A stretch of 64,000 nt of DNA from Thermococcus gorgonarius. GTDB lineage: Archaea > Methanobacteriota_B > Thermococci > Thermococcales > Thermococcaceae. Shown in pieces: positions 1 to 64,000 of this stretch (position 1 is the first letter of the stretch; each line of letters starts with the position of its first letter). The stretch lies in the NCBI RefSeq assembly GCF_002214385.1, contig NZ_CP014855.1, positions 1,240,001 to 1,304,000 of the forward strand, in the 5' to 3' direction. The notes below the pieces were generated by a model. It was given only the letters and a program-made list of their open reading frames with translations, ran no database searches and was not told the origin of the DNA. A program made the position numbers and the translations under genes.

Positions 1-211
1 AACGGTCTCTGTTATACTGGGTATAGTCCTGGCACCGTTCATCATGACGTTCTGGGCCTTCAGCAGCGATGGCTTGGCGGTTGCAGTTTCGGCGGTTATA
101 GTCCTTGGCATAGGTGTACTCCTCATGTCGATCCCGAAGTTCTGGGACTTCGCCGACAAAATGCGCCACACCCATATTTTGGAGGACTGGAACGAGAAAG
201 ATGGTGGTTAA
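1..211 (+). CDS. C-terminal end of a membrane protein (5' truncated by window)
   Basis: An open frame enters from the left edge in frame 2 and ends with TAA at 209-211, giving the last 69 residues of a protein. Two hydrophobic stretches are visible, roughly residues 2-20 (rich in Val, Ile, Leu, with FIMTFW) and 26-45 (VAVSAVIVLGIGVLLM), followed by a short charged tail ending EDWNEKDGG. This is the pattern of an integral membrane protein with a cytoplasmic C-terminus. No family can be named from this fragment. A bulged hairpin follows a few bases after the stop. Confidence 0.6.
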   Translation, partial: TVSVILGIVLAPFIMTFWAFSSDGLAVAVSAVIVLGIGVLLMSIPKFWDFADKMRHTHILEDWNEKDGG

Positions 212-214
212 GAA

Positions 215-258
215 AGTTGGCAAGCCTGATGAGTTTTAACCCACGATCAGGGCCAACT
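215..258. repeat. bulged inverted repeat after the first gene
   Basis: AGTTGGC (215-221) pairs with GCCAACT (252-258), and CCTGAT (225-230) pairs with ATCAGG (246-251). A 3-nt AAG bulge sits on the left arm and the loop is 15 nt. The 13-bp stem begins 3 bases after a stop codon. It could be a transcript-end hairpin or a small structured RNA. No T-run follows directly. The rest of 259-427 shows nothing gene-like. Confidence 0.4.
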
Positions 259-427
259 GGAGCTTAGACCAGTAAAAACATGCGGATTTTGATAAAACTT
301 CTGCCCGGCAAAAGTTTTTGATGGCAGTTTACTCCATGGAGCGCTCAACGGAAGCTGGAAAATTAAGCATGGAACCCTTAAGAGCTGGAACTAGATAGTG
401 TTCTTTCAAGGCTTCAGAAACAGGTTG

Positions 428-505
428 TGGTGCGGTGGCCGGGATTTGAACCCGGGTCACCGGCTTGGAAGGCCGGTGTCCTAGACCAGGCTAGACTACC
501 ACCGC
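428..505 (-). tRNA. tRNA-Gly (TCC), CCA encoded
   Basis: Read on the minus strand, the acceptor stem GCGGTGG pairs with CCACCGC, the discriminator is A and CCA is encoded at 428-430. The anticodon loop in CGGCCTTCCAAGCCG gives anticodon TCC. The T arm GGTTCAAATCC is canonical. It lies 10 nt downstream of tRNA-Phe and has no TATA box of its own, so the two are probably cotranscribed. Confidence 0.95.
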
Positions 506-515
506 ATTACAAAAG

Positions 516-592
516 TGGTGGGGCGAGGGGGATTTGAACCCCCGACACCCGGATCTTCAGTCCGGCGCTCTCCCAGGCTGAGCTACCGCCCC
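516..592 (-). tRNA. tRNA-Phe (GAA), CCA encoded
   Basis: On the minus strand the acceptor stem GGGGCGG pairs with TCGCCCC (last pair G-U). The D arm is GTAGCTCAGCCTGGGAGAGC and the anticodon loop CTGAAGA gives anticodon GAA. The T arm GGGTTCAAATCCC is canonical and CCA is encoded at 516-518. It is the first gene of a two-tRNA unit with tRNA-Gly. Confidence 0.95.
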
Positions 593-618
593 ACGCCCAA
601 AGATAAAAGGCCAGAGTG

Positions 619-631
619 GATTTATAAATCT
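619..631 (-). promoter_or_regulatory. TATA box of the tRNA-Phe/tRNA-Gly unit
   Basis: Minus-strand GATTTATAAATCC is an archaeal TATA box centred about 33 nt upstream of the tRNA-Phe 5' end. This suits a short leader that is later removed by RNase P. The element is itself palindromic. Confidence 0.6.
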
Positions 632-656
632 TGCGGTGGGTTACCAGAGAAGGACA

Positions 657-1372
657 TCAAATCTTAGGCTCGACCGCGTAGACAGTCCTGTCCTCTCCTA
701 TACCCTCAATGAGCCCGCGGTGTCTCCTCACGCAGCTCTCGCACTCGCCGCAGTGTATCGGCTTTCCGTCCTCAGTGAAGCCCCTCGGCATGTAGCAGGA
801 GTTGGAGTACTCGTACTTGGCGTTTAACTCTTTCAAAAGCTTCGCTATCCCCTTCTTGTCGAGGTTGATGAGCGGGGCAACGACCTTGACCTCGCTTAGC
901 GTTCCATATTTCAACATCTCGTTCATTCTCTCCACGAACTCAGGAGTGTTGTCCGGGAAAGTTGCTCCTTCCTCTGCGTTGAAGCCGACTATTATATCCC
1001 CACCGCCGAGGGCATCCAAAAGCGACGCCGCGACCGATATTAGCACAACGTTTCTCGCTGGAACCCAGACGCTCTTGGCAGTTTCCTGAGCAACACTCAT
1101 GTTTTCAAGCTCCTGAGCGGTAACTTTAGGCGTCTCCCCGCCTACAAGGGTCGTTCCGCGGAGCTTCGAGAACTCCTCAAGGAAGTCAAGCCTGATTATT
1201 TTCAGCGGGACGTTCAATTCTTTCGAAAAGAACTCCGCCACCCTGTTCGTCACTTTCTCCTCGTTGCTGCCGTAGTTGACGGTGAGCATTATTACCTCGT
1301 CGTAATTCCTCTTCGCCCAGTAGAGGCAGGCCGTTGAGTCCAGCCCGCCGGAGAACAGAACAACGGCGCGCT

Positions 1373-1376
<4 letters not shown>
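657..1376 (-). CDS. queC: 7-cyano-7-deazaguanine (preQ0) synthase QueC
   Basis: QueC is an ATP- and Zn-dependent enzyme converting 7-carboxy-7-deazaguanine to preQ0. In archaea preQ0 is the precursor that ArcTGT inserts into tRNA for archaeosine. The protein has 239 aa, the normal family length. The PP-loop SGGLDS lies at residues 9-14, and a C-terminal zinc site is formed by the Cys of SNSCYMPR and by CGECESC near residue 210-217. Its ATG overlaps the TGA of the upstream PIN toxin (ATGA, 1373-1376), so it is the third gene of a vapB-vapC-queC transcript and likely translationally coupled. No separate promoter is visible. Confidence 0.93.
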
Positions 1377-2007
<631 letters not shown>

Positions 2008-2011
2008 TCAC

Positions 2012-2025
2012 CATAGTATAGTATG
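2012..2025 (-). promoter_or_regulatory. possible VapB operator
   Basis: Plus-strand CATAGTATAGTATG is a 14-bp near-palindrome (two mismatched positions) 11 nt upstream of the vapB start codon. It is in the expected place for autorepression by the AbrB-type antitoxin. This is inferred from position and symmetry only. Confidence 0.35.
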
Positions 2026-2050
2026 TTTTCCTACTAGATAACTCTTTTGC

Positions 2051-2953
2051 TCACTCGAGGGCGAGGCCGACGATGTCTTTCACTCTCGAAAAGCCCTCCT
2101 CCTCAAGGTACCTCTCAATCCCCTCGTTTATCTCCCTGAAGACCTTCCAGCCGCGGAGGGAAACGGCCGTTCCTATCTGGAGCGCCGAGGCCCCAGCGAG
2201 GAGGAACTCGACCGCGTCCTGCCAGGTGGTTATGCCTCCAATCCCGATGACCGGGATGTCAAGGGTTCTCGCGAGGTCGTAGACCGCCCTCAGAGCGACG
2301 GGCTTAACCCCCGGCCCGGAGTAGCCCCCAACCCTGTTGCTGAGGATTGGCCTCCTCGCATAGATGTCAATCGCTATCGCCTTCAGCGTGTTAATGGCAG
2401 AAACACCATCTGCTCCAGCCTTTTCAGCCGCAAGGCCGAGCTTCGTTATATCGTCGGTGTTTGGGGTGAGCTTCGCTATGACGGGCTTATCAGTGGCATC
2501 CTTGACGGCTTTAACAACTTCGTAGACGTTCTCCGGTTTCTGGCCGATCTCCATGCCGTAACCTTTCGCGTGAGGACAGCTGAGGTTGAGCTCAAAGGCA
2601 TCTGCAACATCGCTCAGCTTTTCAGCGAGAAAGGCAAACTCCTCAGGTGTTCCGCCGAAGATGGAAACGATGAGAGGGAAATCAAAGGTATAACCATCAA
2701 CCATCTCAAGGAAGCCCTTCCAGCCCGGGTTTGGCAGTCCCATAGCGTTTATGAGGCCGTAGGGGAGCTCCACTATCGTCGGGTTGTCGTAGCCCTTCCT
2801 CGGCTCGATTCCAATTGATTTCGTTACAACCCCACCCGCTCCTTCTTCATGAGCGCGAATCCACTGCTCAGGCACCTTGTCGTTTATTCCGGATGCGAGA
2901 ATGAGCGGGTTCTCGAACCTTATCCCGAAAAGCTCGACCTCAAGGCTCACCAT
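2051..2953 (-). CDS. pyrD: dihydroorotate dehydrogenase (class 1B-type catalytic subunit)
   Basis: FMN-dependent oxidation of dihydroorotate to orotate in pyrimidine synthesis. The 300-aa TIM barrel shows the N-terminal FENPLILASG, the catalytic-base Cys in ELNLSCPHA (about residue 125), the substrate-binding Asn in INTLKA and the phosphate-binding GIGGI. Cys rather than Ser as base is the class 1 pattern. The start is supported by GAGGTG 6 nt upstream. A PyrK electron-transfer partner is not adjacent. The gene lies between the vapBC-queC operon and the SRP RNA, all on the minus strand. Confidence 0.92.
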   Translation of the reverse strand: MVSLEVELFGIRFENPLILASGINDKVPEQWIRAHEEGAGGVVTKSIGIEPRKGYDNPTIVELPYGLINAMGLPNPGWKGFLEMVDGYTFDFPLIVSIFGGTPEEFAFLAEKLSDVADAFELNLSCPHAKGYGMEIGQKPENVYEVVKAVKDATDKPVIAKLTPNTDDITKLGLAAEKAGADGVSAINTLKAIAIDIYARRPILSNRVGGYSGPGVKPVALRAVYDLARTLDIPVIGIGGITTWQDAVEFLLAGASALQIGTAVSLRGWKVFREINEGIERYLEEEGFSRVKDIVGLALE

Positions 2954-3026
2954 TTTGACACCTCAACATCAAAAGAGCGCAGGCCTATTAAGTTTTTGCC
3001 CAGGATTTTAGAGAAGTATTTTTAGT

Positions 3027-3344
3027 GGCGGCGGGCGCGCCCGGGGGTGGGGACCCTCCTCCAGCGGCTTCCACCGGGGCTCGCTCACCCCCGCTACCCC
3101 GGGAGCGCCGCACGTCCCGCCTACCGCTGCTCCCTTCCGGGCCTGGCGGGGTTCGGCGGGCAAAGGACGTTAGTCCGGCCCTCCAGCCGGACCTCGTCCA
3201 CCGTCGGCCCCCCGGGACGAGGGCTCATCGTTGTGCCCCGGCTTCCGCCGCTGGATTTGGGAACCGCCCCCCGGGCTTCGGCCCCGGCATGTCGGCGGTT
3301 TCCGGTTACAGGGGACGCCGAACCCCCCGGCCTAGCCCACCGCC
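3027..3344 (-). ncRNA. ffs: signal recognition particle 7S RNA
   Basis: On the minus strand the RNA starts GGCGGUGGGC and ends GCCCGCCGCC, which form a perfect terminal helix 1 (one G-U). The 5' Alu region GGGGGGUUCGGCG...CCCUGUAACCGGAAACC and the helix 8 signature CCAGGCCCGGAAGGGAGCAGC are classic archaeal SRP RNA. The length of about 318 nt and very high GC fit a hyperthermophile. Open frames on both strands here are artefacts of the GC content. A TATA box lies 26 nt upstream of the proposed 5' end. Confidence 0.95.
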
Positions 3345-3363
3345 GAGAGTAGTTATCCGGGCC

Positions 3364-3376
3364 GGATATATAAAGC
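3364..3376 (-). promoter_or_regulatory. TATA box of the SRP RNA gene
   Basis: Minus-strand GCTTTATATATCC is centred at about 3370, 26 nt from the start of helix 1 at 3344. This is the standard archaeal TATA-to-start distance, so it supports the 5' end chosen for the 7S RNA. Confidence 0.75.
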
Positions 3377-3392
3377 TTTGGTAGGTCGAGAA

Positions 3393-3413
3393 CCAAAGGT
3401 GGAGAACCTTTGG
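3393..3413 (+). promoter_or_regulatory. perfect inverted repeat in the pdh promoter
   Basis: CCAAAGGT (3393-3400) and ACCTTTGG (3406-3413) form a perfect 8-bp inverted repeat with a 5-nt spacer. It lies directly upstream of the TATA-like TTAAAAAATT (about 3415-3424) of the proline dehydrogenase operon, the place where archaeal activators bind or a repressor blocks the BRE. No known regulator can be assigned. Confidence 0.5.
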
Positions 3414-3465
3414 ATTAAAAAATTTTCATAAGTTTCTCAGCTAACTCGTTCACAGGTGACGTCCA

Positions 3466-4911
3466 ATGCGCCTTAATGAGCATCCTGTTCTAAAATTTAA
3501 ACGGGGCAGAGAGGTCACTATATACTTCAACGGGCAACCCGTGAAGGCCTATGAGGGGGAACCCATCGCCGCGGCACTCCACGCCGCAGGAATAAAGGTC
3601 CTGAACTATTCTGCCAACGAAAAGCGTCCCAGAGGCCTCTTCTGCGCCATCGGGAAGTGCTCCTCGTGCCTCATGATAGTCAACGGCATACCGAACGTCA
3701 GGACGTGCATAACCCTCGTGGAGGACGGAATGCGGATAGAACCCCAGAGGGGGAAGGCAAAACTGCCCAAAGAGGCCAAACCCCCGGAATTCAGGGACGC
3801 AAAGGTTGTAAAGGCCGATATAGTTGTCATCGGCGGCGGGCCCGCCGGTTTGATGGCGGCGATACACGCGGCCGACGCGGGGGCAAGCGTTGTTCTCCTC
3901 GACGAGAACCCCATGCTTGGCGGACAGCTCGTCAAGCAGACCCACAAGTTCTTTGGGAAGAGGGAGCAGTTCGCCGGCGTCAGGGGCGTGGAGATAGCGA
4001 AAATCCTGGAGAAAGAGGTCAGAAAGAGGGATAACATTGAGGTATTCCTCGAGACCTCGGCAGTGGGCATCTTCCAGGAGGGGGATGAAAAGCTCGTCCT
4101 CGGTGTGAGGAAGAACAAGGAACTCATAGAGTTCCGCGGGAGGGCACTTATAGTGGCCACTGGCGCTATGGAGAAGATGATACCCTTCGAGAACAACGAT
4201 TTACCTGGAATCTACGGTGCCGGAGCGATTCAAACGCTGATGAACACCTACGGGGTAAAGCCGGGCGACAGGGTTCTGATAGTCGGTGCCGGAAACGTCG
4301 GGCTGATTCTAGCTTATCAGCTCGTACAGGCAGGAGTTGAAGTTGAAGCGATAGTCGAGGCGATGCCTAAGGTCGGCGGCTACTTCGTGCATGCTGCCAA
4401 GGTGAGGCGCCTCGGAATTCCAATCCTCACGAGGCACACAATCCTGCGCGCCGAGGGGAAGGAGAGGGTTGAAAGGGCTGTAATAGCTCAGCTCGACGAG
4501 AACTGGAAGCCGATACCCGGGACGGAGAAGGTCTTCGACGTCGATGTGATAGCCCTCGCCGTTGGGCTGAGGCCGAGCATAGAGCTCCTCCATCAGGCGG
4601 GTTGCCAGATAAGGTTCGTCCGCGAGCTCGGCGGCCACGTAGCGGTTCGCGATGAGTGGATGGAAACAACGGTCAGGGGAATATTCGTTGCCGGAGACAC
4701 GGCAGGAATAGAAGAAGCGACAACGGCGATGCTTGAAGGCAAGATAGCCGGCATAGCCGCCGCCCTGAGGCTGGGAATAGCTGAGGAGAGCTGGGTGAAG
4801 GAGATAGAGAGGGCCCAGCGTGACCTCGAGGAGTTCCGTTCCGGGCCCTTCGGAAGGCACGTCGCTGAGGGAATAAGGAAGCTTCTTGCGGGGGTCGGTG
4901 AGAATGTCTGA
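3466..4911 (+). CDS. pdhA: L-proline dehydrogenase complex, alpha subunit (NADH dehydrogenase-like flavoprotein)
   Basis: A 481-aa flavoprotein. An N-terminal 2Fe-2S ferredoxin-like domain has Cys in CAIGKCSSCLMI and VRTC (residues about 60-86). It is followed by a pyridine-nucleotide-disulfide oxidoreductase fold with two dinucleotide motifs, VVIGGGPAGLMAA (about 122) and VLIVGAGNVGLI (about 270), and the GIFVAGDTAG FAD motif. In Thermococcus and Pyrococcus this subunit passes electrons between the proline-oxidising beta subunit and NAD or dye acceptors. The order alpha, 4Fe-4S subunit, small 2Fe-2S subunit, beta matches the T. profundus pdhAFXB operon as known to me. Paralogous sarcosine-oxidase-type complexes share the layout, so the substrate is inferred. 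AGGTGA precedes the start. Confidence 0.8.
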   Translation: MRLNEHPVLKFKRGREVTIYFNGQPVKAYEGEPIAAALHAAGIKVLNYSANEKRPRGLFCAIGKCSSCLMIVNGIPNVRTCITLVEDGMRIEPQRGKAKLPKEAKPPEFRDAKVVKADIVVIGGGPAGLMAAIHAADAGASVVLLDENPMLGGQLVKQTHKFFGKREQFAGVRGVEIAKILEKEVRKRDNIEVFLETSAVGIFQEGDEKLVLGVRKNKELIEFRGRALIVATGAMEKMIPFENNDLPGIYGAGAIQTLMNTYGVKPGDRVLIVGAGNVGLILAYQLVQAGVEVEAIVEAMPKVGGYFVHAAKVRRLGIPILTRHTILRAEGKERVERAVIAQLDENWKPIPGTEKVFDVDVIALAVGLRPSIELLHQAGCQIRFVRELGGHVAVRDEWMETTVRGIFVAGDTAGIEEATTAMLEGKIAGIAAALRLGIAEESWVKEIERAQRDLEEFRSGPFGRHVAEGIRKLLAGVGENV

Positions 4912-5407
4912 GGTTCCTCCTTACCTTCAGAGGGGATACATAACGCCCGAGGAGCTTTTTGAGATAATTCCGAAGCCGAGCGAGGAGAGATTGAGGGCCA
5001 GACCAGTCGCAGTTCCGGAGTGCCCGCAGGAGATACCCTGCGCGCCCTGCAGGGAGATATGCCCGACCAGCGCGATAAGCATGCCCACGCCGAATGACAT
5101 ACCCGTAGTAGACTATGAGAAGTGCATAGGATGCTCCCTCTGCGTCCAGATATGCCCCGGGCTGGCGTTCTTCATGGTGCACTACGTTGGCAATAAGGCG
5201 AGGATAACGATGCCTCACGAGCTTCTGCCGCTCCCGGAGAGAGGAGAGGAAGTGGTTCTCCTCAACCGCGTTGGAGAGCCCGTTGGGAAAGGCAAGGTCC
5301 TCACCGTCGTCCCAAGGGAGAAGACAAAGGGGGACACGCCGATAATCACCGTCGAGGTGCCGATTGAGTTAGCGTGGGAAGTTAGGGCGGTTAAGGTGGA
5401 GAGGTGA
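4904..5407 (+). CDS. pdhF: L-proline dehydrogenase complex, ferredoxin-like (gamma) subunit
   Basis: A 167-aa iron-sulfur subunit that overlaps pdhA by 8 nt. The ATG at 4904 is preferred because GGTGAG lies just upstream, although a longer frame from 4886 is open. Cys clusters CPQEIPCAPCREICP (about residue 35-49) and CIGCSLCVQICP (about 75-86) are two 4Fe-4S motifs. The C-terminal half is a beta-rich domain without Cys. It most likely carries electrons inside the complex. Confidence 0.75.
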   Translation: MSEVPPYLQRGYITPEELFEIIPKPSEERLRARPVAVPECPQEIPCAPCREICPTSAISMPTPNDIPVVDYEKCIGCSLCVQICPGLAFFMVHYVGNKARITMPHELLPLPERGEEVVLLNRVGEPVGKGKVLTVVPREKTKGDTPIITVEVPIELAWEVRAVKVER

Positions 5408-5412
5408 TCAAA

Positions 5413-5677
5413 ATGTCCGGAAAGGTGATCATCTGTCGCTGCAACGACGTAACGGTAGAGGAAATCGAGGCGCTCATAGACGAGGGCGTCACCGATATCG
5501 AGGAGATAAAGCGCCTCCTCCGCGTTGGAATGGGGCCCTGTCAGGGGAGAACCTGCATGCCGCTCGTGATAGCGATCCTCGCGAGGAAAACGGGCAAGAA
5601 ACCCGACGAGATCCCCCTCCCGCGGGCCAGAGTCCCGATAAGGCCCGTCCGCGTTGAGGTGCTGGTGGGTGGTGACG

Positions 5678-5685
<8 letters not shown>
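5413..5685 (+). CDS. pdhX: L-proline dehydrogenase complex, small 2Fe-2S (delta) subunit
   Basis: A 90-aa BFD-like 2Fe-2S protein. The four ligands are visible as CRC near residue 10 and GPCQGRTC near residues 46-53, around a helical VEEIEALIDEG segment. The ATG at 5413 follows GAGAGGTG, which straddles the pdhF stop. A GTG at 5404 is open but has no RBS of its own. Such domains are often the C-terminal part of larger oxidoreductases. Here it is a free subunit wedged between the gamma and beta genes. Confidence 0.75.
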
Positions 5686-7607
<1,922 letters not shown>

Positions 7608-7647
7608 TTGCTACTTTCTCTTTGCCAACTTTTCTCCGCAAAGCTTT

Positions 7648-7690
7648 GGGATTTAATCCCCTCTCACGAAAGCCACCTTTTTATACCTCC
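7648..7690 (+). promoter_or_regulatory. promoter of the CoA-disulfide reductase gene with palindrome
   Basis: GGGATTTAATCCC (7648-7660) is a perfect 13-bp palindrome. Eighteen bases further is the TATA box CTTTTTATACC (about 7678-7688). The palindrome sits just upstream of BRE, an activator-like position. In Pyrococcus the orthologous gene is controlled by the sulfur regulator SurR, but the SurR consensus GTTn3AAC is not obvious here. Confidence 0.45.
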
Positions 7691-7716
7691 TCCCCCTTCT
7701 CCCTTCGGTGGTGTCC

Positions 7717-9036
7717 ATGAAAATCGTGGTTGTCGGTTCTGGTACAGCCGGAAGCAACTTCGCCCTCTTCATGCGCAAGCTCGACAGGAAAGCCGAGATA
7801 ACCGTCATTGGAAAGGAGCCGACCATGCAATATTCCCCGTGCGCGCTCCCCCATGTGATAAGCGGAACGATTGAGAAGCCGGAGGATGTCATCGTCTTCC
7901 CGAACGAGTTCTACGAGAAGCAGAAGATAAACCTAATGTTAAACACAGAAGTTAAGGAGATAGACCGCGAGAGAAAGGTCGTGATAACGGATAAGGGCGA
8001 GGTTCCCTACGACAAGCTCGTCTTGGCTGTTGGCTCGAAGGCCTTCGTCCCGCCGATAAAGGGCGTTGAGAACGAAGGTGTTTTCACCCTCAAGAGCCTT
8101 GACGACGTGCGCAGGATTAAATCCTACATCGCCGAGAGGAAGCCGAAAAAAGCGGTCGTAATTGGCGCTGGCTTAATAGGCCTCGAAGGGGCCGAGGCCT
8201 TTGCCAAGCTCGGCATGGAGGTTCTCGTCGTTGAGCTGATGGATCGCCTAATGCCCACAATGCTCGACAAAGACGCTGCAAAGCTCGTCCAGGCTGAGAT
8301 GGAAAAGCACGACGTTTCATTCAGGTTCGGCGTCGGTGTGAGCGAGATAATGGGAAGCCCTGTTAAGGCTGTTAAAATCGGCGAGGAGGAGGTCCCAGCG
8401 GACCTCGTCTTGGTTGCCACAGGGGTCAGGGCGAACGTTGATCTGGCCAAAAAGGCCGGTCTCGAAGTCAACAGGGGAATAGTGGTGAACGAGCACCTCC
8501 AGACGAGCGATCCAGATATTTACGCGATAGGCGACTGTGCGGAAGTTATTGACGCGGTAACGGGTAAAAGAACCCTCAGCCAGCTCGGAACTTCGGCGGT
8601 TAGAATGGCCAAAGTTGCTGCAGAGCACATAGCGGGCAAAGAGGTTTCCTTCAGGCCCGTCTTCAACACGGCGATAACTGAGCTGTTCGACCTCGAAATC
8701 GGCACCTTTGGAATCACCGAGGAGAGGGCGAAGAAGGAGGGTATTGAAATAGCGGTCGGCAAGTTCAAAGGCTCGACCAAGCCCGAGTACTACCCCGGCG
8801 GAAAGCCCATAACCGTCAAGCTGATCTTCAGGAAATCTGACAGAAAGCTCATAGGCGGCCAGATAGTCGGGGGCGAGCGCGTCTGGGGCAGGATAATGAC
8901 TCTCTCCGCGCTAGCGCAGAAGGGTGCAGCGGTGGAGGATGTGGTCTACCTTGAGACGGCCTACGCCCCGCCGATAAGCCCGACCATCGACCCGATAACT
9001 GTCGCGGCGGAGATGGCGATGAGGAAATTCCGTTGA
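7717..9036 (+). CDS. CoA-disulfide reductase / NAD(P)H-dependent sulfur oxidoreductase
   Basis: A 439-aa FAD enzyme of the CoADR/NADH oxidase family. In Thermococcales it reduces CoA-disulfide, polysulfide or sulfur with NAD(P)H in the cytoplasm. The FAD motif [13 protein letters not shown] lies at the N-terminus. A single redox Cys lies in YSPCALPHV (about residue 45), the hallmark of the one-cysteine group. The NAD motif is [15 protein letters not shown], the second FAD contact is IYAIGDCAE, and the dimerisation domain follows. The ATG at 7717 has GGTGGTG at 7707-7713. GTGs at 7708 and 7711 lie inside that RBS. Also annotated as NADH oxidase in older genomes. Confidence 0.85.
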
Positions 9037-9067
9037 GCTTTTTAGCCTTTCTTACCAATTTTCTACC

Positions 9068-9613
9068 ATGAGGCGGCCAACGAGGACAAGAGTCAGCAAG
9101 CTGATGGCCTACATTCTGAGGCACTCACCGGAGGAGTTTGGGCTAAAACCGGACGTTGAGGGCTTCGTCTCTCTCGGTGAGCTTGTAAAGGCTCTAAAAA
9201 CAGTTTACTCCGATGTTGATGAAGAATTCGTACGCGAGATCGTTGTTCACGATCCAAAGGGCCGCTACGAAATCAGGGGCAACAAAATCCGCGCCCGCTA
9301 CGGCCACAGCTTTCCGGTAAGTCTGAACCATGAGGAAGACACTGAAAGCCGTTTTCTCTACCATGGAACTCCAAGAAGAAACCTACCGTCCATTCTCAAA
9401 GAGGGTTTGAAGCCGATGAAACGGCAGTTCGTCCACCTCACCACGAGCAAAAGCGAGGCCCTGGAAACGGGCAGGAGACATGGAAGGGACGTAGCTCTGC
9501 TTATCATTGACGCCGACTGTCTGAGGAGGGAAGGCTTGAAGGTTTATAAGGCAGGGAAGAACGTGAGGATAGTGGAGAGAGTCCCACCAGACTGCATCAT
9601 GTTAAAAATCTAA
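9068..9613 (+). CDS. kptA: RNA 2'-phosphotransferase (Tpt1/KptA)
   Basis: A 181-aa protein. KptA transfers a 2'-phosphate from RNA to NAD, releasing nicotinamide and ADP-ribose cyclic phosphate. In eukaryotes this is the last step of tRNA splicing. Archaeal ligation does not leave 2'-phosphate, so the substrate here is unclear. Visible motifs are [17 protein letters not shown] at the N-terminus (the Arg-His-Ser substrate loop), [15 protein letters not shown] (NAD-binding) and [18 protein letters not shown]. No clear RBS precedes the ATG, and the start is 31 nt after the previous stop. Confidence 0.9.
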
Positions 9614-9633
9614 AAAGAGGCCTGAAGCCAGTT

Positions 9634-10689
9634 TCATGTGGTCGATGATTCTTCGTCATCGTAGAGCTCCTGACCAACGGTTATCTCGTCCTCGAAGCCC
9701 TTTGATCCCTCAAGGGTCTGGATCCTGAACATGTAGCTCTTGTACCAGTTGTAGCTCGGCATGACCTTGATCGGAAGAAGCCTCCATGCCCTCGTCTCCT
9801 CAACGTAGCCCCAGTTGACGTACTCGTTGAAGTTCCTGAGGATGTCGGTTATGACAACGCCGAACTCGTTGAGGAGGACTCTCTGTATCTCTCTCCACTT
9901 GTCGAGGGAGCTTTCCCTTCTCGTTATGCCGAAGTAGCCGGCGCAGCCGGGCCCCTTGAGGGTGGCTATTCCCCTTCCAACAAAGGAGCGGATGGCGTGG
10001 ACTGTCTCGGGCGGATCGGTGATGAACGTGTCGAACTTGTGAAGGGCGTAGTCGGGGAGGGGCTTCCTCAGGTCGAAGGTGAATATCTCGATGTTCTCGT
10101 ATCCTACTTCATTGGCGGCTTTCTCTATGAATTTCGTAAGCCTCTCGTCGATGTCGAGGACGGCTATGCGCTTCGGAAGGCCGCTGAGCATCAGCGCCAC
10201 GCTGGTCAGGTCATCATCGCCGAGGACGAACACCTCTTTGTTCTCAAGGTCTCCCCTGCTGTGCATAAGCGCAACTCTGGCCACGGTGGTTTCAGGAGTA
10301 ACGTAGGCCTGGTCAAACTCGTGAACTGGCTCGGGCCTGTCCTTCGTTATCTCCTTGAACTCCGCGAGAAGCTCCGAGAAGGCGTCCAGCTCAACCGTCC
10401 TGCCCTGGCAGTGGTGGCAGGTGTAATCGGCCCTTGGGCCGATCCCATATTTCTCCACCAGCTCTTTGCCCTTTTTTGTAAGGATCGCCTGGTTGTTCTC
10501 AAAGGCAACATAACCGAGTTCGTACAAAGCTGTGACCACTGCAACGACGAGCGGTAGGGGCTCTTCGCTGAGGTCAACAATCCGCCAAACGTCCCCGCTG
10601 GCCAGAATAGCGCTCAGAACGTTCTCAACTGTTCTCTCATAAACGGGAATGCTCGTCTTCTCCTTAACTCTCTCGACTATCTCCCTCAT
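9634..10689 (-). CDS. bpsA: branched-chain polyamine synthase BpsA
   Basis: Aminopropyltransferase that adds two aminopropyl groups to spermidine to make N4-bis(aminopropyl)spermidine, a branched polyamine of hyperthermophiles. The length of 351 aa equals that of the Thermococcus enzyme as I recall it. The N-terminal third is a winged-helix-like domain. A CHHC motif (YTCHHCQG) follows, and the methyltransferase-like domain has VFVLGDDDLTSVALML, DIDERL and FITDPPETVHA. The ATG at 10689 is set by GGAGGTG upstream. A much longer open frame to 10953 runs antisense through the neighbouring gene and is rejected. The C-terminus is a flexible acidic tail. Confidence 0.93.
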   Translation of the reverse strand: MREIVERVKEKTSIPVYERTVENVLSAILASGDVWRIVDLSEEPLPLVVAVVTALYELGYVAFENNQAILTKKGKELVEKYGIGPRADYTCHHCQGRTVELDAFSELLAEFKEITKDRPEPVHEFDQAYVTPETTVARVALMHSRGDLENKEVFVLGDDDLTSVALMLSGLPKRIAVLDIDERLTKFIEKAANEVGYENIEIFTFDLRKPLPDYALHKFDTFITDPPETVHAIRSFVGRGIATLKGPGCAGYFGITRRESSLDKWREIQRVLLNEFGVVITDILRNFNEYVNWGYVEETRAWRLLPIKVMPSYNWYKSYMFRIQTLEGSKGFEDEITVGQELYDDEESSTT

Positions 10690-10731
10690 GGCAAGCACCT
10701 CCAGAAGGATTTTAGTTTGTGGATGGGAGTT

Positions 10732-10777
10732 AAGAGGGGCCTCTTTTAAGGTTTTCCCAGCGGCAAGTTTAATAAAC
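10732..10777. promoter_or_regulatory. divergent promoter region bpsA / PP-loop gene with inverted repeat
   Basis: AAGAGG-GG-CCTCTT (10732-10745) is a near-central inverted repeat. For bpsA the TATA-like CTTTTAAGG reads on the minus strand at about 10742-10750. For the rightward gene AGTTTAATAAAC (10766-10777) lies about 26 nt before the ATG at 10798, so that transcript is probably leaderless. The repeat overlaps the leftward TATA region. Confidence 0.4.
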
Positions 10778-10797
10778 ATCACCTCGATTGGCCCTCG

Positions 10798-11538
10798 ATG
10801 ATAAAACCTGTGGGAGACGATTTCGTCAAAAGGTATCGGCTGCAGTACAACCTTGAGGCCCTCGAGAGGGTTAGGGGGGAAATCGGCGAAAAAGCCTATT
10901 CCCGCCTGAAAGCCTTGATAGAATACCGCCTTTACGGGGAGGAATTCGACCACTCTCCACTAAGCGTAAAAATAGCCCTCGCCTTCTCAGGTGGATCTGA
11001 CAGCACCTCCTCGCTGAAAATCCTCCGCTGGGCCGGCTTTGATGTGGTTCCAGTTACCGCAAAGCTCCCCCAGATGAAAGGGCGTGTGATAGAGAAAGTC
11101 AAGCGTGAGGGAGCGGTTCTCGTAGAAATTCCCAACTACCTCGAAGCGATAACCTTCCAGATGGAGAAGGGCGCCCCGATATGCGGGAGATGCCACTCCA
11201 TGGTCATGAAGGCCATTGAAGACTACGCACTGGAGAACGGAATAAAAATCCTCGCCTCCGGCGACCTTCTGAGCTCTGGCCTAATCTCAATCTACCGCTC
11301 CGGAGATCTCGTAATCCTCAACTTCCCCGCCTTTCTAGCCCTTGACAAAGCGGAGATAATAGAACTCATCGGCGGAAAGTACGAGCTGAGCTTTGGGTGT
11401 CCGCTACTATGGGAGCTATTTAGAAGGGCTCCATCCACTAAAAGGTTCGCCATTCAGAGGGTCTTACGGGAAACCAGGGCCAGAGCATTGAATCCAGAAA
11501 TGGCCGAAACACTGATACGGGACATACTCTCGCGTTAA
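10798..11538 (+). CDS. PP-loop superfamily ATPase, function unknown
   Basis: A 246-aa protein with an N-terminal helical region (residues 1-55) and an ATP-pyrophosphatase domain. The PP-loop LAFSGGSDSTSSLKIL lies at about residues 62-77. Later come CGRCHSMVMKAIEDYA and LASGDLLSSG, and a third Cys in SFGCPLLWELF. The paired Cys arrangement resembles tRNA-thiolating PP-loop enzymes (TtuA/ThiI/TtcA-like), which bind Fe-S or form a persulfide, so a sulfur-transfer role is possible but not shown. It is transcribed divergently from bpsA, probably leaderless. Confidence 0.65.
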   Translation: MIKPVGDDFVKRYRLQYNLEALERVRGEIGEKAYSRLKALIEYRLYGEEFDHSPLSVKIALAFSGGSDSTSSLKILRWAGFDVVPVTAKLPQMKGRVIEKVKREGAVLVEIPNYLEAITFQMEKGAPICGRCHSMVMKAIEDYALENGIKILASGDLLSSGLISIYRSGDLVILNFPAFLALDKAEIIELIGGKYELSFGCPLLWELFRRAPSTKRFAIQRVLRETRARALNPEMAETLIRDILSR

Positions 11539-11600
11539 ATACACATTTATGACCCAAAAGGTTTAAATCTGTCTTCCCAAACTCCCTCCGGTGAGGATTA

Positions 11601-12457
<857 letters not shown>

Positions 12458-12463
12458 AGCCCC

Positions 12464-12476
12464 TTCTTTTTTCTTC
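12464..12476 (+). terminator. T-rich terminator after ferredoxin
   Basis: CTTCTTTTTTCTTC just after the ferredoxin stop codon is a typical oligo-T archaeal terminator without a hairpin. Confidence 0.5.
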
Positions 12477-12569
12477 TCATTGATTGTAAGCTTCTAAGCG
12501 TCTGTAGCCAATTTACACTGCTGGCTCTGCTTTTTGGGTTTGACAAGAAACGGAAAGGCAGAAAAGAAA

Positions 12570-13742
12570 TCATTCAAGCGTCAAGTTGAACTTCTTGGCC
12601 TGTTCCAGGACGTACTCCCTTATCTCCCTCGCCTTTGGAAGCTCAGCGACTATCTCGCCGTTCTCTATGAGCGGCTTGAGGAGTGGCTCGACCTTTGCCC
12701 CGCAGACCGGGCACTTTTCGAGCTTTTTATCTGCCGGAATGCGGTGGTAGTGGCCGTTCTCACAGCGATAAACCTGCTTCCTTCCGCTGAGCTTTCCGCG
12801 CTTGGTTATAGGCCTGCCCTCAACCTCCACTATGTCGAGGGAGAAGTCTATCGGCTTCGCACTGGCTATGGCCGAGCCAACTCCGAAGGCGTCGGCAACG
12901 TCAACTATCTCCCTTATGCTCTCCTCGTTTAAACCCCCTGAGACGAAGATTTTGACCCAGTCGTAGCCCCTCAGGTCGAGCTCCCAGCGGACCTCCTCGA
13001 TTATTCTCCTGAAGTTGCCCCTCCTCGAGCCGGGCGTATCCAGTCTTACCGCATTGAGCCTCTCGCCGAGTGCTTCAGCGGCCATTAGAGCTTCGAACTT
13101 CTCGTCGCAGAGGGTGTCAACCAGAGCAGTCCTTGGAACCTCTGGCTCAACCACCTCGTCAAAGTACTTCCAGGCCTTTACCTGATCACCAACTGTAAGA
13201 ATCAACGCGTGGGGCATTGTTCCAACGGGCTTTTCACCGATCATCTCAGCTCCAAGAACGCCAGAGACGCCGTCGCATCCGCCTATAAAGGCCGAGCGGT
13301 CTATCATCGGAGCTATTGCAGGATGCATGTGCCTTATCCCGAAGGAATAGACCGGCTTGAAGTTTGCCGCTATTTTAATCCTCAATGCCGCAGTTGCTAT
13401 TCCGCTCGCCTGGCTGAGCATGCCTAGTAAGGCCGTCTCGTATATCCCGAACTCCTCATAATAGCCATCTATCTGGAGAACCGGCTCGTAGGGGTGGAAG
13501 ATCGTGCCCTCGGGCATGGCGTAGACGTTCACTGGGAGGCCTTCAAGGAGCTTTGCGACCTCTTCAATTCCGGCCAGAACTCCCCACTTCCAGCCGTTTG
13601 GAAGGCCAGTTGTGCTCACGTCTGCAAAGACCTTCCTGTGAATGCCCTTCTCTTCGAGTATCTTCTTTGTCCTGATGAAGTAGACGTCCGTCGTCTTTCC
13701 CGCCCGGATATCCTCCTCGTGGGCGATGTAGAAGCCACGCAT
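12570..13742 (-). CDS. nicotinate phosphoribosyltransferase (archaeal type)
   Basis: Converts nicotinate and PRPP to nicotinate mononucleotide in NAD salvage. The 390-aa protein has MRGFYIAHEEDIRAGKTTDVYF at its start (phosphorylatable-His region), YSFGIRHMHPAIAPMIDRSAFIGGCDGVSG, the PRPP/NaMN loops RLDTPGSRRGN and FVSGGLNEESI, and SAIASAKPIDFSLDIVEVEG. A C-terminal zinc ribbon, CENGHYHRIP with CPVCG, is characteristic of the archaeal group. The start at 13742 is preferred because GGTGGTG directly precedes it and the upstream GTGs lie within that RBS. A 33-nt gap separates it from the UPF0282 gene upstream, so they may be cotranscribed. Confidence 0.9.
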   Translation of the reverse strand: MRGFYIAHEEDIRAGKTTDVYFIRTKKILEEKGIHRKVFADVSTTGLPNGWKWGVLAGIEEVAKLLEGLPVNVYAMPEGTIFHPYEPVLQIDGYYEEFGIYETALLGMLSQASGIATAALRIKIAANFKPVYSFGIRHMHPAIAPMIDRSAFIGGCDGVSGVLGAEMIGEKPVGTMPHALILTVGDQVKAWKYFDEVVEPEVPRTALVDTLCDEKFEALMAAEALGERLNAVRLDTPGSRRGNFRRIIEEVRWELDLRGYDWVKIFVSGGLNEESIREIVDVADAFGVGSAIASAKPIDFSLDIVEVEGRPITKRGKLSGRKQVYRCENGHYHRIPADKKLEKCPVCGAKVEPLLKPLIENGEIVAELPKAREIREYVLEQAKKFNLTLE

Positions 13743-13775
13743 TTTCACCACCGTTTTAAATTATGGAAAAGAAGT

Positions 13776-14687
13776 TTAAGGCTTTTCCTCAGGGGAAAAC
13801 GGGAGTTCGGTTTCTTCTCCTTTCTCCCTCTTGTGAAGCTCCCTCCTGTATGCCTCCAGTGGTCTGTCCTCGACCTTTAGGTAACCCGCGAAGGTCTTCG
13901 GTTTTTTCTCCAGCTCGTCGAAGAACTCCGGGTAGCGCTTGTCTCTGACGATGTGGTGGTCGAGGATTATCTCAGCGTTTGTCTCGCGGATTATCTCGTT
14001 GAGGTTTTTGATTCCAGTCTCCCAGCTACCCTCGGCACGCTTTCCGAGATACGTCGGCGGGCCGCCGGTTATGAGCAGGTCGGGGTTTTTAGCGATTATC
14101 CACTCAACAGCTTTTCTGTTCAACAGCTGGATGTCGCTGGCGTGGATTACCCTCTTGGAGCCGTCGTCAATGAGGACCATCACGACGAAGCCGAGCTTTG
14201 AGCCTTCGCTTCCGTGCGGAACAGCGGGAGAGAACTCAAGCTTAACCCCACCGAGGTCGAAGGCTCTCCCGTCGGCGAACTCTATCTTCTTCGCTATCGG
14301 CTCGGCGTTCTTGAGGAAGGCCCAAGCACGCTTCCTCTGGCTGAAGTTTATGTTCTCCCGCGGGTGCTTGATGAAGAGGAACTTTCCGGCGTAGATTTCC
14401 CTCGCGTATTCCTCACTTGAGCTCTCGTAGAGGCCCTCAAAGAAGGGTGTATGGTGATCGTAGTGGTAGTGGGAGATTGTTACCACGTCGGCCCTTTTTG
14501 CATAACCCTGGAGCTTCCTCCTCATCTGCTGAAGGGTTTCCAGTTCTACCTTTGCTGGAGGAAGACCGTAGCGCTTCGGCCCGAGGGCGACGCCCGGATC
14601 GATGAGGATTTTTAAGCCAGAGGCTTCCACGAACGTTGCTAAGCTTCTAACTCCGAGGCTTTCAGAGGCAAGGGGGATAACACGCAT
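13776..14687 (-). CDS. metallo-beta-lactamase-fold protein, UPF0282 family
   Basis: A 303-aa metal-dependent hydrolase of unknown substrate. The MBL signature is ISHYHYDHHTPF (HxHxDHH variant, about residues 76-87), with later ligands in VPHGSEGSKLG, HASDIQLLN (Asp) and ILDHHIVRD. Archaeal UPF0282 members are conserved but uncharacterised; RNase or phosphodiesterase activity is only a guess. The start at 14687 has AGGTGAT upstream; the frame to 14735 covers the promoter. The divergent neighbour is a C/D sRNA transcript. Confidence 0.85.
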   Translation of the reverse strand: MRVIPLASESLGVRSLATFVEASGLKILIDPGVALGPKRYGLPPAKVELETLQQMRRKLQGYAKRADVVTISHYHYDHHTPFFEGLYESSSEEYAREIYAGKFLFIKHPRENINFSQRKRAWAFLKNAEPIAKKIEFADGRAFDLGGVKLEFSPAVPHGSEGSKLGFVVMVLIDDGSKRVIHASDIQLLNRKAVEWIIAKNPDLLITGGPPTYLGKRAEGSWETGIKNLNEIIRETNAEIILDHHIVRDKRYPEFFDELEKKPKTFAGYLKVEDRPLEAYRRELHKREKGEETELPFSPEEKP

Positions 14688-14712
14688 TTTATCACCTGGG
14701 TATGTTTGGGCT

Positions 14713-14727
14713 AAAGGTTTAATAAGC
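14713..14727 (+). promoter_or_regulatory. TATA box driving the C/D sRNA and its downstream gene
   Basis: AAAGGTTTAATAAGC contains TATA-like TTTAATAA at about 14718-14725. Standard spacing puts the start near 14747, 5 nt before the C box of the sRNA. Confidence 0.55.
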
Positions 14728-14749
14728 CCCCCCATTAATGAAAGCTAGC

Positions 14750-14806
14750 CGATGATGAGTGTCATCCCTCCTGACCCCAAGATGATGACATTATCCCCAC
14801 CTGAGG
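14750..14806 (+). ncRNA. C/D box sRNA (2'-O-methylation guide), overlapping the RBS of the next gene
   Basis: All four boxes are present with archaeal spacing. Box C is ATGATGA (14752-14758), a 12-nt guide gtgtcatccctc follows, then box D' CTGA (14771-14774). A short spacer leads to box C' ATGATGA (14782-14788), a 12-nt guide cattatccccac, and box D CTGA (14801-14804). Boxes D and D' select the nucleotide pairing with the fifth guide base upstream, so both guides target a G. Box D shares its GA with the Shine-Dalgarno GAGGTGA of the CDS starting at 14814, so guide and mRNA leader must come from one transcript or compete. Targets were not searched. Confidence 0.88.
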
Positions 14807-14813
14807 TGATCCA

Positions 14814-15281
14814 ATGTTCGGTTTCCTGAGAAGAAAGAGAGAAAAGCACGGGCCCTTTGTATATCTCAGCGAACCGACTTTCCTGTATCACACCAGAACG
14901 GAGAAGGCCATAGTGGAAATTATAGAGGAGAAGTTGAACTCTACCAACATCCTCGTGCCCTCCAGATACGGTCTAAGGGACACGAGCGGGCGGATCAAAG
15001 AGGCCGAATACCTCGTTGCAGTTGCACCGCTCGGCAAGTTTACCTCGCTCGTTGGTAGAGAAGTAAAAATCGCTCAAGAGTTCGGCGTCAAGGTCTTCAC
15101 CCTACTAATCGCCAGAGAAGGGGACGAGCTCGTCTACCTCTGGGTCGAGGGCGTTCCGGAGGACATCGAGTGGCTTTCGCCCGAGGAGACAGAGGAGTTC
15201 ATGAAGATTTTCCTCAACAGCGAATTTATGGATTACATGAAGAAAGCCCTTCTCTTCGGCTCAAGGAAAAGGGAATGGTAG
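14814..15281 (+). CDS. conserved hypothetical protein
   Basis: A 155-aa soluble protein with a basic N-terminus (MFGFLRRKREKHG) and a mixed alpha/beta body. LSEPTFLYHTRTEKAIVEIIEEKL, LVPSRYGLRD and EAEYLVAVAPLGKFTSLVGREVKIAQEFGVKVFTLLIA suggest a small Rossmann-like or nucleoside deoxyribosyltransferase/TIR-like fold (VAVAPLGKFT after a helix). No catalytic motif was recognised. Its RBS AGGTGAT overlaps box D of the C/D sRNA upstream, so translation may depend on processing of that RNA. It faces nfnL convergently, 15 nt away. Confidence 0.7.
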   Translation: MFGFLRRKREKHGPFVYLSEPTFLYHTRTEKAIVEIIEEKLNSTNILVPSRYGLRDTSGRIKEAEYLVAVAPLGKFTSLVGREVKIAQEFGVKVFTLLIAREGDELVYLWVEGVPEDIEWLSPEETEEFMKIFLNSEFMDYMKKALLFGSRKREW

Positions 15282-15296
15282 CAAAAAAGGAAAAGT

Positions 15297-16745
<1,449 letters not shown>

Positions 16746-17594
16746 TCAGATCACCCCCTTCTCCCTGAGCTTCTGAAGATACCTCTCCCTGGCCAGGTTC
16801 TGCTGTTCGACGAAGCGGGCGTCCCTCTTTATCACGTCGTCCCAGTCCACCTTGTGAGCGTCGAACATCGGGCCGTCCCTGCAGGCGAACTTTATCTGGC
16901 CGTCGTAGAGTATCCTGCACGAACCGCACATGCCGGTTCCGTCGACCATTATCTGCCTGACGGTGACGATGGTCGGGATTCCGTATGGTCTGGTGAGCTC
17001 GGCCAGCTTCGCGAGGGAGCCGAGCTTTCCGCCGGCGAAGACAATGTCCACCTTGTCCTTCTCTATGAGCTCCTTGAGGACGTCGAGGTAGTGGCCCTTT
17101 ATGCCGACACTGCCGTCTTCAGTCGTGAGGTAGTGCTCGTCGGCAACGGGCTTCGCCAGGAACTTTTCCGGATAAACGTGGTCTTTGGTCTCGAAGCTCT
17201 GTATTGCTATTGTGTAGTTACCCGCTTCCTTCATCGCCTTCAGAGTAGCGTAGCTCTCCGCCTGGGCACAGACGGCATCCGAAGCGAAGACGACGTTCCC
17301 GTAGTACTTGACCTTTATCGGCTTGCCGAGGGGCCCGGCGACGCTGAGGAGCTCGTCCCCCACCTGCTTCTCGTACCAGAGCTTGAAGGTCGTGACCCCG
17401 TGGCGCCTTATGAACATGCCTATCTTTCCGTCCTCGGCGTAGTAGACGGACATTGGGACCCTTTCGCCTTTCTCGTCAACGATCAAGACAACGAACTGGC
17501 CCGGTTTCCATGAACGGGCCACGTGGGGCGCCTCTACCTCCATAAAAAAGTCAATAATGCTCAGGTTTTCCTTCTTTGTTATCCTATATCCCAT
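16746..17594 (-). CDS. nfnS: Nfn/sulfide dehydrogenase small subunit (NfnS/SudB)
   Basis: A 282-aa ferredoxin-NADP reductase-like subunit. The FAD-binding beta barrel comes first (GQFVVLIVDEKGERVPMSVYY), then the NAD domain. A C-terminal Cys cluster, GTGMCGSCRILYDGQIKFACRDGP, binds a 2Fe-2S, as in dihydroorotate dehydrogenase PyrK. In Nfn this flavin bifurcates or confurcates electrons from NADH and ferredoxin. The start at 17594 is set by GGTGGTG; the frame to 17621 runs into an operator palindrome. Some genomes label it PyrK; adjacency to NfnL decides for NfnS. Confidence 0.9.
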   Translation of the reverse strand: MGYRITKKENLSIIDFFMEVEAPHVARSWKPGQFVVLIVDEKGERVPMSVYYAEDGKIGMFIRRHGVTTFKLWYEKQVGDELLSVAGPLGKPIKVKYYGNVVFASDAVCAQAESYATLKAMKEAGNYTIAIQSFETKDHVYPEKFLAKPVADEHYLTTEDGSVGIKGHYLDVLKELIEKDKVDIVFAGGKLGSLAKLAELTRPYGIPTIVTVRQIMVDGTGMCGSCRILYDGQIKFACRDGPMFDAHKVDWDDVIKRDARFVEQQNLARERYLQKLREKGVI

Positions 17595-17613
17595 GGTGCA
17601 CCACCCTGTGCAT

Positions 17614-17660
17614 GTGAACAACCTTGTTCACCATAAGTTTTGAACTCTAAGGTTTATACG
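17614..17660 (-). promoter_or_regulatory. nfnSL promoter with 18-bp palindrome and SurR-like site
   Basis: GTGAACAACCTTGTTCAC (17614-17631) is a perfect palindrome overlapping the expected start of transcription. GTTTTGAAC (17637-17645) fits the SurR half-site GTTn3AAC and lies between it and the minus-strand TATA box GTATAAACC (17652-17660). SurR is the Thermococcales redox regulator of sulfur and hydrogen genes. Its involvement here is inferred from the motif. Confidence 0.55.
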
Positions 17661-17799
17661 GCTTTCTTAAACCAAAGGTTTAGAACCCTGCTTAGGCCAA
17701 AAAGGGGTAGGAGATTGCTTCTTTGGGGAGCCTTCCACTCCTCAAAAGCGTTTAGGAAGCTTTTTAGGATGCGAGCCCAAGGCATTGATGGTGATGTGG

Positions 17800-18582
17800 A
17801 TGGTGAAGATACCCAAGAGCCACCCCCGCTACTGGAGCCTCTACTACAGGGAGAAGATAATCGAGGGAATGGAGAAGGGAATGACTGCTAAGGCAGGCCT
17901 AATAGCCCATGGTCGTGGTGAGGCCTTTGACTACCTCATCGGCGAGAGGACGATAGAGCCTGCGGAGAGAGCCATGAAGGTGGCGGTTGCAAAGTTTCTC
18001 CTTGCAAAGCATCCGGTCATCTCCGTTAACGGGAACGTCGCGGCCCTGGTTCCAAAGGAGACGATAGAGCTCGCCAAAACCCTCAATGCAAAGCTCGAGA
18101 TAAACCTCTTTTACAGAACGGAGGAGAGGGTTAAGGCTATAGAAGAAGAGCTGAGGAAGTACGACCCCGAAATCGAGATACTCGGCATAAACCCGACGAA
18201 GAGGATTCCGGGTTTGGAGCACGAGCGCGGAAAAGTTGACGAGAACGGAATCTGGAAGGCCGATGTCGTTTTAGTCCCCCTTGAAGATGGAGATAGAACA
18301 GAGGCGTTGGTGAGAATGGGGAAGTTCGTCGTCACCGTTGACCTCAACCCGCTTTCGAGAAGCGCCAGGATGGCGGATATAACGATAGTGGACAACATTG
18401 TGAGGGCCTACCCGAGGATGATTGAACTTGCCAGAGAAATGAAGAACCTTCCGAGGGAGAAGCTTGAAGAGATTGTAAAAGGCTACGACAACGGGAAAAC
18501 TCTGAGCGACGTCCTTCTCCACATAAGGGATAGGCTAGCCAAACTGGCCGAAGAAGGGATATGGAGACGGAAGGAGCTCTAA
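17800..18582 (+). CDS. 4-phosphopantoate--beta-alanine ligase (phosphopantothenate synthetase)
   Basis: Archaeal coenzyme A synthesis: ATP-dependent joining of 4-phosphopantoate and beta-alanine to 4-phosphopantothenate. This replaces the bacterial PanC route. The 260-aa DUF137-family protein has the signature [47 protein letters not shown] at its start, [11 protein letters not shown], and [19 protein letters not shown] near the C-terminus. The ATG at 17800 follows GGTGATG; further in-frame ATG/TTG codons at 17785-17794 are weaker. Its stop codon overlaps that of the convergent HTH gene by 3 nt. Confidence 0.9.
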
Positions 18583-19310
18583 ACTTCTTTTTCTGTTCTT
18601 TCCACAAGCTTTCTAAGGTTGTTTATAAGCTCTGACTCATTTTCTATCTTTGAGACTATCAGGGGTATTCTCTCCCTCTGGGCCAGCTTTACCGCCAGCT
18701 CATCGAGTTTTTTGACCCCGTGGAGAACTATAACAGCTGGTTTCAGACCCTGAACGCGCACTGCAACCATGGGGCTTCTTCCGGTGCTGACCTTCGTAAA
18801 GACCAGGGCCCTTTCGGTTGTCCAGCCATACAACTTGAGGAACTCCTCACTGCTCATCTCAAGGATAGCCCTTATGCTGTCGACGACTGTATAGCCGTAT
18901 ATCTCCCTGTCAATCATATCTTCGTTGGCCACTATCTCCCCGTTAACTGCATCCAGAAGCTGGGAGATCTTTATGGGGATCGAGAACTCTCTGATATCTA
19001 GGATTGCAGAAGTTGGAAGCTCAACCCCAATTGTCCTGCTGAAGGCCTTGATAACACTACCGCCCCTCTCTTCGTCAATCTTTAGAAGGGCCTCAACGAA
19101 CTTCTTTATCGTACCGGCACCTGGACTCTTTCTCCTTCCACCCTCGTAGTCGCTTATAACGGAGGACGAGACCCCAAGGTGTTCGGCAAGCTCAGTCTGG
19201 CTTATTCCGAATATCTCCCTCCACTTTCTCATGGTTTTGCCGGGGTCGGAGGAAAGGGTTATCTCACCCGCTATTCTTCTAGCAAGGGCCTCTTTTTCTT
19301 TCTCGAGCAT
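18579..19310 (-). CDS. XRE-type HTH transcriptional regulator
   Basis: A 243-aa protein. Residues about 25-65 hold a Cro/C1-type helix-turn-helix ([38 protein letters not shown]). The remaining 150 residues form an uncharacterised ligand or oligomerisation domain ([69 protein letters not shown]). This architecture is common in Thermococcales. ATG 19310 lies about 25 nt after the TATA box, so the mRNA is probably leaderless. A palindrome between the two suggests autoregulation. Target genes are unknown. Confidence 0.8.
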
Positions 19311-19320
19311 GGTACTTATT

Positions 19321-19340
19321 ACAGTCAAACTGTTATAAAC
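19321..19340 (-). promoter_or_regulatory. promoter and operator of the XRE regulator
   Basis: ACAGT-CAA-ACTGT (19321-19333) is a perfect 5-bp inverted repeat overlapping the minus-strand TATA box GTTTATAAC (19331-19339). The first ATG (19310) is about 25 nt downstream. This placement suits autorepression by the HTH protein. Confidence 0.5.
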
Positions 19341-19411
19341 CTATCGTCAATTGCAGAAGAGACCTCAAATTTAAAACCGCACCGTGAACATCAACATGAC
19401 GAGAAGGGTTA

Positions 19412-19488
19412 TGGAGCCCCGGGCGGGGTTTGAACCCGCGACCTGCCGCTTACCAAGCGGCCGCTCCACCAGGCTGAGCCACCGGGGC
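19412..19488 (-). tRNA. tRNA-Thr (GGT), CCA encoded
   Basis: On the minus strand acceptor stem GCCCCGG (19488-19482) pairs with CCGGGGC (19422-19416). The discriminator is T and CCA is encoded at 19412-19414. The anticodon loop TTGGTAA gives anticodon GGT. The T arm GGGTTCAAACCC is canonical. A TATA box ATTTATAAATG lies upstream at about 19512-19522, overlapping the end of the next gene. Confidence 0.95.
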
Positions 19489-19529
19489 GTCGATTACATC
19501 ATGAAGTCCGGCATTTATAAATTTTTCTC

Positions 19530-20123
19530 TCACCCGATTTTCTCCACTAGTTCCTCCAGGACATCCTTGAACCTGGCGGCGTCTACCCACTTTATTCCCA
19601 TCTTCTGGGCCCAGGTCAGTATCCCCACATCGGCAGACACTATGGCTGCGTCAAGTTCTTTTGCCAGCAGAATAAGCTCAAAATCCTCTTTACTATCAAC
19701 GATGCCCTCACGGAGGGCCTTTCTGTAGTTTCTTCTTAACTTCTGGATGATTTTATCAACGTTGTCGGTTTCAAGGACGCTCTCCCTAACGGCTTTTTCC
19801 GCAACTCGGAGTCCCTTATCAATCCTCCGCCGAATATCATCTATTAGTTCATAGACAACGAAAGCCGGGATCTTGATGTTGTGCACATCGGGGGGCTTTT
19901 TGATGATGTAGAGTTCAATGTCAGGCGAGACTTCCTCCACATCCACGAAGTTCATGACCTCCCGGTATATCCCGGGGGGCATGTAAAACTCAACCCTCCC
20001 AAAGAGCCTCTCGGCGTATTCAAGAAAAGCCTTCATGGCACTGGTCGGATCGCTTCCAAAAGAGGAACGTATATCGGGGTTTACAAAGATGCTAGTGTCC
20101 AAAACGAACTTTATCAGTGCCAT
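19530..20123 (-). CDS. PIN-domain RNA ligase partner protein (UPF0278-like)
   Basis: A 197-aa PIN-fold protein. KFVLDTSIFVNPDIRSSFG holds the first acidic residue and DAAIVSADVGILTWAQKMGIKWVDAARF the later ones, with the E of IYREVMNF between. This matches the archaeal RNA ligase partner family, which is linked by gene context to an RNA ligase (not in this window). Biochemical activity is unproven and presumably endoribonuclease. The ATG at 20123 has GTGGTGG upstream; the open frame to 20462 is antisense to the next gene and rejected. Confidence 0.82.
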   Translation of the reverse strand: MALIKFVLDTSIFVNPDIRSSFGSDPTSAMKAFLEYAERLFGRVEFYMPPGIYREVMNFVDVEEVSPDIELYIIKKPPDVHNIKIPAFVVYELIDDIRRRIDKGLRVAEKAVRESVLETDNVDKIIQKLRRNYRKALREGIVDSKEDFELILLAKELDAAIVSADVGILTWAQKMGIKWVDAARFKDVLEELVEKIG

Positions 20124-20175
20124 GGCCACCACAAGGTTATTATAATCCCCGGAATTTAAAAAGTTAGGTGAAAGC

Positions 20176-21384
20176 ATGAAAGTGGGAGTTGTTTTCGGGA
20201 TCAGTGAACTCGCCAGCCCAAAGGCCTTTGAGGAGAAGGTTTCCAGTTTTATAACAAAGCTCGCAGGGGAGTTCGACGTTTCTGGAGGGTTTATCGTATC
20301 GACCAAGGCAGAATTCAAAGAGGCAAAAAACGAAGTCAACTTCAATGACGTTGATGTCCTTCTTTTGTACCCCCTAACTGGAGGAACCGAAGGTGTTCTT
20401 AGGGAGTTCGCTGTTTTCAGGAGGCCAACCGTGATATACGGAGATCCGTACAACAACTCCATAGCCTCGGGAATAGAGCTCAGAGAGTATTTCAGGGAAA
20501 GATTAATACCAACAACCCTTGTAAAGAGCTTCGAGGAACTTAAAGCGGCTGTTCTGGCTTATGAAGATTTAAAAGAAACTCTCGAAAAGTTCCTACGAAT
20601 GAGGATTGGCTTGATAGGCAGGATATCCCCGTGGTTGATCAACGAAAGGCTCGATATACCCTACACGAGAATAAGCCTGAAGAAGTTTTACGAATATTAC
20701 GAAAAAACAACCGACGAAGAGGGCCTGAGGGCCATCGAGGAAACAGTGGAAAAAGCAACAGAGATAAAAGAACCATCCAAAAAAGACCTCGCAATCGCAG
20801 GTAGGGTATATCTAGCCATAAAACGCATCCTTGAGGATTACAGACTTGATGGGTTTACAATCGGGTGTTTCGACCTCATCGAAAAGCTGGGAGGAACTCC
20901 GTGTCTCGCTCTGGCCCTATTCAACGCCGAGGGAATTCCAGCAGCGTGTGAAGGAGAGCTGAACTCCCTACTCGGCATGATGATCATCAGAAAGTTCTTC
21001 AGCAAGCCTGCCTTCATGGGGAACGTTGCAGATTATGGCGGAGACTACTTAATATTGGCCCACTGCACGGCTCCCCTCATTGGAAGGTACGTTCTCAGAT
21101 CGCACTTCGAAAGCGGCAAAGGTGTTGGCGTCGAGGTTGAGCTTCCGAAGGGAAAAGCCTCACTCTTTAAGATCAGAGGAAGGAGGGCAGTGGTTGCGGG
21201 GGTTGAGGTAATTGGCAGGGAAAAGAATGAGAACAGGTGCAGAACTCAAGTTAAACTTAAAATTGAAGATGCTCCAGAGTTCATAGACGGAACCCTAGGA
21301 AACCATCACCTTTTAGCTTATGTAGACAGCGAAGAACTTGCGGATCTACTCAGCGAGCTTGGGTTCGAAGTTATGCTCTATTGA
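20176..21384 (+). CDS. L-fucose/L-arabinose isomerase-like protein
   Basis: A 402-aa protein with the N- and C-terminal layout of fucose isomerase-like proteins. An N-terminal Rossmann-like part includes VDVLLLYPLTGGTEGVLREF. The middle and C-terminal domains include GFTIGCFDLIEKLGGTPCLALALFNAEGIPAACEGELNSLLGM and GDYLILAHCTAP. The E and D of these segments would be metal ligands. Substrate is unknown; sugars or sugar phosphates of nucleoside degradation are possible given the RuBisCO gene nearby, but this is guesswork. AGGTGAAAGC precedes the ATG. Confidence 0.7.
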   Translation: MKVGVVFGISELASPKAFEEKVSSFITKLAGEFDVSGGFIVSTKAEFKEAKNEVNFNDVDVLLLYPLTGGTEGVLREFAVFRRPTVIYGDPYNNSIASGIELREYFRERLIPTTLVKSFEELKAAVLAYEDLKETLEKFLRMRIGLIGRISPWLINERLDIPYTRISLKKFYEYYEKTTDEEGLRAIEETVEKATEIKEPSKKDLAIAGRVYLAIKRILEDYRLDGFTIGCFDLIEKLGGTPCLALALFNAEGIPAACEGELNSLLGMMIIRKFFSKPAFMGNVADYGGDYLILAHCTAPLIGRYVLRSHFESGKGVGVEVELPKGKASLFKIRGRRAVVAGVEVIGREKNENRCRTQVKLKIEDAPEFIDGTLGNHHLLAYVDSEELADLLSELGFEVMLY

Positions 21385-21441
21385 AACACGACCAAAATTT
21401 TAAATATTTTTTTCACAAATTTAATAACAGGAGGTGATAAT

Positions 21442-21615
21442 ATGAGAAGGGCACAGGCTGCGATAGAATACTTAATGATGATAGCTGTAGCCCTCATGAT
21501 GGTTGCAATAGTAATAAGGTACGTAAAGCAGGCAGCAGAGCAGACCGGAAAGACAATAAATGAATCAACTAAAAAAATAGCTAGTTATGTAAACGAAAGC
21601 TGGGAGGACGTTTAA
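21442..21615 (+). CDS. class III signal peptide mini-pilin
   Basis: A 57-aa protein preceded by a strong RBS GGAGGTGATAAT. The N-terminus MRRAQAAIEYLMMIAVALMMVAI has a positively charged leader, then a QxxxEY motif and a hydrophobic helix, as in archaeal type IV pilin-like class III signal peptides cut by EppA/FlaK-type peptidase before the Gln. The mature part would be about 53 residues, with a short hydrophilic tail containing potential N-glycosylation sites (NES). It stands alone between the isomerase-like gene and RuBisCO. TATA TTTTAAATATT lies near 21400. Confidence 0.8.
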   Translation: MRRAQAAIEYLMMIAVALMMVAIVIRYVKQAAEQTGKTINESTKKIASYVNESWEDV

Positions 21616-21634
21616 AATTTAGAAGAAAGATAAG

Positions 21635-22969
21635 TCAAACGGGGGTAACGTGGCCCCACTTCTCCAAAGCCCTTGCCAGTTCTTTATGGGTTTTCGCGTA
21701 TTCATCGAGTGGGATTCCCTGCATGATGGCATCGATGGCCTGTCTGACCGCCATTGCTCCTGCCTTTGGCCCGTCTGGGTGGCCCATCGTTCCACCGCCG
21801 AGCTGCAAAACGATGTCCTTTCCGAGGGCTTCTATGACGGGCTGGATGTTGCCGGGGTGAAGTCCTCCAGAGCTCGTCGGGAAGACGGGCTTGATGTGGT
21901 AAAACTTCTGCTCAAGGTGATAGACATCGTTCTCGTCCGGAACGTAGTGGTCCTCGGTGATTATCCTCTTGTACTGGATGACCTCCCACTTCTCGCCCTC
22001 CATCTTGCCGGCCCCAGCGGTGCCGATGTGGAGCTGGTCAACGCCGATGACGCGGTAGAGCTTGGCCAGGACGAACATCGAGATGCCGTGGTACTTATAG
22101 CGGGCAAAGGCGGTGTGCATCGCTCTGTGGGCGTGCAAAGCTATGCCGTAGTCTTCGGCAAGCTCGCGGATGTAGTCGAGGACGCCCCAGCCGAGGACGA
22201 CAACGTCAACCATCGCGTGGGGAACGCCGTAGTCGGCGAGTATTTCAAGCCTCTGCTCCATCTCGAGTATTGGCGAGGTAATGTTAGCGAACCATGTCTT
22301 CTTTTCTCCAGTCTCGTTTTCTGCCTTCTCCATGGCCTTGGTGACGACCTTAACGCGCTCCTCGAAGCGGTTGTACCACGGGCTGGTGAGGTTCTCGTCA
22401 TCCTTTAGATAATCTGCTCCACCGGTGTAAAGGTCGAGGGCAAGCTTGTAGAGCTCTTCCGGCGAGTAGCCTACCTTCGGCTTTGGAACAACACCATAGA
22501 GCGGTCTGTCGTAGATTTCGAGCTTCTTTCTGACACCCTCGATCCCGAAGGCCGGTCCCGGGTAGTTCCGGAGGAACTTCTCCGGAAGATAGATGTCCTC
22601 AAGGCGGAGCCACTCAACGCGCTTCATTCCAAAGACGTTGCCAGCTATACTCGCGAGGAAGCCGGGCATGTTGCCCTCCTCAAAGATGTGCTCCGGGTAG
22701 GCAATCCTGACGATCCAGCTGCCGTCACCCATGTCAACGAAGTCGTAGGCCTTGGCTGACATGTCGGCCCAGCGCTCCTCCTCGTACCAGGGATAAAGGG
22801 TCGTCCAGGTTCCGGTCGAGCTCTCGGCGGCAACTGCACCTGCCGCCTGCTCGATCGTGTATCCCTCTGCCGGAGTAACGCGGAAAACGGCTATTACGTC
22901 CCTCTTCTTATTGGGCTCGTAGCCCTTGTCCACGTAGTAGTCGTATATCTTATCAAACTTCTCAACCAT
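21635..22969 (-). CDS. rbcL: form III ribulose-1,5-bisphosphate carboxylase
   Basis: Carboxylates RuBP made from AMP by the Thermococcales AMP phosphorylase/ribose-1,5-bisphosphate isomerase pathway, giving 3-phosphoglycerate from nucleosides. The 444-aa protein is close to the Thermococcus kodakarensis enzyme. Visible active-site motifs are GVVPKPKVGYSPEE (substrate Lys), GADYLKDDENL (carbamylated Lys and metal acidic residues), HAHRAMH, and PTSSGGLHPGNI with LQLGGGTMGHPDG (phosphate site). The ATG at 22969 follows GGAGGTG. An inverted repeat covers the expected transcription start. Confidence 0.96.
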   Translation of the reverse strand: MVEKFDKIYDYYVDKGYEPNKKRDVIAVFRVTPAEGYTIEQAAGAVAAESSTGTWTTLYPWYEEERWADMSAKAYDFVDMGDGSWIVRIAYPEHIFEEGNMPGFLASIAGNVFGMKRVEWLRLEDIYLPEKFLRNYPGPAFGIEGVRKKLEIYDRPLYGVVPKPKVGYSPEELYKLALDLYTGGADYLKDDENLTSPWYNRFEERVKVVTKAMEKAENETGEKKTWFANITSPILEMEQRLEILADYGVPHAMVDVVVLGWGVLDYIRELAEDYGIALHAHRAMHTAFARYKYHGISMFVLAKLYRVIGVDQLHIGTAGAGKMEGEKWEVIQYKRIITEDHYVPDENDVYHLEQKFYHIKPVFPTSSGGLHPGNIQPVIEALGKDIVLQLGGGTMGHPDGPKAGAMAVRQAIDAIMQGIPLDEYAKTHKELARALEKWGHVTPV

Positions 22970-22982
22970 TTTCAGCACCTCC

Positions 22983-23027
22983 AATATTTCTGAGGTAAAT
23001 ATTATCTTATCAGAGGACTATAAAAAT
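22983..23027 (-). promoter_or_regulatory. rbcL promoter with inverted repeat at the start site
   Basis: AATATTT (22983-22989) and AAATATT (22997-23003) form a perfect 7-bp inverted repeat with 7-nt spacer. The minus-strand TATA box GATTTTTATAGT lies at about 23018-23028, so the predicted start (about 22998) falls inside the repeat. This is a repressor-like arrangement, perhaps nucleoside-responsive. Confidence 0.5.
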
Positions 23028-23029
23028 CT

Positions 23030-23260
23030 ATTGACCATATCTGAGTACTAAAGAACAGAAAGATTGAACAACATTAAAGCGAGCTTACGTCGTTTCAGGC
23101 AACTTCGGAGGTGTTTCCAAAACACGCAGAGATATTGCCCCCTCATCCCTAACAGGTTAAGGCCCCTCAATTCCAACCACCATCATCCAGCACGTCTTTG
23201 TGGCTTAAGTTCTAACTCGCTCATCTAAAATCGGCTGAAATATGCCCTAAAAACACCGTT
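23030..23260. other. 230-nt stretch with no gene assigned
   Basis: Between the rbcL promoter and the histone promoter I see no open frame with an RBS and no tRNA. A degenerate set of C/D-like boxes on the minus strand (GATGA near 23220, ATGATGG near 23170) lacks a proper CTGA and is not accepted. A long upstream region for the histone gene is the simplest reading. Confidence 0.4.
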
Positions 23261-23263
23261 TTT

Positions 23264-23281
23264 CCGAAAGGTTTATATATC
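23264..23281 (+). promoter_or_regulatory. strong BRE/TATA promoter of the histone gene
   Basis: CCGAAAGGTTTATATATC contains a consensus BRE (CGAAAG) and TATA box (TTTATATAT). A leader of about 35 nt and the RBS GGAGGTG (23327-23333) follow, in keeping with an abundant protein. Confidence 0.75.
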
Positions 23282-23339
23282 ACTTTGCTCCTAATTTAAA
23301 ACGCAGAAACCTTCAAAAAGCAATAAGGAGGTGTTGTGA

Positions 23340-23543
23340 ATGGCCGAGCTTCCAATTGCCCCGGTTGACAGGCTTATAAGGAAGGCCGGTGCTGCCCGCG
23401 TTAGCGAGGAGGCCGCCAAGGTTCTCGCCGAGCACCTTGAGGAGAAGGCCCTTGAGATAGCCAAGAAGGCCGTTGCCCTTGCCCACCACGCCGGCAGAAA
23501 GACCGTTAAGGCCGAGGACATCAAGCTTGCCATCAAGAGCTGA
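23340..23543 (+). CDS. archaeal histone
   Basis: A 67-aa minimal histone fold (three helices, no tails): [67 protein letters not shown]. It forms dimers and extended hypernucleosomes that wrap DNA. The R of [10 protein letters not shown], the RVSEEA loop and the RKTV loop with T are DNA contacts conserved in HMfB and Thermococcus HTkA/HTkB. Strong promoter and RBS. A T-run follows the stop codon. Confidence 0.97.
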
Positions 23544-23550
23544 TGGCGCT

Positions 23551-23563
23551 TCCTTTTTTCTTC
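23551..23563 (+). terminator. T-run terminator after the histone gene
   Basis: TCCTTTTTTCTTC begins 8 nt after the histone stop codon, a standard archaeal oligo-T terminator. Confidence 0.55.
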
Positions 23564-23574
23564 CACTTTCTGGG

Positions 23575-24069
23575 TTACCAGAGCTTTATCCTTCTGACAC
23601 TGATATTCTCCCCACTTATCTCAAGGATGGCGAATCCTGGAGAGTCGAAGCGGGGGAAGACTGGAGAACCGGGGTTTAAAAGATGAACTCTTCTCCCGTA
23701 TAAAGAGTACGTGTCATAATAAAACTTATGAGTATGCCCAAAAACGAGAACGTCAGCGTCCATCTCAAGGGCCTTAAGGGTAAGGAAATGGGCGTTTAGA
23801 GAGACGAACTGGTGACCATGGACCATTCCAACGGACACATCACCGAACCTCTCAACCCTCTCTTCCGGCAGGTTCGCCCTGTCGACGTTCCCCCTCACTG
23901 CCAATGTCGGGGCGATTTCCTCAAGCTTTTCAAGGAGCTCGGGAGCGGTAATATCGCCCGCGTGAAGAATCATGTCGGGGGAAATTTCTTTAAGATGATC
24001 AAAGAGAAAAATGGGGAGATTCTTCGTCTTATCGCCGTAGTGAGTATCGCTGACAACTGCAAGCTTCAT
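23575..24069 (-). CDS. YfcE/MJ0936-family metallophosphodiesterase
   Basis: A 164-aa calcineurin-like phosphoesterase. All metal ligands are seen: VVSDTHYGD (DxH), HAGDIT (GD), VRGNVDRANLP (GNxD), VGMVHGHQF (GH) and VFGHTHKFYYD (GHxH). Family members hydrolyse model phosphodiesters and 2',3'- or other cyclic nucleotides; the natural substrate is unknown. The gene starts 4 nt after the tfb stop and is third in a gar1-tfb operon. Confidence 0.9.
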   Translation of the reverse strand: MKLAVVSDTHYGDKTKNLPIFLFDHLKEISPDMILHAGDITAPELLEKLEEIAPTLAVRGNVDRANLPEERVERFGDVSVGMVHGHQFVSLNAHFLTLKALEMDADVLVFGHTHKFYYDTYSLYGRRVHLLNPGSPVFPRFDSPGFAILEISGENISVRRIKLW

Positions 24070-24073
24070 ATTC

Positions 24074-24985
24074 TCACATCGGCACCTTTATGCCAAGCTT
24101 TTCAACGAGCTCTTTGTAGCGATTTCTGACAGTTACCTCGGTAACGTTCGCAACTTCGGCAACTTCCCTCTGGGTCTTTTTCTCACCTTCGAGCAGGGAA
24201 GCAACGTAAAGGGCAGCGGCGGCAAGACCGGTAGGACCTTTCCCGCTCGTGATGCCCATTCTTATAGCTTCCTGAAGTATCTCCTTGGCCCTTTTCTTCG
24301 TCCGTGCACTCACACCTAGGGCGTCCCCAAAGCGGTCAACGTAGTCTATTGGGCTGGTCGGACGCAGGTTCAAACCAAGTCCACGGGCCATAAAGCGGTA
24401 GCTTCTTCCAATCTCCTTTTTGGTAACCTTCGAATACCGCGCTATCTCGTCCAATGTTCTTGGCACGCCTTCCATCCTGCAGGCAGCGTAAAGTGCAGCG
24501 GATACCATTCCCTCAATAGAACGGCCGCGGATGAGCTTTTTCATAACGGCCTTTCGGTACAGCGCGGCCGCCTGCTCCTTTACTCTCTTGGGAAGTCTCA
24601 TCTGAGCAGCCATTCTGTCGAGCTCGCTGAGTGCAAATGCAAGGTTCCTCTCGGCGGCATCGTTTATGCGCATCCTTCTCTGCCACATTCTGAGACGTCT
24701 CATCTTGCTTCGGTACATACCGGTTATCTGGTTCCCGTGTATATCCCTATCGCGCCAGTCTATGTCGGTGGAGAGGCCCTTGTCATGAATCATAAGCGTC
24801 ATCGGCGCACCGGTCCTAACTCGCTTGGCCCGCTGATCCGGATCGAAAGCCCTCCACTCAGGTCCTTCATCGACTATGTTCTCCTCAAGAACGTAGCCAC
24901 AGTTTGCACAGACGAGCTCTCCCCTACTTCTATCATAAAAAAACTCCGTTGAACCGCAAACGGGACAGACCTTCCTATCGGCCAA
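24074..24985 (-). CDS. tfb: transcription initiation factor TFB
   Basis: A 303-aa TFB, the archaeal TFIIB, which binds TBP-TATA and BRE and recruits RNA polymerase. The N-terminal zinc ribbon is CPVCG and CANCG (residues 7-29). The B-reader/linker contains [21 protein letters not shown], and two cyclin repeats cover about residues 105-300. The last helix ends in [14 protein letters not shown], the BRE-recognition helix-turn-helix. It starts with TTG, supported by GGGGTGAG 7 nt upstream. It lies 6 nt after gar1. A second TFB, common in Thermococcales, is not in the window. Confidence 0.95.
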
Positions 24986-24991
24986 AGGCTC

Positions 24992-25291
24992 TCACCCCCT
25001 CCTTTTGGGGGCGGGGCGTTTCTTAACGCGCCGGGATTGCTTTTCTTTCCCTCGGCCTTTGGCCTTCCTAGTGTCAACGTAGAGCACAGCACCAACGTAA
25101 TCGGAGGGATTCCTGACGCGCGGTTTAACAGCTATAAACGGTGCCTTTACGGGACCAAAAACATCCTTAACAACGCCCACAAAGTTCAGGTTCTTATCAA
25201 CAACTCTATCGTTGAGATTGGGTACCCAAGAACTGCGAAGGATCAAAAAGCCCTGCTTGGCATAGTGAGAAACCTTGCCCAGTCTCTTCAT
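24992..25291 (-). CDS. gar1: H/ACA ribonucleoprotein protein Gar1
   Basis: A 99-aa small beta-barrel protein that binds Cbf5 and controls substrate turnover in H/ACA-guided pseudouridylation. The core MKRLGKVSHYAKQGFLILRS, LNDRVVDKNLNFVGVVKDVFGPVKAPFIAVKP and a basic C-terminus (KAKGRGKEKQSRRVKKRPAPKRRG) match archaeal Gar1. The ATG at 25291 follows GGTGGGG; the extra seven residues of the longer frame are not supported. First gene of the gar1-tfb-phosphoesterase operon. On the minus strand, BRE CCGAAACG and TATA TTTATAAATC lie at about 25340-25358. Confidence 0.92.
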   Translation of the reverse strand: MKRLGKVSHYAKQGFLILRSSWVPNLNDRVVDKNLNFVGVVKDVFGPVKAPFIAVKPRVRNPSDYVGAVLYVDTRKAKGRGKEKQSRRVKKRPAPKRRG

Positions 25292-25379
25292 AGCCCCACC
25301 CCAGAACGACATTTCCTTTTAAAGTTTTCGATTAATTGATTTATAAACGTTTCGGTCATCTGCAAAAAGTTTTTAAGAG

Positions 25380-25530
25380 GTAAATCGCTAGTAATGGAAT
25401 TTAGACCACCCATACAGACAGCAATTTTTGTTTTGTACATAGACGGCACTGCGTTTAGCAAATTTATGTCAAAAAAACGCTTATAAAGTGGTCTTATTAT
25501 CAGATACCAGTCAACATGGAGGTTGAAACC
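25380..25530 (+). promoter_or_regulatory. leader and promoter of the purine permease gene
   Basis: BRE-like AAAAAAACG and TATA box CTTATAAAG (25480-25488) predict a start near 25510. The RBS GGAGG (25518-25522) precedes the ATG at 25531. Upstream bases 25380-25470 are A+T-rich without a clear palindrome or riboswitch fold. Confidence 0.55.
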
Positions 25531-26868
25531 ATGGGATGGTTTGAAAAGTACTTCGAATTTGAAAGGTACGGCACCGATATGAAGACTGAAATCCTAGCAG
25601 GTGTTACCACCTTCATGACTATGGCCTACATCCTCTTCGTCAACCCTGCGATACTCAGCGATGCCATGGGTAAAGAGGCATTCAACTCGCTGGTGGCAGT
25701 TACAGCCCTCTCAGCAGGTTTCGCGACAATCCTGATGGGCCTCTACGCCAAGAAGCCCTTCGCCCTCGCTCCGGGAATGGGCCTCAACGCATACTTCGCC
25801 TACAGCGTCGTCCTCGGGATGGGCTACGACTGGAGGATAGCCCTCGCGGCGGTCTTCGTCGAGGGGCTGATATTCATAGCCCTCAGCGTCACCAAGGTCA
25901 GAAGCGCGATAATCCACGCCATCCCCCTCAGCCAGAAGTACGCCGTTGGAGCTGGAATCGGGCTCTTCCTCGTCTTCATCGGCCTCAACGATGTGGGCCT
26001 TCTCACCGCCGTCGTCAACGACTCAGGTGTCCTCCAGTTCACCGGGCTGAACGCAAGCGCCCTCGCGAGCAAGGAGATAGTGCTCTTCTTCTTCGGCCTC
26101 TTCCTCGCGGCGATACTCATATCGCTCCGCATCAAAGGGGCTTTGCTGATCTCGATAATAACCACCAGCGTCCTAGGCTGGCTGACTGGGGCCGCCCCCT
26201 GGCCCGACCACCTGTTCTCAACGCCTGACATAAGCTACACCTTCCTCAAGATGGATCTCAAGGGGCTTCTCAACGTCGGGGCACTGGGAGTCATCTTCGC
26301 CTTCTTCATGGTGGACTTCTTTGACACCCTCGGAACGGTCACCGGGCTCAGCGCCAAGGCCGGCTTCCTGACGAAGGACGGAAAGGTCCCGGATGCTGAG
26401 AAAGTTCTCCTGACCGATGCAATAGGAACCACCATCGGTGCCGTCCTGGGAACCTCAACCGTCACGACCTACATTGAGAGCGCCGCGGGAATAGAGGAGG
26501 GCGGAAGGACGGGAATGACTGCTCTTGTTACCGGTCTGCTCTTCCTCGGAATCGGTCTCTTCATAGCACCCCTGGCCCAAGCGATACCGGCCTTCGCAAC
26601 AGCACCTGCGCTCGTCATAGTCGGCTATTACATGCTCAGCGCCGTCAAGGAGATAGACTTCACCGACCACACAGAGGCCATTCCGGCATTCCTCGTGCTC
26701 GTCATGATACCCTACACCTACTCGATAGCAGATGGAATAGGGGCTGGCTTCATCAGCTACACGCTGCTCAAGCTATTCAGCGGGCGCGGAAGGGAGCTTC
26801 ACCCGCTCATGTACGCCCTGGCAATTGTGTTCCTGGCCTACTTCGCCTACCTCAGTGGAGTCTTTTGA
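25531..26868 (+). CDS. NCS2-family purine permease (AzgA-like)
   Basis: A 445-aa, roughly 12-14 TM membrane transporter for adenine, guanine, hypoxanthine or xanthine. The sequence starts GWFEKYFEFERYGTDMKTEILAGVTTFMTMAYILFVNPAIL, the AzgA N-terminal signature. It also has KPFALAPGMGLNAYFAY, the substrate-site motif VDFFDTLGTVTGLSAKAGFL, and GTSTVTTYIESAAGIEEGGRTGMTA. The ATG at 25531 uses GGAGGTTG as RBS; an in-frame ATG at 25516 is an alternative. Import of purine bases fits the nucleoside/RuBisCO metabolism of the organism. Confidence 0.9.
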   Translation: MGWFEKYFEFERYGTDMKTEILAGVTTFMTMAYILFVNPAILSDAMGKEAFNSLVAVTALSAGFATILMGLYAKKPFALAPGMGLNAYFAYSVVLGMGYDWRIALAAVFVEGLIFIALSVTKVRSAIIHAIPLSQKYAVGAGIGLFLVFIGLNDVGLLTAVVNDSGVLQFTGLNASALASKEIVLFFFGLFLAAILISLRIKGALLISIITTSVLGWLTGAAPWPDHLFSTPDISYTFLKMDLKGLLNVGALGVIFAFFMVDFFDTLGTVTGLSAKAGFLTKDGKVPDAEKVLLTDAIGTTIGAVLGTSTVTTYIESAAGIEEGGRTGMTALVTGLLFLGIGLFIAPLAQAIPAFATAPALVIVGYYMLSAVKEIDFTDHTEAIPAFLVLVMIPYTYSIADGIGAGFISYTLLKLFSGRGRELHPLMYALAIVFLAYFAYLSGVF

Positions 26869-26872
26869 GGCC

Positions 26873-26881
26873 CTTTTTTTA
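26873..26881 (+). terminator. T-run terminator after the permease
   Basis: A CTTTTTTTA run follows the permease stop codon directly, before the convergent DtxR-type gene. Confidence 0.5.
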
Positions 26882-26919
26882 CCATTTTAAAGGTTTAAAG
26901 GAGTAAAGAAGAGCGGTGT

Positions 26920-27360
26920 TCATTCTGAAGCTTTTTCGTTCTCGGATAGCTTCTCCTTGAGGAACTGCTTGAGAACGTATGGACACTGTTCACGAATAAA
27001 CTGGGCAAATTCCCTAATCCGCTCAACAGTTATATCGTGAACGTAGTGCTCAAACTGACAGGCGTCTTGTTCGGCTATCTCGGGCGGGATCCCAAGAACC
27101 TCAATAAAGAACTCAGTTAGAAGCTTGTGCTTTAAATAGGTACTTTCCGCGATCTCTTTACCCTTCTCTGTCAGCAGTATGCGGTCGTACTTCTCGTATT
27201 CAACTAGCCCTTTTTCGCTGAGCTTTTTGAGGGCATCAACAACGCTTGGGGGCTTCACGTGAAGGGCCTTTGCTATGTCCTTGACCCGGATTACTCCCTT
27301 ATTCTTGTGGAGCAGGTACATCGTCTCAAGATATTCCTCTTCCCTCTTCGTTATTTCCAA
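26920..27360 (-). CDS. DtxR/MntR/SirR-family metal-dependent regulator
   Basis: A 146-aa iron or manganese-responsive repressor. The winged HTH lies in residues 1-65 (EEEYLETMYLLHKNKGVIRVKDIAKALHVKPPSVVDALKKLSEKGLVEYEKYDRILLT). The dimerisation/metal domain carries potential ligands in KHKLLTEFFIEVLG, EQDACQFEHYVHD and EQCPY. The TTG at 27360 is placed just after GGTGGTGGGG, so I prefer it to the GTG at 27369, which lies inside that RBS. There is no C-terminal SH3 domain, as in MntR. Likely targets are metal transporters elsewhere. Confidence 0.85.
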   Translation of the reverse strand: MEITKREEEYLETMYLLHKNKGVIRVKDIAKALHVKPPSVVDALKKLSEKGLVEYEKYDRILLTEKGKEIAESTYLKHKLLTEFFIEVLGIPPEIAEQDACQFEHYVHDITVERIREFAQFIREQCPYVLKQFLKEKLSENEKASE

Positions 27361-27409
27361 CCCCACCACCAGAATTTAGGTCAGCCAAAAAGATTTAAGT
27401 AGTTTTCGT

Positions 27410-27784
27410 TCACGGGACCAGCTCAATCTCAATTCTGGATCCCTCGCTGTTGTACGCCCACACGTTTTCCCTGCTGTAGGGGTAAAACACTATCAGGTGA
27501 ACCCCACCGAACTTTGAGAAAAACCACAGATCCTGGGGCGAGGGGTCGGGTATCGGAGCTGGATGCGAGTGGACTGTACCTACTATACTATCGTCCAGGG
27601 GAAGCATCCAGGTGTTGAAAAACACGGAAGTGGGGCCGGGCCTAATGTCGGGAGCTATCAAAACCTCCTCCACGACACCGTTTTTTGCCCGGAGAAAACC
27701 CATGAACTCATTGGGATGGGCGTTTCTTGCGAGTTCGAGCAGGTAATCCAAGAGCTCCTCACGAATTCTCACTTTGGCAACCAC
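27410..27784 (-). CDS. JAMM/MPN+ domain metalloprotease-like protein
   Basis: A 124-aa single-domain JAB1/MPN+ protein. The zinc motif is complete: Glu in NEFMGFLRA, then GTVHSHPAPIPDPSPQDL (HxHPx10D). Archaeal homologues can remove ubiquitin-like SAMP modifiers from proteins or act in sulfur-carrier pathways, so a SAMP isopeptidase role is plausible. Start choice: TTG at 27799 or GTG at 27784. GAAGGTGA upstream favours 27784. A T-run separates it from ridA upstream. Confidence 0.85.
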   Translation of the reverse strand: MVAKVRIREELLDYLLELARNAHPNEFMGFLRAKNGVVEEVLIAPDIRPGPTSVFFNTWMLPLDDSIVGTVHSHPAPIPDPSPQDLWFFSKFGGVHLIVFYPYSRENVWAYNSEGSRIEIELVP

Positions 27785-27810
27785 TGGCTTCACCTTCAAA
27801 AAAATAGGGG

Positions 27811-28194
27811 TCAGAACACCGCTATAGCCTCCACCTCAAGATCGACCCCTTTGGGCAGGTTTGAGACCTCAACTACCGCTCTAGCGGGCTTGGATTCGCT
27901 GAAAAACTCTGAGTAAACCCGGTTGAACTCATCGTACTTCCCAATGTCCCTGAGGTATACCGTGACCTTTACCACGTTCTCAGCACTCCCTCCAGCGCCT
28001 TCAACGACAGAGAGGAGGTTTCTCAGGGTCTGCCTGACTTTCTCCTCAAAGCTGCCCTCAACGGGCTTTCCGGTTGTTGGATCAAGTGGGATCTGGCCCG
28101 AAATGAAGAGAAACCTCCCAGAAGCCAGGATCCCCGGGCTGTACGGCCCAATGGGGGACGGGGCCCCGGGAGGGATCACGATTTGCTTCTCCAT
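27811..28194 (-). CDS. ridA: RidA-family enamine/imine deaminase
   Basis: A 127-aa trimeric YjgF/YER057c/UK114 protein that hydrolyses reactive 2-aminoacrylate and other enamines. Signature GPYSPGILASGRFLFISGQIPLDPTTG, the conserved Arg in ESKPARAVVEVSNLPKGVDLEVEAIAV and the C-terminal Glu are present. ATG 28194 is set by GAGGTGGTG. The first bases of this RBS are box D of a C/D guide RNA that fills the gap to the upstream gene. The longer frame to 28227 would run through the guide RNA. Confidence 0.92.
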   Translation of the reverse strand: MEKQIVIPPGAPSPIGPYSPGILASGRFLFISGQIPLDPTTGKPVEGSFEEKVRQTLRNLLSVVEGAGGSAENVVKVTVYLRDIGKYDEFNRVYSEFFSESKPARAVVEVSNLPKGVDLEVEAIAVF

Positions 28195-28202
28195 TTTCAC
28201 CA

Positions 28203-28262
28203 CCTCAGCGAAGCGAAGACTCCTCATCGGAGCCCCTCAGGTGTCCTCGGCCTCATCATGGA
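28203..28262 (-). ncRNA. C/D box sRNA between a stop codon and the ridA RBS
   Basis: Read on the minus strand: box C ATGATGA (28259-28253), 12-nt guide ggccgaggacac, box D' CTGA (28240-28237), an 8-nt spacer, box C' CGATGA (28229-28224, one change from consensus), 15-nt guide, box D CTGA (28208-28205). Box C contains the TGA stop codon of the upstream gene (28258-28256). Box D shares GA with the ridA Shine-Dalgarno GAGGTGGTG (28206-28198). It must therefore be cut out of, or be read through as part of, the mRNA. Targets were not searched. Confidence 0.82.
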
Positions 28263-29050
28263 GTCTTTTCGAGGTACTTTTCAAGGCTCTTCGATGGGAC
28301 GTCAAAGGGCAGGCCAATCGTCTCAACAGCCTTTCTGAGGGCATATAATCTGGCATGGGGCTCAAATTCCCGGGGTGAAACTTCGGACGGCTGGAATTCT
28401 AAGAACCTTTCAACAACCTTCGGTATGTCAGACTTTTTAACCTTCTTAAATTCTGAAAAGGCATCCTCAATACCGGCAACATCAATATTCGCATAAACCG
28501 GGAGTTTTGTCGTTATCGTTTCGTTTATGCTCGCTAATAGTCTAGCAACGTCTGCCATTTGGGTTGAATCGTCTATTATGAGTCTCTTAACAACTATCCA
28601 CTTTCCATGCTTTGCCGTGAAGTTGATGTGGTCACTGGCGAACGGGAGAACGATTCTAACCTCGTTTAAAGGCTCCTCCGGATAGTAAACATCCACAAAC
28701 CGGGAGAGAGTTTCCCTGACAAGGAGAGCCTTTGCAACATCAAGGAGAAGCTTTTTGAGCTTTTTGTCCTCTTCGTAGATATACGAATTCAACTTTCTCG
28801 AGGTTCCAGGCGATTTAAGGGCGATTAACGTTTCGGCGAGATCACCCTTGAGGGTCTCATTGACGAGGCTAAGCACACCGGTCACGTTGATAACATCGCT
28901 GAGGTATTCCGGTATCTTCATGGAGACAGTGTTAGAGACGCTGGACAAAAAGTGGGCTACTTTAACGTGGTCATCAACATCGAGAAGCTTGTCCCCAACC
29001 TTCCAGTTCCGATGCTTTGCTGTAAATATCACATGATCCTCAACTTTCAT
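28256..29050 (-). CDS. uncharacterised protein with internal tandem duplication
   Basis: A 264-aa soluble protein made of two similar halves. Residues 5-16 read DHVIFTAKHRNWKV and residues about 137-149 read DHINFTAKHGKWIV. After each comes a matching pattern of Asp-rich turn, helix LLxSxNxT and KxPxY(x)N(I)V. No catalytic motif or membrane helix was recognised. It may belong to a small archaeal DUF family, but I cannot name it with certainty. Its TGA stop is inside box C of the downstream C/D sRNA. The RBS is weak (GAGGGATGGG). Confidence 0.7.
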   Translation of the reverse strand: MKVEDHVIFTAKHRNWKVGDKLLDVDDHVKVAHFLSSVSNTVSMKIPEYLSDVINVTGVLSLVNETLKGDLAETLIALKSPGTSRKLNSYIYEEDKKLKKLLLDVAKALLVRETLSRFVDVYYPEEPLNEVRIVLPFASDHINFTAKHGKWIVVKRLIIDDSTQMADVARLLASINETITTKLPVYANIDVAGIEDAFSEFKKVKKSDIPKVVERFLEFQPSEVSPREFEPHARLYALRKAVETIGLPFDVPSKSLEKYLEKTP

Positions 29051-29170
29051 TTCCCATCCCTCAACCCTGATTACCGGTGAGGTATTTTAGCTTTTCTTTC
29101 TCTTAAGATAAAGTTATAAACCACACCTCGGAGCCTTTACCATCAGAGAAACGTTTCGAGAGGGATGGGG

Positions 29171-31075
29171 ATGAGCGAGAATCCGGGCCAGGAGCGTCCC
29201 CTGGAGGCCAGGTACGGCGAGAGATTGGATTTAGGCGTTGAATTCGAGACAACTGAAGAGATTAAAGTTCCTGAGCGACTCATAGATCAGGTTATCGGAC
29301 AGGATCATGCAGTTGAGGTAATCAAAACGGCCGCGGGCCAGAGGAGACACGTTCTTCTAATAGGTGAACCAGGAACCGGAAAGTCCATGCTTGGACAAGC
29401 CATGGCGGAGCTATTACCTACAGAGAACCTCGAGGACATTCTCGTCTTCCCGAATCCAGAAGACGAAAACATGCCAAAGGTAAAAACGGTGCCCGCCTGC
29501 CAGGGGAGGAAAATAGTCGAGCGCTACCGCGAAAAGGCCAGAAGCCAAGAGAACATAAAGTCCTACCTTCTAATAGCAGTAGTTTTCATGGTCATGATGG
29601 CGATCATGATAGACTACAGCACCACCAACTTCATTATGGGTCTCCTCGTAGTTCTCTTCACAATGATGATCCTCTCGAACATGAGGCTTCGCACAACGGT
29701 GTTAGTCCCCAAACTCCTGGTGGACAACTGTGGAAGAACCAAAGCTCCATTCGTGGACGCAACTGGCGCGCACGCCGGAGCACTCCTCGGTGATGTGAGG
29801 CACGACCCGTTCCAGTCCGGGGGGCTCGGTACTCCCGCACATGAGCGTGTTGAACCGGGTATGATACACCGCGCCCACAAGGGCGTCCTCTTCATAGACG
29901 AGATAGCAACACTAAGCCTGAAGATGCAGCAGAGCCTCCTCACGGCGATGCAGGAGAAGAAGTTCCCCATAACGGGCCAGAGCGAGCTTTCGAGCGGTGC
30001 AATGGTTAGGACTGAGCCAGTGCCGTGTGATTTCATACTCGTAGCTGCCGGAAACCTGGACACAATAGAAAAGATGCACCCTGCCCTTCGCTCCAGAATT
30101 AGGGGCTATGGCTATGAGGTCTACATGAGAACGACCATGCCCGACACGATAGAGAACCGGAGAAAGCTCGTCCAGTTCGTCGCCCAGGAGGTAAAGCGCG
30201 ATGGAAAAATACCACACTTCACGCGCGATGCCGTCGAGGAGATAGTTAGAGAGGCCCAAAAGAGGGCCGGCAGAAAGGGGCACCTTACCCTGCGTCTCCG
30301 TGATCTCGGCGGAATAGTCAGGGCTGCAGGCGACATTGCGATCAAGAAGGGCAAAAAATACGTTGAGAGAGAAGACGTGCTAGAGGCAATGAAAATAGCC
30401 AAACCTCTGGAAAAGCAGCTCGCTGACTGGTACATCGAGAACAAAAAGGAATATCAGGTAATAAAGACTGAAGGCGGCGAGATAGGAAGGGTGAATGGTC
30501 TGGCCGTAATAGGGGAGCAGAGTGGCATAGTACTCCCGATAGAGGCCGTTGTTGCCCCGGCGGCCAGTAAAGAGGAAGGAAAAATAATCGTCACCGGAAA
30601 ACTCGGCGAGATAGCCAAAGAGGCCGTCCAGAACGTTTCAGCAATAATCAAGCGCTACAAGGGAGAGGACATAAGCAAGTACGATATCCACGTTCAGTTC
30701 CTTCAGACGTATGAGGGCGTTGAAGGCGACTCGGCGAGCATAAGTGTCGCGACGGCGGTAATCTCAGCCCTCGAAAACATTCCGATAAGGCAGGACGTTG
30801 CGATGACAGGTTCGCTCAGCGTCCGCGGTGAGGTTCTGCCAATAGGCGGTGCCACACCAAAGATTGAGGCAGCCATTGAGGCGGGCATAAAGACCGTTAT
30901 CATTCCAAAGGCCAACGAAAAAGACGTCTTCCTCAGCAAAGATAAGGCCGAGAAGATACAAATAATCCCCGTAGAAACGATAGACCAGGTGCTTGAGGTA
31001 GCCCTGGTTGACTCTCCCGAGAAAGATGGGCTGATCAAGAGGATACGCGACGCTCTCCCCATTGGGAGGGCCTAA
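29171..31075 (+). CDS. lonB: membrane-anchored ATP-dependent protease LonB
   Basis: A 634-aa archaeal Lon, the main membrane-bound quality-control protease. An AAA+ domain with Walker [12 protein letters not shown] lies near residue 65. It is interrupted by two TM helices (about residues 133-175, [17 protein letters not shown] and [15 protein letters not shown]). Walker B is [10 protein letters not shown] and the sensor region is [14 protein letters not shown]. The C-terminal serine protease has [12 protein letters not shown] (Ser) and [26 protein letters not shown] (Lys). Some Thermococcales copies contain an intein; this one has none. ATG 29171 is preferred over 29165 for RBS spacing. Confidence 0.95.
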
Positions 31076-31262
31076 TCGAGCTTTTTATCCCCCATTCCCT
31101 GTCATTACCAGGTTATATCTTCAGGCGTTTTATTACAACTATTTATATTGGTAATTTGTAACTATTAATCCCATTTAGCCCAATACTCTGCAGCAATTCG
31201 TATAACGTTTAGTCATAGTATCTTTCTAGACATGCTTAGATATTGACAGTTAAATGAGCATT

Positions 31263-31320
31263 ATGTTAATTAAACGTACAATGTACCATTAACATATTGA
31301 AAAATTTCCGAAAGTTTTAT
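31263..31320 (+). promoter_or_regulatory. Lrp gene promoter with two inverted repeats
   Basis: ATGTTAAT (31263-31270) and ATTAACAT (31288-31295) form a perfect 8-bp inverted repeat with a 17-nt spacer. Inside it lies GTACA-A-TGTAC (31276-31286). BRE TTCCGAAAG and TATA TTTTATAACC (31306-31323) follow. The site suits binding by the Lrp-type product itself. The surrounding 31076-31262 is A+T-rich without genes. Confidence 0.55.
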
Positions 31321-31376
31321 AACCATAAACACACTTCTATTAGTGTTGATATCGGCGATGCCGGGAGGTGGCGCAA

Positions 31377-31826
31377 ATGGCAAATAAAATCGATGAAATT
31401 GACATGAAGATAATCAAGCTTCTATCCCAAAATGCCAGAATGACTTACAAAGAGCTGGCCGACAAGCTGAAGACTACCCGACAGAGGATATCCCGAAGGA
31501 TGAACAAGCTAGAAAAGCTTGGAGTAATACAAAAGTACACGGCGATTCCAAATTACGAGAAGTTAGGATACACCTATCTGATTCTCGGCATAACCCTTAG
31601 GGCGGGTTCAGACGTCGATGAGATAATTGAAAAACTTCAAAATATAGAATGCGTTAAGATAATACAGAAGGCCATTGGATCCCACAATCTGGTGGTTCAC
31701 ATAATAGCTCCTCACGACATGAAGAGAATACAGGATATTATCAACGAAATATCCAAAGCTATCCCCGGAATTGATCACATGGATATAACCTTCATAACCG
31801 AGACTACCAAAATAGAGTTTTTCTGA
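31377..31826 (+). CDS. Lrp/AsnC-family transcriptional regulator
   Basis: A 149-aa feast/famine regulator. The N-terminal HTH is IDEIDMKIIKLLSQNARMTYKELADKLKTTRQRISRRMNKLEKLGVIQKYTAIPNYEKLGY. The C-terminal RAM domain (about residues 65-149) is a beta-alpha-beta fold for amino-acid binding and octamer assembly. RBS GGGAGGTG precedes ATG 31377; a GTG at 31368 lies in the RBS. Inverted repeats in its promoter suggest autoregulation. Ligand and targets are unknown. Confidence 0.9.
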   Translation: MANKIDEIDMKIIKLLSQNARMTYKELADKLKTTRQRISRRMNKLEKLGVIQKYTAIPNYEKLGYTYLILGITLRAGSDVDEIIEKLQNIECVKIIQKAIGSHNLVVHIIAPHDMKRIQDIINEISKAIPGIDHMDITFITETTKIEFF

Positions 31827-31933
31827 TCCTGTCTCCTGTCTACATTTTTCTCGCCAATAGTCGAGGGAAATGGTAATAAACGGTTACTCACAACCCTTTC
31901 CAAAATTGCAGGACAAAACAAGGGGTGCCAGTA

Positions 31934-32656
31934 ATGAACCAGGGAACGCTCATTGTCGGCATGATCACAATTGGTATCCTTGGAGGGATTGCCTACACAA
32001 CCAGAGCCCTTGACAAATCAGGCGTTTTAGCATCCATTATTTTAGGGATTCTAACGCTGTACCTTGGAGGAGTACTACCTTTTCTGGCACTCCTTGTTTT
32101 TCTCGTTGCAGGAGTTCTCGCCACAAAATATCGGTTTGAAGAAAAAGTCATGAGAGGGTTTTCATCACCAAAGGAGAAAACCCGGAGCCTAGGCAACGTT
32201 TTGGGAAATGGCCTGGCCGTTGTAATATTTTTGATTATAGAGTCCATTACAAAGCAGGACACGTTCTGGGCGGCCACATTTTCGGCCATTGCAACGGTCA
32301 ACGGCGATACTCTGGCGAGTGAACTCGGAAAGATCTTCGGAAAACGACCAATATTGATAACGAACCTTAAACCTGTCAAACCGGGAACCAACGGTGGAGT
32401 ATCTCTAGCGGGAGAAGCCTTCGCCCTTCTTGGATCCCTAATGATAATCCCCTTTGCGCTGCCTCTAACATCTTATAAGGTACCGATGGCCATAGCAATT
32501 GCCTTGGGAGGCTTTATCGGGGTCAACCTCGATAGCCTTATTGGAGCGACCCTAGAAAACCGCGGATTAACCGACAACAACTCAACGAACTTCATTGCAT
32601 CCCTTCTGGGCGGACTAGCAGGTGCCGTCATCTTCAGGCTCCTCATCGGCGGATGA
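31934..32656 (+). CDS. DUF92-family integral membrane protein
   Basis: A 240-aa, six to seven TM membrane protein of the DUF92/TIGR00297 family. Related plant VTE6 and mammalian TMEM19 proteins act on isoprenoid phosphates, so a CTP-dependent isoprenyl-phosphate kinase-like role is conceivable. Conserved segments are ALDKSGVLASIILGI, TRSLGNVLGNG, TVNGDTLASELGKIFGKRPILITN, KPVKPGTNGGVSLAGE and GVNLDSLIGATLENRG (loop acidic residues). ATG 31934 follows AGGGGTG. Its stop TGA falls inside box C of a candidate C/D sRNA. Confidence 0.82.
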   Translation: MNQGTLIVGMITIGILGGIAYTTRALDKSGVLASIILGILTLYLGGVLPFLALLVFLVAGVLATKYRFEEKVMRGFSSPKEKTRSLGNVLGNGLAVVIFLIIESITKQDTFWAATFSAIATVNGDTLASELGKIFGKRPILITNLKPVKPGTNGGVSLAGEAFALLGSLMIIPFALPLTSYKVPMAIAIALGGFIGVNLDSLIGATLENRGLTDNNSTNFIASLLGGLAGAVIFRLLIGG

Positions 32657-32705
32657 TGACTACGGCGGATTCCCGAAAGGGATGAGGAGGACCTTAGGGT
32701 CTGAC
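32650..32705 (+). ncRNA. candidate C/D box sRNA overlapping the DUF92 stop codon
   Basis: Box C ATGATGA lies at 32652-32658 and includes the TGA stop of the upstream gene. A 13-nt guide leads to D'-like CCGA (32672-32675), then C'-like GGATGA (32679-32684), a 15-nt guide and box D CTGA (32700-32703). The terminal C and D boxes are perfect and the inner boxes each differ by one base. It exactly fills the gap to the convergent gene ending at 32709. Weaker than the other two. Confidence 0.5.
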
Positions 32706-32708
32706 GCC

Positions 32709-33773
32709 TCACTCGCTGTCTTCCTCACCTTCCCTCAGAAACTCCTCATAAACCTCCCACAGGGACACTAAAGCAGCAGGAATCCCGTGCTCTGTGGCAA
32801 AGGTCAGATACGGTGCAAGATCAACCACGTAGTCGGCAAACCTGAAAAGCCCTCTGGGAATACCCTCCCGAGAGCCAATAAATATCACGACCTCTTTGGC
32901 GTAGTGCATGTCCCTTGCAAGTTTCTTCCCGACTTCCGCCAGAGTCGGCCCCTTTGGGTCGGTTATTATCAGAAGACGTTTGTTCCTCCTCTTGTCCCTA
33001 ACAACCTGATAGAGATCCCAGACCGAAATGGGAACCTTTTCGACTTTCCAGGGGTATGCTTCCATTTGTATTTGATATCTGCTCTCCTGTCCAACTTTAA
33101 CTCCCCTAATGAACTCCATAAGCTCGTATGCATCCATCTTCTCCTTGGGGGCGATTATAAGTTCCCTGACCTCAAAAGCCTGAGCGGCCCTTCCAATCTT
33201 TTCTCCAAAGGAACGGCAGGCTCTGTAGTCTCCCCAATAGGGCATTTGGACTAGCGTAACCTTCCTAAAGAGCTTTCTTGCGTCTATCTTATCCGGAGTA
33301 AACTTTCTGAACTCTTCCCCGGGGACAACAGACACGTAGGCCCTATCCCCTATTATCTCAACTTGAACAACCTTATCCGGCCAGCTCAGGTTTACGTCAG
33401 CTTTTGTTAGCTCCTGAATCCTAGCCCCCAGAGCACGGTTAACATCGATGCTCGAAAAGTCATGCTTTCCTCTCCTCTTAGTTTTAACCGCAAAAGTCTC
33501 GTTCTCACCTATCATAGGAGCCACTAGCTCGGCGGTCTTGACTATTTCATCGAGAACCGCAGGAACTTCAGCGAGTACTGGAATTACCCTCTCAACCTCA
33601 GGAATCTCTTGTATCTTCTCCAGAGCAGTTTCATCCTCGCTCTCGACCAGAACGAGACCGGAATACCCCATGGGAGAAGTCCAAACTTCGGCATTGCTCA
33701 AAGCTTCCTTAATATAATTGGCGGCAACGCTTTCCATACCCCTCTGAGTTTTCACTATAAACTTCTTTCCCAT
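32709..33773 (-). CDS. THUMP domain/SPOUT family RNA methyltransferase
   Basis: A 354-aa protein. The N-terminal half contains an alpha/beta region and a THUMP RNA-binding domain (FAVKTKRRGKHDFSSIDVNRALGARIQELTKADVNLSWPDKVVQVEII). The C-terminal half is a SPOUT methylase fold (RLLIITDPKGPTLAEVGKKLARDMHYAKEVVIFIGSREGIPRGLFRFADYVVDLAPYLTFATEHGIPAALVSLWEVY), whose knot loops bind SAM. The substrate is likely tRNA or rRNA; no characterised orthologue is known to me. ATG 33773 follows GGTGGTTGAT. Confidence 0.82.
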   Translation of the reverse strand: MGKKFIVKTQRGMESVAANYIKEALSNAEVWTSPMGYSGLVLVESEDETALEKIQEIPEVERVIPVLAEVPAVLDEIVKTAELVAPMIGENETFAVKTKRRGKHDFSSIDVNRALGARIQELTKADVNLSWPDKVVQVEIIGDRAYVSVVPGEEFRKFTPDKIDARKLFRKVTLVQMPYWGDYRACRSFGEKIGRAAQAFEVRELIIAPKEKMDAYELMEFIRGVKVGQESRYQIQMEAYPWKVEKVPISVWDLYQVVRDKRRNKRLLIITDPKGPTLAEVGKKLARDMHYAKEVVIFIGSREGIPRGLFRFADYVVDLAPYLTFATEHGIPAALVSLWEVYEEFLREGEEDSE

Positions 33774-33881
33774 ATCAACCACCGGAGCGAGATTGGAGAA
33801 CACACTTATAGCCTTTGTTCCGCAACGTTTAAGTTCATAGAGCCCAACAACTCACAGATACAAAACCGGAGGGGAACCCAG

Positions 33882-35171
33882 ATGAAAGCTTACATAGGAG
33901 AAAACGTTAGGGGCGTTTACGCCTTTGACGAAAGCGGAAAGCTCATTGCAGAGAAGCCTTTCAAAGGAAAACCCGAGGAGAGCCTGGACAAGCTCCTGAA
34001 CGGTGAGCCGAGTAACGAACTTCTTGCACTACTCGACGAACTGAAGGAAGAAGGCTACGACGAGTTCGTCGTTGAGGACACCGAGCTCAGCAGAAACCTG
34101 AAGGAGCTCGGCTACAACGCTACTGCCGAGTTCCCGAACTTAGCCGGTGAAAAGCTCCGCTCAAGTCCAGAAGAGTTCCTCGGAAAGGACTGGTTCAGCG
34201 AGTACTACAACGTCGGCGTCGCCTTGACAAGGCTCCGCATACAGGAGCAGAGCGGGGCAAGGGACAAGATGATTATCCAGGCCATTGAGGCCTTGGACGA
34301 CATTGACAAGGTCATCAACCTGCTCGTTTCAAGGTTGAGGGAGTGGTACGGCCTCCACTTCCCAGAGCTGGACGAGATTCTGCCGAAGCACCAGCAGTAC
34401 GTCGCCTTCGTCAAGGAAATAGGCCCGAGGGAGAATGCCACGAGAGAAAAGCTGGAAAAGCTGGGCTTCTCCGAAGGAAAAATCGAGAAGATACTCAACG
34501 CAGCCGAGAAGTCGATGGGTGCTCCTCTCGGAAAGTTCGACAGCGAAATCATAAGGAAGCTCGCGAGCGAGATAAGCGACCTCTACAAGCTGAGGGAGCA
34601 GATAGAGGACTACCTCGAGACCGCGATGGACGAAGTCGCTCCAAACCTCAAAGCCCTCGTCGGTGCCAAGCTCGCAGCGAGGCTCATGAGCCTCGCCGGA
34701 GGGCTTAAAGAGCTCGCCATGATGCCGGCCTCGACCATACAGGTCCTTGGGGCTGAGAAGGCCCTCTTCAGGCACTTAAGGACGGGTGCAAAGCCGCCCA
34801 AGCACGGTGTAATCTTCCAGTATCCAGCGATAAACCGCTCACCATGGTGGCAGAGGGGTAAGATAGCGAGGGCCTTAGCTGGAAAGCTGGCCATCGCAGC
34901 TAGGGTTGACTACTTCTCGGGCGAATACATAGGCGAGGAACTCAAGAAGGAGCTCGAGCAGAGGATACAGGAGATCAAGGAGAAGTACCCGAACCCGCCG
35001 AAGAGGAAGGCCAAGCCCGAGAAGAAAAAGAAGGAGAAGTTCAAGGGCAAGGGCGGAAAGCACGAAAAGGGCAGGAAGTTCGAGAAGAAGGAGAAGGCCA
35101 AGGGCAAGAAGGAGAAAGGCGGAAAGGACAAGAAGTCCAAGAAAAAGAAGCACAAGGGTGGAAAGAGGTGA
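33882..35171 (+). CDS. nop5: C/D box RNP scaffold protein Nop5 (Nop56/58)
   Basis: A 429-aa protein that bridges L7Ae on the C/D K-turn and fibrillarin in the methylation RNP. Its layout is an N-terminal fibrillarin-binding domain (about 1-120), a coiled coil (about 150-250) and the NOP domain with the GAEKALFRHLRTGAKPPKHGVIFQYPAINRSPWWQRGKIARALAGKLAIAARVDYFSG signature. A very Lys-rich tail of about 75 residues follows. The ATG at 33882 is set by GGAGGGG; the frame to 33609 is antisense to the neighbour. Next to fibrillarin, 5 nt apart. Confidence 0.95.
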   Translation: MKAYIGENVRGVYAFDESGKLIAEKPFKGKPEESLDKLLNGEPSNELLALLDELKEEGYDEFVVEDTELSRNLKELGYNATAEFPNLAGEKLRSSPEEFLGKDWFSEYYNVGVALTRLRIQEQSGARDKMIIQAIEALDDIDKVINLLVSRLREWYGLHFPELDEILPKHQQYVAFVKEIGPRENATREKLEKLGFSEGKIEKILNAAEKSMGAPLGKFDSEIIRKLASEISDLYKLREQIEDYLETAMDEVAPNLKALVGAKLAARLMSLAGGLKELAMMPASTIQVLGAEKALFRHLRTGAKPPKHGVIFQYPAINRSPWWQRGKIARALAGKLAIAARVDYFSGEYIGEELKKELEQRIQEIKEKYPNPPKRKAKPEKKKKEKFKGKGGKHEKGRKFEKKEKAKGKKEKGGKDKKSKKKKHKGGKR

Positions 35172-35176
35172 TGTAA

Positions 35177-35857
35177 ATGAAGGTTAAAAAGCACAAGTTC
35201 CCGGGCGTTTACATCGTCGTTGAGGACGACGGGAGCGAGAAGATAGCGACCAAGAACCTCGTTCCTGGGCAGAGGGTTTACGGCGAGAGGGTCATCAAGT
35301 TCGAGGGAGACGAGTACAGGATATGGAACCCGAGCAGGTCGAAGCTTGGCGCGGCAATCCTCAACGGCCTCAAGAACTTCCCGATTAAGCCCGGTTCAAC
35401 CGTCCTCTACCTCGGAATAGCGAGCGGAACTACCGCTTCACACGTCAGCGACATCGTCGGCTGGGAGGGCAAGATATTTGGCGTCGAGTTCTCCCCAAGG
35501 GTTCTGAGGGAGCTGGTTCCCATCGTCGAGGAGAGGAGGAACATCGTGCCGATACTCGGCGATGCAACCAAGCCCGAGGGCTACCGCGCGCTCGTTCCGA
35601 AGGTTGACGTAATCTTCGAGGACGTTGCCCAGCCGACCCAGGCGAAAATCCTCATAGACAACGCCAGGGTTTACCTAAAGAGCGGCGGCTACGGCATGAT
35701 TTCGGTCAAGAGCAGGAGTATCGACGTGACGAAAGAGCCCGAGCAGGTCTTCAAGGAGGTTGAGAAGGAGCTTTCCGAGTACTTCGAGGTCGTTGAGAGG
35801 CTTTCGCTTGAGCCCTACGAGAAGGACCACGCGCTCTTTGTTGTGAGGAAGCCGTAA
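35177..35857 (+). CDS. flpA: fibrillarin, rRNA/tRNA 2'-O-methyltransferase
   Basis: The 226-aa SAM-dependent catalytic subunit of C/D RNPs. The N-terminal domain (1-55) has [29 protein letters not shown]. The Rossmann domain has the SAM loop [20 protein letters not shown], the acidic [10 protein letters not shown] and the catalytic [41 protein letters not shown] (K-D-K-H type residues). Cotranscribed with nop5 (GAAGAGGTGATG RBS across the junction). A hairpin terminator follows. Confidence 0.96.
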
Positions 35858-35879
35858 GATAACCCAAGTGTTATCTTTT
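35858..35879 (+). terminator. hairpin plus T-run terminator after fibrillarin
   Basis: GATAAC-CCAAGT-GTTATC followed by TTTTC forms a 6-bp stem with an oligo-T tail immediately after the stop codon. A second stem, CCTCCC/GGGAGG (35900-35920), may serve the convergent gene. Confidence 0.6.
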
Positions 35880-35923
35880 CCCTTAAACTCTTTTGAAAGC
35901 CTCCCTTCACGACGGGGAGGGGA

Positions 35924-37546
35924 TCAGTTTAAAGCAAGAAGTACAATGGAAACGACCCCTGTAACAAATAGAGGGAGATAAATGCCAACAAGCCTCGTCC
36001 GGGTTCTAAAGGCACGGTGACGCCTTATCATGTCCCCTGCGATTTTAACGACTTCTCGGGGGATTTTGGGATCATCCACCAGCGGCTCAACTTGAAATCC
36101 CCCATTGCTCTCCCTTAAAACCGCCACCGCAACACCCTCAACGTTCCTTACCGGCATCTTAGGATCTAGGTGCCTCAGGTTGTCCCCCTTAGTCTGTATT
36201 GCCCTACCATCGGTCCAAACGAGACGATGAATGAAGTTCCTAGCCCGTGACATATAACGCAATGGAATCCTAACGTCAAGTATCATACCCGGTTCAAGTT
36301 TTCCAGGAACTTTTCGTGAGATCACAACAACGTCCCCCTCAAATATGGTAGGATTCATGCTCGTTCCTTGAACGAGAGTGAGAATAAAATCACTCCCCGG
36401 AACGGGTCTAGGCCTGAGGAGATACGTCACAACTGACTCAACAATCTGCCTTGAGAGCACGTAGATCGAAGTCATCAGAGAGCCAAAAATCATTAGCTTC
36501 GCCATTCTGTCAAGGGGAGCCGGAGCGTTTAATATGGAGAACATGAAGAGAAAAGGGAAGAAGAAGCGATCGAAAAGCGATGGAGCATAAAGCCTCTCAA
36601 AGAGGAAAGCATCTATCAATGTCAGAAGGGAGGCAATCAAGAGCAAACCGTCCCCGACGTAAACCCAAGCATACCAAGCCGATGGTTTAGCAACCTTTCC
36701 AAGGAGAAATAGGATATTCGAATACTCCACGTTGGCCGCAATAAGAATCATAAAAACTGAAAGAGCAAAGGACACACCTATTCTCAGGAGCAATCTCATC
36801 AAAAGGCCAATGTATGTGTCCCTATCCTCATATTTCCAGACAAAGGAAATCCAGAGGGTGGAAAACACAAGTGCGCTGGTACCAGTTGAGATTGCCAAGG
36901 CAAACAGCTCAAGAATGCCATGGGGTAGCACAACGTTACCCCGTCCTGAGAGTGTGAGAGATGTTATTACGCCAGCGGATAGACCGTTGGTGTAGAGAAC
37001 CTTAAGGGTAAGGAACATGCCAGTAAATCCCCCGAGGACAATATCAACGAGAATAAGGAGATTGTGGAAAAGAATCTGCCGGATAAAAGATCCTACATGA
37101 GAAGCATTAATGGGCAGCGAAGCACCCCCTCCAGTAGACGGCAGAGAATGATAATAATAAGCCGAGAGTAAAACGAACATACAGAAAGAGAAAACTCCCA
37201 AACCCACTCCTACTAAAAACACTAGGTTGGCCTTGTTTATAACTTCACCACTTCCCTCATGGGATATAATTATCCCCCTCTCCTTTCTCCAGATTTCATA
37301 AAACCTAGGAAGAACGAGTGTGTCCAGAATCACGTCTATCACAAGAGTCCTACAGGTACAGGTTCCTCTATGGTTGTAAAAATGCCAGAGAACATCGGTA
37401 AAAGCCATGAGTAATACGAACAAGAGCGTGGCCATTATTTGGAACGAGGAGGATACGCGGATACCGTTTACCAGAAGATTAGCCAGAGAAATACCGAGAA
37501 AAATCAAGTAATAAAGCTTCAAAATATAAAAAGAGGATTTAAGCAT
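35924..37546 (-). CDS. fusion of SpoIIM-like membrane domain and signal peptidase I
   Basis: A 540-aa polytopic membrane protein. Residues about 105-275 resemble the SpoIIM/DUF95 membrane family (VLYTNGLSAGVITSLTLSGRGNVVLPHGILELFALAISTG). Residues about 385-475 are an S26 signal peptidase: catalytic Ser396 in VQGTSMNPTIFEGDVVVIS, His440 in FIHRLVW and Asp455 in TKGDN, the Ser-His-Asp pattern of archaeal/ER signal peptidases rather than the bacterial Ser-Lys. Roughly eight to ten TM segments are predicted by eye, with one after the peptidase domain. The upstream 115-aa membrane protein is 14 nt away with GGAGG between, so they form an operon. The fused architecture suggests a dedicated processing and export device, but substrates are unknown. 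Confidence 0.75.
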   Translation of the reverse strand: MLKSSFYILKLYYLIFLGISLANLLVNGIRVSSSFQIMATLLFVLLMAFTDVLWHFYNHRGTCTCRTLVIDVILDTLVLPRFYEIWRKERGIIISHEGSGEVINKANLVFLVGVGLGVFSFCMFVLLSAYYYHSLPSTGGGASLPINASHVGSFIRQILFHNLLILVDIVLGGFTGMFLTLKVLYTNGLSAGVITSLTLSGRGNVVLPHGILELFALAISTGTSALVFSTLWISFVWKYEDRDTYIGLLMRLLLRIGVSFALSVFMILIAANVEYSNILFLLGKVAKPSAWYAWVYVGDGLLLIASLLTLIDAFLFERLYAPSLFDRFFFPFLFMFSILNAPAPLDRMAKLMIFGSLMTSIYVLSRQIVESVVTYLLRPRPVPGSDFILTLVQGTSMNPTIFEGDVVVISRKVPGKLEPGMILDVRIPLRYMSRARNFIHRLVWTDGRAIQTKGDNLRHLDPKMPVRNVEGVAVAVLRESNGGFQVEPLVDDPKIPREVVKIAGDMIRRHRAFRTRTRLVGIYLPLFVTGVVSIVLLALN

Positions 37547-37560
37547 CTATCTTGCCTCCA

Positions 37561-37908
37561 TCATGCTATTGCTGCGATACTGGCAGCAAAAAGTATGAGG
37601 CCCCAGAATCCCATTGCATCTTCTATAATATGCTCAAGTGCAAATGTCAATGAACCCTCCTCAAACGCCTGCCATGCCGCACTGGAGGTAAGCATCTTTA
37701 CTGCCACACCTGAAGGTAAGCCCATAGCACTCAAAGCAACCTCGGCATCATGGAAGCTAAGGTGTCCAGTAAAGTAGGCAGCAACTATTGCGTCGTTGCT
37801 TGAATTCACTCCTCCAAAGTGGGAGCTAAATCCCAAAAAACCAAAGGCCAAAATTCCTACTAGCAGCAATGCAGTTTTGGGAGGGATATAGGTGTGCCTA
37901 TGTGACAT
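37561..37908 (-). CDS. small two-helix membrane or exported protein, partner of the SpoIIM-peptidase fusion
   Basis: A 115-aa protein with an N-terminal hydrophobic helix after a short polar lead (TALLLVGILAFGFLGFSSHFGG, residues 12-33) and a C-terminal one (GFWGLILFAASIAAIA, about 99-115). The N-terminus is compatible with a cleavable signal peptide. The middle is Ala/Ser-rich. It resembles no family I recognise. First gene of the two-gene operon with the signal peptidase fusion, so it may be its substrate or helper. RBS GGTGATG; TATA-like CTTTTTAAAG at about 37940. Confidence 0.6.
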   Translation of the reverse strand: MSHRHTYIPPKTALLLVGILAFGFLGFSSHFGGVNSSNDAIVAAYFTGHLSFHDAEVALSAMGLPSGVAVKMLTSSAAWQAFEEGSLTFALEHIIEDAMGFWGLILFAASIAAIA

Positions 37909-38022
37909 ACGACATCACCAAATACAACACTACAATCTACTTTAAAAAGTTTTCTGATTATATAGTAAAATAGCTGTTCAGACACAAGGGAGTATAAACA
38001 GAAAAAACAAAAACAAAGTGAC

Positions 38023-38660
38023 TCAATCTTTCTTCGGCAGGTGTGGGATTATCCATCCAAGGAAGCTGTCCATGCTTCTCGTCTGTATTTACAATGTACC
38101 AGTTCCGTGGAACTCGGCAACGAGGCCTTCCCCGCTGAAAAGGGTGCTCTTAAGACCGCCAACACGATTAACTTTAAAGTCCAAGCCCTCAGTAAAGGCC
38201 ACCATGTTTCTAGTACCGATTATGAAACTCTCGTTGTGGAACTCCCTCTTGTAGATTGCACCAAAGCTCGAGAGGAAAACTGGGCCAGAACCAGTTATCT
38301 TGAGCAAAAAGAGCCCTTCCCTTTCGAAGAAAGACTTGGCACCACCCCATTTCGTATCGATGCTTATCCCTTCAGAACTGGCCAAGAATGCCCTGCTTTG
38401 AGCGTAAAGCGTCCCGTTCAGCTCAAAGGCCCCATCCTGCACGGAAGGTGTTGATGAAGAAGCTTTCACCACCGAACATTGACCTCTTAAAAGCTCCAAG
38501 GGCACCTCCCTTGGCCTTGGTTTCGATCCTAACGTTGGGGGGTCATGTGAACAATGGCCCCTGCCTCCACCTGAACGGCCTCTCCATCAGAGAGCTCAAC
38601 CTTCAGCGAAGAAAAACTAGATCTGTGCAGTATTCCATATGCTTCAATAGTATCACCACG
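38023..38660 (-). pseudogene. decayed AIM24/TIGR00266-family gene
   Basis: Minus-strand translation gives recognisable AIM24 pieces in different frames. Residues like AYGILHRSSFSSLKVELSDGEAVQVEAGAIVHM and GGESFFINTF occur at about 38660-38450. In another frame follow FELNGTLYAQSRAFLASSEG, DTKWGGAKSFF, LLKITGSGPVFLSSFGAI and EGLDFKVNRVGGLKSTLFSGEGL, to a TAA at 38089-38091. The same frame then continues IQTRSMDSFLGWIIPHLPKKD to TGA at 38023, the normal family C-terminus. A start codon is missing, a deletion with frameshift lies near 38440, and a nonsense codon (probably TAC to TAA) lies at 38089. The plus-strand frames here are antisense noise. Confidence 0.8.
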
Positions 38661-38704
38661 AGAAGTTCGTCATTCTCCTTTATATACCCATTCATCGTCG
38701 ATAG

Positions 38705-38746
38705 TCGATTATATATTTCACTTTTACCGAAAGACTTTTATAAGTC
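38705..38746. promoter_or_regulatory. back-to-back promoters of the HMG-CoA synthase operon and the AIM24 remnant
   Basis: Rightward: BRE ACCGAAAG and TATA CTTTTATAAG (38726-38744), the TATA lying in the palindrome GACTT-TTAT-AAGTC (38733-38746). Leftward: TATA-like GAAATATATAATC at about 38706-38718, so the pseudogene may still be transcribed. Confidence 0.55.
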
Positions 38747-38795
38747 CCTCTGAAACCTTAGGCGAAGTTCAGTTCAAGTTTTCAGGTGATGCACG

Positions 38796-39848
38796 ATGGG
38801 AAAACTGTTGAGGCCAAACCGGAAAGTTGGCATAATCGGCTACGGCGCCTACGTGCCGATGTATAGAATCAAGGCCGAGGAGATAGGAAGGGTCTGGGGA
38901 GTTTCAAGCTTTCCAATTCAGGAGAAGTCCGTTCCGGGCCTCGACGAGGACACCATAACCATAGGAATTGAAGCAGCTAGAAACGCCCTCAAGAGGGCTC
39001 AGATTGATCCGAAGCTCATCCGCGCGATATGGCTCGGAACCGAGAGCAAGCCCTACGCGGTCAAGCCGAGCGGAACGGTCATAGCCGAGGCAATAGGGGC
39101 CACCCCCGATGTTAACGCAGCCGACTTCGAGTTCGCCTGTAAGGCCGGAACCGAAGCAATACAGGCCGCTATCGGATTTGTGGGCTCAGGCATGGCCGAT
39201 TACGCAATGGCCATCGGAGCGGACACGTCGCAGGGAAGGCCCGGTGACCACCTTGAGTTTACCGCCGCGGCTGGGGGTGCCGCTTATATTCTCGCCCCCA
39301 AGATCTCTGAGACGGTTGCGTACTTCGAGGCGAGCTACTCTTATGTTACCGACACGCCCGACTTCTGGAGGAGACAGCACGAGCACTACCCGAGGCACGG
39401 CAACAGGTTCACCGGCGAGCCCGCCTACTTCCACCAGATAATAAACGCCGCCAAGACCCTCATGGAGGAGCTCGGCTACTCCCCGAACGACTTCGACTAT
39501 GCCGTCTTCCACCAGCCCAACGTCAAGTTCCCGCTTACCGCCGCCAAGATACTCGGCATCCCGAAGGAGAAGGTTCTCCCGGGACTGCTCAGCGGAATAA
39601 TAGGAAACACCTACAGCGGGGCAACTCTCGTCGGCGTTTCAGCGGTTCTCGACATAGCCAAGCCCGGCGACAGGATTCTGTGGGTTTCATTCGGTTCAGG
39701 TGCCGGAAGCGACGCCTTCAGCCTTGTCGTCCAGGATGCAATTGAGGAGAAGCGCGACCTCGCCCCGAAGACGATGGACTACGTGAACAGGAAGAAGTAC
39801 ATTGACTACGCACTCTATGCCAAGCACAGGGGCAAGTACATAATGTGA
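38796..39848 (+). CDS. hydroxymethylglutaryl-CoA synthase
   Basis: The 350-aa archaeal HMG-CoA synthase condenses acetyl-CoA and acetoacetyl-CoA for mevalonate and isoprenoid ether lipids. The start [15 protein letters not shown], catalytic Cys in [21 protein letters not shown] (about residue 114), the YFHQIINA region, the His in [13 protein letters not shown] and [17 protein letters not shown] are the thiolase-fold landmarks. First gene of a three-gene operon (HMGS, thiolase, DUF35). AGGTGATG precedes the ATG. Confidence 0.94.
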
Positions 39849-39858
39849 GGTGGTCGAG

Positions 39859-41025
39859 ATGGAGAAACCCGTCATCATTGGAGTTGGTATGGTTCCGGTT
39901 GGCGAGCACTGGAGGGTATCATTGAGGGACATGGCCGTTGAGGCCCTGCTTAATGCAATGGAAGATGCTGGAATAGACAAGGTGGATTCCCTCTACGTCG
40001 GAAACATGGCCTCCGGTTCCTTCATCGAGCAGGAGAACCTTGGAGCTTTAATAGCGGACTGGGCGGGATTAGGGAACATTCCGGCAGTCAAGGTTGAAGC
40101 TGCCTGCGGTAGCGGCGGTGCGGCAGTTCAGGAGGGCGCAAAGGCCGTCATGTCGGGCCTTGAGGACGTTGTGGCAGTTGTCGGTGTCGAGAAGATGACC
40201 GACGCATGGCCGAGCGACGCGACGCGCTATCTTGCCTACGCCGCCGATGCCGAATGGGAGCTCTTCCACGGGGCGAGCTTTGTAGCTTTGAACGCGCTCA
40301 TCATGAGGCTTTATATGAAGACCTACGGCTACACCGAGGAGGACCTGGCACATTTCGCGGTCAACGCCCACAGAAACGGTGCCAAGAACCCATACGCGAT
40401 GTTCAAGAAGGAGATAAAGCTTGAGACGGTTCTCAACAGCCCCTACGTCGCCGACCCGATAAAGCTCTTCGATGCTGCACCGATGTGTGACGGAGCCGCG
40501 GCCGTTATAATAACCTCGAAGGAGAAGGCAAAGGAGCTCGGTGTTCCAAAGGACAGGATGGTTGAACTGGCAGGCTTCTGGAGGGCCATAGACACCATCA
40601 ACCTCGCCAACAGGGAGGACTTCCTCACGCTCAAGGCGGCAAGGGTTGCCGCTGAAAAAGCCTACAAGATGGCCGGCGTTACTGCCAAGGACATAGACTT
40701 CTTCGAGGTTCACGACGCCTTCACCGTCATGGCCGCTTTAAGCCTCGAAGCCCTTGGCGTTGCCGAGAAGGGCAAGGGCGCGGTGTTGGCGAAGGAGGGC
40801 CAGATAGCCATAGACGGCGACTACCCGATACAGACGATGGGCGGACTGAAGGCGAGGGGACACCCCGTCGGAGCCACCGGTGTTTACCAGACGGTCGAGG
40901 CTGTCCTCCAGCTCCGCGGCGAGGCGCCGGAGGGAATACAGGTGCCCGACGCCGAGATAGGTCTGACCCAGAACATAGGTGGAACTGGCTCAAACATAAC
41001 GGTTAACATCCTGAGGAGGGTCTGA
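39859..41025 (+). CDS. acetyl-CoA acetyltransferase (thiolase)
   Basis: A 388-aa archaeal thiolase forming acetoacetyl-CoA. The nucleophilic Cys lies in VEAACGSGGAAVQEGAKAVMSG (about residue 86). The catalytic His are in FEVHDAFTVMAALS and GGLKARGHPVGATGVYQ. The usual second Cys region is replaced by LTQNIGGTGSNITVNIL. In Methanothermococcus the thiolase and HMG-CoA synthase form a complex bridged by a DUF35 protein, and the same three genes are adjacent here. ATG 39859 follows GAGGTGGTCG; the GTG at 39850 lies inside the RBS. Confidence 0.92.
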   Translation: MEKPVIIGVGMVPVGEHWRVSLRDMAVEALLNAMEDAGIDKVDSLYVGNMASGSFIEQENLGALIADWAGLGNIPAVKVEAACGSGGAAVQEGAKAVMSGLEDVVAVVGVEKMTDAWPSDATRYLAYAADAEWELFHGASFVALNALIMRLYMKTYGYTEEDLAHFAVNAHRNGAKNPYAMFKKEIKLETVLNSPYVADPIKLFDAAPMCDGAAAVIITSKEKAKELGVPKDRMVELAGFWRAIDTINLANREDFLTLKAARVAAEKAYKMAGVTAKDIDFFEVHDAFTVMAALSLEALGVAEKGKGAVLAKEGQIAIDGDYPIQTMGGLKARGHPVGATGVYQTVEAVLQLRGEAPEGIQVPDAEIGLTQNIGGTGSNITVNILRRV

Positions 41026-41026
41026 A

Positions 41027-41431
41027 ATGGGGAAGCCGATGCAGGTTGCCCGGCACTGGAGGCACTTCCGTGAGAAGTACGCCCTGATTGGGGGTAAATG
41101 CGAGAACGGTCATGTATTCTTCCCGAAGAGGCCAATCTGCCCGGTCTGCGGCTCAAGAAACGTTGAGGAATACCAGTTCAGCGGAAAGGGTAAGGTGATA
41201 AGCTGGACGATAGTTAGGAACCCGCCGAGCGGCTTCGAGTACTACAGGCCTTATCCGCTGGCTCTCGTCCAGCTCGAGGAGGGGCCCGTCGTTCTGGCCC
41301 AGCTCACAGACGTTGAACCTGACGAGATAGACTTCGGAATGGAGGTCGAGATGGTCACGAGGAAGGTCAGGGAGTTCGACGAGGACGGAATAATCCTCTA
41401 TGCCTACAAGTTCAGGCCCGTTTTGAAGTGA
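41027..41431 (+). CDS. DUF35 OB-fold zinc-ribbon protein of the thiolase/HMGS complex
   Basis: A 134-aa protein. A zinc ribbon lies at residues about 22-44 (CENGHVFFPKRPICPVCGSRNV) and an OB fold in the remainder (GKVISWTIVRNPPSGFEYYRPYPLALVQLEEGPVVLAQLTDVEPDEI). In the homologous archaeal complex it joins thiolase and HMGS and channels acetoacetyl-CoA. It starts 1 nt after the thiolase stop. The following 107 nt are A+T-rich with no gene. Confidence 0.9.
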   Translation: MGKPMQVARHWRHFREKYALIGGKCENGHVFFPKRPICPVCGSRNVEEYQFSGKGKVISWTIVRNPPSGFEYYRPYPLALVQLEEGPVVLAQLTDVEPDEIDFGMEVEMVTRKVREFDEDGIILYAYKFRPVLK

Positions 41432-41538
41432 TCTTGAGCTTTATTCTCCTATTATTTTATCAGCAAAGTGGGGCAATTCGATTTAGATTTCAAAAAAACC
41501 TAATAATGAAGAACAAAATCGAAAGGGAGTTTTTGACA

Positions 41539-41832
41539 TCATGCCTTCTCTATCTTCATCTTATCCCCGTTTTCGAACTCAAGTTCGAGCTTTCCACTCT
41601 TCATGTTGACCTTAACCCCATCAACAGTCGCCTCTATCTTACCTTCTTTTGCTTCAACACCAAGCATCTCCGCTATTTCCTCAACGCTCCTGAGCGAACC
41701 GTTAATCGTCGTTTCAAGCCTTTCCCCTTCGCTTTCGACGACTACCTTAACTTTCCCCTTTCCTTCCCGGATGAAGCTTTCTTCCTTCAACGCCTTCACC
41801 TTTTCAGGCTGAGGTGGTCTTACGCATGGCAT
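41539..41832 (-). CDS. small acidic/basic hypothetical protein
   Basis: A 97-aa protein rich in Glu, Lys and Val, with alternating beta-strand pattern (KGKVKVVVESEGERLETTINGSLRSVEEIAEMLGVEAKEGKIEATVDGVKVNMKSGKLELEFENGDKMKIEKA). Composition and codon usage look like real hyperthermophile protein, whereas the plus-strand frame in the same place is Phe/Leu-rich and lacks an RBS. The exact start is uncertain: ATG 41832 has a poor RBS, and an internal TTG after AAGGTGAAG is possible. Confidence 0.6.
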   Translation of the reverse strand: MPCVRPPQPEKVKALKEESFIREGKGKVKVVVESEGERLETTINGSLRSVEEIAEMLGVEAKEGKIEATVDGVKVNMKSGKLELEFENGDKMKIEKA

Positions 41833-41865
41833 TTTTCATCATAATACCATTGGCAGAAAAGCTTA

Positions 41866-42354
41866 TCACTCTTTCGTATCCTTCACCATCCTTATCCAGA
41901 TACCATGCTGGCCAACCTTTCTGAAGCCGTACTTCTCGTAAAACCTTATGGCACCGTAATTCTTCTCCCCAACCCAGAGCTCTATTCTCCCGGTGTCCTT
42001 CAGGTATTCGAGGCACTTATCCATCAGCCTGTGCCCGATTCCATGCCCCTGATAGGCCTTATCAACCGCGAACTCATGAATGGCGCCGACGGTTTTTCCT
42101 TCGTACTTGCTGTACCAGTCTTTGTCGCAGACAATGAAGCCGACTATCTTGTCCTCAATCCTAGCCACAAAAAAGCCATCCTTGGCCTTACCCCAGCACC
42201 ATCTCAAATAGCGCTTCGCGTAGCTTTCACCCTCGCCCCCGTATTCCCTCATCCCCTCGTAGGCGCTCATGTATATCTCGATCAGCCTTTCCAGAGTTTC
42301 CTGATCCAGCCTCTGAAGCTTCTCTATCTTCACTTCACTTTTTTCCTCTGGCAT
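41866..42354 (-). CDS. GNAT-family N-acetyltransferase
   Basis: A 162-aa acetyl-CoA-dependent acetyltransferase. The acetyl-CoA motif is VGAIHEFAVDKAYQGHGIGHRLMDKCLEYL (motif A, QGHGIG) and motif B is ELWVGEKNYGAIRFYEKYGFRKVG. The closest pattern is RimI-like or YncA-like acetyltransferases. Substrate unknown. No RBS-rich leader is seen; the start codon is close to the aMBF1 promoter on the other strand. Confidence 0.85.
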   Translation of the reverse strand: MPEEKSEVKIEKLQRLDQETLERLIEIYMSAYEGMREYGGEGESYAKRYLRWCWGKAKDGFFVARIEDKIVGFIVCDKDWYSKYEGKTVGAIHEFAVDKAYQGHGIGHRLMDKCLEYLKDTGRIELWVGEKNYGAIRFYEKYGFRKVGQHGIWIRMVKDTKE

Positions 42355-42423
42355 CAGAAGAGAATAATCGTCGGGTTTAAAAAGCCTGTTGGGTACCTTC
42401 TATGTCATGAAAAGGTGATTGAA

Positions 42424-42963
42424 ATGGGGAAGGCCAAGCCCAAGTACTGCGAAATATGCGGTGCCCCGATAAAAGGACCGGGACACAGGATAAGGATAGA
42501 AGGAGCCGAGGTTCTGGTCTGCGATCGCTGTTACGAGAAGTACGGTGGGAAGAAACCCGGAACCTTCAGTATAATGCCAACGGGGAGACAGCCAAGGAGA
42601 ACTGCGAGACCCGTCTCAAGGCCCAAGCCCCAGTCGAGACCCTATCATGAGAGGCCACTCGTCACCGAGGAAATAGTGGAGGACTTTGCCGAGCGGGTTT
42701 ATAAAGCCATACAGCGGAGTGGGAAGAGCTACGAAGAGCTGTCCCACGAGATCGGTCTTTCGGTCAACGACCTCCGCGCGATAGCCCACGGCTACCGCGA
42801 ACCGACCATAAAAGAGGCCAGGAAGCTTGAGAAGTACTTCAAAATCAAGCTCATCGAGAGTACAGGCGGGGAAGCATACGAAGAAAAGAAAACAATTCCA
42901 AGGGACTACGAGCCTACCCTTGGAGACATAGCGAACATCAGGATCAGGAAGAGGAAGAAGTGA
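42424..42963 (+). CDS. multiprotein bridging factor 1 homologue (aMBF1)
   Basis: A 179-aa protein. The N-terminal zinc ribbon is YCEICGAPIKGPGHRIRIEGAEVLVCDRCYEKYG, a Pro/Arg-rich linker spans residues about 50-75, and the Cro-type HTH at about 95-145 is VYKAIQRSGKSYEELSHEIGLSVNDLRAIAHGYREPTIKEARKLEKYF. aMBF1 associates with the archaeal small ribosomal subunit and may act in translation or transcription. AAGGTGATTGAA precedes the ATG. The much longer frame to 41905 is antisense to the GNAT gene. Confidence 0.9.
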   Translation: MGKAKPKYCEICGAPIKGPGHRIRIEGAEVLVCDRCYEKYGGKKPGTFSIMPTGRQPRRTARPVSRPKPQSRPYHERPLVTEEIVEDFAERVYKAIQRSGKSYEELSHEIGLSVNDLRAIAHGYREPTIKEARKLEKYFKIKLIESTGGEAYEEKKTIPRDYEPTLGDIANIRIRKRKK

Positions 42964-43005
42964 AGGTTTAAATTTTCCTTTAACTCATTCATTAGCGGTG
43001 AGAGT

Positions 43006-43176
43006 ATGGGGGAGATAGTGATAAACGTGCCCAATGGGCTTGAGAAGGTCATTTGGCGGAAGATATCTATACTCCTCAAAAAGGAAGGCAAAAAAGGCGT
43101 TAAAAGACAAATCTTAGAAAAGTACCTGGGAAAATTCCAGGGCACCATTGATGAGGAGGAGTGGTACCTCCAATGA
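43006..43176 (+). CDS. small antitoxin-like protein (VapB type)
   Basis: A 56-aa protein (MGEIVINVPNGLEKVIWRKISILLKKEGKKGVKRQILEKYLGKF, then an acidic tail IDEEEWYLQ) preceded by GGTGAGAG. It overlaps the following PIN gene by 4 nt (ATGA), which marks it as the cognate antitoxin. It is helical and lacks an AbrB fold, so it belongs to another antitoxin type. It appears intact although its toxin partner is interrupted. Confidence 0.75.
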   Translation: MGEIVINVPNGLEKVIWRKISILLKKEGKKGVKRQILEKYLGKFQGTIDEEEWYLQ

Positions 43177-43604
43177 TTGAGGTCTTCGTCGATTCTTCAG
43201 TCTTGATTGAGGGACTGAAGGGGAACCCAGAAGCCGTTAGGATCCTAAACCTGCTGGCGGAAAAGAATGCCATCGCAATTATAAACGATATCGTCGTCAG
43301 TGAGTTTCTGTTCCATTATATACGCCTGAAATCCGGTGTTTCCTCGTTTACAATTAAACAGAGGGGAAAGATAAAAGAATTTATTCTGGAAGATGAAGCG
43401 TGGGATTTTATTAACTAATTTCATATTCTCCCAACGGATGAAGAGACTATCGAGCTTTCATATCACCTGATGAGGGCATACAACCTCCTGCCAAACGACG
43501 CAATCATACTCGCATCATGCAAGATAAACGAAATTAAAACGCTGGTCACGTTAGACGAAGATCTAAAGAACGCTGCTTTGAAAGAAGGCTTAAAACTCCT
43601 CTAA
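43173..43604 (+). pseudogene. PIN-domain toxin (VapC) interrupted by an in-frame stop
   Basis: The frame opens MIEVFVDSSVLIEGLKGNPEAVRIL (first acidic residue) with VVSEFLFHYIRL (Glu), and ends at TAA 43416-43418 after EAWDFIN. Read through that single codon, the same frame continues FHILPTDEETIELSYHLMRAYNLLPNDAIILASC to LVTLDEDLKNAALKEGLKLL and a stop at 43602-43604. These are the two missing PIN acidic segments. So one nonsense substitution truncates an otherwise complete 143-codon toxin to 81 aa, removing two metal ligands. Sequencing error or recoding should be excluded. Confidence 0.8.
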
Positions 43605-44015
43605 CTCCCACTCTCCCTCCGTCTTTTTCTCCCGTTTTCGCTTGAGCTCCTCAGCCTTCGTTCTCTTCGGTGGATGGAACCCACGGAGCTTCTCGAATGT
43701 CCCCCAGAGGCGCATCAGCTCTTCCCAGACTTCGGTGTCTGGCGGGATGACGAGGATGTGAGCCGGCGGGTGGATGTCCATGAGCCTCCCGATGGCCTTC
43801 TTGGGGGGCAGATCAATCTGGGCAACCACGTGGGCCTTGAACTTCTTCCTCGGCTTCTCATCGCTTATCTTCTCGAAGGCCCAGTCGGATAATGCCGGCG
43901 GAATTATCCTCGGATCACCGCGAATCTTCATACCACCGTACCTCACGAGGTCAGCTAACGCCACGCTCGCCTTCTGGAAGTTGTCGGTTCTCACTAAAAC
44001 TATCGTGTTTCTCAT
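43590..44015 (-). CDS. DUF356-like conserved archaeal protein
   Basis: A 141-aa protein. NTIVLVRTDNFQKASVALADLVRYGGMKIRGDPRIIPPALSDWAFEKI and KKAIGRLMDIHPPAHILVIPPDTEVWEELM match what I recall of DUF356, an archaeal family without assigned function. The last 30 residues are highly charged (KRTKAEELKRKREKKTEGE). Its 3' end overlaps the broken toxin on the opposite strand by 15 nt. Confidence 0.7.
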   Translation of the reverse strand: MRNTIVLVRTDNFQKASVALADLVRYGGMKIRGDPRIIPPALSDWAFEKISDEKPRKKFKAHVVAQIDLPPKKAIGRLMDIHPPAHILVIPPDTEVWEELMRLWGTFEKLRGFHPPKRTKAEELKRKREKKTEGEWELEEF

Positions 44016-44072
44016 GATATCACCACCACCACTTTGGTGGTTGAGCTTATTAAGGTTTGGAGATTTTAGTTA

Positions 44073-44091
44073 CCGAAAGTTTTAAAAACTT
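44073..44091 (+). promoter_or_regulatory. promoter of the DUF505 gene with palindromic TATA
   Basis: BRE ACCGAAAG runs into the perfect palindrome AAGTTTT-A-AAAACTT (44077-44091), which contains the TATA box. The RBS GGAGGAGGTG (44141-44150) lies about 60 nt downstream. Confidence 0.5.
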
Positions 44092-44155
44092 AGTGTTTTT
44101 AAAATGGGCGGTTGGTTTATTAAGGGAGAAAACCAATACGGGAGGAGGTGTGGAT

Positions 44156-45865
44156 ATGTACCTGAAGAAGAGGCACATCGAGATACTTAGGGAGATGAAG
44201 AAGACCGATAGCCAGGCCGAGATTGAGGCCAAACTGCCAGAGGAGTTCCAGATAAGGGCCATAGAGCTCTACATCCTCGGCTTTGCCGAGCTCGAAGGCG
44301 GGAAGATCAAGCTAACGGAAGCGGGAAGAAAGCTCCTCGAGATAAGCGACTCACTCAACCTCGAGGAACTGCCAGACGTTATAGCGGACACCGAGATTAT
44401 GAAGATGCTCGAGCTCCTTGAGGAGACGGGGAAAATCCTCGAAAGCTGGCTTGAAAAGCTCAAGGAGAGGAAGCTGGCCGATGAGAACGGCCTCACCGAG
44501 TTTGGAAAGGCACTTCTCCAGCTCTATCGCAAGACTCATCCAGTTGTTTACTTAACCCCAGAGATAGCGTCGTTCCTGAGGGGAATGCCCAAGCTCGGAA
44601 CGCTCGACGAGCTGGTGACCTTCAAGAACTCAAGGCTCTACGGCGACAACATCGTCAACGCGCTCCAGGCCATGCGTTTGCTCTTGATCTCGCCGCCGAC
44701 GGAGAAGGGAAGGGCTTTCACTACCACTCCAGCGGCGAAGCTTGCACTGAGGGCCCTGAACATGATTCCGGTCTTTGCAAGGGCCATAGTCCTGAGGAAG
44801 GAGGACTTCGAGGCCCTTAAAGCGGGCAAGACCAACGCCGAACTTGAGAGCATGGGACTCAGCGACGAGAAGGGAACCACTGAGTTTGGAAAGGCCATGA
44901 TGGAAACCTACGAAGCGATGGGAAGGGTTGAAGAGAAGGTTCTCCCGATTTATCTGCTCGAAGACGAGCTGAACGTCCTCAAGGCGATCCAGGAGATAGA
45001 GAAGAAGTACGAGACGAACCCAGATATACTGCCGACCGAGAAGGAAATCGCGAAGAGAGTTGACGTTGAAGACCTTGGAGCGGTGCTACACCTCCTCGAG
45101 AGCAAGGAGCTAATCGAGAGAAGGCTCGTCAAGAACAAGGACACCTACTGGCTCACCAAGTGGGGCAAGGAGGCAATAAACTTTGGAGTGGTCAGTCCGG
45201 ACGCCATGAAGGCCGTAACCTACGCGGAGAGCGGTGACGTGCCCATAGCCGAGTGGGTAATAAAGGCCCAGGAGGAGGGAGTCGTCAAAGCGGGCATTAC
45301 CGACAAGGGCAGGTTCTACCTCAGGCTCAGCAAGGAGATAAGGAGGAAGCCCTACCTCACGCGCTACGATGCCGCGATACTCGCGAAACTGCCGAGAAAG
45401 AAATACATACACAGAAACGAACTCGTTGAGCTCGTCCAGAACTACGTAGGCGGCGACGAGAAGGAGATAGTGAGGGCAATCGGTGAGGCAGAAGCTAAAG
45501 GCTTCGTCGTTGAGCTCCAGAACGAAATGGTTAAGCTAACAGAGCTTGGAGAGAAGGTCAAGACGGCACTCGAGAACGCGAAGCTCCAGGAGATCGTAAA
45601 GGTCAAGTTCAGCGTCACGCCGACGCTCTACAACGCCCTCAAGGTCATCTACGACAACCTCGAGACCTTCAATAGGATCTGGAAGGAGAAGGGAGAGGCC
45701 AGAGGCTACAAGATGGAAGAGGTCGACGTCATCAGAAAGCACCTCAGCCTGAGCGACGACGAGATAAAGAAGGCCTTAACGATGCTCCGCGAGCTCGGCT
45801 TCCTCGGAAGCAAGAGCCTGACAGAGGCCGGAAAGACTCTGGTTGAGGCGTATATGGCTATCTGA
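44156..45865 (+). CDS. DUF505-family protein built from repeated winged-helix modules
   Basis: A 569-aa archaeal protein of unknown function. Wing-like motifs of the form LTxxGKxxxxxY recur at least seven times: KLTEAGRKLL, LTEFGKALLQLY, TTEFGKAMMETY, LTKWGKEAINF, ITDKGRFYL, LTELGEKVKTA and LTEAGKTLVEAY. Each follows a helical segment with a DNA- or protein-binding look (for example EIAKRVDVEDLGAVLHLLESKELIERRLV). It therefore looks like an array of winged-helix domains. The start at 44156 has the strong RBS GGAGGAGGTG; the frame to 44057 lies in the promoter. It is followed by an SDH-type protease gene. Confidence 0.75.
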   Translation: MYLKKRHIEILREMKKTDSQAEIEAKLPEEFQIRAIELYILGFAELEGGKIKLTEAGRKLLEISDSLNLEELPDVIADTEIMKMLELLEETGKILESWLEKLKERKLADENGLTEFGKALLQLYRKTHPVVYLTPEIASFLRGMPKLGTLDELVTFKNSRLYGDNIVNALQAMRLLLISPPTEKGRAFTTTPAAKLALRALNMIPVFARAIVLRKEDFEALKAGKTNAELESMGLSDEKGTTEFGKAMMETYEAMGRVEEKVLPIYLLEDELNVLKAIQEIEKKYETNPDILPTEKEIAKRVDVEDLGAVLHLLESKELIERRLVKNKDTYWLTKWGKEAINFGVVSPDAMKAVTYAESGDVPIAEWVIKAQEEGVVKAGITDKGRFYLRLSKEIRRKPYLTRYDAAILAKLPRKKYIHRNELVELVQNYVGGDEKEIVRAIGEAEAKGFVVELQNEMVKLTELGEKVKTALENAKLQEIVKVKFSVTPTLYNALKVIYDNLETFNRIWKEKGEARGYKMEEVDVIRKHLSLSDDEIKKALTMLRELGFLGSKSLTEAGKTLVEAYMAI

Positions 45866-45938
45866 TGCCACCGTTCTTTCTTCTTTGTTATCCAAATTGC
45901 TTATAAGAAACAAAACAAAAATAAAGAAGGTGAAAACC

Positions 45939-46781
45939 ATGGACCCCCTTAGCGGATTTTTAGGTTCTTTGCTGTGGTGGCTGTTCTTCCTCTACCTGCT
46001 GATGTGGCCCCAGCTCCAGTTCAGGGCACTCCAGGCGGCAAGGGCAAGGCTCATGGCTCAGCTCGCCAGAAAGAGGAACTCCACGGTAATAGCCATGATC
46101 CACAGGCAGGAGAGCATAGGACTCTTTGGCATACCCGTTTACAAGTTCATAAGCATCGAGGACAGCGAGGAGATCCTAAGGGCGATAAGGATGGCACCGA
46201 AGGACAAGCCCATCGATCTGATAATCCACACACCGGGCGGACTCGTTCTTGCTGCAACCCAGATTGCCAAGGCCCTGAAGGAACACCCCGCCGAGACCCG
46301 CGTCATAGTTCCCCACTACGCGATGAGCGGAGGAACCCTGATTGCCCTAGCGGCCGACAAGATCATAATGGATCCGCACGCGGTTCTTGGTCCCGTTGAC
46401 CCACAGCTTGGACAGTACCCCGCTCCAAGCATACTCAGGGCGGTCGAAAAGAAGGGCCCGGAGAAGGTGGACGACCAGACGCTTATCCTTGCTGACGTCG
46501 CGGAAAAGGCGATAAAACAGGTCAGAGACTTCGTTTACAGCCTCCTTAAGGATAAATACGGCGAGGAAAAGGCCAGGGAACTGGCCCAGATACTCACCGA
46601 GGGCAGATGGACCCACGACTACCCGATAACCGTTGACCACGCCAGGGAACTGGGCCTCCACGTTGAGACAGATGTCCCGGAGGAAGTTTATGCCCTCATG
46701 GAGCTCTACAAGCAGCCGGTCAAACAGAGGGGCACCGTGGAGTTCATGCCTTACCCCGTAAGGCAGGAGGGCAAAAAGTGA
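45939..46781 (+). CDS. SDH-type ClpP-fold membrane serine protease
   Basis: A 280-aa protein of the serine dehydrogenase proteinase (SppA/ClpP-like) family. One N-terminal membrane anchor (LSGFLGSLLWWLFFLYLLMWPQLQF) is followed by the crotonase-like protease domain. Key segments are VIAMIHRQESIGLFGIPVYKFISIEDSEEILRAI, LIIHTPGGLVLAATQIAKAL (oxyanion) and VPHYAMSGGTLIALAADKIIMDPHAVLGPVDPQLG (nucleophile Ser in MSGG). Probably degrades or processes membrane-associated peptides. ATG 45939 follows GAAGGTG. A T-run follows the gene. Confidence 0.87.
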   Translation: MDPLSGFLGSLLWWLFFLYLLMWPQLQFRALQAARARLMAQLARKRNSTVIAMIHRQESIGLFGIPVYKFISIEDSEEILRAIRMAPKDKPIDLIIHTPGGLVLAATQIAKALKEHPAETRVIVPHYAMSGGTLIALAADKIIMDPHAVLGPVDPQLGQYPAPSILRAVEKKGPEKVDDQTLILADVAEKAIKQVRDFVYSLLKDKYGEEKARELAQILTEGRWTHDYPITVDHARELGLHVETDVPEEVYALMELYKQPVKQRGTVEFMPYPVRQEGKK

Positions 46782-46789
46782 TTTCAGTT

Positions 46790-46801
46790 CCTTTTTTTAT
46801 T
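46790..46801 (+). terminator. T-run terminator after the SDH protease gene
   Basis: TCCTTTTTTTATTT about 10 nt after the stop codon is a typical oligo-T terminator. Confidence 0.5.
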
Positions 46802-46842
46802 TCCCTACATGTATGTACCTGTTAAGACACTGTGACCTAAAC

Positions 46843-46900
46843 ATTTAAAAAGCAACGTTCCCCATTTATAAAGGGTTTTTAAACCCACCATTTGGAGGTG
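46843..46900 (+). promoter_or_regulatory. tbp promoter region with two TATA-like elements and a palindrome
   Basis: ATTTAAAAA (46843-46851) and ATTTATAAA (46864-46872) are both plausible TATA boxes 21 bp apart. The palindrome GGGTTT-TT-AAACCC (46873-46886) follows the second. RBS GGAGGTG is at 46894-46900. The second TATA near the first start site could let TBP control its own gene. Confidence 0.5.
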
Positions 46901-46906
46901 TAAACC

Positions 46907-47482
46907 TTGGTGGACATGAGCAAGGTCAAACTAAGGATTGAGAATATAGTCGCTTCTGTTGATTTGTTCGCCCAGCTGAACCTTGAAAAGGTTATAGAGA
47001 TCTGCCCCAACTCCAAGTACAACCCCGAGGAGTTCCCGGGGATAATCTGCCGTTTTGATGACCCCAAGGTCGCTTTGCTGATATTCAGCTCAGGCAAGCT
47101 TGTCGTTACGGGGGCAAAAAGTGTTGACGACATAAAGAGAGGTGTCAACAAGCTTATAGAGCTGCTCTCGAAGAAGGTTGGCACAAAATTCACAAAACCA
47201 CCCCAGATAGACATCCAGAACATGGTGTTTAGTGGCGACATAGGAATGGAGTTCAACCTCGATGCAGTCGCCCTAAGCCTACCGAACTGTGAATACGAAC
47301 CGGAGCAGTTCCCGGGAGTTATATACCGCGTAAAGGATCCGAAAGCAGTAATCCTGCTGTTCTCATCAGGTAAGATAGTCTGTTCCGGTGCCAAAAGCGA
47401 AAACGATGCATGGGAAGCAGTCAAGAAGCTCATACGCGAGCTCGAGAAATACGGCCTCATAGAAGAGGAAGAGGAATGGTAA
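46907..47482 (+). CDS. tbp: TATA-box-binding protein
   Basis: A 191-aa TBP with two direct saddle repeats. The first is [65 protein letters not shown] and the second is [62 protein letters not shown]. An acidic tail EEEEEW follows. The TTG start at 46907 gives the MVDMSKV N-terminus of Pyrococcus TBP and has GGAGGTG at ideal spacing; an ATG at 46916 is the alternative. Confidence 0.96.
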
Positions 47483-47513
47483 AATTTCCCAGCTTTTTAC
47501 GTTTCATTTCGGA

Positions 47514-48314
47514 TTAAGGTGAAAGTCTAAACGAGAAGACGTCCTTTTCGTAGGCATCCTTCAGATCCTCTCCCATTCTAATTGAAGAGACAAAGGATCC
47601 CACATCACTGAGACAGTTCTGGAGTTCCGGTGCGGTTATGTCCACGATTTCGGGTTCAACAACTTTAACTGACTCGGGAAGATACCTTATGAGCAATCCC
47701 ACCAGCGACTCCAGGGGAGAAACTGCCTCCACTTCCGCCACCAGTCCTCTGCCCTCAGGGTAAAACTCCATTGAATTAACTCCCGCTCCTTCCAGCAGAA
47801 AGAGTGTTGGGATTATTTCTCTAGCCAAGGTTTCGTTCTCGGTCGAGAACCTCAGCCTGATTGAGTAAAGCAGGTTCCTTCCCTCATCAATCAGCTCCCA
47901 CAGTTCGTCATCGTCAAACCCAACCCTCGGCTCGGGCAATTCCTCAACGTCAGGGACTGCGGGAACGTAACCCTTTTCCCTCGCGACCTTTCTGATCTCC
48001 TGTATCAGGTCGTTCAGCAGGGAAGAAAGTTCTTCTGCTGAAAGCTCAATTTTCCCGGGTGACAGAACTTCAACCATGGTCGGGGAGTACTCCACTACTG
48101 TCCTGAAGAGAGCATCCAGCGGTGCTTTCAGGGTGACCTCCACAAGGGAGGAGAAGCGAAGTGGATCCATTGAGGGATCCTCGATTATCTCCCCCACCTC
48201 AAGTCTAACCCCGGTCAATCCGCGCTTGACGCTCTCAAGTCTCTCTTCAACCGCCTTCCTGCTTCTGCCCAGGATCTCCAAGTAGAGTATTGCCTTGATC
48301 TCGGGGAGGGCCAT
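47514..48314 (-). CDS. uncharacterised protein with internal repeat, coupled to amrS
   Basis: A 266-aa acidic protein without membrane segments. Two related modules are visible: about residues 57-110 (SSLVEVTLKAPLDALFRTVVEYSPTMVEVLSPGKIELSAEELSSLLNDLIQEI) and about 195-250 (GLVAEVEAVSPLESLVGLLIRYLPESVKVVEPEIVDITAPELQNCLSDVGSFVSSI). Each is preceded by a longer strand-helix segment. No family was recognised. ATG 48314 is 2 nt after the amrS stop and has GGTGGTGAAG, so the two genes are translationally coupled. It converges on tbp. Confidence 0.7.
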   Translation of the reverse strand: MALPEIKAILYLEILGRSRKAVEERLESVKRGLTGVRLEVGEIIEDPSMDPLRFSSLVEVTLKAPLDALFRTVVEYSPTMVEVLSPGKIELSAEELSSLLNDLIQEIRKVAREKGYVPAVPDVEELPEPRVGFDDDELWELIDEGRNLLYSIRLRFSTENETLAREIIPTLFLLEGAGVNSMEFYPEGRGLVAEVEAVSPLESLVGLLIRYLPESVKVVEPEIVDITAPELQNCLSDVGSFVSSIRMGEDLKDAYEKDVFSFRLSP

Positions 48315-48316
48315 CT

Positions 48317-49366
48317 TCACCACCACATGCCGGGATAGTGCCTCTTACGGTAAGTTCCGATGATGGGAATCTTCTCACCGCAGTACTTGCACCTTCCATC
48401 ATCGGTAAGGTTGTACTCGGTTATCTCAAAGCCCCAGCGGACTATTAAAGGTTTGCCACACCTCGGGCAGTAGGTGTTCTCACCGGGGTGGCCCGGAACG
48501 TTACCGATGTAGACGAACTTCAGGCCTTCCTCCTTAGCGACCCGGTATGCCATTTCAATCGTCTCAAGCGGCGTTGGGGGGAGGTGTGTCAGCCTGTAGT
48601 GCGGGAAGAAGCGCGAGAAGTGAACTGGAGTATCGTCGCCGAGCTCTTCAACCACCCAGCGGGCGAAGGCCCTGATTTCCTCCTCCTTGTCGTTGAGCGT
48701 CGGGATTATAAGGTAGGTCAGCTCGACGTGGATTCCAAATTCCTTCTTCGCTATTACAGCGGTTCTTTTACTGGGTTCTCCGCTGGGAACGCTGGATATC
48801 TTCATGTAGAACTCGTCGCTGAAGGCCTTGATATCTATGTTCATGGCGTCGATGTATGGAGCCAGCTCCCTAAATGGTTCTTCGTTGATGTAGCCGTTGG
48901 TTATGAGGAGGTTGTATATCCCCTCCTCACTGGCGAGCTTCGCGGTGTCGAGAACGAACTCGTACCATATCGTCGGCTCGTTGTAGGTGTAGGCTATGCT
49001 CTCGCAGCCGTAGCGCTTAGCTATAGCGACTACCATCTCTGGACTCATATCGTGGAGGTAGGGAAAGCTCTCATCCGCCTGGCTTATCTCCCAGTTCTGG
49101 CAGTGCTTGCAGTGCATGTTGCATCCAACGGTGGCTATAGAGAGGGCACACGAACCCGGCCAGAAGTGAAAGAGCGGCTTCTTCTCAACGGGATCAGCAG
49201 CGATGGAAGAAACCTTGCCGTAGTTGAGCGTGTAGAGCGTCCCGCCTATGTTCTTCCTAACCCTGCAGGAGCCGCGCTTTCCCTCGTTGATTATGCAGTT
49301 GAGGGGGCAGAGTTTACAGCGGACCTTTCCTCTCTCAAGCGGCTCCCAGTACATGGCCTCTCTCAT
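48317..49366 (-). CDS. amrS: AmmeMemoRadiSam-system radical SAM enzyme
   Basis: A 349-aa radical SAM protein of the AmrS family, linked across archaea and bacteria to AMMECR1 and Memo proteins (not in this window). The radical SAM cluster is CNMHCKHCQNWE (CxxxCxxC, about residue 83). An additional N-terminal Cys set, KCKLCPLNC with GSCRVR, and a C-terminal zinc ribbon, CPRCG with CKYCG, are present. The fold segments DMSPEMVVAIAKRYGCESIAYTYNEPTIWYEF are diagnostic. ATG 49366 follows GGTGA; the longer frame to 49453 is not supported. The reaction is unknown. Confidence 0.9.
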   Translation of the reverse strand: MREAMYWEPLERGKVRCKLCPLNCIINEGKRGSCRVRKNIGGTLYTLNYGKVSSIAADPVEKKPLFHFWPGSCALSIATVGCNMHCKHCQNWEISQADESFPYLHDMSPEMVVAIAKRYGCESIAYTYNEPTIWYEFVLDTAKLASEEGIYNLLITNGYINEEPFRELAPYIDAMNIDIKAFSDEFYMKISSVPSGEPSKRTAVIAKKEFGIHVELTYLIIPTLNDKEEEIRAFARWVVEELGDDTPVHFSRFFPHYRLTHLPPTPLETIEMAYRVAKEEGLKFVYIGNVPGHPGENTYCPRCGKPLIVRWGFEITEYNLTDDGRCKYCGEKIPIIGTYRKRHYPGMWW

Positions 49367-49391
49367 GCCGTTCACCAATAAAAGGATAGGC

Positions 49392-50114
49392 TCATTCACG
49401 TTTAAGGTTTCCGTAGAGATCGTAGTACTCGCGCATTGTAAGGAACATTGCACCCTGGGACTTGTAGTGGTCTATGAGCATTCCGAGGAGTTCGATGGCC
49501 TTGTCACCCGTGTTAAAGCGGCAGTCCCACCGTATCTTCTCCCTTTGCATCGGCACAAACTCCCAGGGGTGGGCGAAGTAAACCCTGGGCTCCTTGAGGC
49601 GGGAGTGGATTATCCTCTGGAGCCTCCAGGGGAGCCTTATCACGGAGCTGGTCGTGGAGGCTGGAACCTCCAGAACGTTCCCGAAGAACTTCACACCCCC
49701 CCTGTAACCTTTGTAGTTAGCCTTAGAGGAGTCAATAAGGACACCGTTCTTCTCAAGGATTTCATAGTAGTAGTCGGGGAACTGCAGGTTTGGTGCGCGG
49801 AAAGAGACTACATCGCCAAATTCCCTGAGAATTTTGAGGGACTTCTCTATTATTTTTGCCCCCTCCTCCTTTGTCAGCTTGTCAAGCCTCTCGTGGTTGT
49901 AGGTGTGGCTCCCGAGCTCATGCCCCTCGTCAATAACCCGTTTCACCAGCTCGGGAAAGCGCTTCGCCATCTCCGCCGTGAAGAAGAAGGTAGCCCTTAT
50001 CCTCTTTTCCGCCATAAGGTCGAGGAGCTTCGGGAGGCCCTCCTCCATTCCCCTCGTTGTTGTTAGGTACGGCGGGCAGTCGTGCTCCACATCGAAGGTT
50101 ATTGAAACGATCAT
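49392..50114 (-). CDS. polysaccharide deacetylase (NodB-type)
   Basis: A 240-aa carbohydrate esterase family 4 protein. The catalytic/metal motif is SITFDVEHDCP (first Asp pair) with HELGSHTYNHERLDKL (HxxxH) and FRAPNLQFPDYYYEIL. DAH-like contacts occur near YFAHPWEFVP. No signal peptide, so it acts in the cytoplasm, perhaps on a lipid-linked N-acetyl sugar. Its ATG overlaps the TGA of the GT4 gene (50111-50114) and GGAGGG precedes it. Last of a three-gene glycan cluster. Confidence 0.88.
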   Translation of the reverse strand: MIVSITFDVEHDCPPYLTTTRGMEEGLPKLLDLMAEKRIRATFFFTAEMAKRFPELVKRVIDEGHELGSHTYNHERLDKLTKEEGAKIIEKSLKILREFGDVVSFRAPNLQFPDYYYEILEKNGVLIDSSKANYKGYRGGVKFFGNVLEVPASTTSSVIRLPWRLQRIIHSRLKEPRVYFAHPWEFVPMQREKIRWDCRFNTGDKAIELLGMLIDHYKSQGAMFLTMREYYDLYGNLKRE

Positions 50115-51337
50115 CCTTTGACCCTCCTCCATAGCTTGTACAGGAGGTACCTCTTGTCGCTTCCATCGGCCAGATCAATGGTCATCCTGTAAACGTCAAG
50201 GATCTTCTTCAAAACTACCTCCCATGAGAACTCCTTGATAACGCGTTTCCTGGCTTCTCTGCCCATTTTCTCAATGAGCTCCGGATTTGTAAGAACTTTT
50301 CCAAGCTTCTGAGCCACTTCCTCCTCGCTGTCTCCTAGGAAACCGGTTGTTCCATCCAGTATAAGGTCTGAGAGGCCGCTCCCATTCCTGCCAACTACCA
50401 TCCTTCCAGTTGCCAGGGCTTCAAGACCGACTATCGAAAAGGCCTCCAGGATTCCGGGCATCAAAACCACGTCGGCCGCCCAGTAGAACTCCAACAGCTT
50501 CTCGCGGGGGAGGAAATCAAAGACTTTCGTACGGGAGCCCAGAGCGGTCTTTCTGAGGTTCTCCTCGAACTCCGCTCTCATCTCACCGTTGCCAACCGCT
50601 ATGAGCTTTATCCGATCCTTTGAAATCCCTGAGCTCTTTAGAGCCCGGGATATTATGAAAGGCAGCCTGTGGGCCTGTTTTCTCTTCGTCATTCTGCCGG
50701 TGTAAAAAAGAACTATCTCGTCGGAAAGCCCAAGTTTTCTCCTTGCTTTCTCCCTCTCCTCCGGTTCTGGTGGGCGCCACTTCTCGACGTCGATACCGTT
50801 TGGAACAACGAACACGGGCCTGCCGTTCAACCCCTTCCCGAGCAGCCGCTTCGTGTCCCTCGCGACGGGTTTACTCACGGCAATGAAGGAATCCACACGT
50901 CTGAGGTAATGCCTGAGCAGGGGGCCTATTATAGGATCGGCCTTGGGATTTCCGTAGAAGGAGTGGTTGGTAGCGACGACGGGCACGTCGCGAATGCCCC
51001 TGGACAGGTTCGCCACCGCTATCGAGAAGGGGGAGTATATGCTGTGAACGTGGGTTATATCAAAGTGAACCTCCTTGTAGAACTGGTTTATCTTCCAGAG
51101 CTGGGAGGGGCCGAGGCTTATGTGGTGTTTCTTCAGGTATATGGAGGAGCGGAACCTGACCACGGGATAGGGGAACTCATCGTCCATCGGGCCAAGGTAG
51201 CGGTAGTCATGGGTAATGACGTAGGGCTCGTGCCCGGCTTTTAACAGGTTGCGGGCGAGCTCATCCATGTGAGTCTCGATCCCACCGATTTTAGGAAAAA
51301 ACCAGTCGCTGGCTATGGCGATTTTAAGGCTCTCCAT
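50111..51337 (-). CDS. glycosyltransferase family 4
   Basis: A 408-aa GT-B-fold retaining glycosyltransferase. The N-terminal acceptor domain begins IAIASDWFFPKIGGIETHMDELARNLLKAGHEPYVIT. The donor domain has FVVPNGIDVEKWRP, FYTGRMTKRKQAHRLP and PGILEAFSIVGLEALATGRMVVGRNGSGLSDLI (EX7E motif). Donor and acceptor sugars are unknown; neighbours (flippase-like protein, deacetylase) suggest assembly of a glycolipid or cell-surface glycan. It overlaps the upstream gene by 25 nt. Confidence 0.9.
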   Translation of the reverse strand: MESLKIAIASDWFFPKIGGIETHMDELARNLLKAGHEPYVITHDYRYLGPMDDEFPYPVVRFRSSIYLKKHHISLGPSQLWKINQFYKEVHFDITHVHSIYSPFSIAVANLSRGIRDVPVVATNHSFYGNPKADPIIGPLLRHYLRRVDSFIAVSKPVARDTKRLLGKGLNGRPVFVVPNGIDVEKWRPPEPEEREKARRKLGLSDEIVLFYTGRMTKRKQAHRLPFIISRALKSSGISKDRIKLIAVGNGEMRAEFEENLRKTALGSRTKVFDFLPREKLLEFYWAADVVLMPGILEAFSIVGLEALATGRMVVGRNGSGLSDLILDGTTGFLGDSEEEVAQKLGKVLTNPELIEKMGREARKRVIKEFSWEVVLKKILDVYRMTIDLADGSDKRYLLYKLWRRVKG

Positions 51338-52191
51338 ATTTCCCTTCCCCCCGAGGTCACGAGTACAAAGAAACCTACGACCGTGCTGAGCACGTAGGAC
51401 ACGAAACGTTCCAGAAGAGTCACCGAGACTGCCATGGCCAGGGGGAGGCCAAAGTACGCCAGAGTACCAACCAGGCCACCCTCTATGATGCCGACTCCTC
51501 CCGGGGTCAGCGCAACAAGGCCAAGGAGGAGGTTGGCTATTGAGACGACAACCAGGATGGATATACTGAGATGGAGCCCGAAAGCGAGAGTTATGAGCTT
51601 AAGCCTGAGTACATCGAGGATCCATATGGCCGAGCTAAGGAGGATCCCCCCGAGGGTTACGTTGTGGCACCTTTTGAGGGACACTATCCGCTCCATCTCC
51701 TCATAGCTCACTGAAGTCCTGAACACCCTGAGCGAGATCCTTACAAAGTCCTCCCACCTGATCCATACGAGGGCGATCCCAAGGACGCCCAGAACGAAGA
51801 GTAAGCCTGGTATCGAGGAGAAGTAGAGCATACCCACGAGGAAGAGAACAAAAACCGGTATGGTCTCCAGGATGCGCTCGTACACAACGCTCATGGCGGA
51901 AAGTCCAACGGGAATCTTTCCTTTCCGGCTTATCCAGGCTATCCTGAGAACTTCACCGCCGCTGCGGCTCATGGGGGTTACGTTGTTCATAAATATCGAC
52001 GCAAGGATTGATTTGACCAGTTCGAGGAACGGGACGTCCTTTCCAATGCCTCCAAGAATCAGTTTCCAGCGGAAGGCGTAAATTAGAACGCTGAAGTAGT
52101 AAACGAAGATCGCGAGTAACAGGTACAGGACGGAAACGCGCCCGAGAAGCGTGAGGTACTCATGACCGTCTCCCAGAACACTCCCAGGCAT
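51313..52191 (-). CDS. lysylphosphatidylglycerol synthase TM-region/UPF0104 membrane protein
   Basis: A 292-aa protein with about eight TM segments, of the AglD/MprF-TM/UPF0104 family. Signature segments are VLIYAFRWKLILGGIGKDVPFLELVKSILASIFMNNVTPMSRSGGEVLRIAWISRKGKIPVGLSAMSVVYERI and LLGLVALTPGGVGIIEGGLVG. Relatives sit with glycosyltransferases and have been proposed to move or modify polyprenyl-linked sugars. First gene of the glycan cluster. The start is ATG 52191, with a TTG one codon upstream; no clear RBS. Confidence 0.82.
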   Translation of the reverse strand: MPGSVLGDGHEYLTLLGRVSVLYLLLAIFVYYFSVLIYAFRWKLILGGIGKDVPFLELVKSILASIFMNNVTPMSRSGGEVLRIAWISRKGKIPVGLSAMSVVYERILETIPVFVLFLVGMLYFSSIPGLLFVLGVLGIALVWIRWEDFVRISLRVFRTSVSYEEMERIVSLKRCHNVTLGGILLSSAIWILDVLRLKLITLAFGLHLSISILVVVSIANLLLGLVALTPGGVGIIEGGLVGTLAYFGLPLAMAVSVTLLERFVSYVLSTVVGFFVLVTSGGREIWRALKSP

Positions 52192-52294
52192 CAACTTTTT
52201 AACCCCCCAACATTCTCATTTTCTCTTTAGTGGGGTAATCGAATGGGTGATTATAAACTTTGCCTCACGTGGGCACCGAAACAAAAATAAAAAC

Positions 52295-52576
52295 TCAATC
52301 CGCGAGATCCCTAGAACGGTACTTCTCGACGGTTTTCTTGAGCGCCTCCTCCAAGTCTATACCATAGTAGTTGGCGATGCAGGAAAGGGCGAAGAGGACA
52401 TCGCCTAGTTCTTCCTCAAGCTCCTCCCTTTTGGCGCTCCCCTTGACGCCCTCCACTGCCAGCATAACGTCTGCCAGCTCGCCGACTTCCTCAACAAGGG
52501 CAGCCAGCATCTCAAAGGGTCCCCAATAGCCGCCGAGAGTTTTTATAAGTTCGTCTACCTCCTTCTGGAGCTCCAT
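52295..52576 (-). CDS. MazG-like nucleotide pyrophosphohydrolase
   Basis: A 93-aa all-helical house-cleaning NTP pyrophosphatase of the MazG/MazG-like family. The metal motif is EEVGELADVML with EEELGDVLFALSCIANYYGID (ExxE-12-ExxD). RBS GAGGTGTTGG overlaps the ArsR stop region, so the gene is cotranscribed with it. Substrate spectrum unknown. The 100 nt downstream contain no gene. Confidence 0.88.
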   Translation of the reverse strand: MELQKEVDELIKTLGGYWGPFEMLAALVEEVGELADVMLAVEGVKGSAKREELEEELGDVLFALSCIANYYGIDLEEALKKTVEKYRSRDLAD

Positions 52577-52585
52577 TCCAACACC

Positions 52586-52966
52586 TCACAGGCCCAGCTC
52601 GTTTTTGAGGTCATCAAAGTACTTCCGCAGTGTATCCTCGTTAGTCCTGTAGAACCTCAGCTTTCCTTCACGTCTCTCCTCAACGAGTCCAAGCTCCTTT
52701 AGCCGCCTCAGGTGGTGACTTATAAGCGTCTGATCCTGACCAAGGGCCTTCGCTATGAGACAGACGCACAGCCATCTGTTCCTGAGCATTTTGATTATGG
52801 AAAACCTGAGGGGATTTGATAGAACTTTAACAAAGTCGAGAACGTTCTTCTCAATCTCAACTGATATCTCCTCTTCGGGATTGAGGAGATTGCACTTCTC
52901 AATACACTTCTCAACGCTCTTCTTCTGCTTTTCGTTTAGGCCTTCGATCAATTCCACGACCTTCAT
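52586..52966 (-). CDS. ArsR/SmtB-family regulator with Cys-rich metal-site signature
   Basis: A 126-aa repressor. An N-terminal helical extension contains two Cys (KCIEKCNLLNPEEE). The winged HTH spans about residues 45-110 (LSNPLRFSIIKMLRNRWLCVCLIAKALGQDQTLISHHLRRLKELGLVEERREGKLRFYRT). CVC before the recognition helix is the alpha-3 metal-site motif of ArsR/SmtB sensors. ATG 52966 follows GGTGAT; an in-frame TTG at 52972 is weaker. It follows thiL by 33 nt. Inducer unknown, perhaps As/Sb or a thiol-active agent. Confidence 0.87.
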   Translation of the reverse strand: MKVVELIEGLNEKQKKSVEKCIEKCNLLNPEEEISVEIEKNVLDFVKVLSNPLRFSIIKMLRNRWLCVCLIAKALGQDQTLISHHLRRLKELGLVEERREGKLRFYRTNEDTLRKYFDDLKNELGL

Positions 52967-52999
52967 CTCCAATCACCATAGTTCTTTGGATCTTTCATC

Positions 53000-53932
53000 T
53001 TAAAAGTTTTCATGTGAAAAATGCTCCCATCCCAGATGGGGCAGTGGCTCACCATCGAGGTAAACACCGCTTCCTTTTTCAACCTTTCCAACGACCGAGA
53101 AATCGAACTCAAGGCAGGAAGCCTTTTCGGGCTCAACGGTGAAAACGAGCTCGAACTCCTCACCGCTCGAAAGGGCCAGCTCAACAGGATCTTTCCCGAG
53201 AAGCTCCGCAACCTCAAAGACTTCCTCCCTTATTGGAAGGCTTTCAGAGCTGAGCTCTATCCTCACACCGCTCCTCCTCGCCAAGAGATTGAGTTCCCTG
53301 GCAAGACCATCGCTTACGTCTATGGCAGAATTAGCTATTTCACTGAGCTTTATCCCTTCGCTCACCTTTGCCTTCGGTTCGAGAAACTTCTCATAGAGGG
53401 CCTTTCGGACTTTTTTGGATATGTCAAGCTTGTTTTTCCAGACCAGATAGCCTGCCAAAGCTCTCCCCAAATCCCCGGTAACGCAGACCAGCTCGCCCGG
53501 TCTCGCCCCAGAACGTGTGAGAAGCCTCCCCGTAACGCCTAGGGCAATACCGTCTATTATCAGATCGTCGGCCTCGTTCGTATCAGCGCTAAGGACTGGT
53601 GTATAGTAGAACTCCAGCGCTTTTCCAATTCCCCTCGCGACCCCTTCAAGGTAGTCCCTCCCGACATCCGGAGGAACACCGAGGGAGAATAGAAAACCTA
53701 TGGGCATTGCCCCCATGGCCGCAACGTCGCTCACGTTCATGGTTACGGCCTTAAAGCCAACCTGTTCGGGCGTCATTATATCGGGAACATCAGTCTTCCT
53801 CACGAGCATGTCGTTTGTAGCTACCAGCCACTCATCGCCCAGCCTAATAGCTCCGGCATCGTCTCCGAGCGGAAGGTCGCCCTGTTTCCTGAGGTGTTTG
53901 AGGAAGAGATCAATGATTTCGGATTCTCTCAA
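53000..53932 (-). CDS. thiL: thiamine-monophosphate kinase
   Basis: A 310-aa ThiL that phosphorylates thiamine monophosphate to the coenzyme diphosphate. The PurM-like fold shows LGDDAGAIRLGDEWLVATNDMLV (metal Asp), NVSDVAAMGAMPIGFLFSLGVP, GGDTNEAD-equivalent SADTNEADD, CVTGDLGRA and IDVSDGLARELNLLARRSGVRIEL. It starts with TTG at 53932, overlapping the EndoQ stop (TTGA), with GGTGAGACC as RBS. Third gene of a clc-endoQ-thiL operon. Confidence 0.92.
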   Translation of the reverse strand: MRESEIIDLFLKHLRKQGDLPLGDDAGAIRLGDEWLVATNDMLVRKTDVPDIMTPEQVGFKAVTMNVSDVAAMGAMPIGFLFSLGVPPDVGRDYLEGVARGIGKALEFYYTPVLSADTNEADDLIIDGIALGVTGRLLTRSGARPGELVCVTGDLGRALAGYLVWKNKLDISKKVRKALYEKFLEPKAKVSEGIKLSEIANSAIDVSDGLARELNLLARRSGVRIELSSESLPIREEVFEVAELLGKDPVELALSSGEEFELVFTVEPEKASCLEFDFSVVGKVEKGSGVYLDGEPLPHLGWEHFSHENF

Positions 53933-55191
53933 GGTCTCACCCCCAGGAACTCCGTTATGCTCCTCTGCTTGGGTTTCTCCTCCGCTGGAAGCTCGACCTC
54001 AACGCTCTCCAGCTCGTCTATGGAAGCGTTCCTTATCTCCTCCGGCAGTCTAATCTCGCCGTACTTACCGCCACCGCCGGGAACAACTATCAGCTTGCCC
54101 TCCCGGTAGGCCCACACCGCCTTCGCCACTTCCTCGTTAACCTGAGCCAAAGTTTCAACAGGGGCATCAACGAGAACCCTTATCTCACTCCCGAACTCCC
54201 GCAAAAAGCGCTCCCAGATAATCCTGACGGCCTTCGTCTCTACGCCCTTCCCGATGACCATCGCTATTATCTCCGCGAGGGGTGCGAGGTGGATGTAAGG
54301 TGGCCTGTCCTTTGGCCTCTCGTTAGTATCGGCCAGCTCAAGGATTCTGTCACGAACGCCCTTTTTTATCCTGCCCCCGCACTTTGGACACTTCCAGTGG
54401 AAGGCCTTGGCCTCCTCAAGGCTGTACTTCGTGTAGCAACGGGAGCAGGCCGTCAGGTGATACTTACCAAGGCGAGGGTCGAGGCCCGCGTTGAGGACTA
54501 TCCTCCTGCCGCCGCGCCTCAGGATTGCCTTTCTGATTTCTTCAAAGGTTACTTCTTTCACCTCGAAGCGGTTGAACTCCCTGCCAAGCCTGTGGGGCAT
54601 TGGCGAGTGGGCGTCGCTGTTGCTGAGGTAGGTAAGCTTATGGTGGGCCTTTATCATGTCAGCCATCTCGCTGTCGGCAGAGAGGCCCAGCTCAAGGAAG
54701 TGGATTTTGGCGTTGCCATAGGCCTCTTTAAGGTTGTTGTATTCCTTGTAGAGGCTCGTCCAGGGCGTAAAAGCGTGGGCCGGTCCTATCAAAACGTCCA
54801 GCTCGTTGGCCAGGTCAGCTATCTCCGCCGCCGAGAGGCTCAGGTGTGGCCTTCCTTCAGTCTCAATATCGCTCGAATAGGGCCTCAGCCTCTCCCGCAT
54901 CTCGCGGACGGCCTCTATGCTCGGAAAGATTAAGACGTGGTGAACCCTTCTATTGTCTTCAACCTCAGTCGTAAGAAGAAACCCGATCCCGTTCCTCTCG
55001 TAGGTCCCCTCGTCGGCCTTTTCTGTGTATTTAAGCAGTTCCGCCTCCCACTTCGGGTTCAGTATGTCACCGGTTCCAACCAGGCCTAGACCCTTAAAGC
55101 GGGCGTTTTCAGCCAAGTTGGGAATCGTCATTGCCTTCGAGACCGCCTTTGAGTATCGCGAGTGAATGTGGAGGTCGGCATCAACCTGCAT
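53929..55191 (-). CDS. endonuclease Q (PHP-domain DNA repair nuclease) with C-terminal PIP box
   Basis: A 420-aa TIGR00375-family protein, corresponding to Thermococcales EndoQ, which nicks DNA 5' of deoxyuridine, hypoxanthine or abasic sites. The PHP metal site is seen as DADLHIHSRYSKAVSKAM, GTGD, TEVEDNRRVHHVLIF, GPAHAF and YLSNSDAHSP. A zinc-finger (CSRCYTKYS...WKCPKCGG) follows at about 245-270. The C-terminus ends QRSITEFL at residues 409-416, a consensus PCNA-interacting QxxIxxFL motif. It starts 9 nt after clc and overlaps thiL. Confidence 0.9.
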   Translation of the reverse strand: MQVDADLHIHSRYSKAVSKAMTIPNLAENARFKGLGLVGTGDILNPKWEAELLKYTEKADEGTYERNGIGFLLTTEVEDNRRVHHVLIFPSIEAVREMRERLRPYSSDIETEGRPHLSLSAAEIADLANELDVLIGPAHAFTPWTSLYKEYNNLKEAYGNAKIHFLELGLSADSEMADMIKAHHKLTYLSNSDAHSPMPHRLGREFNRFEVKEVTFEEIRKAILRRGGRRIVLNAGLDPRLGKYHLTACSRCYTKYSLEEAKAFHWKCPKCGGRIKKGVRDRILELADTNERPKDRPPYIHLAPLAEIIAMVIGKGVETKAVRIIWERFLREFGSEIRVLVDAPVETLAQVNEEVAKAVWAYREGKLIVVPGGGGKYGEIRLPEEIRNASIDELESVEVELPAEEKPKQRSITEFLGVRP

Positions 55192-55200
55192 AGAACCACC

Positions 55201-56919
55201 TCATTCTATGTACATGCCCTCCAGTCCGCGGTAGTAGGCGCGGTATATGTCCCTTTTGGTGACCACGCCGACGAGCTTTCTGCTCTGAGGGCCCTCCACG
55301 ACAGGCAGGAGGTTCTGGTCGTAGGCCATGAGCTTTTCGAGAGCATCCTGGGCGGTCTCGGTTGGATAAGTGACTCCGTAGGCCCTCTTGAGGAAGCGCC
55401 TAACTTTAAGCCTTTTCATCGAGCTGGTTCTCTTAAGGATGTCCTTTACCCCTATGATTCCGATGATCTCCATGTTCTCGTTGACAACCGGAAAGCAGTC
55501 GTGGCCGGTTTCAGCTATCAGGTGCTCAACATCGAAGAGCGTCATGTCCTCTGTGACGTACACCGGGTTTTTGGTCATTATCTCGCCGACGGAGATTGTC
55601 TCAAGGATGACAGGCTTCCCGGTCTTTATGTGGTAGCCTTTTCTAAGGAGCTTGAGAGTGTAGATTGACTCACCACCCAAGAAGAACCTAGCCGTCAGAA
55701 AACCCATCGTTGCAGAGGTCATGACCGCTGGCAGAACCGCGTAGCTCCTCGTGAGCTCGGTAACCATGAGTATCTGCGTCAGTGGCGCCTGCGTCATCCC
55801 GCTGAAGAAGGCGGCCATTCCAGCCAGGGCGTAAACTGCAGGGTCTGCTTGCAGGGAGGGAAGAAGAAGGTAGATGGCTTCCCCGAAAGCCGCTCCGAAC
55901 ATCGTCCCTATGTAGAGGCTGGGAGCAAAGACGCCGCCACTCTGGCCAGAGCCTATCGTTAAGGCCGTTGCCAGCATCTTGGCGAGCCCAAGCGTGAGGA
56001 GAAGACTTATTCCCAGCTTCCCGTAGAAAGCGAGCTTCATTCCATCGTAGCCAATTCCAAATACTCCGTAGCCCGGGAGGAGGAAGCCTATGAGGCCAAC
56101 TCCCAGCCCACCGAGGAAGGGCTTTGCCCATTCAGGAATCCTCGAAGCCGAGAACCTGTCGAAGACACCGTAGAGGAAGCGGGCGTAGAAAGCGGCGAGG
56201 AGGCCGAGGACTATCCCGAGGATAAAGAAGAAGGGAAGCTCAACAATGGTGTGGCCAAGGTTGGCCGGTATCTCCACCTCAAAGGCTTTCTTGAGAAGGG
56301 CGAGCGTTACGGCGTTGCCTGTTATCGCCGAAAGAAATATCGGGACGAGGTTTATTGAAAACGCCCCCATGTAGACAACTTCCAGGGCGAACATCGCTCC
56401 GGCGAGTGGTGTGTTGAAAGTTCCCGCTATTCCAGCGGCCAAACCACAGGTAACGAGGAGCTTCTTCATCTCCTTTGAGAGACTGAACCACCTGGCGAAG
56501 ATGGAAGTCAGGGAAGCCCCAATAAACCCTATCGGTCCTTCCCTGCCCGCGCTCCCGCCTGAGCCTATCGTTATTGATGTCGCTACTGTTTTGGCTACCG
56601 CGAAGCTCCAGGGGATGTTCCCGTTCCTGAAGACAACGGCCTCTATCACCTCTGGAATGCCGTTGCCCTTGATTTCGGGATACCGCAGGACTATAAAGCC
56701 AACGATGAGGGCTCCAATTGCAGGAAGAAAAATGTAGCCGAGGTTAAAGCTTCCAGCCTGGAGGGTCACGAGGGACAGAACCTTGCCAAAGAAGAACTCA
56801 TGGGTGAGGGAGATAAGGAACCTAAAAGCTATTGCTCCAAGTCCACCGATTAGGCCTGCCATGAATGAGAACACCAAAACTTTTGCCCATTTCCTGAGGT
56901 AGTGCTTCCTCCAGGCCAC
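55201..56919 (-). CDS. ClC-family chloride channel/antiporter with two CBS domains
   Basis: A 572-aa membrane protein. Selectivity motifs are GNGIPEVIEAV, GSGGSAGREGPIGFIGAS (gating Glu) and GQSGGVFAPSLYIG. Roughly residues 20-430 are the ClC core. Two CBS domains near 445-570 (VGEIMTKNPVYVTEDMTLFDVEHLI and AYGVTYPTETAQDALEKLMAY) bind nucleotides to control gating. The GTG at 56919 is chosen since earlier in-frame ATGs lie inside the divergent gene; the RBS is weak. Probably works as Cl-/H+ exchanger. First gene of the clc-endoQ-thiL operon. Confidence 0.88.
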   Translation of the reverse strand: MAWRKHYLRKWAKVLVFSFMAGLIGGLGAIAFRFLISLTHEFFFGKVLSLVTLQAGSFNLGYIFLPAIGALIVGFIVLRYPEIKGNGIPEVIEAVVFRNGNIPWSFAVAKTVATSITIGSGGSAGREGPIGFIGASLTSIFARWFSLSKEMKKLLVTCGLAAGIAGTFNTPLAGAMFALEVVYMGAFSINLVPIFLSAITGNAVTLALLKKAFEVEIPANLGHTIVELPFFFILGIVLGLLAAFYARFLYGVFDRFSASRIPEWAKPFLGGLGVGLIGFLLPGYGVFGIGYDGMKLAFYGKLGISLLLTLGLAKMLATALTIGSGQSGGVFAPSLYIGTMFGAAFGEAIYLLLPSLQADPAVYALAGMAAFFSGMTQAPLTQILMVTELTRSYAVLPAVMTSATMGFLTARFFLGGESIYTLKLLRKGYHIKTGKPVILETISVGEIMTKNPVYVTEDMTLFDVEHLIAETGHDCFPVVNENMEIIGIIGVKDILKRTSSMKRLKVRRFLKRAYGVTYPTETAQDALEKLMAYDQNLLPVVEGPQSRKLVGVVTKRDIYRAYYRGLEGMYIE

Positions 56920-56952
56920 CGAGGTTCCCCAATGGAATACGATGAGAATACT

Positions 56953-56970
56953 TAAGCTTTTATACCCGAC
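56953..56970. promoter_or_regulatory. shared TATA element between clc and the rightward small gene
   Basis: AAGCTTTTATACC reads as TATA on both strands (GTATAAAAGC leftward). Predicted start sites are about 56935 leftward and 56987 rightward, matching the two start codons 56919 and 56996. One element may serve both directions. Confidence 0.45.
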
Positions 56971-56995
56971 CTCCAAACTAAGGACGGTGAATGCT

Positions 56996-57466
56996 GTGAA
57001 GGTTGAAGGATTCGTTGCCTCTCTTAAAAATGCCGAGACCATCGGTGAGCTGTTCAAGATACTCCAGGAGAAGGGCGCTCCGATTGTGGAGCTCGACGGC
57101 CAGAGGTTCCTCATCGTTGTTGAGGGCGACTTCGAGGGGAGGAAGTTCTGGACCGAGATAAACGGCGAGAAGGCCAACCAGGCCCTCGGCGATGCGATGC
57201 TGAACTCGTCAAGCTTCCCCTTCAAGTGCAAGAGGCCTTACACCGGTGGAAACGTAATCTTCGTGAACTTCGACGACATTGAAGTTGAGAGGTTCCTGGT
57301 TGCCTACCGCGACCCGGACTATGGAATATTCTACCTCGTCGAGAACGGTGACGCGAAGGAGATAACGAAGGAGGAGTACGAAAAGCTGATTCCAGAGATG
57401 CCGGAGTTCAAAATAAAGAGCATGAGCGAAGAGCAGATGGACATGATGGGGGCCTTCTTCGGGTGA
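56996..57466 (+). CDS. conserved hypothetical protein
   Basis: A 156-aa soluble acidic protein starting with GTG at 56996 after AGGACGGTGA. Segments include VEGFVASLKNAETIGELFKILQEKGAPIVELDGQRFLIVVEGDFEGRKFWTEINGEKANQALGDAM and DIEVERFLVAYRDPDYGIFYLVENGDAKEITKEEYEKLIPEMPEF, then a Met-rich end (SMSEEQMDMMGAFFG). No family recognised. Opens divergently from clc and runs toward the antiporter gene. Confidence 0.7.
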   Translation: MKVEGFVASLKNAETIGELFKILQEKGAPIVELDGQRFLIVVEGDFEGRKFWTEINGEKANQALGDAMLNSSSFPFKCKRPYTGGNVIFVNFDDIEVERFLVAYRDPDYGIFYLVENGDAKEITKEEYEKLIPEMPEFKIKSMSEEQMDMMGAFFG

Positions 57467-57495
57467 ATCAAAGAGAATAATGTGGAAACAGGGGC

Positions 57496-58815
57496 TCACT
57501 GGGAGCCCTTTAGCTCTTTTATCTTCTCCTTGGTTTCCTGGATTCTCTCAACTTTCTTGCTGGCTTTCTCCGCTTTTACTTCCTCTATTTCCCTCCTGAA
57601 GGCCCACTTGAGGAGAGGTGGCGTTATCAGGACTGATATTGTAATGAATATCAGCGTCGCCGCTATGAACTCCTGCGCGTGGTCTGGGCTTATGGCACCG
57701 CCGTGGATGGCCACCATCAGGTCAACGAGTGCAACCTCAGTCCTCGGAACAGAGCCTATGCCCATCTGGAGCGACATCCAGAAGTTTTCCCTGGTGAAGA
57801 GGAAGTCCTTTCCGCGGCCCCAGGCTGTTATCCATGCTCCAAAGCCCCTGCCTACTATCTTTCCGACCACCGCTATGGTAGTCAGTACTGCCGCCAGAAC
57901 GAGAGCGTTCCTATGCTCGAAGACCTTAAGGTTGAGCATCGCTCCTGTGTGCACGAAGAAGAACGGTATCAACAGGCCGTAGCCAATCGCCCTGACGTCC
58001 TCCATGAGGCGCTTTCCTTCCGGGAGCTTCGAGAGGATAAGGCCCATCATGAAGGCGCCCTCAATGGCCGCCGCAAACCAGCCCTCGGCTAAAGCAGCGA
58101 AGAGGAACATCATCCCAATGGTCATTCCAAGGATGCCCTTCTCGACGTGGAGCCTCTCGGCGAACCTGATGTAGTAGTCTATGAAGTACCACCCGAGGAC
58201 GCCGGTTATTATGAAGAAGGCCACGATCTTAACGCTCAGGTCTATCAAACTGCCGCTTCCAACCGCGAAGATAACCAGGGCTATGCCAAGAAAGTCGTCC
58301 ATAACGCTCGCGCTCAGTGAAGCCGCCCCAACCTCGCTCCTGAGAACGCCTAAGTCCATCATTACCCTAACCGTCAAGCCTATGCTCGTGGCAGTCAGGA
58401 GAACGCCGCCGGCGAAGGCTTCTTTACTGGAATAACCCATGGCCATGAGGGCGTACCAGCCGAGGATTAACGGAACGAAAACTCCCAGGAGGGTGGATAC
58501 GGTTGCGGTAACGCCGGTTTTCTTCAGCTGCTCTACGTCGGTATCGAGGGCACCGAGAAAGAGGAGGAATATTATTCCCAGCTTTGCTAGAAACTCGGAT
58601 ATCTGGGAGACATCGGTGGTAAAACCCTGCCCGCTGACGATGGGCAGGTACTGGGGAGCAACGAAACCGAAGTAAACGAGGTTTCCGAGGAGCATACCCA
58701 TTATCAGCTCGCCGAGAACGCCGGGGAGCTCAAAACGTTCAATTATGCTGTCCCCTATTTTAGCCAGGATGAGAGCGATGCCTATCGTCGCCAGAAGCCA
58801 TGCTACTCCTTCCAT
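57496..58815 (-). CDS. CPA2-type Na+(K+)/H+ antiporter
   Basis: A 439-aa, about 12-13 TM monovalent cation/proton antiporter of the KefB/NapA group. The core is GELIMGMLLGNLVYFG near the N-terminus, FLLFLGALDTDVEQLKKTGV, GGVLLTATSIGLTVRVMMDLGVL and SASVMDDFLGIALVIFAVG (the SAxxDD ion site). The C-terminus is a cytoplasmic charged helix (EIEEVKAEKASKKVERIQETKEKIKELKG). It overlaps the CBS-protein gene by 13 nt, so the CBS protein likely regulates it. Confidence 0.88.
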   Translation of the reverse strand: MEGVAWLLATIGIALILAKIGDSIIERFELPGVLGELIMGMLLGNLVYFGFVAPQYLPIVSGQGFTTDVSQISEFLAKLGIIFLLFLGALDTDVEQLKKTGVTATVSTLLGVFVPLILGWYALMAMGYSSKEAFAGGVLLTATSIGLTVRVMMDLGVLRSEVGAASLSASVMDDFLGIALVIFAVGSGSLIDLSVKIVAFFIITGVLGWYFIDYYIRFAERLHVEKGILGMTIGMMFLFAALAEGWFAAAIEGAFMMGLILSKLPEGKRLMEDVRAIGYGLLIPFFFVHTGAMLNLKVFEHRNALVLAAVLTTIAVVGKIVGRGFGAWITAWGRGKDFLFTRENFWMSLQMGIGSVPRTEVALVDLMVAIHGGAISPDHAQEFIAATLIFITISVLITPPLLKWAFRREIEEVKAEKASKKVERIQETKEKIKELKGSQ

Positions 58816-59297
58816 TGGGCACCACCCACCCTCAAGAGCCTTAAGAACTCGTCTATCAGTATCCTCAGGCTCACTTCACCGACCAGCTTTTCTCCCTCAA
58901 CAACCGCCAGAACCTGGGCCCTGTACCTCCTCATTTTGTTGAGGGCATCGAGCACTGTGGCGTCTTCTTCTATCGTGAGTGGATGCCTGTCGGCGACGTC
59001 CTCAGCCTTGGCGGCCCCTCCGAGGAGGGATTTCAAGCTTTTGCTGGTCATCCCCAGCTTGAACCTGTGGGATTCGGGGGGGAGGAGTATGTCGATTACG
59101 TCAAGGTACTTTATAACCCCAACCAGTCCCATGCTCTCCCTGTCCTTGACGACCCATACGTGGTGCCTGGTTCTCAGAACCTTTAGAACGCTTAGAAGGT
59201 CAGAATCTGCAGTGACGATTGGCATCATAGTCGTCGAGGGTATTATCTCGGCCAATTTCATGGAGTGAAACTTTTCAAGGGCTGTCTCAACCTCCAT
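58803..59297 (-). CDS. CBS-domain pair protein
   Basis: A 164-aa protein with two CBS domains (residues about 12-75, IIPSTTMMPIVTADSDLLSVLKVLRTRHHVWVVKDRESMGLVGVIKYLDVIDILL; and about 100-155, VADRHPLTIEEDATVLDALNKMRRYRAQVLAVVEGEKLVGEVSLRILIDEFL). CBS pairs bind AMP/ATP or similar. ATG 59297 follows GGTGGTGGTT. The gene overlaps the following antiporter, which suggests adenine-nucleotide control of ion exchange. Confidence 0.87.
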   Translation of the reverse strand: MEVETALEKFHSMKLAEIIPSTTMMPIVTADSDLLSVLKVLRTRHHVWVVKDRESMGLVGVIKYLDVIDILLPPESHRFKLGMTSKSLKSLLGGAAKAEDVADRHPLTIEEDATVLDALNKMRRYRAQVLAVVEGEKLVGEVSLRILIDEFLRLLRVGGAQWKE

Positions 59298-59336
59298 AAC
59301 CACCACCGGACTGAAAATTTAGAAAAAGTCCTCTTA

Positions 59337-59352
59337 AGGATTTCTGAATCCT
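59337..59352 (-). repeat. inverted repeat near the CBS-gene promoter and agmatinase terminator
   Basis: AGGATT-TCTG-AATCCT is a perfect 6-bp inverted repeat. On the minus strand it is preceded by a T-rich stretch (GTTTTTTAG) that can terminate the agmatinase transcript. It may thus be a terminator element or an operator for the CBS/antiporter operon. Confidence 0.4.
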
Positions 59353-59414
59353 AAAAAACAGAAAAGCACAGGAGAATTCACCCCTCAACGGATGTGTGAC
59401 CAGTAAAAAGGAAA

Positions 59415-60281
59415 CTAACGGCCGAATTTGGCCACGGCACCGATGAAGTAGAAAAGCAGCTTTGCGGCGGTCAGTGCGGTGGGATCTCCCAGCCTTTCGC
59501 CGGCCACTTCCATTATGTCAAAGCCGGCTATTCTCTTCTTTTCGGCAAGCCACTCGATGGCCTCAACGACATCCCAGAAAGTCAAGCCACCGGCCTCGGG
59601 CGTTCCTGTTGAGGGAACCATCGAGAGGTCGAAGACGTCTATGTCAATGGAGAGATAAATTGGATCGGGGAGGGAAGAGACTAGGTCAACGAAGGCATCG
59701 AAGCTGTAGTCCCTCGCGTGAACCCAGCGTATTCCGTTCTTTTCAGCGAACTCCACCTCATCTTTTGTACCGCTCCTTATCCCAAACATCGCCTCCTTAA
59801 TGCCCAGCTCCGCTATTCTTCTGGCAACGCAGGCGTGGTTGTGGGGGTTGTCCTCGTAGCTGTCGCGGAGGTCGAGGTGAGCGTCGAAGACGACGTAGCT
59901 CTTTGGCTTTAACGCTTCAACGGCACCGAGGGTCTGGGAGTGTTCACCGCCGAGGAGTATTGGAAGGGCACTTGGGTTGGCCCTCTTTATCTCTTCAATC
60001 GTCTCGCGCACCCTATCGGCTGTCCTCCTGGGATCACCTGCCACCACTGCTATATCACCTACGTCAGCTATCGGAAGCTCAGCTATGTCGATGTCGTAGT
60101 CAAGGATGTAGCTCTCGAGGTTCAGCGTCGCGTGCCTGATGAGAGTCGGGCCAAAGCGAGCTCCGGCCTTGAAACTAGTGGTACCGTCGAAAGGAACTCC
60201 TACGATTATGAAATCAGCACTTTCCGGCTCGACCAGGGGAAACTCAAGCTTAAGGGTCTCGTAGGTATACAGGAAGTCCAT
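59415..60281 (-). CDS. speB: agmatinase / aminopropylagmatinase
   Basis: A 288-aa ureohydrolase. Mn ligands are seen in GGEHSQTLGA, VVFDAHLDLRDSYED and YLSIDIDVFDLS. In Thermococcus the orthologue prefers N1-aminopropylagmatine, giving spermidine directly and supplying the pathway that ends with BpsA, also in this window. GFDIMEVAGERLGDPTALTAAKLLF is the conserved C-terminal loop. The start is ATG 60281 with GAGGTGAGG upstream. Confidence 0.9.
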   Translation of the reverse strand: MDFLYTYETLKLEFPLVEPESADFIIVGVPFDGTTSFKAGARFGPTLIRHATLNLESYILDYDIDIAELPIADVGDIAVVAGDPRRTADRVRETIEEIKRANPSALPILLGGEHSQTLGAVEALKPKSYVVFDAHLDLRDSYEDNPHNHACVARRIAELGIKEAMFGIRSGTKDEVEFAEKNGIRWVHARDYSFDAFVDLVSSLPDPIYLSIDIDVFDLSMVPSTGTPEAGGLTFWDVVEAIEWLAEKKRIAGFDIMEVAGERLGDPTALTAAKLLFYFIGAVAKFGR

Positions 60282-60376
60282 ATCCTCACCTCCGGCCGGG
60301 GGAAGGGCACCATCTAAAAAAGCTTTCGGGCAAAAATTATTTCTACCCCTTCGCCGTAGTTCTTCAGGTGGTTTAC

Positions 60377-60976
60377 ATGGAAAATCCGGTGCTGGAGTGG
60401 CTGAAAACGGGGAAGGACGACGCAGAAGATATAGTCGACCTCCCCTGGAGCGTTAAGCAGGTTGGGGAAAACCACTACGTAGCTGAACACCCGAAGATAC
60501 CATTCCTTCTGAACGTCCTCTTCATGGACGGCTTTGTAAGGCTCGCGGTTCCCTCCGGAATAGAGACTATAGCGATGAGGCTGGAGGACAAGGTGAAGAC
60601 CTATCATACTCTCCTCGTTCTAAACGAGAGGATGAACCTTCTTAAGTTCACCCTGAGCGGCATGAACGATGAGATAATCCTCCGCGTTGATCTCGATGAA
60701 AAGAGCCTTGGAAAGGAGGAGTTCAACGACGCGCTGACCGCGTTGCTTGTTGGAATGAACATTCTCATGGAATCCCTCGGGCTAACTCAAGAGTTCCAGG
60801 AGATGATCTTCGAGAGACTGGCCCTGATGGTTCTCGAAAGGATGAAAAACGGGGCAACTGAGAAGGAGATAGTCGAATTTCTGACCAAGAAGGTCGGCAT
60901 GAGCAAGAATGAGGCTGAGACACTGCTTTCCGAGCTCAAAAAGTCGGTAACGGAGGAGGAGAGGGGATACATTTGA
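60377..60976 (+). CDS. conserved hypothetical protein (possible chaperone-like fold)
   Basis: A 199-aa protein. The N-terminal half is alpha/beta (LEWLKTGKDDAEDIVDLPWSVKQVGENHYVAEHPKIPFLLNVLFMDGFVRLAVPSGIETIAMRLEDKVKTYHTLLVLNERMNLLKFTLSGMNDEIILRVDLDEKSLG), reminiscent of YbjN/type III secretion chaperone folds. The C-terminal half is helical. No motif assigns function. ATG 60377 follows CAGGTGG. Its stop overlaps the TTG start of the deacetylase gene, so the two are coupled. Confidence 0.68.
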   Translation: MENPVLEWLKTGKDDAEDIVDLPWSVKQVGENHYVAEHPKIPFLLNVLFMDGFVRLAVPSGIETIAMRLEDKVKTYHTLLVLNERMNLLKFTLSGMNDEIILRVDLDEKSLGKEEFNDALTALLVGMNILMESLGLTQEFQEMIFERLALMVLERMKNGATEKEIVEFLTKKVGMSKNEAETLLSELKKSVTEEERGYI

Positions 60977-61977
60977 GGTTCGGGGTTCTTTATTCCCCTG
61001 TTTTTCTCGAACATAAGCCCAGGGATTATCACCCCGAGAATCCCGGAAGGCTTGAGAGGGCAGTTGGGAGCCTCAAGAGGACGGGGCTCTGGGAAAACGT
61101 CATTGGGCCAAAACCCGCCCAGGAGGAAGAGCTCCTCAAGGTTCATAGTGAAGACTACGTTGAGCTGGTGAAGTCGCTGGGAAAAGAATTCACCTACATC
61201 GACCCTGACACCTACGTTTCTCCCGGCACGTTCAAAGCCGCACTTACCGCCTTTGGGGCATCAAGGATGGCTGTTGAGCTTGCACTTGAAAAGAGGGGGC
61301 TTTATCTGGCTCTAGTAAGACCGCCCGGTCACCACGCCGGAAAATCCGGTAGGGCCTTTAATGCCCCAACTCTCGGTTTCTGCATCTTCAACAACGCCGC
61401 CTACGCAGCCAAAGTGGCAGAGGAGAAGATTGGGAAAGTTCTGGTTATAGACTTCGACGCCCACCACGGCAATGGAACGCAGGAGATACTGTGGAACGAC
61501 GACAGGGCTGTTCACATAGACCTCCACGAGCGTGACATCTATCCGATGAGCGGGTACGAATACGAGGTTGGCGGAAAAGATGCCGAGGGAACGAAGATTA
61601 ACATCCCGATGCCCCACTATGCTGGCGACGACGACTACGTTTACGCCTGGGATGAAATCGTTCTTCCAGTAATAGCACAGCTCAGACCAAAGCTCATCGT
61701 TGTCTCGGCCGGTTTCGACGGTTTTCTCGGCGAGAACCTGACGACGCTCCGCCTTAGTGAGGTCTTCTTCGCCTACGCCGGCTCAACCCTCTCCCGCTAT
61801 CCGCTCGCAGTCATCTTTGAGGGCGGCTATTCTATCGGCCTCGACAAAGGCCTGCCGGTCTTCATCAGAGGCTACCTCTCGGGAGAGATAAGGGAAGTCC
61901 CGGTTACGCCGTCCTATGGGGCCCTAACAACAGTCTCAGCCGTAAAAGAAGTGCAGAGGCAGTGGTGGGGGCTGTAG
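60973..61977 (+). CDS. HDAC/acetylpolyamine deacetylase-family protein
   Basis: A 334-aa zinc-dependent arginase-fold deacetylase. The HDAC motifs are complete: LVRPPGHHAGKSGRAFNAPTLGFCIFNNAAYAAKVA (His pair), VLVIDFDAHHGNGTQEILW (Zn Asp and His), HIDLHERDIYPMSG, VSAGFDGFLGENL (Zn Asp) and FEGGYS. It could deacetylate proteins such as Alba-like chromatin factors or acetylated polyamines. TTG start at 60973 with GAGGGG upstream. Stop TAG (61975-61977) abuts the first of the palindromic repeats of the ATPase block. Confidence 0.88.
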   Translation: MRFGVLYSPVFLEHKPRDYHPENPGRLERAVGSLKRTGLWENVIGPKPAQEEELLKVHSEDYVELVKSLGKEFTYIDPDTYVSPGTFKAALTAFGASRMAVELALEKRGLYLALVRPPGHHAGKSGRAFNAPTLGFCIFNNAAYAAKVAEEKIGKVLVIDFDAHHGNGTQEILWNDDRAVHIDLHERDIYPMSGYEYEVGGKDAEGTKINIPMPHYAGDDDYVYAWDEIVLPVIAQLRPKLIVVSAGFDGFLGENLTTLRLSEVFFAYAGSTLSRYPLAVIFEGGYSIGLDKGLPVFIRGYLSGEIREVPVTPSYGALTTVSAVKEVQRQWWGL

Positions 61978-62012
61978 CTTACCCGGGGGTAAGGAGCTTA
62001 CCGGGGGGTAAG
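61978..62012. repeat. pair of 16-bp palindromes at the 3' end of the ATPase gene
   Basis: CTTACCCGGGGGTAAG (61978-61993) and CTTACCGGGGGGTAAG (61997-62012) start 19 bp apart. The second encodes the last codons and stop of the ATPase (LTPR-stop). The first abuts the stop codon of the HDAC gene and is identical to the outer copy upstream of the ATPase. Confidence 0.85.
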
Positions 62013-63104
62013 TTGAAGGTTCCTCACGACTTCCTTAACAACTGGATCCGGGATGGCGTATTCGTTTCCCCTCTGTTCAAGGTAGCCGTACTTGAGGAGG
62101 TTCTTCAGGAGGATGGAGAACTTCGCGTCGTTTACCGGCCCCATCTTAAACTCAACGTACTCCTTTATGGTGCTCCATCTGGTATTTCCCATGGCGACGG
62201 CTTTCAGTATAACTCCATATCTCCTGCTGTTCTGGATAAGGGATGAAAGCTCCTCCCGGATTAACTTTTCTGCCATGTTAAAGAGCTCATCCATGGCCTC
62301 AGAGTGGGAAAGTCCTCTAACTCCGCGAAGGTACCCGTACATCGTGAGCCATCCAACTATGCCGTCGAGTCTCTCAACGGCTTCCTCGATCTCTTTTTCA
62401 GCAGGTTCGATACCTATCTCTCCAAACCCCTTTCTGAGGAAGTCCACACTCTCCTCCCGTTTGAACCTTTGGAGCACTATCTCCCTCGCATACCTGCCGA
62501 AGAGGGGTTTTTTGGGGTCTTCCAGGCCAAGGAAATCTTGGAGCATTCCCACCTCGGATCCCGTGAGTACAAAGGTTATCGCGGGCAGGGTATCCACTGC
62601 ATAGGCTATCAGACCGTCGTACCTGATTCCGGAAAGCCTGAGGTATTGGGCCTCGTCAAAGGCAATTATCGCCCTTAGGTTCTCATTTTCGGCCCAGGAG
62701 TTTATCTTTTCAAGGATTTCAGCAAGATCCGGTTTTCTCTCGAATTCTACACTCAGGCCTGAGATTCTAAGCCCCCTGATGGAGGACAATGTTTTTTCGA
62801 GCCTCAACAGGAGGGATTTGTGTGGCTTAACCGTTGAGAGGAAAGAACTCAAAATTTTCTGTGCCAGAATCTCCTGGGGTATTGAACCGTGGGTGAAATA
62901 GAGAGAGCGGACATCTATTTTTGCATAGGGAAATCCCAGCTCAGTGAGGGCGACGTTCAGGAGGGAGCTCTTTCCAAGGCGTCTTATGCCGAGCAGAAGA
63001 ATCAGATTTTCTCCCAAGTTCACTGCACTCCGAAACTCCCTCAGTTCATTCTCCCTATCGTACAGGTCCTCCCGCTTAGTTTTCGGCTGCAGGTCGAACA
63101 GCAA
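61998..63104 (-). CDS. archaeal AAA ATPase (PF01637-type) with C-terminal winged helix
   Basis: A 368-aa STAND/ATPase_2-like protein, a family expanded in Thermococcales with no agreed role. Walker A is LLLGIRRLGKSSLLNVAL (about residue 35) and Walker B is IIAFDEAQYLRLSG. The arginine-finger side region is PLFGRYAREIVLQRF, and the C-terminal part (about 280-360) is a winged helix (NTRWSTIKEYVEFKMGPVNDAKFSILLKNLLKYGYLEQRGNEYAIPDPVV). TTG 63104 is chosen because GGTGGGG precedes it and LFDLQPKTKREDLYDRE is the usual N-terminus. Paired 16-bp palindromes lie at both ends of the gene, so it looks autoregulated or part of a mobile block. Confidence 0.82.
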   Translation of the reverse strand: MLFDLQPKTKREDLYDRENELREFRSAVNLGENLILLLGIRRLGKSSLLNVALTELGFPYAKIDVRSLYFTHGSIPQEILAQKILSSFLSTVKPHKSLLLRLEKTLSSIRGLRISGLSVEFERKPDLAEILEKINSWAENENLRAIIAFDEAQYLRLSGIRYDGLIAYAVDTLPAITFVLTGSEVGMLQDFLGLEDPKKPLFGRYAREIVLQRFKREESVDFLRKGFGEIGIEPAEKEIEEAVERLDGIVGWLTMYGYLRGVRGLSHSEAMDELFNMAEKLIREELSSLIQNSRRYGVILKAVAMGNTRWSTIKEYVEFKMGPVNDAKFSILLKNLLKYGYLEQRGNEYAIPDPVVKEVVRNLQLTPR

Positions 63105-63150
63105 CTTACCCCACCGTAAGTTACTTACCCGGGGGTAAGTTATAAGGGTT
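63105..63150 (-). promoter_or_regulatory. ATPase promoter carrying the second pair of 16-bp palindromes
   Basis: CTTACCCCACCGTAAG (63105-63120) overlaps the RBS directly before the TTG start. CTTACCCGGGGGTAAG (63124-63139) lies between it and the minus-strand TATA box CCTTATAAC (63139-63147). The two start 19 bp apart, as in the 3' pair. They cover the predicted transcription start, which is an ideal repressor position. 63150-63221 holds no gene. Confidence 0.8.
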
Positions 63151-63221
63151 TCGCAGCGATGACACAAAGGTTCAAGAATGAGAATAAAAAGCGAGAGAAG
63201 AAAGAAGAAAGGAAGAAGCAA

Positions 63222-63830
63222 TCAAAGCCCCAGCATCTCCCTCGCGGCCTTAACGCCCAGATCAAAGGCCTTCATGTTTACCTCGACGGTCTTCGGAGGG
63301 ACGCTGACCTTTATGACCTCCCTTACGTGCTCTGCCGAGAGCGGAAAGCCAGGCGTTTGAGTTAAAGCACCGATAAGGACGACGTTGGTTGTAACGATGT
63401 TTCCTGCCTCTATCGCGAGCTTCTCGGCGTCGAAGGCCATGAACTTGCCTCCAAAGTCCTCCTCGATGATCTTCTTCATCTCCTCAAGGGTCGGGTAAGT
63501 GGCGAGCCCCATCGAGACCTGAACCGGCGGAATGGGTCTGGAGTTCGTGAAGACAAGGCCACCCTTCTTGAGGTAGTTGATGTATCTCAAAGCCTCAACC
63601 GGCTCGAAGGAAAGGATAACATCGGCCTTTCCCTCGGGAACCATGGCGCCGTAAACGTCCTCGCCAAAGCGGACGTAGGCGATGACGCTTCCAAAGCGCT
63701 GGCTCATGCCGTGGACCTCGCCAACGCGAACCTTGTAGCCGGCGTGAAGAGCCGCCCAGCCGAGCAGGTTAGCGGCGGTGAGGATTCCCTGGCCGCCGAC
63801 ACCCGTGATAACGATGTTGTACTCCCTCAT
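63222..63830 (-). CDS. iorB: indolepyruvate ferredoxin oxidoreductase, beta subunit
   Basis: The 202-aa small subunit of the ferredoxin-dependent 2-oxoacid oxidoreductase acting on aryl pyruvates from aromatic amino acids. It is a gamma-type domain: [53 protein letters not shown] with [32 protein letters not shown]. It starts 1 nt after the iorA stop. ATG 63830 follows GGTGAGTGAG. The frame to 63917 is antisense or overlapping noise. Confidence 0.93.
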
Positions 63831-63831
63831 C

Positions 63832-64000
63832 TCACTCACCCTCCTCCATGGGCTCGAAGGCCCCAAACGGACATACCTGGGCGCAGCCACCGCAGCCCCA
63901 GCACATTGTCGGATCAACCTTGGCCTTCTTGGTCTCTGGATCCCAGTAGATGGCCGGACAGCCGTAGGCGTTGATACATATCTTACAGCCGGTACACTTG
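63832..64000 (-). CDS. iorA: indolepyruvate ferredoxin oxidoreductase, alpha subunit (C-terminal part only)
   Basis: The gene runs off the right edge. The visible 55 C-terminal residues form a 2x4Fe-4S ferredoxin domain: [19 protein letters not shown] followed by [23 protein letters not shown]. The spacing of the first cluster (CxxCxxC then five residues to CP) is the unusual IorA type. The TGA at 63832-63834 is directly followed by iorB. Electrons leave through these clusters to the soluble ferredoxin. Confidence 0.9.

Follow-up and report, generated by a model that had tools for sequence, protein, structure and literature searches.

A conserved overlap between the box C/D guide RNA sR55 and the Shine-Dalgarno sequence of a downstream gene in Thermococcaceae

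About 7% of the C/D sRNA genes studied by Tripp et al. (2017) overlap the 5' end of a downstream ORF, as summarized in a later review (PMC7994747). The review describes the start codons of this 5'-overlap class as lying downstream of the D box, and the overlap as lowering reporter output. A related arrangement is found in the 5'-UTR of l7ae, where L7Ae masks the Shine-Dalgarno (SD) sequence of its own message through a K-turn (PMC5539422). For T. kodakarensis, 11 snoRNAs are placed within 5'-UTRs, and processing or cis-regulation is proposed for them (PMC4247193). The overlap of C/D RNAs with gene 5' ends and the masking of an SD by L7Ae are already published.

The locus described here lies in a window (the whole analysed stretch of 64,000 nt) that covers bases 1,240,001-1,304,000 of the single-contig 1.67 Mb genome of Thermococcus gorgonarius (G000). 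A cmscan comparison with Rfam identified sR55 (RF01307) at window positions 14748-14806 on the forward strand, scoring 64.3 bits where the cut-off is 35 (E = 3.9e-14). Of the 94 genomes of the family, 83 have an sR55 match that passes this cut-off, with every one of the six genera represented; the 14 control genomes have none. This score and this distribution indicate that the match is not due to chance, and by its sequence sR55 is a box C/D methylation-guide sRNA of Thermococcaceae. It consists of box C (ATGATGA, 14752-14758), the 12-nt D' guide GTGTCATCCCTC (14759-14770), box D' (CTGA, 14771-14774), box C' (ATGATGA, 14782-14788), the 12-nt D guide CATTATCCCCAC (14789-14800) and box D (CTGA, 14801-14804), and the original prediction had these four boxes and two guides right to the base. 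The relatives also carry boxes C, D', C' and D with guides of 10-12 nt, C' and D' being variable. K-turn geometry is well established, and following it we place a terminal stem between GCC (14748-14750) and GGT (14805-14807), with G14751 as the probable first bulge base.

The next gene, ORF155 (14814-15281, forward strand), starts with an ATG at 14814, 7 nt past the end of the Rfam match, and encodes 155 amino acids. Over 9 nt, its SD GAGGTGATC (14803-14811) complements the 3' end of the 16S rRNA from the same genome (GATCACCTCCT). The SD core GAGGTG is formed by the GA of box D and the 3' strand of the terminal K-turn stem, so that GAGGT falls inside the K-turn (GA from box D, GGT from the stem). 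Box D also provides a UGA (14802-14804) that is an in-frame stop four codons 5' of the ORF155 start; this closes the frame to any earlier start and, together with the conservation of the start codon, indicates that the start is sound. sR55 overlaps the translation start region of a downstream ORF on the same strand, as do members of the 5'-overlapping class of C/D sRNAs, and its K-turn contains or abuts the SD, a feature of leaders in which L7Ae controls translation by SD masking.

To describe the conservation of this arrangement we took 81 loci, two of which (L077 and L080) are not sR55, leaving 79 true loci; a weak Rfam match in G010 was also left out of the sR55 count. sR55 is followed directly by an ORF155 homolog at 75 of the 79 loci, and the gap between CTGAGG and the start codon is 7 nt (61 loci), 8 nt (12) or 9 nt (2). 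Five further loci are fused too, so that the sequences show the fusion at 80 of the 84 sR55 loci, across six genera. The overlap proposed earlier, in which box D shares its GA with the ribosome-binding site of the next gene, is real and conserved. GAGGTG is kept in all 75 coupled loci; the match to the 16S rRNA is confined to these 6 nt in 61 of them and extends to 8-9 nt in 14. The 5' stem partner varies (ACC, GCC, TCC, CTC), and a fixed 3' strand with a variable partner is as expected if the SD, and not the stem alone, is under selection. The sole GGC 3' strand occurs in the decoupled relative L067, where no ORF155 lies downstream and the 5' partner is GCC; this pairing agrees with the placement of the stem, and as one case the change is only suggestive with regard to selection. 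The named relatives of ORF155 belong to Thermococcus and Thermococcaceae. One genome, G056, has two sR55-ORF155 units with different flanks (contigs C131 and C203, loci L033 and L078) and is possibly a mixed bin.

A promoter element with a BRE/TATA-like sequence (CTAAAGG TTTAATAAG, 14711-14726, forward strand) is present in the window, its TATA box lying about 27-34 nt before box C. Given a TATA-to-start distance of about 23 bp (PMC4247193), transcription is predicted to start at about 14746-14749, that is, at the 5' end of sR55. A TATA-like word 15-42 nt upstream of sR55 occurs in 43 of the 81 loci, the window among them, so the suggestion that a TATA box is placed to allow one RNA to cover both sRNA and gene holds for these. 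Many of the remaining loci carry another conserved element in front of sR55, which has a TATA-like word of its own at a greater distance. An element of this kind, about 110 nt long and directly 5' of sR55, was observed at some 25 loci in several genera, for example L020 (about 1560-1720, reverse strand), L010, L022 and L004 (GGGATGAC...AACCGATGAC...). It has no Rfam match and no consensus fold, and a search of the window's genome did not find it.

We compared the guide complements with the rRNA of the same genome, as had been suggested, and found that the 23S rRNA contains two matching sites separated by 22 nt. The D' guide forms a 10-nt Watson-Crick run with CAGGGATGACAG and the D guide one of 9 nt with CTGGGGATAACA. 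The rule that places methylation at the fifth base before box D or D' gives G2520 (D') and G2542 (D), in the numbering of this genome, as predicted targets. We take these to correspond to about 2424 and G2446 in E. coli numbering and to adjoin the peptidyl-transferase center. A 16S target for the D guide, which had been proposed as possible, does not hold up, the best match there being 8 nt against 9 and 10 nt in 23S. Shuffled guide pairs never matched over equal lengths at sites within 100 nt of each other (0 of 3000 pairs). All genera keep the D' guide core, and genus g3 has a weaker D guide. These pairings give good support to sR55 as a trans guide, probably a functional one that directs 2'-O-methylation to two neighboring nucleotides of the 23S rRNA. 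They also bear on the idea that sR55 is a K-turn leader acting only in cis, with no more than the appearance of a guide RNA; this has been put forward for some of the T. kodakarensis 5'-UTR snoRNAs (PMC4247193) and is compatible with the position of sR55 in a presumed 5' leader. Both guides, however, fit adjacent 23S sites beyond chance, and sR55 keeps its boxes and guides in two lineages in which ORF155 does not directly follow, which makes it very probably a real trans-acting guide and leaves the purely cis-acting role highly improbable.

These lineages comprise four relatives that probably represent two decoupling events. In G075, G079 and G084 a gene is inserted between sR55 and ORF155, placing them 694-758 nt apart; sR55 retains its boxes and guides, and ORF155 retains an SD (TGAGGTGAT) and has no box C. 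In G001 the two are on different contigs, and ORF155 has GGGGGTGAT and no C/D RNA. A decayed second copy of sR55 before ORF155 was considered for the decoupled relatives and rejected, there being no similarity beyond the SD. Nor is there a C/D RNA upstream of the ORF155 homologs from 11 genomes that represent three further families of the class. Taken together, the decoupled lineages and these outgroups place the origin of the fusion at the base of Thermococcaceae or earlier. Since both halves survive apart, sR55 can be kept without an adjacent ORF155, and ORF155 without sR55.

The decoupled relatives bear on a dedicated switch, in which the K-turn would sense free L7Ae or a C/D core protein and ORF155 expression would change to serve some physiological need, by analogy with the l7ae leader. 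The SD core inside a K-turn, the masking of the SD in the l7ae 5'-UTR by L7Ae (PMC5539422) and the conservation of the fusion in six genera would fit such a switch. The K-turn is not retained wherever ORF155 is kept, however: the four decoupled relatives have ORF155 and its SD without the K-turn boxes, indicating that the gene can dispense with K-turn control, and the outgroup homologs have no C/D RNA at all. Loss of the boxes with retention of the ribosome-binding site had been named beforehand as an outcome that would speak against the regulatory proposal; it does so for an indispensable K-turn switch and leaves interference at the fused loci unaffected. Family, domain and fold searches also revealed no known link of ORF155 to ribosome or sRNP biology. 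ORF155 has no domain in Pfam, none above cut-off in NCBIfam and none among PDB sequences, and the fold search gave weak matches resembling nucleoside 2'-deoxyribosyltransferases (best E 7e-3, TM about 0.4), so we describe it, from its translation and these searches, as a conserved protein with weak resemblance to that fold. Its basic N-terminus (MFGFLRRKK...) is missing from the homologs in other families. We regard the dedicated sensor as decidedly unlikely.

The same type of fusion recurs on other C/D sRNAs. In the window, sR45 (28194-28263, reverse strand) takes up the space between two genes; the stop codon of the upstream frame lies within its box C, and its box D (CTGAGGTG) is the SD of a RidA-like gene. 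Relatives carry further fusions, namely sR20 with a Nudix gene, snoPyro_CD with FEN1, sR51 with a cobalamin-type P-loop enzyme and sR10 with a phosphatase-like gene (gene names were read from translations, and sR20 was assigned by homology). In one relative, G005, box D is followed by GGTG and a start codon in at least 4 of the 34 C/D sRNAs that were parsed completely, a lower bound from a strict pattern applied to this genome, and about 0.02 would be expected by an estimate from simple base frequencies. This proportion fits the 7% of 5' overlaps given in the review (PMC7994747) and the 11 T. kodakarensis 5'-UTR snoRNAs (PMC4247193). Some matches to the pattern of CTGAGGTG followed by ATG are ordinary overlaps of a gene stop with an SD, for example before a ribosomal protein gene, and raw pattern counts therefore overstate the fusions; a reversed-pattern control was near zero. 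At four loci (L221-L224) a C/D RNA resembling sR20 stands before a Nudix gene in genus g1 and is missed by the Rfam sR20 model at its cut-off.

The overlap may be explained by economy of sequence alone: the bases of box D and the stem would be a good SD by coincidence, the overlap being a harmless by-product of a compact genome in which neither partner matters to the other. The genes that follow fused sRNAs (FEN1, RidA, Nudix, phosphatase-like, ORF155) share no common theme, ordinary gene stop codons overlap the same CTGAGGTG-type SD (as also reported in the abstract of PMC2784483), and the two halves were separated in two lineages and both survived. Yet an sRNP and a ribosome exclude each other on the same bases, so that some interference is expected physically, and the lowered output that the review attributes to 5' overlaps in reporters (PMC7994747) points the same way. 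The fusion has also outlasted several rearrangements of the region upstream of sR55. We consider economy without any consequence for either partner somewhat unlikely. In Thermococcaceae the genes with K-turn SDs (ORF155, RidA, Nudix, FEN1 and others) might form a set of mRNAs that are translated less at high levels of C/D sRNP assembly, which would let the capacity for ribosome modification tune a few unrelated genes; this we find quite unlikely.

The reading we prefer, with a probability of roughly 60%, is that one transcript has two exclusive fates, sRNP or mRNA, and that guide assembly damps translation. sR55 is placed so that its terminal K-turn (box D and the 3' stem strand, CTGA-GGTG) serves as the ORF155 SD, and a single promoter would give a single RNA in which sR55 is the 5' leader of the ORF155 message. 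Assembly with L7Ae, Nop5 and fibrillarin would engage the SD core in the K-turn, and trimming would occur nearby. A transcript that is assembled and trimmed would become a guide and be lost as an SD-bearing mRNA, whereas one bound first by the 30S subunit would be translated, and the assembly of guide RNA would in this way damp ORF155 translation. The fusion would persist mainly because box D and the stem are a ready-made SD in a compact genome. We infer cotranscription, exclusive fates and damping from the anatomy of the locus and from precedent (PMC5539422; the review PMC7994747). Masking of the ORF155 SD by L7Ae and its destruction by excision of the guide, both part of the original prediction, are putative, with the same precedents. 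We judge it likely that assembly and excision damp translation, and a dedicated sensor unlikely. Several observations weigh against the preferred reading. At roughly half of the loci no TATA-like word lies immediately before sR55, and the reporter effect of Tripp et al. (2017) is described, in the review (PMC7994747), as one on transcription. Should about 7 nt of leader survive trimming, the near-leaderless mRNA could still be translated. A stem of 3 bp is weak unless protein stabilizes it, and the minimum-energy fold predicted for the leader without protein does not form the K-turn; any masking should therefore depend on L7Ae.

If this reading is true, two unrelated machines, guide sRNP and 30S subunit, have shared about six bases for as long as an archaeal family has existed, and the same solution has been reached repeatedly. 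The locus set, with its natural decoupled controls, is suited to questions of how a guide is excised from a leader and what becomes of the message. Our literature search found no description of the sR55-ORF155 SD fusion and no paper naming sR55 together with Pyrococcus.

In boxes, guides and size the RNA in the window is like the Rfam sR55 and belongs to it. The class of arrangement is that of the 5' overlaps of Tripp et al. (2017), as the review presents them (PMC7994747), with the difference that in sR55 the overlap consists of box D and the stem serving as SD, at a spacing that is nearly constant across the family, and that several sRNAs share it. Like the l7ae leader (PMC5539422), sR55 places a K-turn at the SD in a 5' leader, and mutual exclusion of L7Ae and the 30S subunit is expected in both; the l7ae element, however, is a simple K-turn without guides, whereas sR55 is a full guide sRNA with trans targets, and its regulation is only putative. 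For the 5'-UTR snoRNAs of T. kodakarensis, the identity of box D with the SD and its conservation are not discussed in the available part of the report (PMC4247193). What appears to be new is that the letters of the K-turn are themselves the SD, at nearly fixed spacing, throughout a family and in several unrelated sRNA-gene pairs, single cases of which the study of Tripp et al. (2017) may already hold.
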